Virus record (IMG/VR): IMGVR_UViG_3300045921_000069
Span: 1-29,103 of that record
Length of the DNA: 29,103 bases
From: a virus
Reading direction: 5' to 3' (one strand)
Under the pieces are notes generated by a model that saw only the letters and a program-made list of their open reading frames with translations, had not been told where the DNA came from and did no database searches. This document shows, piece after piece, positions 1 through 29,103 of this stretch (the first letter of the stretch is position 1; the number at the start of each line of letters is the position of its first letter). Position numbers and translations under genes: made by a program.

Positions 1-119
1 ATATCAAGGGAGCGTAAAGAACAGGCGACAGCACACCCTTTCCATTTACCGTCTTCTTTTCCGTAAGTTCCTTGCAGAATTTGGTCTGCTTTACGATGTT
101 TTTCTACCTCTTTAACCAT
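1..119 (-). CDS. Conserved phage hypothetical protein, 3' end cut by window edge
   Basis: An open frame starts at an ATG at 119-117 and runs off the left edge. It gives about 39 residues beginning MVKEVEKHRKADQILQGTYG and continuing to a GCAVACSLRSLD stretch. The AD.I.QGTYG...GKWKGCAV.CSL pattern is one I recognise from a widespread phage family of unknown function. The start overlaps the stop of the upstream gene by 8 nt (ATGGTTAA), which suggests translational coupling. No function can be given. Confidence 0.7.
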   Translation of the reverse strand, partial: MVKEVEKHRKADQILQGTYGKEDGKWKGCAVACSLRSLD

Positions 120-441
120 TGACTCTTTGAGGGCTTGGTTGTTGTGAAATGATGTCATTGTTTTTAGAGTTAATTATATTTTCCAAGAATTGTTCAATTT
201 CTTTTTTACACGATTCATTTTTTTTAACAGTCCACTGATGCCACCACCACCTAAATTTGGAAATCTCATTGTCCGATAGGGTGTCGTGGAATAAATTGTA
301 AAGCCTTGAATAAAGCGGATTGGGATTGTTGAAATTACCGCCATTTTGATAGACACCAAATTCAGGAAACTTTTTCACGATTTCATTGATTGTCCAATCT
401 AGTTGCCCCAACCCATAACTATTGTTTTTCTTTTCTAACAT
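112..441 (-). CDS. Small hypothetical protein (109 aa)
   Basis: The product is 109 residues with no family I recognise. It is rich in Trp, Asn and Lys, with a WWWHQW cluster near residues 65-70, and looks soluble with no membrane segment. The start follows a good ribosome binding site (AGAAAAGGATCAATATG). The gene lies 14 nt downstream of the Rad52-like gene and overlaps the next gene by 8 nt, so it belongs to the same short operon. A role in recombination or early takeover is possible only by position. Confidence 0.7.
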   Translation of the reverse strand: MLEKKNNSYGLGQLDWTINEIVKKFPEFGVYQNGGNFNNPNPLYSRLYNLFHDTLSDNEISKFRWWWHQWTVKKNESCKKEIEQFLENIINSKNNDIISQQPSPQRVNG

Positions 442-455
442 ATTGATCCTTTCTT

Positions 456-1301
456 CTAAAATGGAATATCTTTAACATTAACCCCTGCAATTATGTTTGG
501 ATCATTGTCATTTTCATCAAACTGTTCTTCAATCTGAATCACTGGCAATTCATCTTCTTGGTTATCATGTGGTCTTGGTTTGTTTGGTAAATGATTCATG
601 CGTTCAATTAAGGCTGAAGCTGATGCAATAGTAAGCTTGGAAATAATTTCAGGTGTCACTTTATCTTCAACACCTTTCTGCTTAATCAATCGGTTGATTA
701 GCGTTAATTGCTTTTTAGTTGCTTTCGGTGTTTTGTTGTTCTGTGAAGCTGGTCTGGCAACTGACGCTGATTGATTGTTCTGTGGTTGACTAATATGTGC
801 TGGGTTCATATCTTCTAAGTCTTGAGTGAAGAAATCTGAAAGCCCTGAAGCCCTTAGCACCGCATCAATAAAAGCTGACTTCTGTGCCATTTTCAAAGTT
901 TTATTTGGGTCATTGTTATTAGCAGACAAGGTGGAAGCACCACGACCTTCGCCAATATAATTGCCTTGCTTTGTAAGTGAACAAACAAAAGCAACAGTGC
1001 CTTTCATATCACCAAGCATTTCCAATGCTTCACTGTCTTTTCTAAAACTTGCAGACCATCCAAAGATTGATGCAATCTTTTCTGCACCACCCTTAGCCAT
1101 TGACTTTTTATTCTTGATGACATGATAGTCCCTGCCCTCAACGAATGTCTTGTTCACCTTTTCAATAAATTCACTTCGCATTTCCAAGAAGCCATCAATG
1201 TTGTAGTCTTGGATTGTAGATTGTTCTTGTGGTATAATTTGATTATCAGTGTTTTGTTCTGTGGCAACCTCAATTGGGGTTGCCTCTTTTTCTTTTGCCA
1301 T
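456..1301 (-). CDS. Putative single-strand annealing protein (Rad52/Erf-like) with SSB-type C-terminal tip
   Basis: The 281-residue protein has a core from about residue 40 to 165 with GAEKIASIFGW, then a Y/F-rich sheet region and GEGRGAS..., then NKTLKMAQKSAFIDAVLRAS followed by DFFTQDLED. This is the pattern of a widespread phage family that I associate with Rad52-like annealing proteins. A linker rich in Gln, Asn and Ser follows, then a small helical region (KKQLTLINRLIKQKG) and an acidic tail ending VKDIPF. That ending closely resembles the DDIPF terminus by which bacterial SSB recruits repair proteins. Its start codon overlaps the LexA-like gene's stop (TAATG), and its ribosome binding site lies inside that gene. 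The core assignment is inference from motif memory; the C-terminal tip is directly visible. Confidence 0.6.
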   Translation of the reverse strand: MAKEKEATPIEVATEQNTDNQIIPQEQSTIQDYNIDGFLEMRSEFIEKVNKTFVEGRDYHVIKNKKSMAKGGAEKIASIFGWSASFRKDSEALEMLGDMKGTVAFVCSLTKQGNYIGEGRGASTLSANNNDPNKTLKMAQKSAFIDAVLRASGLSDFFTQDLEDMNPAHISQPQNNQSASVARPASQNNKTPKATKKQLTLINRLIKQKGVEDKVTPEIISKLTIASASALIERMNHLPNKPRPHDNQEDELPVIQIEEQFDENDNDPNIIAGVNVKDIPF

Positions 1302-1537
1302 TATAGTGCCTTTCTTAGCTTAATGTTTCGCCATTTAGCTTTCTGTAGTTTCACATAGCCTTTGTGTTGCATGTTCACCAAGAGTAGATGAACTCTGCTT
1401 TTAGCCTGTTTGGCTTTGATGCCAAGCCCATCTGCGATTTCTTGTCTTGTTGGGGAAAACCCATTCTTTGCAACATATTTTTCTATAAACTTATATGCCT
1501 TAGTTTCCAGTGCTGATAATGATAATTTTGAATTCAT
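1301..1537 (-). CDS. LexA N-terminal-domain-like winged-helix DNA-binding protein
   Basis: The 78-residue protein matches the DNA-binding half of LexA: an initial helix (ALETKAYKFIEKYV), then NGFSPTRQEIADGLGI as the helix-turn-helix region (residues 25-40), a recognition helix, and a wing ending HKGYVKLQKAKWRNIKL. It has no S24 self-cleavage domain, so it cannot be a complete LexA. It heads the operon with the annealing protein and has its own extended -10 promoter and a palindrome just upstream, so autoregulation is plausible. It may be an early-operon regulator. Confidence 0.7.
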   Translation of the reverse strand: MNSKLSLSALETKAYKFIEKYVAKNGFSPTRQEIADGLGIKAKQAKSRVHLLLVNMQHKGYVKLQKAKWRNIKLRKAL

Positions 1538-1587
1538 AATTATTATTTTCCTTTCTTGTTGTTATGACTGACCGACCACAGCCATTG

Positions 1588-1596
1588 ATTGTATCA
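1588..1596 (-). promoter_or_regulatory. Extended -10 promoter for the LexA-like operon
   Basis: The minus strand reads TGATACAAT, an extended -10 element (TGN plus TACAAT), about 50 nt upstream of the ATG at 1537. No consensus -35 lies at 17 bp. It sits in a 100-bp gene-free gap between the small membrane protein gene and the LexA-like gene, which is where a new transcript would be expected. Confidence 0.5.
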
Positions 1597-1601
1597 TAAA
1601 T

Positions 1602-1614
1602 TGTTTTCAAAACA
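1602..1614. promoter_or_regulatory. 13-bp palindrome next to promoter, operator candidate
   Basis: TGTTTTCAAAACA is a perfect 6-1-6 palindrome lying about 6 bp upstream of the extended -10 element, over the expected -35 zone. Its position fits an operator for the adjacent LexA-like protein. Binding is inferred only from location and symmetry. Confidence 0.35.
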
Positions 1615-1637
1615 TAGCCAAGAACATTTGTCCACAG

Positions 1638-1865
1638 CTAATCCACTGTGATGCCATAGTGTGAACATTGACTTTTCTGCCAATCTGTGGCATACCATAA
1701 TTCATACTGTCTTGATTGTTCTGCCCATTTGTTGCACTCTATGATTTCGTGCTTTTCTAAACCACGTTGTAAAGCGAAAAATGCCACTGTAAGCAACGCT
1801 AGTGTCAAAAACGATAAGACTATCACCCTGACAGCTAAACGCTTGCTATGATTGATTCTGTGCAT
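1638..1865 (-). CDS. Small single-pass membrane protein with Cys/Trp-rich C-terminus
   Basis: The 75-residue protein has a basic N-terminus, one hydrophobic segment (about residues 13-31), then an outward domain with ECNKWAEQSRQYELWYATDW and QKSQCSHYGI. Two Cys residues could pair outside the membrane. It follows the transglycosylase gene by about 17 nt and uses the AGAAAGGCACTACAATG start cassette also seen before the annealing-protein gene. I have seen similar TDWQ..QC..YGI tails in metagenomic low-GC bacteria but cannot name a function. Confidence 0.7.
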   Translation of the reverse strand: MHRINHSKRLAVRVIVLSFLTLALLTVAFFALQRGLEKHEIIECNKWAEQSRQYELWYATDWQKSQCSHYGITVD

Positions 1866-1882
1866 TGTAGTGCCTTTCTAAG

Positions 1883-2506
1883 TTAATTGTTGCCCCAGCA
1901 ATGCTTGCTTGCATCCCAAGGGGTTGTGCCTTGTTCATCAAACAAAGCCATTGCTAGTCTGATGTTGCCTTCTGCTGTAAATCTTGAAACACCCATCTTC
2001 ACTGCCCTTGCATCATGCACCTTTAGGATTTGGAAAATCCCATAAGCAGATGAAGCCCCTGTCCTATTCGGGATCATCTGAAAACCACTTTCACATTCAC
2101 CAATTCGCTTCAATATCTGATAGCGACCACCTGTTAGTTGGTCAAACAAAGCATAGTTTGATTCAACACTGGTCTGTGGCTTCACAGGCACAGCAGGGGC
2201 GGAAACAATAGCTGCTTCTGACACAACCTCAACCCCCTGTGCATGTGCTTCTTTGATAACTGGCTTGGATTTGCTGATTCTTGGTTCAATCCAAATTGGT
2301 GTTTCAATCTTGATTGGGTTCTGGAACTTGAATTCATACTTATTAAAGAATTGATTGACCTTATAAAGTCCGAACACTGCAAGTCCTGTGATGGCAAGCA
2401 CGCTAAGCAGCGTGCCATAGATGATTAGTCTAGTTCTTGCCTTTTTCTTGGGCTTTGGTTTTGGCTTCGGGGAATCGGTTTCCACCTCTGGTTCATATTT
2501 ATGCAT
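1883..2506 (-). CDS. Membrane-anchored lytic transglycosylase-like protein
   Basis: Domains in order are a short cytoplasmic tail with KPKPKPKKKAR, a transmembrane segment, a Pro/Ala/Val-rich linker, and a C-terminal lysozyme-like domain with RIGECESGF...SAYGIFQIL, GNIRLAMALFDEQG and TPWDASKHCWG. The Glu of ESG is the likely catalytic acid. The fold fits SLT or Rpf-like peptidoglycan lyases, acting from the outer face of the inner membrane. The frame opens 12 nt earlier, but I prefer the internal ATG at 2506: GGGAG lies 5 nt upstream and this ATG overlaps the stop of the preceding small ORF (ATGCATAA). The protein would be 207 residues. It could aid lysis or DNA entry. Confidence 0.78.
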   Translation of the reverse strand: MHKYEPEVETDSPKPKPKPKKKARTRLIIYGTLLSVLAITGLAVFGLYKVNQFFNKYEFKFQNPIKIETPIWIEPRISKSKPVIKEAHAQGVEVVSEAAIVSAPAVPVKPQTSVESNYALFDQLTGGRYQILKRIGECESGFQMIPNRTGASSAYGIFQILKVHDARAVKMGVSRFTAEGNIRLAMALFDEQGTTPWDASKHCWGNN

Positions 2507-2666
2507 AAATACTCCCATCTGTTAGATTCCTGATTTTATCAACCAGTTGTCTGTGCTTTTTAGATTCTTCTGACCAGTTCTTGCCAAGCAAGATTTTTTG
2601 GTCAATGATTTTATTCAGTTTTGCAATTTCTTTTTTAAGAAATGCGATTGTTTGTTCTTTGTTCAT
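2499..2666 (-). CDS. 55-aa coiled-coil microprotein
   Basis: A hand translation gives MNKEQTIAFLKKEIAKLNKI and on to ...NLTDGSIYA, 55 residues. The first half has heptad-like spacing of Ile/Leu with many Lys and Glu, so it is probably a short coiled coil. It has a good ribosome binding site (AAGGAAACAAAAATG), the same element used before the connector and tail-tube genes. Its stop overlaps the preferred start of the transglycosylase gene. It is the first gene downstream of the 2713-2741 promoter. Function is unknown. Confidence 0.72.
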   Translation of the reverse strand: MNKEQTIAFLKKEIAKLNKIIDQKILLGKNWSEESKKHRQLVDKIRNLTDGSIYA

Positions 2667-2712
2667 TTTTGTTTCCTTTTAGATTGGGCATAGCCCTTAA
2701 TTGCTTAATTAC

Positions 2713-2741
2713 ATGATAACAAAAATAAAACCTTTTGTCAA
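2713..2741 (-). promoter_or_regulatory. Sigma70-type promoter (TTGACA-17-TATCAT)
   Basis: On the minus strand TTGACA (2741-2736) is followed after exactly 17 bp by TATCAT (2718-2713). This is the best consensus promoter in the window. The start site would be near 2706, 40 nt before the ATG at 2666. It would drive the coiled-coil peptide, transglycosylase and small membrane protein genes. Confidence 0.7.
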
Positions 2742-2789
2742 ACCTTTTCCAGTGTATCTTATGCACAGGTTGGTTATTATCTCATAAAT

Positions 2790-3030
2790 AAGCCCAAAAA
2801 AATGGTTTTCTGCAAAATAAAAACCTACAACCCCAAAAGTTATTTTGACTAATGGGGTTGAAGGATTTGGTTTTTGGGCTTGATTTGGTAATGAACCAAA
2901 GCCAGTGAATAATTTTGACTGGCAGTTCAAACTTCAAGCCGTGTGGAAGGCATGAAGGTTAGTTCATGCCTTAATGGTTGGCTAATTGAGGAAAACTGTA
3001 GGAAGTTTAAGCAAACAGGAAAGTTTGCTT
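2790..3030. repeat. Gene-free stretch packed with inverted repeats
   Basis: Between the stop at 3037 and the promoter at 2741 lies about 300 bp with no credible gene. It holds nested arms 2790-2800/2871-2881 around 2828-2835/2853-2860, then 2901-2906/2918-2923, a perfect 10-bp pair with a 6-nt loop at 2947-2972, and a perfect 8-bp pair with a 6-nt loop at 3009-3030. The last two follow the 3037 stop directly and may protect or end the mRNA. The 8-mer GGTTAGTT recurs at 2957 and 3035. Confidence 0.6.
2814..2860 (-). terminator. Candidate intrinsic terminator
   Basis: On the minus strand CAACCCCA and TGGGGTTG (2860-2853 and 2835-2828) form an 8-bp stem with a 17-nt loop. Four nt later comes a T-rich run, TTTTTATTTT (2823-2814). 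It lies between the zinc-protein gene and the next promoter, where a transcript end is expected. An outer pair of 11-bp arms (2790-2800 and 2871-2881) encloses it. The loop is longer than usual. Confidence 0.5.
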
Positions 3031-3036
3031 GGCAGG

Positions 3037-3273
3037 TTAGTTGACCTTGCGGTCTTTGGGGCAGTCAAAAAGCATTTCAAGAATTGAGTATCTGAATTCA
3101 ATTTCTTTTCCGCATTTCGTGCAATAACCCCTGAAGTAAATGAATTCATCTTCGGTAATATAGAAAGCAACTGGGATGCCATCTTCGTTAACCAAAGATG
3201 TCTTAAAAAAAACACCTTGTTCGCATGCGCAGTAGATGACACATTCTTTCACCCTCTTTCTCTTTCTTTTCAT
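3037..3273 (-). CDS. Small zinc-binding hypothetical protein
   Basis: The 78-residue protein starts with a very basic MKRKRKRVKE and carries four candidate zinc ligands: a CAC pair near residues 15-17, then CTKC, with a further Cys near the C-terminus (FDCPKD). It looks like a small treble-clef or ribbon protein of unknown role. It starts 2 nt after the HNH gene ends, so the two are co-translated. The smaller ORF in another frame over this region is a shadow. Confidence 0.6.
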   Translation of the reverse strand: MKRKRKRVKECVIYCACEQGVFFKTSLVNEDGIPVAFYITEDEFIYFRGYCTKCGKEIEFRYSILEMLFDCPKDRKVN

Positions 3274-3275
3274 AA

Positions 3276-3503
3276 TTACACCTCTTTGGAGTCAGGTGTA
3301 AGAAAGTCAACAGCGATTTCAACATACTCACTTCTGGTCATTTTGATTTCCTGTGGCAAAAGCAATTCAATATCATCATGGCATTTTCTGCACAGATGAA
3401 GGATTGGTGAATTCTTTTTGTTTCCAAAAAATCTTCTTGGCAGAATGTGATGCCTAGTCAGTTCCATCAACTTCTTACACTTTGGGCATAGACCGTAACA
3501 CAT
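3276..3503 (-). CDS. Small HNH-type nuclease
   Basis: The 75-residue protein has CPKC (residues 6-9), RHHILPRRFFG (17-27) and LHLCRKCHDDIE (36-46). The double His and the second C..CH give the HNH core with its zinc knuckle. It is shorter than most HNH nucleases but keeps the beta-beta-alpha metal motif. It lies among lysis-region genes rather than beside terminase, so a role in packaging is not implied; a stand-alone homing-type or defensive nuclease is equally possible. Confidence 0.7.
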   Translation of the reverse strand: MCYGLCPKCKKLMELTRHHILPRRFFGNKKNSPILHLCRKCHDDIELLLPQEIKMTRSEYVEIAVDFLTPDSKEV

Positions 3504-3516
3504 AGATTGTTTGACC

Positions 3517-3615
3517 TCACAAGAATTTTGACAGAATGATTGACCACACTATAACTGTCAGCGTGGTCAATACAATCAGAACCCACTTCACAAAAGACTT
3601 CACTAATTCCTTCAT
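3517..3615 (-). CDS. 32-aa transmembrane microprotein
   Basis: A hand translation starts MKELVKSFVKWVLIVLTTLT and ends in SKFL, 32 residues: a short basic amphipathic start and one membrane helix. The ribosome binding site is excellent (GAGGTG 5 nt before the ATG) and overlaps the TGA stop of the phosphoesterase gene, so translation is probably coupled. Within it, 3540-3570 forms an 11-bp hairpin. Position near the lysis genes and the single helix fit a holin helper or antiholin, but that is a guess. Confidence 0.62.
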   Translation of the reverse strand: MKELVKSFVKWVLIVLTTLTVIVWSIILSKFL

Positions 3616-3624
3616 GGCATCACC

Positions 3625-4575
3625 TCATTTTGCAACAAACAGCTCTGGTGCAAGTGAAACTAGCCTAGCATCTTGGATTTTGTAATGAACAATTTGGAAG
3701 CCCAAACCCCTTGGTAATCCTAAACGCTTGAAGAATTCAGTTTCATCTTGCATACCGATTGATGCAATGAAATGTGTTCCTTGAAGCCAGATATAGTTGA
3801 AAGTATGGTAATGGCCTGACACTTGAATGTCTGGTCTTAGATTCTTGTCCATATTTTCAGACCGCTTCTGTTGCTTGTAAGAAACAGCATAACTTGCACC
3901 ACCCCTTGGGTGAAGCATGTGCATGGTAATTTCCTGTGGCATAATAATCGTGTGACTATACTGTCCCAGATAAACCATGTCACTTCTTCCTTCATAGTGC
4001 TTGCCTTCGTAATCCAGCCCATTGGTGACCATAGACAGACGGTCAAAAGACCTTCTGTTATTGTCATCATCATGGTTGCCACCAATCATGTAGGTTGTGA
4101 TTCCTTCACGCTTGGGGTAACATTTGATGACACGAATTGCCTGTGGTGCTGAACCATAGACCTTTACGAAGTTAATATGCCCCCTATATTCATCCCAACC
4201 ATCTGTGACATCACCTGTGTGAAACACATGCTTGATGCCTTTGGCTTGGAATGTATCATAAGCCCATTTCAGCACGTCCAGCCTTTCACCGATTGAACCC
4301 AAATGGGTGTCACTAACCAGTCCGAATGAACCTTCTAGTGGCATCACTTGTGACAAATCGGTTTGGTTGCTGTAATGTGTCACCACATCACTGAAATAGT
4401 ATGTCTTATCAAACTTGGCATAGACCAAGTTTGGATATTTTTGCCGAAGTTCAGAAATAGCTTGCTCTGTTGCTTTGAAAGTCAACTTTGCTAATTTCGC
4501 CAATTCCCTGAACTTATACCTTGCATTGCGTTTGCGTAACAAACGCTCAATGACCTCAACAGGTTTCTTAGCCAT
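3625..4575 (-). CDS. Calcineurin-like metallophosphoesterase with N-terminal helical domain
   Basis: All five metal-binding motifs of the Mre11/SbcD-type fold are present: SDTH (88-91), GDVTDG (121-126), GGNHDD (165-170), MLHPRG (220-225) and GHYH (254-257). Residues 1-60 look like a winged-helix or tandem helical domain (RELAKLAKLTFKATEQAISELR). No SMC-like ATPase partner is in the window. The enzyme may act on nucleic acid ends, a nucleotide, or a host phosphoester. It sits between a CHAP hydrolase and a small membrane peptide, an odd setting for it. A strong hairpin separates it from the upstream gene. Confidence 0.85.
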   Translation of the reverse strand: MAKKPVEVIERLLRKRNARYKFRELAKLAKLTFKATEQAISELRQKYPNLVYAKFDKTYYFSDVVTHYSNQTDLSQVMPLEGSFGLVSDTHLGSIGERLDVLKWAYDTFQAKGIKHVFHTGDVTDGWDEYRGHINFVKVYGSAPQAIRVIKCYPKREGITTYMIGGNHDDDNNRRSFDRLSMVTNGLDYEGKHYEGRSDMVYLGQYSHTIIMPQEITMHMLHPRGGASYAVSYKQQKRSENMDKNLRPDIQVSGHYHTFNYIWLQGTHFIASIGMQDETEFFKRLGLPRGLGFQIVHYKIQDARLVSLAPELFVAK

Positions 4576-4604
4576 TATTTATTCCCCCAATTTTGTTTTT
4601 GTTT

Positions 4605-4660
4605 CCAGTTTGTTAGTAAACTGGTGATGGCAGTCAACCGAAGTTGACTGATACCACCAG
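4605..4660 (-). promoter_or_regulatory. Two overlapping hairpins in the CHAP-phosphoesterase gap
   Basis: In the minus-strand RNA a stem with 8 perfect inner pairs closes a UUCG loop with C-G closure (4631-4650), extended by an outer CTGGTG/CACCAG pair to 4621-4660. A second hairpin, CCAGTTT/AAACTGG at 4605-4624, shares CTGG with the foot of the first. There is no U-tract, so this may be a processing or stabilising element or a weak terminator rather than a full stop. Confidence 0.5.
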
Positions 4661-4664
4661 CACA

Positions 4665-5225
4665 CTAATTTGGCATCCAATAACCCTTAATGCTTGGGTC
4701 ATGCATGCTAATTGTTCTTGTTGAAACACGCATTCTTCTTTGATAGTTAGATTCAATCAGAAATAGTGTGTCACCTTGTATATCTTTAATTACAGCCACA
4801 TGTATGTAATTAAAGACTACTACCGCACCCACCTGTGGTGTTTGGGTAATTGGCAGGTTTCTTCCACCATGACCCCATGTGCCGAATCTGCCAGTGTATT
4901 TTTTGGCAAATTCTACACACCACCCTGCCCATTGTCCTTCTTGCCACTCTGTATGCGGTGCACGATTCTGTGCCACAACAACCGCTTCTGCTCTGGGCTT
5001 AATGGTTGGAATTGATTTGGATTCAACTTGAACCAAATCCATTTGTGGCAAAGGTTCAGATACATAACTGTCAGCCAATAAAATCTGCTCAGTTTGTTCT
5101 GGTATTTCAAAAATAATTTTTGAATTTTGTTTTGGGTAAGCATTGGCTAGTAGTGGTAACATGCTGATTAGTATTGCCATCAGCACAGCCACGATTTTTA
5201 GAAAAAGTTTTATAACGATTTCCAA
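4665..5225 (-). CDS. Secreted CHAP-domain peptidoglycan hydrolase
   Basis: The 186-residue product has an N-terminal hydrophobic segment (about 5-27) ending in ANA-YP, a good signal peptidase site, then a flexible linker and a C-terminal CHAP domain: GWCVEF (nucleophile C103), GRNLPIT...PQVGAVVVFNYIHVAVI (H142), and FLIESNY for the third catalytic position. It should cleave peptidoglycan peptide or amide bonds after Sec export. The frame opens with TTG at 5225, with no clear ribosome binding site; the next Met in frame is residue 16, which would leave only a very short signal sequence. It follows the holin gene. Confidence 0.82.
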   Translation of the reverse strand: MEIVIKLFLKIVAVLMAILISMLPLLANAYPKQNSKIIFEIPEQTEQILLADSYVSEPLPQMDLVQVESKSIPTIKPRAEAVVVAQNRAPHTEWQEGQWAGWCVEFAKKYTGRFGTWGHGGRNLPITQTPQVGAVVVFNYIHVAVIKDIQGDTLFLIESNYQRRMRVSTRTISMHDPSIKGYWMPN

Positions 5226-5280
5226 TCATTCTGCCCACAGTCAAACAAATTGCTTAGCCTATTCATCCATTCCACAGTGT

Positions 5281-5303
5281 AAGCTGGCAATTCCCCCCAG
5301 CTT
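5281..5303. repeat. Inverted repeat in the holin-CHAP gap
   Basis: AAGCTGG and CCAGCTT (5281-5287 and 5297-5303) can form a 7-bp hairpin with a 9-nt loop in the 107-nt gap between the holin stop and the CHAP start. No U-tract follows. The same gap holds an 18-codon ORF from the ATG at 5266 that runs through the TTG start of the CHAP gene; I cannot say whether it is translated. Confidence 0.4.
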
Positions 5304-5332
5304 GATTTTCAGGCAGTGAATGTTTTTATTTT

Positions 5333-5593
5333 TTATTTAATCCATTCATCCCAAAGGGGTTGAAGGATGTTCTTGAATATCACCTGATAAATGGTCATCT
5401 GGTAAGCAAATAATTTTCCTGCTTCAATCCAAAATGACTGGTCAACAGATTGATATACAAAGGCAAAGATTCCTGAAAGCACAAAGAAGAAAATCAATGT
5501 GATGGCTTTGCCCATTTCAACACCAAAGTGGTCAACAATCTTTCGGAAGATTGCACCTATAACCACAATGATTGCGCCTAGTATTAGTTCCAT
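5333..5593 (-). CDS. Holin-like small membrane protein
   Basis: The 86-residue protein has a hydrophobic first helix (ELILGAIIVVIGAIF), an amphipathic connector, and a strong second helix (ITLIFFFVLSGIFAFVY), followed by a longer C-terminal part with weak hydrophobic character. Size, two membrane segments and position between two muralytic genes fit a holin. It has a good AAGGAG ribosome binding site. Sequence family is not recognised, so the call rests on topology and context. Confidence 0.65.
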   Translation of the reverse strand: MELILGAIIVVIGAIFRKIVDHFGVEMGKAITLIFFFVLSGIFAFVYQSVDQSFWIEAGKLFAYQMTIYQVIFKNILQPLWDEWIK

Positions 5594-5652
5594 GTTTTTT
5601 ATACTCCTTTTGTTAATTTGTCAGCCCTTGTCCGACCAAACAAGAGCAACTG

Positions 5653-7230
5653 CTATTGGCTTGGGATTTGTATTGTGTAAGCATCTGATGGCACACCAGT
5701 AATCTGAAGCAGTGTTTGGTATTCCCCAAACTTATCTTCAAATAAGATTGCTCCTGAAAATCCTTCCAGTATCATGATGCCAAGTTTTCCACTGTCATCA
5801 ATCTTGAAGAACTTTCCTGCTGGCACTTTTATTATTGGTGCATTAGTAGCGTTGCTGATTTGAAGTAGTGTCTGGTATTCAGACAGCTTATCTTCAAATA
5901 AAACCGTGCCACTAAATCCTTCAAGTATCATGATGCCTGCCTTACCCTGATGCAAGATTCTGAAAATTTTTGTCATGCTGTCCTTTCCAAAGAATGGTGA
6001 AGGGTCAACCCAATCAAAGAAATTGGGGTTCTTCACTCCGTTAATTCTAATGCCAAAATGGCAATGTTCTGCTGATGAATCACCAGTTGAACCAGCCATT
6101 GCAATGTGCTGTCCTTTCTTAACCTTGTATGGCAACCCATCATTTCCATATAGTGGCACTACAATCTGGCTATTGTGTGCATAGATTGACATGCCCCATT
6201 TGTGTTTAATTCTGACTGACAGACCATAGCTTCCATCATTACCAGCAAAAACTATTTCCCCATCATCAGTTGCCAAGATTTTTTTGTTGGTATTGATTGT
6301 TCTGAAATCTAAACCATTGTGTCCAGCCATTCCATATTTGGCATAATACTCTGGTCTTGCCCCAAAAGCTTGGGTTACAACAGGTGTTGCGGTATCAACT
6401 GGAAAAGATAAATTAACTGGTGAACCACTGGTTGTAACATAATCAACCGTGTCCTTTCCTACAATAGCCAACATGTCCATTGTTGGTGTTGCACCATCAC
6501 CTTCATAGTTGTAAGCCAGCCAAGCATAGCCATCCTTACCCCAATTTGTTCCCCAATTATTCTTTATCTCAATTGCACCAATGCCCCTGAAATCATCATC
6601 CCAGCCAGTAGCAACAATGGCATGCAAGCCCCTGTGGTTTTTGGTTGATGGCTTGGCAATAAATCCATCTGATTCTGGGTTATCAAATGTTGAATAGACT
6701 GTAACAGTAACAAGCACCGTTCCATATTTATAGATGGCTTGCTTTAGTTCATTCAAATTTCTAACTAACACAAAACCGCCTTCCATTACTCTGGTGATTG
6801 CACCTTCAGTAATAGCATCATCTGGCAGTTGAATGTATTGACTATGCGTTGAATTAGGCGGTTTTGAATTATTGAAATCTTTTTCAAGCACAAGCCCTTT
6901 CCCGAACACAACAGATAGTCCCATTCTTGGGTAAGTTCCTTCAATGTCGGGCATCTCATCTAACTGTTTGCAATATGCATAAATTGCCCTGCCACTGATT
7001 GCGTCATACTTGTTCTGCTTTCTTCGGTGATATTCACAAGCAGACTTATTTGCAAAGCCAACACAACTCCCAAACTTTTGTTGTGCAACTGGGCTTTGTT
7101 GTGCTTTCAAACTGAACTTTCGTGGCAGTGTTTCTGCCTGTGGTGCAACAGTAGCAAATAATAAATCCCTGTCATCTTTTGGATTCCTAATTGCCCCAGT
7201 TGGAAACTTTTGTTCTATTTCATCAGCCAT
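5653..7230 (-). CDS. Double endolysin: papain-like peptidase plus M23 metallopeptidase plus C-terminal repeats
   Basis: The 525-residue protein joins two peptidase domains. Residues 30-260 match papain-type (C1A-like) peptidases: QQKFGSCVGFA (C56), LHAIVATGWDDDF (H203) and EIKNNWGTNWGKDGYAWLAY (N224/225). Residues 283-415 match LytM/M23: GHNGLDF (H304, D308), IYAHNS (H352) and HCHFG (H389, H391). Residues 425-520 hold two near-identical repeats containing GIMILEGFSG, LFEDK and EYQTLLQI, perhaps a wall-binding or trimerising module. There is no signal peptide, so release would depend on the holin. The M23 half should cut peptide cross-links; the target of the papain half could be a host surface protein, the cross-bridge, or a virion protein. 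Confidence 0.85.
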   Translation of the reverse strand: MADEIEQKFPTGAIRNPKDDRDLLFATVAPQAETLPRKFSLKAQQSPVAQQKFGSCVGFANKSACEYHRRKQNKYDAISGRAIYAYCKQLDEMPDIEGTYPRMGLSVVFGKGLVLEKDFNNSKPPNSTHSQYIQLPDDAITEGAITRVMEGGFVLVRNLNELKQAIYKYGTVLVTVTVYSTFDNPESDGFIAKPSTKNHRGLHAIVATGWDDDFRGIGAIEIKNNWGTNWGKDGYAWLAYNYEGDGATPTMDMLAIVGKDTVDYVTTSGSPVNLSFPVDTATPVVTQAFGARPEYYAKYGMAGHNGLDFRTINTNKKILATDDGEIVFAGNDGSYGLSVRIKHKWGMSIYAHNSQIVVPLYGNDGLPYKVKKGQHIAMAGSTGDSSAEHCHFGIRINGVKNPNFFDWVDPSPFFGKDSMTKIFRILHQGKAGIMILEGFSGTVLFEDKLSEYQTLLQISNATNAPIIKVPAGKFFKIDDSGKLGIMILEGFSGAILFEDKFGEYQTLLQITGVPSDAYTIQIPSQ

Positions 7231-7240
7231 TTTTTTATGC

Positions 7241-7687
7241 TTAATGTTTAGATTTTTTAACGTGTTGTTCTAGCACATTCAGATGTTTTTCAATTAAACT
7301 AGTTAGCTTATTCATATTTTCATTTGTTGATTTTGTAATTGCCAAGATTTCATCTGCCTGTGCAATAGCAATTAATCCCCTACGGATGAATTCTTTGCTT
7401 TCTTCATCCCTGCCTTGCAATACCTGCTTTAGAATTTCATTTTCGGTCAAAGCTTTTTCCAACTTGACATTCATTTCATGAATCAATCTATTTTGGTCTT
7501 TGAGTTTATTTTCCAGTGCATTGACTTGTTCTTTCAGCAGATTGATAACCCTATCTTCAGCCTTGTCTTGTTCACTGTTCATCTGCTTTCGGTTGACAGA
7601 AAAATTAGTGTAGATGGCAAAACCACCAACAATTAAGATTCCTATAATTCCAATCCAGTTGTGAAAATGTTGTAAAAATTCTGTCAT
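7241..7687 (-). CDS. Membrane-anchored coiled-coil protein
   Basis: From the ATG at 7687 the product is 148 residues: a short N-terminus, one membrane helix (WIGIIGILIVGGFAIYT), then a long Lys/Glu-rich coiled coil (EQVNALENKLKDQNRL and onward) to the end. The frame is open up to a TTG at 7765, which would add 26 polar residues; neither start has a clear ribosome binding site. The layout resembles an inner-membrane spanin or another lysis-module accessory. No partner lipoprotein gene is seen, so spanin is only one option. Confidence 0.6.
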   Translation of the reverse strand: MTEFLQHFHNWIGIIGILIVGGFAIYTNFSVNRKQMNSEQDKAEDRVINLLKEQVNALENKLKDQNRLIHEMNVKLEKALTENEILKQVLQGRDEESKEFIRRGLIAIAQADEILAITKSTNENMNKLTSLIEKHLNVLEQHVKKSKH

Positions 7688-7786
7688 GTTTGTTTTGTGA
7701 AAATGTTTATCATTAGTTTTTATGGTGATATTTTCCTTGTCCTGATATAAGTTTTCGCTTTTCAAGTGTCAGTTATGCTAAATGTC

Positions 7787-9427
7787 TTAGAAGTAGGTGA
7801 TAACATAAACAATACCATTTCCGCCATTTCCGCCTGCGCCACCTGTTACAGTGCTTGTATGGTGGCATCCGCCACCACCGCCGCCACCACCGCCTAAACC
7901 GCCATTTCCGCCATTTCCGCCACCGCCTGCACCATTTCTGCCACCGCCGCCACCGCCACCATCGCCATCTCGGAGTCCACTACCACCTGCACTGCCATTG
8001 TTCGCACCACCTGCACCGCCACCGCCCACGCCATATACTCCTCGTTTTCCACCATCCTTTCCTGCCGTAACGGTTGCACCTGTTGTGCTTGCACCACCGC
8101 CTGAACCGCCACCTGCACCACCGAATATAGAACCACCACCAGCATAAGCAACATAAGAAGCATCCCCACTACCACCTGCACCGCCGCCAAATTCTGCAAA
8201 CTTTCCATTAGAATTAAGTGCACTTCCTGCCCCCTGTCCAGCGATACCATTCAATCCACTTCCTGATGCTGGTAATCCGCCCGTGCCAGCACTTGATGAG
8301 CCATTATCGCCATTTCCGCCTGTGCCACCGCCACTACCGCCACTACGGTTATTCGTGCTACCTTCTGCACCACCACCACCGCCATAAGCCTTTAATAAAT
8401 CCAAGAAGGCAGAATTACCACCCCTTAACCCAACACTACCCGCTTGGTTTGTGCCACCAGCACCGCCTGTTCCGCCCTTACCTACTAACACCGCACCACT
8501 ATTCGGAAGCTCACTTGCAAGAAACACTCTTTCAACGTATGCACCACCACCACCGCCTGTGCCCCCAGGCTTATTGACCGATGTGCTAGTGTGCCCACCA
8601 CCACCACCACCGCCGCCACCTGCGCCTAATGCAATTACTTTTACGAACTTTGCATTGGTTTTTTTAGTCCAAGTTGCTTGTGCCTTGAATATAAATCCAC
8701 CTGCACTTATGAACACGTTGTTTTCAGCCACGCCTAGATGGTTTGTGATTTCAAAATAATTAGCACCACTGGCTGTCACCAAGAAAACTCCGTTGTTCGC
8801 TGGGTTAAAGTTTCGCCCATTTATATCCAATAAAGTTCCAACTGGAATTGTTGTTGCGTTAATGTTTGGATTTGTTCCTGTGCCATTGTATGTGTATCTA
8901 AAAGTAGAACCAGTAGGATTAGTTATATTAAATCCTGTAGTTGAACTAGTTCCAATTTCAACCCCAACATCTGTAAACACTTGCACATCAACCCCATTAC
9001 CACTTTGAATAAAATTTCGTGTGTCTTTGTAAATATAACCTTTGCCACTGGCATCAACATCAACAATTTGTGTCTGACCCACTTTATTGTAAACTTGGCA
9101 AATTGGTATATGCCCATCAGGCACAGGCGGTGCAACAGGGCTAACCGCTTCTGTTCCTGCTGTTCTAACCAATACACCATTGGCGTTCATTGAAAGCACA
9201 TCAATTCGTGGGTTAGTAGTAGGTGGGGTGAAAGATGGGCTGTTGCCACCAGCAAATTGAATAAACACGCCATTGATATAGACATTTCCAGCTTCAACAT
9301 ACAAAGTCAAATTAGGGCTAGATTGCTGATGAGCAAGTAGCCATGAAGATGCTTTTGCATCCTGTCTTAGTTTGTTGTATTGATTGGCTTCAATTATATC
9401 ACCAACTGAAATTGGGCTTGAAATCAT
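7787..9427 (-). CDS. Glycine-rich tail adhesin
   Basis: The 546-residue protein begins with a domain (about 1-250) typical of distal tail proteins (DIIEANQYNKLRQDA, then beta-rich repeats). After ATWTKKTNAKFVKVIALGAG it becomes extremely Gly-rich to about residue 535, with many runs of GGGG and recurring GGAGG and GGSGG, ending GIVYVITYF. The ATWT..... lead-in to Gly-rich sequence is common in phage fibres; the run itself resembles the polyglycine-II lattice of the S16 gp38 receptor-binding tip. It is the last gene of the tail cassette, so receptor binding is likely. The GGN codons create Pro-rich shadow ORFs on the plus strand. Confidence 0.75.
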   Translation of the reverse strand: MISSPISVGDIIEANQYNKLRQDAKASSWLLAHQQSSPNLTLYVEAGNVYINGVFIQFAGGNSPSFTPPTTNPRIDVLSMNANGVLVRTAGTEAVSPVAPPVPDGHIPICQVYNKVGQTQIVDVDASGKGYIYKDTRNFIQSGNGVDVQVFTDVGVEIGTSSTTGFNITNPTGSTFRYTYNGTGTNPNINATTIPVGTLLDINGRNFNPANNGVFLVTASGANYFEITNHLGVAENNVFISAGGFIFKAQATWTKKTNAKFVKVIALGAGGGGGGGGGHTSTSVNKPGGTGGGGGAYVERVFLASELPNSGAVLVGKGGTGGAGGTNQAGSVGLRGGNSAFLDLLKAYGGGGGAEGSTNNRSGGSGGGTGGNGDNGSSSAGTGGLPASGSGLNGIAGQGAGSALNSNGKFAEFGGGAGGSGDASYVAYAGGGSIFGGAGGGSGGGASTTGATVTAGKDGGKRGVYGVGGGGAGGANNGSAGGSGLRDGDGGGGGGGRNGAGGGGNGGNGGLGGGGGGGGGCHHTSTVTGGAGGNGGNGIVYVITYF

Positions 9428-9441
9428 AATAGTTTAGTTAT

Positions 9442-9936
9442 TTAGTTAATAGTGAGAATTACTTCAATGGTTGTATCAACACCTGTAGTTTTTTCATAGG
9501 GGTCACTAAAAATTAGCATGTTGAAAAGTCTTCCAGTATTAACTGCAGATGTGCCATCAATAAATGTGCCGAATTCTGTGTAAGTGCCATCAGGTAAAAG
9601 TAAATCGGAAAAGAAGAATTGCAGTGTGACTTCGTTGTTGTTGACTGTCTGATTGCCTGCAACAGAAGTTCTTGCAATTGCATTGTTCAACAGAGTAGAT
9701 GCTAGTGTTGGTGGTGTTGAACCATTACCTAAATCAGCATGTGTGATGTTGCCTGTGTATGTGTTATCAGATGCAAGTAACCTAGCAATAATGTTCTTGC
9801 CATAACCACCACTGCCTGAAACAACCAAGTTGTTATAGGTTTTTCGGTAAACTTCTGCACCAGACTTAGTGCCAATGATGGTGACTTTGCCTGTGATGCC
9901 CGATTGTTCTTTCAGTTTGATTTTGTTATTTTTCAT
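9442..9936 (-). CDS. Distal tail or baseplate-associated structural protein
   Basis: The 164-residue protein has the layout GKVTIIGTKSG, NLVVSGSGG, IARLL, ADLGNGSTPP, then TLLNNAIART, a strand-rich centre and FGTFID. I recognise this arrangement from small phage tail or fibre proteins in which a lGtG.t.p loop and an eaGlF-like strand recur. It lies between the hub protein and the adhesin, fitting a tail-tip part or fibre connector. Confidence 0.6.
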   Translation of the reverse strand: MKNNKIKLKEQSGITGKVTIIGTKSGAEVYRKTYNNLVVSGSGGYGKNIIARLLASDNTYTGNITHADLGNGSTPPTLASTLLNNAIARTSVAGNQTVNNNEVTLQFFFSDLLLPDGTYTEFGTFIDGTSAVNTGRLFNMLIFSDPYEKTTGVDTTIEVILTIN

Positions 9937-9952
9937 CTTTGTTTATGTTTAT

Positions 9953-11380
9953 TTAACTCCAAGTGGAAAAACCCCATTTCCCATCATTACTGCCACCCAC
10001 TCCCCATGTATAGGGTGGTGAATCGGTGGTGATGGTTGGCTCTGAATCAGTTATGGCGAATTCATCTGACAGCAGTTCTAAGGCTTGTAACACTTCATCT
10101 TGGGCTATGGACACATTCAATTTGTCCTTGCCAAGTAGCATTAACATTATATCAACAAATGACACTTCACCGCTAATCGCAATGTGGACATCGTATTCCA
10201 TTGCATCTGGTGAATAAGCAGTTCCATTGATTCTGGTGATTTTGAATGGCTGATTGCTAACACCCCAGAAAGGTGAGTCAACAATGATGTATTGACCAGT
10301 TCTAAGCCCTGTCTGCCTTGTTTTGAAGCTTGCTTCATAGCTTCCATTCTGCCATTTCAATAGTTCTGCCTTGCCCCTTAACCTTGCTTCATCAATGGAA
10401 GTGATGTTCTTATCAATAATGACGTAATCATATCTGCCATAAGCACCAATGCTAACTTGGTCACGAACCTTAGCAATCAATGGAATGTAAGCATCACCAA
10501 AGATTTTTACTTCTGCACCATTAACTGGCTTATTGTTTTCCCTAAACTTGACGGCTTTTTCTTGGAAGTTATAAAGCACATCAACTGTGTTTGGGTCTGT
10601 GATGTTATCAATACCAATAGTCTGTGGTATTCCATCAACCGTAACCCCAACATTTGCATAGCGGTAAATTTGGTAAAACACCCTGTCTGTTCCATTGGCT
10701 TCATAGACATCGGGTGTGTTGGCTTCACTTATAGTTGATTTGTATTCACCACCACGAACTATGATGTAGTTTTTCAACTCAATAATGTTGCGGTTGAATT
10801 GAAGTGAATTCCAAATATGATTGTTGCCAGTTTCGGTTAAATTAAATGGTGCAGGATTATTACTTGCCTTGAAGAAGTGAACATCTTTATTATAGTCAAT
10901 AAACCAATCATAGTTAATCAAGTTGGCAAGTTTTTCTAAACACCTAGATGGTTGTTCATAGTTAAACTTGACAGTTTCAATAATTGGCAACCCTGTATCA
11001 ACATTGGTATAAGTAAATTCACCATCAGTGAATTCATCAACAATGTCTTTTACTATGTCGGTAATGCTCATGTTTTCATAACTCTTAACCACAAGCTGTC
11101 GGTCAAATGTTTGGCTATAATCTTTGCACTTAAAAGCATGTGTCACCACTGCACCTTCTGTTGATTCAGAAACTTCTGTTAAAATACCACCAAAAATTTT
11201 GGTGGTATTTTCAAACAATTCAACCTCATCCCCTAAGCTTGGAATTGTTTTACCAGATAATCCCACAATCACAAAAGACAAATCATCGGGTGATTTGGTT
11301 AAGTTTTCTGATTTCCGAAGCGAAGGAAATTTTATTTGATTTGTTAAGTCAACACCGTTGACTAGAAGTTGAAGTGCCAT
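9953..11380 (-). CDS. Tail hub / baseplate protein (gp27-like)
   Basis: The 475-residue protein opens with a beta-rich domain (LQLLVNGVDLTNQI...LSFVI...GDEVELFE...FGGILTEV), continues with KCKDYSQTFDR and a section for YENMSITDIVKDIVDEF and CLEKLANLINYDWFIDYNKDVHFF, which is the pattern of phage hub proteins related to gp27 and gpD. The C-terminus carries a short region ending WGVGGSNDGKWGFSTW. It lies directly after the tape measure gene (1-nt gap), the usual place for the tail-tip hub that opens the tube. Confidence 0.78.
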   Translation of the reverse strand: MALQLLVNGVDLTNQIKFPSLRKSENLTKSPDDLSFVIVGLSGKTIPSLGDEVELFENTTKIFGGILTEVSESTEGAVVTHAFKCKDYSQTFDRQLVVKSYENMSITDIVKDIVDEFTDGEFTYTNVDTGLPIIETVKFNYEQPSRCLEKLANLINYDWFIDYNKDVHFFKASNNPAPFNLTETGNNHIWNSLQFNRNIIELKNYIIVRGGEYKSTISEANTPDVYEANGTDRVFYQIYRYANVGVTVDGIPQTIGIDNITDPNTVDVLYNFQEKAVKFRENNKPVNGAEVKIFGDAYIPLIAKVRDQVSIGAYGRYDYVIIDKNITSIDEARLRGKAELLKWQNGSYEASFKTRQTGLRTGQYIIVDSPFWGVSNQPFKITRINGTAYSPDAMEYDVHIAISGEVSFVDIMLMLLGKDKLNVSIAQDEVLQALELLSDEFAITDSEPTITTDSPPYTWGVGGSNDGKWGFSTWS

Positions 11381-11381
11381 A

Positions 11382-13211
11382 TTAGATTCTTATATTTCTT
11401 TTTAAGATTTCAGCGATTTCATTACCAATCATTTCAGCCACGCCTTCTGTGCCCATAAATGAATTGCCTGTAAGTGTAAGATTGATTGTTACACCACCAG
11501 CCCCAGCCAAAGAAAACCCTGACTTATGGGTGGGAAGGATTGTTTCACCACCATGAACAACTGCTAACTGCGCTGAGCCCCTAGCTCCTGGGACTATGCC
11601 ACCAGTATCAAAACCCAACAGGTTACCAAGCTTGCTGATTCCCTTGCCGACTAATCCACCACCACCCGCACTGCTGAATTCCCGAAGCTTGCTGATAGCT
11701 TGGGAAAGCCAATCAACAACAGACTTAATCGCATTGGTTATTCCAGTGAAGGTGCTAATTAAACCATTTAATGCTGGCATAACAATCTTGATGATTGTTT
11801 CTTGTATTTTGATAAACCATTCAATGCTAGTGGCAAGTGCAGTGGCAAGTCCAGCTAAGATGTAAATAATTGCCACAATTGCACCAAGTAAAGTTGCACC
11901 TAAAATAATCACAATTGGTTTTAGTAATTCCCATAACTTCAAGAATGTTGGCAAGATTTGTTCTTGTATTGTTGCCCATAGGCTTTGGAAAGCTGGGTAT
12001 AGGTTATAAACAAGCACAGCCCACAGTGCATCAAAAGCAGGCTTTACCCACATCACAAATGTTTCAACTAGAAATTGAATTGCTGGCAAGACTTTGGTTT
12101 GGATTACTTCCCACAAGCTTTTCATGCCTGACCAAATCCTTGTCATGGCATTACTGGCAACATCCATAATAGTTTCACCCACTGCTTTCCAGTTGATGTC
12201 TAGCTGTGAAATCATAAGAATCAACACACCAACAATTGCCACAATTGCACCAATTGGGCTGAATATAAATCCGAAGATTGCACCAACAGAACCAAGTGCT
12301 GTTCCTAACATACCTATCCCAGTAATAATTGATGGCAACAACAAACCAAGTGTTCCCGCAACTGCTAAGAATCCAAAGATTCCAGCACTCACCGCCAAGA
12401 TTGTGGTGATTAGTTTTGGGTTAGCTTCTGCCCATTCCACCATTGATTGCACAACTGGCATCACCTTCTGAATCAGAACATCCAGTGCTGGTGCTAATGC
12501 ACCACCAATACCTTCTTGAACATCACCAAACAAACTTCTTAGTTTGGCAAGTTTACCCTCTAATGTGTTCAAGGCAACTTCATTGGTGAACTTCAAGTTC
12601 TGTGCCAAACCTTCTTGTAATGCGGTTATGCGCTCTGTTTCATTTCCAAATTGAATCATCCGCTTTTGCGTATCAGTGAAGCGGATTCCTGATTTTTCCA
12701 AAATACCAAACTGACCATTCAAAGCCTTAGCCATGATGTTGGCTGTTTGTGTTAACTCTTCGCCACCAGCGTTAACACCAAATTGGTTCACAGCTAAGTC
12801 AGCCATTGAACCAGATAGTTTATTTACAAACTCAGCAGACAAACCAAAAGTCATCAACTGTGCTTGCCCCATCTTGATTGCATCCGCATCAAGCACACCC
12901 TTCTTCTGAAGCATGGACGCTGTTTCGGTCAAGGCTTTTAGATGTTCCCTTGTTCCATGTGCAACATTCAGTGTGGCATGTTCCAACTGCTTGGCTGATT
13001 TTTCAGCTTCCATATAAGCAGTAACAGACTTATAAGCTATTCCTGAAAGTGCTGTTAAGCCCACTGTGCCAACCAATGCCATTTTCTGAAAAGCTGGTTG
13101 CATTGCATCAACCCTGTCCTTAACACCACTAAGACCAGTCTTGGCACTTTCAAAAGCTTGTTTGGTTCTGTCAACCGCATCCAAGATAAGTTGTAACCTT
13201 TGCTCAGCCAT
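11382..13211 (-). CDS. Tape measure protein
   Basis: The 609-residue protein begins with a helical region (LQLILDAVDRTKQAFESAKTG) and an early TMP-like domain with AYMEAEKSAKQLEHAT, GEELTQTANIMAKALNGQFGILEKSGI, then long hydrophobic helices (about 265-335 and 435-470) and a C-terminal GARGSAQLAVVHGGETILPTH, typical of tail-tip ends of tape measures. By the usual 0.15 nm per residue it would set a tail of about 90 nm. It follows the frameshifted chaperone gene, as in most siphoviruses. Confidence 0.9.
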   Translation of the reverse strand: MAEQRLQLILDAVDRTKQAFESAKTGLSGVKDRVDAMQPAFQKMALVGTVGLTALSGIAYKSVTAYMEAEKSAKQLEHATLNVAHGTREHLKALTETASMLQKKGVLDADAIKMGQAQLMTFGLSAEFVNKLSGSMADLAVNQFGVNAGGEELTQTANIMAKALNGQFGILEKSGIRFTDTQKRMIQFGNETERITALQEGLAQNLKFTNEVALNTLEGKLAKLRSLFGDVQEGIGGALAPALDVLIQKVMPVVQSMVEWAEANPKLITTILAVSAGIFGFLAVAGTLGLLLPSIITGIGMLGTALGSVGAIFGFIFSPIGAIVAIVGVLILMISQLDINWKAVGETIMDVASNAMTRIWSGMKSLWEVIQTKVLPAIQFLVETFVMWVKPAFDALWAVLVYNLYPAFQSLWATIQEQILPTFLKLWELLKPIVIILGATLLGAIVAIIYILAGLATALATSIEWFIKIQETIIKIVMPALNGLISTFTGITNAIKSVVDWLSQAISKLREFSSAGGGGLVGKGISKLGNLLGFDTGGIVPGARGSAQLAVVHGGETILPTHKSGFSLAGAGGVTINLTLTGNSFMGTEGVAEMIGNEIAEILKRNIRI

Positions 13212-13217
13212 TTTGTT

Positions 13218-13714
13218 TTATTTTAGATTCTTTTGTTGTTTGATTATTTCCTCATGCTCTTTGTTCAGCATGTCAATTAGTTCCTGAATAAACCAAATGG
13301 GCTGAGCTAAGTATGTATAATAATCCCAGCCCATTTCCCTGCAAATGAAAACTATGTCCTTAGGCTGACCTAGTTTTTTTTTATCATCTCTTGGCAGTAT
13401 GCAACAATAGTATTGTAATCTTTCACATGCATTTCTAAAACAGTTTCTAAGATGTTATCTTCTTTTCCATCAATTGAAACTACAATTGTTTCAATTCCCC
13501 TATGGGTTGTTTCTTCAATCTTTTCAACATTGATGTCTGAAAATTCAACACCACCCTTGATGTCAGGTCTCATTCCAACAGATTGCATGGACGGTCTTTC
13601 AATGTATTCTTTTTCCCTACCAGTAATCCATTCCTTCACCACAGCAACCTTGCCAGAAAATGGCAAGGTTAATTCAATGGTTGGTCTTGATTCAATCTTT
13701 TTTTGTTCAGTCAT
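13218..13714 (-). CDS. Tail assembly chaperone, -1 frameshift product (gpGT-like)
   Basis: Reading through the slippery site at 13373-13379 with a -1 shift joins the first 113 residues of the upstream frame to a 52-residue extension that begins with Lys (AAA), then LGQPKDIVFICREMG and ends KQQKNLK. The fusion is 165 residues. The extension has W.YYTYLAQPIWFIQELID, a pattern I know from the T half of tail chaperones. It fills the 13218-13369 stretch that otherwise looks empty and ends 7 nt before the tape measure start. As in lambda, the fusion should bind the tape measure protein during tail tube assembly. Confidence 0.8.
13370..13714 (-). CDS. Tail assembly chaperone, unshifted form (gpG-like)
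   Basis: The 114-residue product reads TIELTLPFSGKVAVVKEWITGREKEYIE, then a region with VGMRPDIKGGVEF and IVVSIDGKEDNILETVLEMHVKDYNTIVAYCQEM, ending IKKN just before a TAG. The beta start followed by helices and the place between tail tube and tape measure genes are those of gpG-type chaperones. Its last codons are part of the A AAA AAC slippery heptamer. Its start lies 4 nt before the end of the tail tube gene's stop region, so both are tightly linked. Confidence 0.8.
   Translation of the reverse strand: MTEQKKIESRPTIELTLPFSGKVAVVKEWITGREKEYIERPSMQSVGMRPDIKGGVEFSDINVEKIEETTHRGIETIVVSIDGKEDNILETVLEMHVKDYNTIVAYCQEMIKKN
13373..13379 (-). promoter_or_regulatory. Programmed -1 frameshift slippery site (A AAA AAC)
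   Basis: The minus strand has nine A residues then C, with codons ATA AAA AAA AAC TAG in the zero frame. A AAA AAC is a canonical X XXY YYZ heptamer placed directly before the stop. The -1 frame continues for 51 codons beyond the site. A 10-bp stem (13295-13304 with 13327-13336) lies 36 nt downstream, farther than the usual 5-9 nt, so its role is uncertain. Confidence 0.82.
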
Positions 13715-13717
13715 AGG

Positions 13718-14716
13718 TTAGCTTCCTGCTGGCAAGTAATCTGCCACTTGGTTAGTTAGAACTGCTGTAATTTGTCCATCAGTTTCATCATAATGTGCTG
13801 TGAAATCAATTCCGTCTTTTGCAACATCATCAATTGGTCTGTCTGGTGACCAGTTTTCAACACTACACTTTGGAAGTGTGAAGACTAAGCTTGGCACTGT
13901 TGAACCGATTGTCACATCTGGTCTTGATAAAGTAATGCGAAGTGCAAACTTATTGCCATTTGTATAATAATCATGCCACACTTCATCAGTATGGTCTAGC
14001 TTCATATTCCCTGTGATTTCAAATAACAAGCCATATACATCTGCTGGATTGATGTTGCCCAAGTTGACATCTGGTCTTGCGTTGTTGTTGATATTCAACT
14101 TGAATTCCTTAACTGGTAAGTTGGATGCACCTGCAAGCCCAGCAACATTGTTGGCAACCTTAATGCTGACATTATATGGTCTGAAGATTTTATCATTGTC
14201 ATCCCATACAACAGTTGCTTCGTTGATTTCTGCAACTGCATTTTCCTTAGTAGCCACAAAGCTTGCTTTAGCATTAACCACATCATTGACCGGTGTGCTG
14301 ATTTCTAAAGACTTAACCACTGCATTTGGGTAAGCATAATGCTGTTGCCCTTCTTGTGCTAGATACAATGACAGGCTTGGTTGCTGGATGTTATCAATGT
14401 CTGGTTGAAAAGTATGGTTATAAGCCCCACTGCCTGATACACTGACTGGTGAGCCAATCAATGACTTCAAAATGTAACCGATTGTTTTGCTTCTGATATT
14501 GAATTCTAAATCACCTTCAGCACGAACCTGAATAATCTCTGAATCATAGCTATTTGCTCTTGATTTTCTTGTTTCTTTCATCAAGACTTTTTCCACAACT
14601 GGCATTATACCTGTTGGAGTTCTGGCTGGAATGAAAGCCTGTGGGTCAACTTGTGTCCCTCTTGTAGCCTCAACTCCAACACCTAGATTGATATTTTCAC
14701 CTAATAGAATTGGCAT
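13718..14716 (-). CDS. Major tail tube protein
   Basis: The 332-residue protein starts PILLGENINLGVGVEATRGT, followed by a beta-rich body with AEGDLEFNIRSKTIGYILKSLIG, SLSLYLAQEGQQ and KSLEISTPVNDVV, then a second beta-rich half. This matches two-domain tail tube proteins of siphoviruses. It sits between tail terminator and tail chaperone, the expected place. It has its own promoter and a 5' hairpin, in line with high expression. Confidence 0.82.
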   Translation of the reverse strand: MPILLGENINLGVGVEATRGTQVDPQAFIPARTPTGIMPVVEKVLMKETRKSRANSYDSEIIQVRAEGDLEFNIRSKTIGYILKSLIGSPVSVSGSGAYNHTFQPDIDNIQQPSLSLYLAQEGQQHYAYPNAVVKSLEISTPVNDVVNAKASFVATKENAVAEINEATVVWDDNDKIFRPYNVSIKVANNVAGLAGASNLPVKEFKLNINNNARPDVNLGNINPADVYGLLFEITGNMKLDHTDEVWHDYYTNGNKFALRITLSRPDVTIGSTVPSLVFTLPKCSVENWSPDRPIDDVAKDGIDFTAHYDETDGQITAVLTNQVADYLPAGS

Positions 14717-14737
14717 ATTTTTGTTTCCTTAATTTTT

Positions 14738-14756
14738 TAGCTAATTGCTTTAGCTA
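14738..14756 (-). promoter_or_regulatory. 5'-terminal hairpin in tail tube mRNA leader
   Basis: TAGCTAA and TTAGCTA (14738-14744 and 14750-14756) form a perfect 7-bp stem with a 5-nt loop. It begins almost at the start site predicted from the -10 element at 14763-14758. Such 5' stem-loops slow mRNA decay in several phages and bacteria. The ribosome binding site AAGGAAAC follows, unobstructed. Confidence 0.45.
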
Positions 14757-14757
14757 T

Positions 14758-14782
14758 ATTATAGCACTTTTTTAGTTGTCAA
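14758..14782 (-). promoter_or_regulatory. Extended -10 promoter for tail genes (TTGACA-13-TATAAT)
   Basis: The minus strand has TGC TATAAT (14766-14758), a consensus -10 with extended TG. TTGACA lies at 14782-14777, only 13 bp upstream. The element overlaps the end of the tail terminator gene and lies about 45 nt before the tail tube ATG. Confidence 0.6.
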
Positions 14783-15182
14783 TATACTTCACACACTTCA
14801 AAGTTATGCTGGCTGTCCTATAAACACCTTCACCCACAGTTTCTTCACCCCAAGTAAATGGCACTGGCATCACCCAATCACAAGCCCCCGCCAAAACATT
14901 TCTAACCTTAAAGATTCCGATTAGTTCATCCAATGCATCTTCCAATGCCTCTTCCACTGTGTCTTGTTCGCTTTCTGCGGTGATGGGATAATAGATTTTT
15001 ACCCTAAAAACAAAGGTATAACGGTCATCTTGAGTTGTGCCAAAGTCTGAATCACTGTCTGAAGGCAACACTACAACAGCAGGAAAACCAGCGAAGGTTG
15101 ATTTGGTTCTGTAAACTGCTTGGATTGTTTGAGCGTTATTAGTGATTTCATCAATAATCGCTTGTCTGATTTCTTTTATCAT
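14772..15182 (-). CDS. Tail terminator protein
   Basis: The 136-residue protein shows MIKEIRQAIIDEITN, then FPAVVVLPSDSDSDFG, YTFVFRVKIYYP and a helix TVEEALEDALDELIGIF, then a C-terminal strand YRTASITLKCVKYI. This alpha-beta layout fits tail terminators (gpU/gp17-like) that cap the tail tube. It overlaps the HK97 gp10-like gene by 4 nt and precedes the tail tube gene. Confidence 0.75.
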   Translation of the reverse strand: MIKEIRQAIIDEITNNAQTIQAVYRTKSTFAGFPAVVVLPSDSDSDFGTTQDDRYTFVFRVKIYYPITAESEQDTVEEALEDALDELIGIFKVRNVLAGACDWVMPVPFTWGEETVGEGVYRTASITLKCVKYIDN

Positions 15183-15640
15183 CTGAACATCTTGTTAATA
15201 ATTAGATTTGCTGTTTCAAGCATTTGTTTATTAAACCAGCCCTGATTCTTTTCCACAGCCTTGCCTAAGAATGGTTGGGCTTTTGTGCCAGTATGCCGAA
15301 CAGTTTTGCCAAAAAACTGACCTGTCTTTTTGTTAGCAAGGGCTTTCTTATTTCTTGCTTGAATGATGTGGGGTCTAGTTCCACCTTCCACATAAGAAGC
15401 ATATTTGGCTGTTGCTTCAACAACTGCACTGACCTTGCTTGTTGGTCTTGACCTGATTGATTGTCTAAGATTTCCACCACCAGACTGTTTGTTGACTGGT
15501 GCAAACTTCTTGGCATCATTTTCAATCTGCACGGCAACCCTTTGAATCAAAGCACCCATTTCTTCAGTAGCAATCTGTGGTGCTTTCCTGAAAGCCTGTT
15601 CAAATTTAGCATAGTCTGGCATTGATAATTTGATTTCCAT
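15179..15640 (-). CDS. HK97 gp10-like head-tail joining protein
   Basis: The 153-residue protein contains RVAVQIENDAKKFAPVNKQSGGGNLRQSI and KYASYVEGGTRPHII, then KAQPFLGKAVEKN. The APV..GGNLR.SI...YA.YVE.GT..H pattern and the PFL.kA motif are the signature of the HK97-gp10 family. It should sit at the neck between connector and tail. Confidence 0.85.
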   Translation of the reverse strand: MEIKLSMPDYAKFEQAFRKAPQIATEEMGALIQRVAVQIENDAKKFAPVNKQSGGGNLRQSIRSRPTSKVSAVVEATAKYASYVEGGTRPHIIQARNKKALANKKTGQFFGKTVRHTGTKAQPFLGKAVEKNQGWFNKQMLETANLIINKMFR

Positions 15641-15645
15641 GTTCG

Positions 15646-15984
15646 TTAACTCCTGAAGATTCTTATAATAATTTCCATGTGTTCATGACCTAAGAAGCTG
15701 TGTTTTTCAATTCCAATAATTCTGTATTCTTCACCATCAATCACAATGCGGTCACCATCTTTAATGTCCACAATATCACACATCATGAAAAAGTCTTTTC
15801 CAAAGCCACCTTCAATATCAGAAGAAAGTTCTGCATCAACAGGTTGAACCAAGCATGGAATTCCTGTTAAGTATTCTACAAAATCCTTTCGGTTAGTTTC
15901 CACAAAACCAGAATCAACCGCAACAACTACGTTTTGCAGTCTTTTGGTGGTTGCGGTCTTGTTGTAAAACCTAGATAAACTCAT
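15646..15984 (-). CDS. Head closure / head-tail connector protein
   Basis: The 112-residue protein starts with a short Thr/Lys-rich segment and continues with a small beta-barrel pattern: IPCLVQPVDAELSSD, then FFMMCDIVDIKDGDRIVIDGEEYRIIGIEKH. The GD.i...eY.I.gi. ending is common to head closure proteins (gp16/FII-like). It fits between adaptor and gp10-like genes with a 2-nt gap from the adaptor. Confidence 0.75.
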   Translation of the reverse strand: MSLSRFYNKTATTKRLQNVVVAVDSGFVETNRKDFVEYLTGIPCLVQPVDAELSSDIEGGFGKDFFMMCDIVDIKDGDRIVIDGEEYRIIGIEKHSFLGHEHMEIIIRIFRS

Positions 15985-15986
15985 TG

Positions 15987-16340
15987 TTAGAATGTGAATT
16001 TCTTGTAAGATTTTAAGATGTCTTCAATCTGTTTTTGATTGCTAAACTGTTGGTCATTCTTGAATGTGACACTGTATCTTCCCACTGTCATGGACTGCAC
16101 TTCCCCTTCATGGTTGTTGGAAAAGTTAATAATCCCTGCCACCAGTGCAGTGGCAACCAGCGTGATGTCTGCTGGGATTGATGGGTAAAATTCTGTGTCA
16201 GTGAAATCCCTTCTGGTGTAGCGGTCAATGTAAGTTTCAACTGCTTCAATCCAAGAATTGATTTGTGCATCAAAACTGCTATCTATTTTAATTAGCATGT
16301 AGTTTTCAATGGCTTCTTTGGTGGTGTAACCTTTTGGCAT
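15987..16340 (-). CDS. Head-tail adaptor (gp6-like)
   Basis: The 117-residue protein is mostly helical: KEAIENYMLIKIDSSFDAQINSWIEAVETYIDRYTRRDF, ADITLVATALVAGIINF, then the C-terminal helix QKQIEDILKSYKKFTF. The helix with an aromatic-Arg pattern (YIDRYTRRDF) is characteristic of gp6/gp15-type adaptors that bind the portal. It has a strong ribosome binding site (AAAGGAAACAAAAATG). Confidence 0.8.
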   Translation of the reverse strand: MPKGYTTKEAIENYMLIKIDSSFDAQINSWIEAVETYIDRYTRRDFTDTEFYPSIPADITLVATALVAGIINFSNNHEGEVQSMTVGRYSVTFKNDQQFSNQKQIEDILKSYKKFTF

Positions 16341-16376
16341 TTTTGTTTCCTTTGTGCTGATTTTTTGTTCAGTTTA

Positions 16377-16385
16377 ATTATATCA
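16377..16385 (-). promoter_or_regulatory. Extended -10 promoter before connector genes (TGATATAAT)
   Basis: The minus strand has TGATATAAT followed by TAAACTG. No good -35 is present at 17 bp; TTACAC lies at 18 bp. It begins within the last codon and stop of the SPY microprotein gene and lies about 40 nt before the adaptor ATG. Confidence 0.5.
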
Positions 16386-16387
16386 TT

Positions 16388-16546
16388 TTATTGAACAGGT
16401 GTGTAAGGGCTAGTTTTTTTAGCAATCGATGTTGGCTTCTGTGAATAGACACTAGAACCTGTGCTGTAAGGGCTAGTTTTGACACTGAATGGGCTTTCAG
16501 CCTGTGAATAGATGTCACCATTGATGATTGTGTGGTTCATTGGCAT
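16388..16546 (-). CDS. 52-aa microprotein with Ser-Pro-Tyr repeats
   Basis: The hand-translated product is MPMNHTIINGDIYSQAESPF and onward to KKTSPYTPVQ, 52 residues. It carries repeated YSQ and TSPY/SPF units, and the DNA repeats TAAGGGCTAGTTTT on the plus strand (near 16407 and 16463). It resembles short extended peptides that line the capsid or neck of phages, but no family is certain. It lies in the head cassette between the capsid genes and the connector. Confidence 0.65.
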   Translation of the reverse strand: MPMNHTIINGDIYSQAESPFSVKTSPYSTGSSVYSQKPTSIAKKTSPYTPVQ

Positions 16547-16598
16547 TGTATTAACTTTTAATTGTTAGCTATTCAACTGCTTCTTCAGAAGGATTTGC

Positions 16599-16754
16599 TT
16601 ATCCAGACTCAGGATGCTTAAAAGCTAGGTAAGCATCTTCAGTTTCAAACACAAATCCAGTTTCACCATCAATGTGTTTTCCTGCTAGTGCATCTTCATC
16701 CATAGAATTGCGGTGACCGATTGCACCTTCAGGTAATTTTTTTTCATCAGACAT
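16599..16754 (-). CDS. 51-aa acidic microprotein
   Basis: The hand-translated product is MSDEKKLPEGAIGHRNSMDE and on to AYLAFKHPESG, 51 residues, acidic, with no hydrophobic segment. After its TAA the same frame stays open for nine further codons (ANPSEEAVE) to TAG; I read this as chance rather than readthrough. It sits between the head-associated protein and the SPY peptide. Unknown function. Confidence 0.62.
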   Translation of the reverse strand: MSDEKKLPEGAIGHRNSMDEDALAGKHIDGETGFVFETEDAYLAFKHPESG

Positions 16755-16772
16755 GGTTGTATAACTTAATGA

Positions 16773-17117
16773 TTATGCGATTTCCCTATATTGATAATTC
16801 ATTGTGGTTGAAGCACCTGCTGTGTCATCTACGTCTGTAATCAACTGGTGACCCAAATAATCAGATGAACCAACAGCTATTAGACTACCAGACAATGAAC
16901 CACCAATGCCAAGCAAAGTATCAATTTGTGCTGAACCACCCATTGCAGTCACATGAATCTTCTGATATTTAATAAAGCTTCTATTTCCAGCAGTGATGGG
17001 GTTTGCTGTAGGGTTTAGGTTAACTGAATCAGCACTGCCCATGTTGCTGTTGGTAATGCCATGGGTTATGGTTTCCCCAGCACCATTGGCTTCATCAATT
17101 TCAACTGTTGCTGGCAT
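16773..17117 (-). CDS. Head-associated protein, possible capsid decoration protein
   Basis: The 114-residue product is rich in Gly, Ser, Thr and Asn, with alternating hydrophobic strands and no Cys: TVEIDEANGAGETITHGITNSNMGS, FIKYQKIHVTAMGG, SSDYLGHQLITDV. It is probably a single all-beta domain. It follows the major capsid gene, where decoration proteins are usually encoded. A 13-bp hairpin lies between them. Family not recognised. Confidence 0.55.
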   Translation of the reverse strand: MPATVEIDEANGAGETITHGITNSNMGSADSVNLNPTANPITAGNRSFIKYQKIHVTAMGGSAQIDTLLGIGGSLSGSLIAVGSSDYLGHQLITDVDDTAGASTTMNYQYREIA

Positions 17118-17144
17118 GATGTTAATTCCTTTCTTATATGAATA

Positions 17145-17176
17145 GTGGGGACAAAGCGAATTTGCCCTGTCCCCAC
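17145..17176 (-). terminator. Strong hairpin after the major capsid gene
   Basis: GTGGGGACA and TGTCCCCAC pair perfectly, and four more pairs (two of them G-U) extend the stem to 13 bp with a 6-nt loop. It starts about 40 nt after the capsid stop and ends about 30 nt before the next ATG. There is no U-tract, so it may stabilise the capsid mRNA 3' end or partly lower downstream expression. Confidence 0.5.
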
Positions 17177-17214
17177 AGATTCAAGTTAACTAATACAGTG
17201 TTGCTAAGTCTAGT

Positions 17215-18489
17215 TTATGAAGTTAATGACCCTGCTTCAAGCACAGTAATTGCTTTTGGCAAGGCAACTGCATAACCAACTCGCTCAACTACACGAATTG
17301 CGACCATATCTTGTTCGGCAAGGTTGATTGGTGTTGAACCGTCAACATCAGTGATGGTTGCTTCTTCAAGTAACTTCACACGAAGTTGTTGTTTGTCACC
17401 GAAAATCGCACCTTTTTGTAAGTTACCGAATAATACAAATTGGTCACCGATATTCACTTCACCCATTGTTGGCATAGCATCAACAGTCACTACTGGGAAA
17501 TCCCAGATAGTAGCTGGCATTGCTTGGCTTGGGCTTTGATAGATGTAATGTCCATCAGCAGACTTTAACTTGCGGATTGCAGACAAAACACTTCGGTGCA
17601 TGTAGAACTTTGAACCATTCAACACGCTAGATGGTGTTGCATCAATCATTGCAAGCAAGTCATCAGCAGTGATAAGTGAAGCAACCAAATTCATAGTAAC
17701 TTTGTTCACTGAACTGTTGTTCAAAAGACCAGTCCATGGGCTTCCATTTCCAGCAAAGAACTGTGCATCTTCTTCAGCCGCCATGGCTTCAGCAAACAAT
17801 TGACCAACTAATTGAGTCAAGTTGATAGCTGAATCTTCTAAAATTTCTTCGGTCATTGGCACAATCGCCGCCAATTTCTTCAAAGTTTGGGTCACAAGAT
17901 TGAAAGTTGGTTCAGTAGATGGCTTCTTAGCCCCTTCACCAACCCATCCAACAGACACAGATGTGCCTAATGCTGGAATCTTGCGTTCATTACCTGCACC
18001 ACTGAATGGAAGGTAACGCATTTCTCGTCTTGCAACACCAGCTTCGCTGGCAATGCGTAAAACTTCAGCTTGAAGTTCAGTTGGGATGGCATAACCAGCC
18101 TTAGCATCATCTGAAGTAGATGTGCTAAGTGCTTTTAGTTGTTCCCTATCACCTGCAAACAAAGCCTTGATGAATTGGCGTGTCTTGTCATCAGCTTTCG
18201 CATCAACTTGAACACCACCATCAATAGCTTTCTTACGATTGTTAGCAACTCCCTTAAAGAAGTTTTTAACAATATCATCTGAAACTGAATCCATCTTTTT
18301 AGCGATTGCATCAGAAACAGACTTTTGAATTAAAGCTGTTACAGCTTTTTCATCAATAGTGCTTTCTTCTTCTGATGCACCAGCATCAGTTGATTCAGCA
18401 CCAGCTTCTTCAGTGCTTTCAGCACTTTCAGTGCTTTCAGCACCAGCTTCTTCAGTGCTTTCAGCACCTTCAATATCTTTTTTTGGCAT
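17215..18489 (-). CDS. Major capsid protein, HK97 fold, with acidic N-terminal delta domain
   Basis: The 424-residue protein has an acidic repeat (ESTEEAGAEST and related units, residues 9-45), a helical scaffold-like region to about 110, then the HK97 core: GYAIPTELQAEVLRIASEAGVARREMRYLPFSG, VGWVGEGAKKPSTEPTF, KLAAIVPMTEEILEDSAINL, FFAGNGSPWTGLL, and a C-terminal VGYAVALPKAI. The upstream S78 protease should remove the N-terminal region, probably near residues 115-130. In HK97 the delta domain acts as scaffold; no separate scaffold gene is seen here. Confidence 0.92.
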   Translation of the reverse strand: MPKKDIEGAESTEEAGAESTESAESTEEAGAESTDAGASEEESTIDEKAVTALIQKSVSDAIAKKMDSVSDDIVKNFFKGVANNRKKAIDGGVQVDAKADDKTRQFIKALFAGDREQLKALSTSTSDDAKAGYAIPTELQAEVLRIASEAGVARREMRYLPFSGAGNERKIPALGTSVSVGWVGEGAKKPSTEPTFNLVTQTLKKLAAIVPMTEEILEDSAINLTQLVGQLFAEAMAAEEDAQFFAGNGSPWTGLLNNSSVNKVTMNLVASLITADDLLAMIDATPSSVLNGSKFYMHRSVLSAIRKLKSADGHYIYQSPSQAMPATIWDFPVVTVDAMPTMGEVNIGDQFVLFGNLQKGAIFGDKQQLRVKLLEEATITDVDGSTPINLAEQDMVAIRVVERVGYAVALPKAITVLEAGSLTS

Positions 18490-18504
18490 AAATTTATTTC
18501 TTAA

Positions 18505-19314
18505 TTACTTTATTACTTTTGTTTTAGACTGTAACAAATGCCGAATGGCTTTGTTGACAGCCCATATTGGATATTTTTTACCACCCACTGCAACTTGTGG
18601 GGTCACGACCTTTGATTTTTGTTGCAATTTATTGGTTCTTGGTGTTCCAATAGAATTAGATTTTTCTGCACCATCAGCATTTAACACTTCCTGTAACGCA
18701 CTGACAGCAGTTTCAATCACTTCACGATTCTTCTTTGATAACACACGACCTTCTTTTATCAGTGTGTTCTTCAATTTCTCAATGTTATCTTTTTGTTCAT
18801 CCATGTAAGCTTTATGTTTCGCAAAGTAATCTTCCACTGGCTTGGTATCAATGCCTTTAGTCTTAGCCAAAGCAAGTGCATTAGCTGGCACATTCACTGC
18901 CGAAATTTCATACAAAACATTCTTCCTAAGCACAACCATTTCATTTTCGGTGTCAAAAGTAGGTTCTAAGCTTTCAAATCCCACTGAAAAAGCCGACATG
19001 TAACCACCCGCATAAAGATTGAAGATAGTTTTAGCAAAATCATATTCATTGATTGCAAATTGAATCTTGCCTGATAAGTTACCATCAGCATCTAACCCTA
19101 ATTCAATGGCTTTTCCGATTGCTGGCTGGTAATGGTCATGTGCAAAAAGAATTACAGGGTTCAGTAAGTATTCTGAAAGCACCCATGATTTCTGGTCAAC
19201 AACTTCCCCATGCCTGTCAATCATGGCATTGGAAAAAGTGCCTTCAATGATTCCTTGTTCTTGGTCAACAGAATTGATTTTAATTCCAAATTGTTTTTGT
19301 TTTAGATTTCGCAT
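18505..19314 (-). CDS. HK97-family prohead protease (S78/U35)
   Basis: The 269-residue protein carries GIIEGTFSNAMIDRHGEVVD, LFAHDHYQPAIGKA (catalytic His near 59), YMSAFSVGFE (catalytic Ser near 110) and LYEISAVNVPANALA. This is the standard S78 order. Residues 180-269 form a basic C-terminal extension with VGGKKYPIW that may bind the capsid scaffold or be self-cleaved. It precedes the major capsid gene by 15 nt. Confidence 0.9.
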   Translation of the reverse strand: MRNLKQKQFGIKINSVDQEQGIIEGTFSNAMIDRHGEVVDQKSWVLSEYLLNPVILFAHDHYQPAIGKAIELGLDADGNLSGKIQFAINEYDFAKTIFNLYAGGYMSAFSVGFESLEPTFDTENEMVVLRKNVLYEISAVNVPANALALAKTKGIDTKPVEDYFAKHKAYMDEQKDNIEKLKNTLIKEGRVLSKKNREVIETAVSALQEVLNADGAEKSNSIGTPRTNKLQQKSKVVTPQVAVGGKKYPIWAVNKAIRHLLQSKTKVIK

Positions 19315-19338
19315 AGTTTTTTTATTATCTTTGGTTTA

Positions 19339-19363
19339 ATTATATCAAGAAATAACTGTGCAA
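19339..19363 (-). promoter_or_regulatory. Extended -10 promoter before protease and capsid genes
   Basis: The minus strand has TGATATAAT (19347-19339) with TTGCAC 13 bp upstream (19363-19358). It lies in the 54-bp gap between portal and protease genes. The downstream TAAACC matches the sequence after the promoter at 16377. It would raise protease and capsid expression. Confidence 0.5.
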
Positions 19364-19368
19364 GTCCA

Positions 19369-21453
19369 TTATTCAATAAAGGCTGGGGCAATTACACACC
19401 TACAATTGATTTCTTGTGGGAACTCCAAGCCATTGTCAAACTTCTCTTCAAGACCAACAATGTCACCATTCAAATCAAGATGTTCATCTCTTGTTCTGTC
19501 ATCTAGTGTGGCAATCCATTCTTTGGCATTAGCCACACCTGACTGCTTAAAACCTTCTAATGTGCCTTTATTATTAGCAAAAGTGGCTTCTGTTCTAGCA
19601 ATCATTTCAGCACGCCAGTCTGTCATTTCAGCGTAAATATCCTGAACCCTAGCGGTCATTTCAGCAATGCCTTCCCCTTCTTTAAGCCCTTCAGCCAGTG
19701 TGTCTTTCAAAGCAAGTAGGGTTGTGTTATTCATGGATTCAGCAAAAAAGTCAGCCCTGTCTTTCAAAGCAATTCGCATTTCAGCGGTCACATCAAAGTT
19801 TTCAGCAGGTGATGTAATGTCCAAAGCTTCTTCCCCAGCATTTTTGTAATACTCTGTGATGAATGGCAAGGCTAGTGTGGAAAAGACTTGGTTTTCTTTT
19901 TTAACATTGAAGATGTCTGATGCTCTTAGCTTTCGCTTCATTTCTTTGCCCTTCAATGAATCAAGTTTGGCAATCACTCTTGCTTCTTGGGCTTTGATTT
20001 CTTTCAGCAATGCTTCTTGGAAAGTTTTAGCACGCTTATCAACACGCTTGTTCACAATCTGATAATACTTAGATTTAACATCAGCATCAGGGAGTAATGA
20101 CCTTGATTCCTTTGTTGTTTTTTTCTTGCCAGTCTTTTTTGATTTGGATTTTTTGATTGCTTTGGTCACGCTTTCAGTAATTGCCTCAGTAAGTTCAAGC
20201 TTCATCTTTAGCATTGGCTTGCCAATGAATACAGATTGCTGTGGCACAACAGATTTCTTTGGTGATGTGGGAAGCCCACCAACAGGTGTAACACCCAATG
20301 GCATGTAAAAAGAATTGCCACCAGCTAACGCTGGTAAGTTTCGCTCTGCTCTGGCTTCATTGATTAGCATAATGTTTGCTCTGACCAATTCTGCCTGCTC
20401 CCTTAATTTGAAGTCTCTATCTTCTGGGGTTGGGTCAGTGTATTCCAAGAAGAACTGTTCACCAAATTCAGTGATGATTAGTTCTTCGTTCAGCTTGTTA
20501 ATCAATCGTTCTAGTTCTGGTTTGATAGTTTCAGATAGGAAAATGAACATGGCGGTTTCTGCATTTGCTCGGTTCACATCATCAGTAACACCAACAATAG
20601 ATTTTGGCACGCCAAAAGCCACAAGGATGTCATCCCTTGTAAACTTCATGCTTTCAATGTAATCCATTTCCCTTTGTGAGAGTGATACTTGATTGTATTT
20701 AACACCACCCTCAAGCACTGCAATCCTACTGTTGTTTCCCCTGCCTTTGAATCTAGCTTCCCAGCTTTCGGTGATTTCAGCTTTCTGGTCATCAAATAAA
20801 TTTCCTTCAAATTCAAGCACTGCATCTGGTCTAGCGTTGTTTAAGAAGAAGTCACGCTGGTAGGTATTGGCATATTCTTCAATATCAATTCGCATTGATG
20901 CGGGTTTAAGTGGTGATATACCCAAGAACTGGTCAATTGGGGATGGGTATTTCAAATGAATAATATCTTTAGGTGCGAACACAGTATGTGTGCCATCTGA
21001 TTTTGTGAACCGATAGCCCTTGATATAGTTTTCAGGGTCAGGCAGGATTGTCATTCGGTCTGGTCTAAGATTCCACAATTCCACAACCTTGCCCTGCTCG
21101 TTTCTAACTTTGAAGACAAAGGCATTACCAGTCATCTTCTGGTTGATGATAAGTGTTTCAAAGAATTCTTCCTTAGTCTGAAAGGGGTTGACTCGGTAAA
21201 TCAAATCAAGTGCTGGATGGTCTAACACTTCTCTGGTTTCACCCTTGCTGTTAATAATTTGAAACAGTCTTAACCGATTTGATGCCACCTTTTGTGCGAT
21301 TTTACTTACACAGGCATAGACATACAATGATTTCTCATAGGTTTCAAGGTATTTTGTTGAAGCCCATGTGCCACTAATTGCCCTTTGTAGTTCGGTAATC
21401 CCTAAGAAGGATTTAGTCTTGAACCAACTACTGATTCGTTTTATTAGATTCAT
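19369..21453 (-). CDS. Portal protein fused to MuF-type minor head domain
   Basis: From the ATG at 21453 the product is 694 residues; the frame runs up to a TTG at 21480, but the ATG has the GAAACAAAAATG element. Residues up to about 400 are an HK97-type portal: YACVSKIAQKVAS, LDLIYRVNPFQTKEEFFE, GNAFVFK, and IIHLKYPSP...GISPLKPA, then FGVPKSIVGV and NRANAETAMFIFL. After a basic linker (KKSKSKKTGKKKTTK) the C-terminus has a MuF/SPP1-gp7-like domain: MIARTEATFANN, TLDDRTRDEHLDLNG and PQEINCRCVIAP. The fusion places portal and ejected minor head protein in one chain. Confidence 0.88.
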   Translation of the reverse strand: MNLIKRISSWFKTKSFLGITELQRAISGTWASTKYLETYEKSLYVYACVSKIAQKVASNRLRLFQIINSKGETREVLDHPALDLIYRVNPFQTKEEFFETLIINQKMTGNAFVFKVRNEQGKVVELWNLRPDRMTILPDPENYIKGYRFTKSDGTHTVFAPKDIIHLKYPSPIDQFLGISPLKPASMRIDIEEYANTYQRDFFLNNARPDAVLEFEGNLFDDQKAEITESWEARFKGRGNNSRIAVLEGGVKYNQVSLSQREMDYIESMKFTRDDILVAFGVPKSIVGVTDDVNRANAETAMFIFLSETIKPELERLINKLNEELIITEFGEQFFLEYTDPTPEDRDFKLREQAELVRANIMLINEARAERNLPALAGGNSFYMPLGVTPVGGLPTSPKKSVVPQQSVFIGKPMLKMKLELTEAITESVTKAIKKSKSKKTGKKKTTKESRSLLPDADVKSKYYQIVNKRVDKRAKTFQEALLKEIKAQEARVIAKLDSLKGKEMKRKLRASDIFNVKKENQVFSTLALPFITEYYKNAGEEALDITSPAENFDVTAEMRIALKDRADFFAESMNNTTLLALKDTLAEGLKEGEGIAEMTARVQDIYAEMTDWRAEMIARTEATFANNKGTLEGFKQSGVANAKEWIATLDDRTRDEHLDLNGDIVGLEEKFDNGLEFPQEINCRCVIAPAFIE

Positions 21454-21484
21454 TTTTGTTTCGTTAGTATGTTGTTTCAAAATA

Positions 21485-21509
21485 ATTATATCATATTTCT
21501 AAATGTCAA
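21485..21509 (-). promoter_or_regulatory. Extended -10 promoter for portal gene (TTGACA-13-TATAAT)
   Basis: The minus strand has TGATATAAT (21493-21485) and TTGACA at 21509-21504, again 13 bp apart. It lies in the 71-bp gap between TerL and portal genes. The start site would be near 21478, 25 nt before the portal ATG. Confidence 0.58.
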
Positions 21510-21524
21510 ACACTCACTTCACGA

Positions 21525-22982
21525 TTATGAAACTCTTGGTTGTGGCATTTTCCTTGCCTGCCAAGCTATAGCCCTTGCAAATACTCTGTCATCATGTTTG
21601 CCCTGTGGGTGGGTTGCTCTGTTTGTTGAGTCCCAGAAAATATCTAAAGCTTCGTTTTTGGCTTCGTTGTAAGTTTCAATTAAATCACCTTTGCGGTAAG
21701 CTTCTTCCAGTTCAGTAATCATGATTGGTCTTGATGCCCCTGTGGTATTCCAAACTTGGAATGGACAGCCAAGTGACTTCAGCTTCATGACATGGGCAGA
21801 ACCAATCCCTTGTTTTTCCACAAGTAGCCTAATGTTCAGCGCCTTCACAAGCTTTGCCACCTTCGCATCAAAGACTTCAATTGGGTCAGTGCTTGTAATC
21901 TCATAACAAGCCACTCCCTTCTGACTACTGAAATCAATCACAGCAAAACAATGATTGTCACCACCCTGATTTCCTTCAGCACCATCTAGCCCTGCAAACA
22001 GCTTGCCCTTCTTCAAAGTCTGCACCAATTCAATGCTGGCATCATCCTTAGCATCAAGTAAAGCATCTAAGTCTAATTTCAATTCTGGCTTCAGTGTGAT
22101 TTCTCTGAACACTGGTCTGCCTGATTGTAAGAAGCATGACACATCATCTTCTGGATATTCTTGGAAAAACAGCATTCCTTTGTCCCAAATCTTGTATCTT
22201 CGCCATTTGAATTGCCCAATAGACAAATCTATGTTCCATTCCGCCTTTACTCTTTTTGCTAAATCTAATTCTTCATCATTCAGTTCAAATTCCGAATCTG
22301 GCACAGAAAACATTTCCTGAACCATGTCTGACATCCCAGCTTTTTCTTCGGCACTTAACGCATCCACGCTGTATTCAGAATCAATAAACCAAGGAATGAA
22401 GATTGGTGTGTAGGGTGATTGACCACGCTTGGCTTTTTCCCATAAATCATAAAAATAATTGCCACGACCATTTGGTGTTGATTCAATGTTGATTTCACCA
22501 TGTTCAGTGGCTTCACTAACACCAGCAAGTAGGGTTTCTAAATCTGGATAGAAAGCGGCTTCAGACAAGTGGCTTCTGTGAAGCTGGTCACCACGACCGA
22601 AAGCTTTTGAACCAGCAGTTCCAATGTAATAACTGGAATTGGTTTTTGGAAATAAGATTTCATTCGCATTATCAATTGAAACTTCAATCCTATAATCTGA
22701 CTTATCAATAAAAAACTTCACCGCCCTAAACAATCTTCGTGTTGCTTCTTTTTCATGTGAAATCACAACCGCATTGGTTGGCTTCACCAAGCAATCCACT
22801 AACTGGTCAGCGTTGATGATTTTAGTTATCCCCTTCTGTCTTGCTTTCAGAATTATGTTCTTCATTCTTTTGTGCTTCATCCAAAACTTCTGGGCTGTGT
22901 TCGGAATGAATGGCACTGTCTGTCTTTGTTTGTTCTGAATCTTGAACAGGGTTTGAATCAATTTCTTGTTGGTTATTTCCAT
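21525..22982 (-). CDS. Terminase large subunit
   Basis: The 485-residue protein has FIPNTAQKFW (adenine motif), KARQKGIT as a Walker A-like P-loop (46-53), SEAAFY at the Walker B position (140-145), ESTPNG as coupling motif (167-172), and an RNase H-like nuclease with GLDGAEG (D333), LLVEKQGIG (E389) and HDDRVFARAIA (D464/465). It cuts and translocates DNA into the prohead. Its first 54 codons overlap the TerS gene in another frame; the NTAQ motif inside the overlap supports this long start. Confidence 0.92.
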   Translation of the reverse strand: MEITNKKLIQTLFKIQNKQRQTVPFIPNTAQKFWMKHKRMKNIILKARQKGITKIINADQLVDCLVKPTNAVVISHEKEATRRLFRAVKFFIDKSDYRIEVSIDNANEILFPKTNSSYYIGTAGSKAFGRGDQLHRSHLSEAAFYPDLETLLAGVSEATEHGEINIESTPNGRGNYFYDLWEKAKRGQSPYTPIFIPWFIDSEYSVDALSAEEKAGMSDMVQEMFSVPDSEFELNDEELDLAKRVKAEWNIDLSIGQFKWRRYKIWDKGMLFFQEYPEDDVSCFLQSGRPVFREITLKPELKLDLDALLDAKDDASIELVQTLKKGKLFAGLDGAEGNQGGDNHCFAVIDFSSQKGVACYEITSTDPIEVFDAKVAKLVKALNIRLLVEKQGIGSAHVMKLKSLGCPFQVWNTTGASRPIMITELEEAYRKGDLIETYNEAKNEALDIFWDSTNRATHPQGKHDDRVFARAIAWQARKMPQPRVS

Positions 22983-23445
22983 TTGTTTCTGTTTCTAATC
23001 CTTCTTCTTCATCATCTTCTTCATCATCAGGCAAAGATTTCAATTCAGCCAGTAAATCTTCAACAGTCTTATACTGGCTGACTTCCACTTTTGGTCTAAA
23101 CTCTGGGTCTTTGCACTTCAAATAATAAATAATACCAGCAATGTTACCTTTATGGATTTGTTCGGTTAGTTTGTCACGAACAAACTGCAACTGTGTGTTC
23201 AGGATTTCATCTACTTTGGCTTTGAACTCTGGGTCATTCTCACACCATCTGTAATAAGTCTGATGACTAATGCCAGCATATTCACATGATGCTAAAATCA
23301 TCCCCGCTGACTGTTTTAGGGCATGCAAAAAGTTTTCCTGTGATTTGATTGTGCGTTCTTGCTTCTGGCGTTGCTGTTTCTGTTCTTCCGTAACCACAGC
23401 CAATTCTGTCTTTTTTGATTCACTTTGTTCACTTTTTGTGTTCAT
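22822..23445 (-). CDS. Terminase small subunit
   Basis: From the ATG at 23445 the product is 207 residues. A helix-turn-helix region (ILASCEYAGISHQTYYRWCENDPEFKAKVDEI) is followed by an oligomerisation part (FVRDKLTEQIHKGNIAGIIYYLKCKDPEFRPK), which matches small terminases that recognise phage DNA. The last 70 residues are highly acidic and low in complexity, and are the part that overlaps TerL. The frame opens at a TTG 54 nt upstream, but a TATAAT box lies between, so the ATG is preferred. Confidence 0.85.
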   Translation of the reverse strand: MNTKSEQSESKKTELAVVTEEQKQQRQKQERTIKSQENFLHALKQSAGMILASCEYAGISHQTYYRWCENDPEFKAKVDEILNTQLQFVRDKLTEQIHKGNIAGIIYYLKCKDPEFRPKVEVSQYKTVEDLLAELKSLPDDEEDDEEEGLETETNGNNQQEIDSNPVQDSEQTKTDSAIHSEHSPEVLDEAQKNEEHNSESKTEGDN

Positions 23446-23454
23446 AATAACTAA

Positions 23455-23483
23455 ATTATAGCTTGTTTTGTCATTGTGAACAA
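23455..23483 (-). promoter_or_regulatory. Promoter for the packaging and head cassette
   Basis: The minus strand has a perfect TATAAT (23460-23455) and TTGTTC (23483-23478) with 17 bp between. The start site would fall near 23448, about 3 nt before the TerS ATG, so the message may be leaderless. The spacer contains TGACAAAAC, a 9-mer that also recurs around the replication leader. Confidence 0.55.
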
Positions 23484-23495
23484 TAGATAAAGCAA

Positions 23496-23660
23496 TCAAT
23501 CAATAAGTTTATAATGCTTTTCAAATTCAACCCTTTCACCCTTGCGTGGGTTCAGTGGTCTGGTAAATCGCATGGTATTGCCTTCAACGATAACCCTTCT
23601 TTGCTCTGTTCGCTTCAGCTTATTACCTTTGAAAAACTTGACTTCAATTATTTTTATCAT
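23496..23660 (-). CDS. 54-aa basic hypothetical protein
   Basis: The hand translation begins MIKIIEVKFFKGNKLKRTEQ and ends EKHYKLID, 54 residues. It alternates hydrophobic and charged residues like a small beta-barrel (VIVEGNTMRF, GERVEFEKHYKLI) and is rich in Lys and Arg. It begins 9 nt after the ParB-like gene ends and stops before the TerS promoter. No clear ribosome binding site is present, so coupling to the upstream gene would be needed. Confidence 0.6.
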   Translation of the reverse strand: MIKIIEVKFFKGNKLKRTEQRRVIVEGNTMRFTRPLNPRKGERVEFEKHYKLID

Positions 23661-23669
23661 GGCAGTGTT

Positions 23670-24176
23670 TTATTCAGCCAATTGGCTTGGAGTAAAAACT
23701 TCATGGCAGTTCGGGCATTCAACTAACTGTTTGGCTTTCGCCTTCGGTTTTTCATTACCCAATGGTATGGCTGGTGGTGTTATAAGTTTATCTAAAAAGT
23801 TTGCACTAAAGCCAGCATCCTTTATGAATTCTAACCCAAAGTTGTTTGCCAGAAAATCAATGTTCCAGCTTCCACTAATCAAATTAGACTTGATGTTGTA
23901 TTTCTTGAATTCATCTTCAGTAAGTTTGCGGTTTGGCACTCTTACATCAATGATTTCTTCACCCCTGCCCTCTAGTAATAAAATCATAACACGCTGATGT
24001 CCAGCAATGATGGTGTTATCTTTATCAATCGCTGGGATTTCAACCAAATCAAATTCAGCTAAAGATTCTTTTAATGCCTCAACATCTTTCGGTGACATAG
24101 TTCTTGGGTTGAATTCATAGGGTATCAGCTCCTTAACCTTTCTGGTTTCAGTTTTCCAATGAAGTTTTTGTTTCAT
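23670..24176 (-). CDS. ParB-like nuclease-domain protein with CxxC tail
   Basis: The 168-residue protein has VKELIPYEFNPRTMS (N23-P24-R25), ALKESLAEFDLVEIPAID and IIAGHQRVMILL (GHQR at 59-62), the ParB/Srx core. After KYNIKSNLISGSWNIDFLA, typical of phage ParB-methylase proteins, it ends in ECPNCHEVF (C154, C157), a half zinc ribbon. In many phages this domain is fused to a DNA methylase; here none follows. It overlaps the preceding gene by 4 nt (ATGA). A regulatory or CTP/DNA-binding role near terminase is likely. Confidence 0.8.
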   Translation of the reverse strand: MKQKLHWKTETRKVKELIPYEFNPRTMSPKDVEALKESLAEFDLVEIPAIDKDNTIIAGHQRVMILLLEGRGEEIIDVRVPNRKLTEDEFKKYNIKSNLISGSWNIDFLANNFGLEFIKDAGFSANFLDKLITPPAIPLGNEKPKAKAKQLVECPNCHEVFTPSQLAE

Positions 24177-24442
24177 TTCTTTTTTCTTCTTTTAGTTTTA
24201 GTTAATGGTAATGGGTCATGGTTTAATCGCACTATAATGGCAATCATTTCTTCTTCGGTGATTGGCTTCTTCATTTCAATCTTTATGTGTTCAAAAAGCT
24301 TGCTTAAAAGTAGCATCACAGGTTCAACGTCCCAGCCATAATCGCTTTGCATTGTTTTAATAAAAGCCCTTGTGAAATAGGTCATCAATTCAAGCTCTTC
24401 TACTGTGATATTTACATGTCGGATGTTTTTTATATTTCCCAT
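24173..24442 (-). CDS. Hypothetical helical protein (89 aa)
   Basis: The frame is open back to 24574, but that would overlap the glycosyltransferase gene by 128 nt; the ATG at 24442, five nt after that gene's stop with TTAAGG just upstream, is the better start. The product begins MGNIKNIRHVNITVEELELM and is mainly helical with a very basic end (KTKRRKKK). Family not recognised. Confidence 0.6.
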   Translation of the reverse strand: MGNIKNIRHVNITVEELELMTYFTRAFIKTMQSDYGWDVEPVMLLLSKLFEHIKIEMKKPITEEEMIAIIVRLNHDPLPLTKTKRRKKK

Positions 24443-24446
24443 AACC

Positions 24447-25346
24447 TTAAGCTTGTCGCCACTTACTGTTAAACTTTGGGTTGCCACAAATAGCTTCAGC
24501 AATTCTATCTGGGATGATTGTGCCCATGTGAATTGTTGTCCCATTGTAATTGAAGTCCACTGTTGCATAGACACGCATCACATTTTTTCTTGGTTTACTT
24601 GTTAATCCCCTGCCTTCATCATTTTCAAATTTAGACACTAATGGAAATGTGAGTTTGAACCATTTTTGCACCTCTTCATAACCAACAACCAAGTCTGACA
24701 TTGAAATTAGATTTGCCCTTCGTGCTTTTTGAAAAACAAACTCACTTAACTTATTTGCCTTAAAGTCCATGGTTTCTTTTCCGCCAATGTTCCATAGATT
24801 TCCATAAAGCGTGCGAAGCAGGAATGGTTTTTTTGATGCAAGACCAACATTGATTGACTTCAGTGTTTTAACTTTATCAAGAATGATTGGGTAATGGATT
24901 GAATAATCAATAGGGTTTTCAATACCTTGTTCATACAAAATGACTTTTGTGTTGACCATGTTTTCAAAATAATAACCATTTTTGCTTGGATGCTTCTGTA
25001 GGTTATAATCAAGTGTGCCCTTATGGAACACCTCAATTTCTTCTGTTGGTTCAGCAAAAATAAAGTCATCGTTCATCAGAATGAATGGGTCAGAAATTTC
25101 TTCTGTCTGACACGCCACCTGAATCTTGTGAATACCATTAGCACTTTTGTTTATGTATGGGTCAATGGCTGGGATGTGTGTGATGTGTTGGGTGTTGAAC
25201 CAATCTAAGTTTTCACCAACAACATACACATGACCATGATTAGGAAAAAACTTCTGCACAGACCGCAATGAATAGCGAATCTCGTTGTCATTCCAAATGC
25301 TTCCAGTTCCCAAAATGTAAACTATGTCTAATTTTTTATATTCCAT
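24447..25346 (-). CDS. Stealth-type glycosyltransferase with extra C-terminal domain
   Basis: The 299-residue protein matches Stealth/capsule phosphotransferase-like regions: CR1 LDIVYILGTGSIWNDNEIRYSLRSVQKFFP..VYVVGE (6-44), then CR2 DPFILMNDDFIF (86-97), and NIGGKETMDFKANKL later. These proteins transfer sugar-1-phosphate or sugars to surface glycans. Residues about 245-299 (KPRKNVMRVYATVDFNYNG..IHMGTIIPDRIAEAI) look like an added small beta domain seen in other phage proteins. It overlaps the upstream gene by 19 nt and lies just before the packaging cassette, so it could modify host glycans, virion or DNA. Confidence 0.75.
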   Translation of the reverse strand: MEYKKLDIVYILGTGSIWNDNEIRYSLRSVQKFFPNHGHVYVVGENLDWFNTQHITHIPAIDPYINKSANGIHKIQVACQTEEISDPFILMNDDFIFAEPTEEIEVFHKGTLDYNLQKHPSKNGYYFENMVNTKVILYEQGIENPIDYSIHYPIILDKVKTLKSINVGLASKKPFLLRTLYGNLWNIGGKETMDFKANKLSEFVFQKARRANLISMSDLVVGYEEVQKWFKLTFPLVSKFENDEGRGLTSKPRKNVMRVYATVDFNYNGTTIHMGTIIPDRIAEAICGNPKFNSKWRQA

Positions 25347-25612
25347 TTTGCTTTGAATCTCTTAATCCAAGACTTGATAAATTTTGGCTTAGCTATTTGG
25401 ATGACTTCATATTGCCTTTCATAAGCTGGGTCAATTAAGCGATTGATGGTCTTGCCATTTTCTTGTGTAGTTCCCATGTTGATGCTTCTCGCTTTAATGA
25501 ATAACACCCTGTCATCTTCATCAAGCAGTAATGCACCATCACGTAAATTTTTGAACACCACGATTTTAGTGCTTATGGTGTCAGTTGTGCTTTGTGGTTT
25601 TGCTTTTTGCAT
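25328..25612 (-). CDS. Hypothetical protein (94 aa)
   Basis: The frame is open to 25723, but the upstream part is the other reading of the preceding gene, so I take the ATG at 25612. The product begins MQKAKPQSTTDTISTKIVVF and contains NLRDGALLLDEDDRVLFIKA, then a basic C-terminus (KFIKSWIKRFKAKWNIKN). A small beta domain plus a basic helix is likely. Family not recognised. It overlaps the genes on both sides. Confidence 0.58.
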   Translation of the reverse strand: MQKAKPQSTTDTISTKIVVFKNLRDGALLLDEDDRVLFIKARSINMGTTQENGKTINRLIDPAYERQYEVIQIAKPKFIKSWIKRFKAKWNIKN

Positions 25613-25883
25613 TGGTTTTTTTCTTAATAACTTTTTTGTGAACTTTGATGTTAGCTTCAATCGTTGCTTTGCCATCCAAAAAAATTGGATAAATCGCCTT
25701 ATCCATTTTAGCTGTAATCGCAATCTGTCCTGTCACTGGGTCAAAATATGCATCAAGTAATTTTCCAACTGGCTTCATTTTATCAATCGGTGACATGCGA
25801 ATCATTTTGTCTTTTGGTGCTTGTTTCATAAATGTTTTGTCTTGTGTGCAAGATGTTATCCCCAAATTCTTGAATAACCACAT
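25581..25883 (-). CDS. Hypothetical protein (100 aa)
   Basis: The product contains GKLLDAYFDPVTGQIAITAKMDKAIYPIFLDGKATIEANIKV, a beta-rich centre, and a very basic tail (KKVIKKKTNAKSKTTK). The first ATG lies about 9 nt after the start site predicted from the promoter at 25899; a second Met at residue 19 is an alternative. Neither has a strong ribosome binding site. Function unknown. Confidence 0.55.
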   Translation of the reverse strand: MWLFKNLGITSCTQDKTFMKQAPKDKMIRMSPIDKMKPVGKLLDAYFDPVTGQIAITAKMDKAIYPIFLDGKATIEANIKVHKKVIKKKTNAKSKTTKHN

Positions 25884-25898
25884 CCTGCACTTATTTTA

Positions 25899-25907
25899 AT
25901 TATACCA
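25899..25907 (-). promoter_or_regulatory. Extended -10 promoter (TGGTATAAT)
   Basis: The minus strand has TG-G-TATAAT followed by TAAAAT, in the 44-bp gap between the DUF1064 nuclease gene and the next gene. No -35 match is seen. The start site would be near 25892. Confidence 0.5.
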
Positions 25908-25927
25908 CTTTATAAATTTTTATGGCA

Positions 25928-26344
25928 TTATTTCATGACTGTATAAAAAATCTTGTCTTGATGGGTTCTAAGCCAAGTTGCTTCAAGCAGTGTTCTTTTC
26001 AGTTTCCAGTCTTTGGTCATTGTTATAAATGATTTTATTTCAACCAATTCAAGTGTCTTGTCATTGTGAACAATCATAAAGTCAACATAATACTTACAAA
26101 TGTGAAAGAAATTTTGGTCTTTGACTTTCGGCAATAGTGGGTTGGTTGACCTTGCAATAAGTAATCCCTTCATGGTTACATCAAATGAAATAACAACTTG
26201 CTTATACCATGCCTTTATGTCTTTGGCTAGTAACCTGTAATCCAATTCTTTGGCATAACCAGCTTCTTTTTTTGACATGTAAGTATAGCCGTTGTAAGTC
26301 TGTCTGATGTTGCTATATTTATTTTGTTTTCTAACTTGCCACAT
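25928..26344 (-). CDS. DUF1064-type PD-(D/E)XK nuclease
   Basis: The 138-residue protein shows KYSNIRQTYNGYTYMSKKEAGYAKELD (E27), WYKQVVISFDV, KYYVDFMIVHND (D88) and LELVEIKSF (E102, K104), the exact order of the phage DUF1064 family, proposed Holliday-junction or endonuclease proteins. The ITMTKDWKLKRTLLEA segment corresponds to the usual T.....K.K...A part. It should process recombination or replication intermediates. It follows a small ORF by 9 nt in the replication operon. Confidence 0.85.
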   Translation of the reverse strand: MWQVRKQNKYSNIRQTYNGYTYMSKKEAGYAKELDYRLLAKDIKAWYKQVVISFDVTMKGLLIARSTNPLLPKVKDQNFFHICKYYVDFMIVHNDKTLELVEIKSFITMTKDWKLKRTLLEATWLRTHQDKIFYTVMK

Positions 26345-26353
26345 TGTATTGTC

Positions 26354-26527
26354 TTAATCCTTCATGAACCACCTGAATTCAACATAGCCCAACTTAATTA
26401 CGTGATAAATATAAAATGATTTCTTACCAATCCTAACTGGCTTGCTTGGATAATGATGATAATTTAACAAGCTAAATTCATCAGTCAGTATAATTTGCAA
26501 CCTTGTGATTGGTGAAAAGATTTTCAT
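26354..26527 (-). CDS. 57-aa hypothetical protein
   Basis: The hand-translated product begins MKIFSPITRLQIILTDEFSL and ends FRWFMKD, 57 residues, rich in Tyr, His, Lys and aliphatic residues. Its ATG overlaps the stop of the upstream gene (ATGA), which supports real translation. It fills a gap of about 180 nt between genes. Function unknown. Confidence 0.65.
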   Translation of the reverse strand: MKIFSPITRLQIILTDEFSLLNYHHYPSKPVRIGKKSFYIYHVIKLGYVEFRWFMKD

Positions 26528-26805
26528 AACAATGGTGATTGGTTAATGTTTGGCAGTGGTGGTTTTATGATTGACACCCGACTGTCTGCGTCAACCTTTC
26601 CTTTCCATTTCATGAATAATCCAGTAATCCATGTGCCAACACCAGCTTCAAGTGCTGGCTTCCACCATTGGTAGTTTCGGTAAGCCTTCACAATGTCAGT
26701 CATTGCATGGCTTCCATCTTCAAGTCTTAGATGCACCCTGTAATAAATTTGGTCTTGGTTTCGTGACATCTTTCCTTCTTGAATTTTTGTTATCATTGCT
26801 TTCAT
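26524..26805 (-). CDS. Hypothetical protein (93 aa)
   Basis: The product contains KIQEGKMSRNQDQIYYRVHLRLEDGSHAMTDIV, YRNYQWWKPALEAGVGTWITGLFMKWKGKVDADSRVSII. The strand pattern and Trp-rich centre, with a G-W-K-GKVDADS turn, suggest a small OB-like or beta-barrel protein, possibly nucleic-acid binding. It lies in the replication operon and overlaps the next ORF by 4 nt. Family not recognised. Confidence 0.65.
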   Translation of the reverse strand: MKAMITKIQEGKMSRNQDQIYYRVHLRLEDGSHAMTDIVKAYRNYQWWKPALEAGVGTWITGLFMKWKGKVDADSRVSIIKPPLPNINQSPLL

Positions 26806-26824
26806 GTTTTTGTGATTAGTTTAT

Positions 26825-27205
26825 TTAATTTTTACGAAATCCTTTTATATGTTCTTGGAAAAACTTATAGCCCCTGCTGTTTTTCTTGTCAGGATTTTTT
26901 TCATAGTATTCTGACATGCGTTCAGCCATGCCTTTACCATTTCTGGTGTCTGGGTAATCAACATTGCTGGGCGGTTGACCATAATTCTGTGGCATGCGAT
27001 TTGGGTATGTTTCATAATACTTCGCAATTGTTAGCACTTCAGCGATTGAACTGCCTTTTATTTTTTCGCCATTGTCTAGTTCCATCAAATCATCAAGACC
27101 AACATCAGCTAGTCTGTCGTTCTGCTCGCTGGTAATAAAATGGGCTGAACCGCTATGTGTGACAATGACATGGGTTTTAACTGCTGTGCTAAGTGATTGA
27201 TTCAT
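26825..27205 (-). CDS. Hypothetical protein (126 aa)
   Basis: The product has a beta-rich start (THVIVTHSGSAHFITSEQNDRL), a KGSSIAEVLTIAKYYETYP helix that includes a G-SSI-EV pattern, then a Pro/Asn-rich segment and a charged helical end. Its start overlaps the end of the replication gene by 4 nt, so they are co-translated. Family not recognised. Confidence 0.65.
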   Translation of the reverse strand: MNQSLSTAVKTHVIVTHSGSAHFITSEQNDRLADVGLDDLMELDNGEKIKGSSIAEVLTIAKYYETYPNRMPQNYGQPPSNVDYPDTRNGKGMAERMSEYYEKNPDKKNSRGYKFFQEHIKGFRKN

Positions 27206-27930
27206 AGTTTAATGACCTTTCGTTGCCTTCCACCAGATTGGGTCTGGTTGAATTGCTTAATTTTAGAAAACCATGTGATTAACCTTCGGTTCAGTTCAAA
27301 GACTTTTTCCATCTGCCAGCGTTGCTTCGTGCCAGTGCTGTTTGGTTCTGTCCAGTATAGAATAAATCTTTTAAGCTGGGTTTGGGCAACATCTCTTGGA
27401 ATTCCCTTACTCACTAACCAATCAACTGCCTTGTCTTGGATTTCATTATCTGAAAAAAACCCTTCTGCCCTTTGCTTGGGGTTGGCAACTGCAAGTTGCC
27501 CTATCTCTTTATTTATATTGTTTACATTGTTTACATTGTTGTATGTGGTGTCTGGCTGGTGTCTGGCTGGTGTCTGGCTGGTGTTTTTGGTGGTGGGCTT
27601 TTCCCCCCTATCTTGATATTGGCTATATTTCACAATGGTAATAACACTAAACTTGTTGGTGGTTTTGATGGTGATAATTTGAAGGTTTACAAGAATTTTC
27701 AAATAATCCTTGATGGTGTTGGGATTTAAGCCAGTTGCTCTAGCCAAAGCATATCTACCAGTAATGATTTGCCCCCTTTTCAGGGTTTCTTCTTTCCCAT
27801 TCCACAGAAAAGTTGTGTCCTTGTGTGAAGCAGTTAGTAGTAATTCCATAAATAAATGAACCAACCCAGATCTCTTCCACAATGGGTTTTCTCTTATTTT
27901 TCTGTGCAAGACTATGAATCCGTTGTTCAT
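27202..27930 (-). CDS. Replication initiator / replisome organiser (DnaD- or lambda O-like)
   Basis: The 242-residue protein begins NNGFIVLHRKIRENPLWKRS and continues with RGQIITGRYALARATGLNPNTIKDYLKIL and a wing, an arrangement typical of phage replication initiators. A low-complexity linker follows (NTSQTPARHQPDTTYNNVNN), encoded by tandem DNA repeats. The C-terminus, QLKRFILYWTEPNS...RWQMEKVFELNRRLITWFSK, is a motif found in phage helicase-loader-interacting proteins. It should bind the origin and recruit the host helicase. The structured leader upstream suggests its level is controlled. Confidence 0.8.
   Translation of the reverse strand: MNNGFIVLHRKIRENPLWKRSGLVHLFMELLLTASHKDTTFLWNGKEETLKRGQIITGRYALARATGLNPNTIKDYLKILVNLQIITIKTTNKFSVITIVKYSQYQDRGEKPTTKNTSQTPARHQPDTTYNNVNNVNNINKEIGQLAVANPKQRAEGFFSDNEIQDKAVDWLVSKGIPRDVAQTQLKRFILYWTEPNSTGTKQRWQMEKVFELNRRLITWFSKIKQFNQTQSGGRQRKVIKL
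27484..27584. repeat. Iteron-like tandem repeats inside the replication gene (candidate origin)
   Basis: In order on the plus strand: a perfect inverted repeat GGCAACT-GCA-AGTTGCC (27484-27500); three 9-bp units TTTATATTG, TTTACATTG, TTTACATTG (27512-27538); and three exact 11-bp units TGTCTGGCTGG (27549-27581). They encode the low-complexity linker between the two domains of the initiator. In lambda the origin iterons lie in the same place within gene O. The 11-bp unit is not a multiple of three. Confidence 0.55.
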
Positions 27931-27947
27931 TAGAATGATTTAGTTTG

Positions 27948-28122
27948 GTTTTGTCAATGTTTCATGTGAAAAACAAAATCCTGATTACCAATTCAATTGT
28001 TCAGTGGTGACAAAACCGATGAAGCTATTGTTGGGTAATCAGGACTTTATTTTCCAAATGTCTTTGGACTTTTTCCCTATATGAAATATAAAATAGCTTC
28101 AGTGTTTGTTTTAGTTTTGTCA
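27948..28122. repeat. Three copies of TGACAAAAC upstream of the replication gene
   Basis: TGACAAAAC occurs on the minus strand at 28122-28114 and 27956-27948, and on the plus strand at 28008-28016. A fourth copy lies in the TerS promoter (23473-23465). Two of these copies make up the outer part of the long inverted repeat of the leader. They might bind a shared regulator or the initiator. Confidence 0.4.
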
Positions 28123-28124
28123 CC
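27969..28124 (-). promoter_or_regulatory. Structured leader RNA with crossed stems and a U-tract
   Basis: Arms in transcript order are A (28124-28114 plus 28100-28092), B (28044-28034), A' (28029-28021 plus 28016-28006) and B' (27989-27979). A with A' gives 11 + 9 bp around an asymmetric loop; B with B' gives 11 bp. The order A-B-A'-B' is that of an H-type pseudoknot or of two competing folds. B' is followed by TTTTGTTTTT (27978-27969), so B-B' looks like an intrinsic terminator with a 44-nt loop. A small hairpin (28054-28067) lies between A and B. This covers most of the 227-nt gap, and no gene is visible in it. Confidence 0.6.
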
Positions 28125-28140
28125 CTTAAGTTATAAAACC

Positions 28141-28149
28141 ATTATAACA
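28141..28149 (-). promoter_or_regulatory. Extended -10 promoter for the replication leader (TGTTATAAT)
   Basis: The minus strand has TG-T-TATAAT, a consensus extended -10, just after the stop of the 77-residue gene. No -35 match is seen. The start site would be near 28134, about 10 nt before the first arm of the structured leader. Confidence 0.55.
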
Positions 28150-28157
28150 TGGATTTA

Positions 28158-28391
28158 TTAATTAAATGGTTGTGGATAACTTTTTGTATTCCGTTCAATA
28201 ATCTTTTTTGATATTACTTCAAAGTCATAACCCCAGACATCACAGTAATGGTGAAGTAATTTTGAATTTGCAAACTTAATGTTCCTTGCCTTTTGTGCTT
28301 CATCTATTGTTGGTGTGACTGATGAATAAACCACAGCTTCAACCAGCTTGGCATAGCAGGTGTTAATTTTGTTTTGCTCTGATGGGTTCAT
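28158..28391 (-). CDS. Hypothetical protein (77 aa)
   Basis: The product is mostly helical, with QNKINTCYAKLVEAVVYSSVTPTIDEAQKARNI and LLHHYCDVWGYDFEVISKKIIE. Two Cys and two adjacent His could bind metal but are not arranged in a known motif. It starts 2 nt after the coiled-coil gene ends. Family not recognised. Confidence 0.65.
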   Translation of the reverse strand: MNPSEQNKINTCYAKLVEAVVYSSVTPTIDEAQKARNIKFANSKLLHHYCDVWGYDFEVISKKIIERNTKSYPQPFN

Positions 28392-28393
28392 GG

Positions 28394-28780
28394 TTATTTG
28401 TTAATTTTGATTGCCAAGTTTGGCTTTTCTTCAACTTCAACCAAAGGATGTGTGAATTCGCCAGCCTTCACATCATCGGTAAACTTCTTTGTCAGTTCTA
28501 AGTGTGCAGGGATTTCTTGCACATACTTCACAATTTTCTGGTCGTGCAACTCGCTGATTAACGCTAATTCATCTTTGACAGTGATAATTTTTCTGTTGAC
28601 ATAACTAACTGTCGCTAGTGCATTTTTATAACCATCAGTCAGCCCATTATCTTCAACATAGCCAAAGATTTCTTTCCTAAGTGCTTCTTTTTTATCGGTC
28701 AAGGTTGAAATCTTTTTTTCAATGGCTGTGTATTCTTTAATAAGTGAATCAAGTATCAGTTCTTTAATTATTTCTTTCAT
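28394..28780 (-). CDS. Coiled-coil phage protein (128 aa)
   Basis: The first 50 residues form a clear coiled coil (LIKEYTAIEKKISTLTDKKEALRKEIF), followed by a beta part (TVSYVNRKIITVKDELALISEL) and a charged end. Coiled coil followed by a T..SYV.RK....D strand is seen in early phage proteins such as Gp157-like and Gam-like ones, but I cannot fix the family. Being in the recombination/replication operon, DNA-end or nuclease-related roles are possible. Confidence 0.65.
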   Translation of the reverse strand: MKEIIKELILDSLIKEYTAIEKKISTLTDKKEALRKEIFGYVEDNGLTDGYKNALATVSYVNRKIITVKDELALISELHDQKIVKYVQEIPAHLELTKKFTDDVKAGEFTHPLVEVEEKPNLAIKINK

Positions 28781-28811
28781 ATAAGTCTTGCATTAGTTAA
28801 TTACAGAGAGC

Positions 28812-29103
28812 CTACTTACCCAATGCTTTTTTAATCTCGCTAATGGTGTATTTCTTGCCTTCAATTTCAATAACATCTGAGTTTGTATCAAGCACATTTA
28901 TACCTGTAATATCTTCAAAAATGCGTGCATCAAAGTTTGGTAAGGCTAGAAACTTCTTTCTGTTTTCTTCGTCAGTGTCTTCCCAAAAATTCTTCCAAGC
29001 TTCCTTATAATCGAAAGTTTTTAGATAACCTTTTCGTATATCATATTCTGGATTTGCTTTCTTTTCTTCGTCAGTCATATTTTCTTCGGAAATCCACTTG
29101 GTT
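28812..29103 (-). CDS. Conserved small phage protein, 5' end probably beyond window
   Basis: The frame is open to the right edge. An ATG lies at 29078, but upstream codons read KWISEEN, and W.SE.NMTDEEK..NP fits the rest of a family I recognise from phages and prophages: GYLKTFDYKEAWKNFW, then FLALPNFDARIFEDITGI. The LPNFD...F..ITGI motif is its hallmark; function unknown. It ends with a short KYTISEIKKALGK helix. I therefore mark it as partial. Confidence 0.7.
   Translation of the reverse strand, partial: TKWISEENMTDEEKKANPEYDIRKGYLKTFDYKEAWKNFWEDTDEENRKKFLALPNFDARIFEDITGINVLDTNSDVIEIEGKKYTISEIKKALGK

Follow-up and report, generated by a model that had tools for sequence, protein, structure and literature searches.

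A candidate C4/CI-like self-antisense attenuator in the leader of a DnaD-like helicase-loader gene of an IMG/VR virus

The window analyzed here is the whole 29,103-nt stretch of IMG/VR virus record IMGVR_UViG_3300045921_000069. It contains a non-coding leader on the minus strand, at about 28134-27931, ahead of a gene for a DnaD-like helicase loader. It lies in the gap between a 77-aa gene, whose stop codon is at 28158, and the helicase-loader gene, whose start codon is at 27930; both are on the minus strand, and the genes upstream share this direction. The presumed controlled gene (27202..27930, minus strand) encodes a DnaD/DnaT-like helicase loader of 242 aa, as judged by profile matches to phrog_2514 (E 1.2e-33) and to the DnaT C-terminal domain (E 5e-5, slightly short of the Pfam cut-off), in agreement with a first-pass annotation that had described the region as the leader of a replication initiator. 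A putative extended -10 element TGtTATAAT (TGTTATAAT, 28149-28141, minus strand) precedes the leader; the -35 region is weak, and the element was not listed by a consensus promoter scan. Transcription from it would be expected to start near 28134. The only perfect DnaA box of the window, TTATCCACA (28171-28179, minus strand), lies in the end of the upstream gene, approximately 25 nt before the leader promoter, and a replication origin may be located nearby.

Four complementary arms, found mechanically, follow the promoter on the minus strand in the crossing order A-B-A'-B', as previously proposed. No frame is open across the leader in any of the six, so coding does not account for the arms. 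Arm A is bipartite. Its box a, GGTGACAAAAC (28124-28114), lies within about 10 nt of the expected transcript 5' end and is an 11/11 complement of 28016-28006; box b, TGAAGCTATT (28101-28092), is a 10/10 complement of 28029-28020. The two boxes are 12 nt apart, and the A' segments opposite them are nearly contiguous, so that the long A-A' pairing proposed earlier consists of two perfect helices of 11 and 10 bp. Arm A' (AATAGCTTCA-TC-GGTTTTGTCACC, 28029-28006), composed of b' (28029-28020) and a' (28017-28006), is antisense both to A and to a further box, C, described below, and both of its parts lie inside the 44-nt loop of the B-B' hairpin. The arms of this hairpin, B (28056-28034) and B' (27989-27967), form a stem of 23 bp; its core, in which TCCTGATTACC (28044-28034) pairs with 27989-27979, has the 11 perfect Watson-Crick pairs already reported, five of them G-C, and is lengthened by G-U and A-U pairs. 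The G+C core is directly followed by a U-run, UUUUGUUUUU (27978-27969), which is also base-paired to the lower, A-rich part of B. A G+C-containing stem with an adjoining U-run is the sequence pattern of an intrinsic terminator, here with A' in the loop, as had been noticed before. The loop of 44 nt is long for such a terminator, which counts against an attenuator; the hairpin was missing from a terminator scan because this allowed loops of 3-8 nt only.

Such an arrangement is rarely produced by chance. Of 2000 dinucleotide shuffles, 3 contained two crossing perfect stems of at least 11 and at least 10 bp, and 0 contained three stems of 10 bp or more. The combined layout score of the leader was reached by none of 500 shuffles; the other gene leaders of the window score far below it. 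No comparable crossing pair was detected in the 63 kb of non-coding DNA scanned in terminase-family relatives. The minimum free energy of the leader corresponds to a z-score of -4.6, and the predicted fold is one 23-bp stem with a single 44-nt loop, in which b' and a' lie side by side. The computed duplex energies are -27.8 kcal/mol for A-A' and -33.2 kcal/mol for B-B', each helix being stable by itself. In folding of growing RNA pieces, A-A' dominates until the U-run is made, and then B-B' wins. The earlier suggestion that the two helices either coexist or compete is supported in this either/or form.

Both the bipartite nature of A and a third complementary box had been missed in the first-pass annotation. 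The latter, box C (TGACAAAACC, 27956-27947, minus strand), is located 17-26 nt before the helicase-loader start codon, is a 10/10 complement of a' within A', and belongs to an 18-nt direct repeat of A (83% identity). Its probability of arising by chance is about 0.001-0.005 (5 of 5000 shuffles in one test, p 0.005 in another). It was this box that led to the comparison with the P4 and c4 systems.

In satellite phage P4 and in phages P1 and P7, antisense control is known to be exerted by RNA processed out of the very transcript that it controls. The CI RNA of the P4 immunity leader is described as a processed antisense RNA that base-pairs with both seqA and seqC and causes termination of replication-operon transcription (PMC4825925). 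The P4 inverted repeats (NC_001609) run in the order a1b1 targets - B - b'a' - B' - a2b2, with the second target near the next gene; in this control cmscan placed c4-a1b1 at L108:4706-4654 and C4 at 4508-4421 (C4 E 1.2e-14). The window leader has the same plan: it is untranslated, lies ahead of replication genes, and shows the order A-B-A'-B'-C, the antisense segment of the hairpin complementing a bipartite upstream target near the 5' end (11 + 10 bp) and a downstream copy (10 bp). The claim that no described phage leader has such a plan therefore fails on P4 (NC_001609; PMC4825925), although its companion, the likening of the leader to an attenuator or a plasmid-type copy-control leader, pointed to the right area. 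The window leader differs from that of P4 in having no sequence or Rfam match to CI RNA, in its single long stem with one loop and a U-run after the stem, and in the downstream gene, since the P4 leader precedes the alpha primase-helicase operon and not a DnaD-like loader.

Three further systems are similar in part. The c4 RNA of P1/P7 (RF01695, with c4-a1b1 RF03163) is also processed from the leader of its target; its loops a' and b' bind the a and b boxes, and a second target lies near the translation start (PMC5320573), but it has three stem-loops, is processed by RNase P, and acts on an antirepressor. In the plasmids pT181 and pIP501, copy number is limited because antisense pairing permits a terminator to fold in front of the initiator gene (PMC5703833); however, the antisense RNA is encoded there on the opposite strand, whereas in the window the antisense segment belongs to the same strand and lies within the loop of the terminator. 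Plus-strand promoter-like sites in the leader are weak and no more numerous than in shuffles. Finally, IsrK and STnc1160 of the Gifsy-1 prophage are leader-derived phage RNAs related to the P4 system (PMC4825925), but IsrK activates orf45/anrP translation, and the window has no isrK match.

A close relative of the window leader was not found in searches of phage and IMG/VR sequences. Leader DNA gave 22-nt chance matches only in the phage collection, and orf128 searches gave no matches. An exact-pattern scan of IMG/VR with the two A boxes returned four matches, the three that were read being coding DNA without matching arms. Among 36 records of terminase relatives (52-61%) there was no homologue of the initiator or of the leader, and the best weak DNA match was coding rather than a leader. 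Few relatives were obtained from Clostridia and Bacteroidia prophages.

The layout does recur ahead of related genes. For 119 distinct relatives of the initiator, the 220 nt upstream received a score for hairpins with a loop complementary to a segment 5' of the hairpin, each leader being compared with 100 shuffles and called positive in the top 2%. Positive leaders made up 17 of the 29 DnaD-like leaders with a non-coding gap of at least 90 nt (one of the 17, L129, is not canonical), 4 of the 90 with a shorter gap, and 15 of 160 control leaders of other genes with such gaps (17/29 vs. 15/160, Fisher p = 1.5e-8). As a few initiator leaders are present among the 160 controls, the control rate is an upper bound and the contrast is conservative. 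Two leaders with short gaps, those of L225 and L194, likewise fall under 2%, apparently by chance. Coding may contribute to the scores of the L117, L120, L138, and L250 leaders, which are in frames open to the initiator; with the open-frame leaders (L221 included) removed, 12 of 24 are positive (Fisher p = 7.7e-6). Canonical leaders comprise a promoter-like sequence, A near the expected 5' end, a hairpin with A' in the loop, and the start codon, and in about ten of them the hairpin is followed by a U-run. Extra A boxes at the start codon, comparable to C, are present in the L208 and L221/L237 leaders; C boxes are significant in a minority of leaders only, and many leaders have none. No related leader searched, those of L117, L124, L137, and L138 included, has an Rfam match, and the open-access papers that we found describe no general class of such leaders ahead of DnaD-like genes.

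Complementarity is retained where the sequences change. The initiators of L124, L173, and L148 are 63-82% identical to that of L124, and their leaders share promoter and spacing; despite differing sequences, A-A' is complete in all three (8, 10, and 11 pairs), as is B-B' (12-13 pairs). Vibrio phages with initiators about 60% identical to that of L148 have 30-50 nt upstream only and no such leader. In the larger leader family, 27 of 79 leaders are positive. In its Bacteroidetes-type core, the promoter TATATTTG is followed by P1, a 5' hairpin whose loop of about 14 nt carries A; by P2, a terminator with a U-run; and by P3, an inner helix closing a 9-10 nt loop that contains A'. A and A' thus occupy two separate hairpin loops (kissing); no Rfam match was found for leaders of this type. 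In ten Bacteroidetes-type sequences all four helices are kept together, with 48/50 paired cells in P1, 79/80 in A-A', 100/100 in P2, and 40/40 in P3, though the parsing rule demanded at least six complementary loop bases, which biases A-A' toward pairing, and P1-P3 were likewise picked as stems. When partners were dealt anew, these values were reached in 0 of 2000 trials for every helix. Both sides changed at 7 of the 8 A-A' positions, and the mean perfect complement was 7.5 nt between cognate loops and 3.6 nt between non-cognate ones. The MAFFT alignment had two rows shifted by one column, and the pairs were therefore counted on the rule-parsed parts. This covariation comes from related leaders and not from the arms of the window itself, and it does not separate action in cis from action in trans.

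We consider it somewhat probable that the window leader is a C4/CI-like self-antisense attenuator, which limits expression of the initiator by the logic of P4 CI and P1/P7 c4. Transcription would begin near 28134, and the B-B' hairpin with its U-run would stop most transcripts near 27969, exposing A' in the loop. On the finished or processed leader RNA, A' would then bind the 5'-terminal A of newly started transcripts, and perhaps C before the start codon as well. With A sequestered, the competing A-A' helix would be lost from the nascent RNA, so that B-B' would form and transcription would stop; binding at C would hinder translation as well. As the inhibitor would come from the same transcript, its level would track the number of phage genomes, so that replication initiation would be under dosage-type negative feedback and relatives would interfere with one another in a sequence-specific way. 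We infer the use of the promoter, termination, and the negative sign of the regulation from the sequence, and by analogy action in trans by the finished or processed leader RNA is most likely, being favored by the precedent of the P4/c4 layout, by the extra target near the start codon, and by how quickly A and A' change between related leaders. The position of A at the extreme 5' end would also suit pairing in trans, as a free end could thread the closed loop and form two helical turns; that A and A' of the window can pair within one molecule counts against it. Control of the P4, c4, or plasmid kind is best known from the lysogenic or plasmid stage. No integrase was recognized among the ORFs of the window, a 29-kb fragment, where no profile search was made for one.

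The main rival is a pseudoknot attenuator acting in cis only, which we regard as plausible but rather doubtful. Here A-A' and B-B' would be alternative or joint (pseudoknot or kissing) states of one nascent RNA, A-A' forming first and by its topology delaying or preventing B-B', with the balance set by a host or phage factor or by the transcription rate and with no trans-acting RNA. The switch from A-A' to B-B' in successive truncations speaks for it; the covarying helices of relatives all belong to one RNA, and the many leaders devoid of C are in line with it. It leaves unexplained, however, why the window, L208, and L221/L237 carry a third target copy at the start codon and why A and A' vary between leaders with similar flanks, and the P4 and c4 systems of the same layout do act in trans (PMC4825925, PMC5320573). 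A plain terminator of the upstream operon, accompanied by an unrelated small RNA and an incidental A-A', would suit the strong B-B' stem with its U-runs and the common direction of the upstream genes, but it is improbable, as neither A-A' (11 + 10 bp) nor C is expected by chance, and the pairing of the loop with the 5' end recurs in related leaders.

Still less credible is an element acting at the DNA level, in which the GTTTTGTCA copies would be repressor sites or origin iterons near the DnaA box. Although TGACAAAAC is present in three copies and both orientations and the perfect DnaA box lies close by, boxes a, b, and B are unrelated in sequence, yet each is precisely complemented in crossing order, and relatives conserve complementarity rather than sequence. 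As for true membership in the C4 antisense RNA family, the order of elements is that of P4, and one DnaD-like relative, in L116 (41% to the window gene), has a true C4 and c4-a1b1 leader some 580 nt upstream. We nevertheless judge it the least probable of all these explanations and hardly tenable, as at E <= 10 there was no match to C4 (RF01695) in 27000-29103 and none to c4-a1b1 (RF03163) in the window, the latter being found by the same search in P4 and L116, and as the window fold has one large loop instead of the three stem-loops (P1-P3) of C4, which hold a' and b' apart from each other. The leader is thus an analogue and not a member of C4. No Rfam family matches it; microRNA-like Rfam matches in the window were rejected as chance scores of a long hairpin. 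In L116 itself, an uncultivated phage, a genuine C4, its c4-a1b1 target, and an isrK match lie ahead of the DnaD-like operon (L116:1733-1914).

Many uncultivated phages thus show a P4-like layout in front of the helicase-loader gene, in forms without an Rfam family, and one alignable leader family shows base-pair covariation. The same design built from unrelated sequences before related genes points to a self-limiting RNA brake on phage replication. It is quite possible, and we propose it tentatively, that self-antisense kissing-loop or pseudoknot attenuators form a recurring and so far undescribed class before DnaD-like loaders in phages of several bacterial groups, built repeatedly from unrelated sequences, with fast-changing loop pairs that set initiator dosage and interference like plasmid incompatibility RNAs. 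If so, plasmid-style RNA feedback on replication initiation would be common in phages, and interference between particular phages could be predicted from their loop pairs. As the pairings are precise and short, compensatory mutations offer a direct test of them.

Several variants of the layout were observed. In L151 (2393-2500), the Shine-Dalgarno sequence lies within the 3' arm of the hairpin and the leader is traversed by a short open frame, which suggests translational control. In L198 (880-1070), a similar leader with A box CATCTCACA and terminator AGCCCTTG...CAAGGGCTTTTTT is located one gene upstream of the initiator and may therefore govern the whole replication operon. Between L117 (2351-2502) and L120, concerted changes from GAGA to GCGA affect A', A, and a box that overlaps the start codon; the frame there continues open into the initiator, and RNA signals may be superimposed on coding ones. 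In a terminase relative (L044:7890-7962), a strong crossing layout precedes a 112-aa gene without a PHROGs match, and the design may thus not be limited to initiators. In the window itself, a second non-coding region (2667-3036, minus strand) with several hairpins and the promoter-like sequence TTGACA-N17-TATCAT (2741-2713) precedes a small lysis-region gene and contains a weaker crossing stem pair, whose score is reached by 9 of 200 shuffles.
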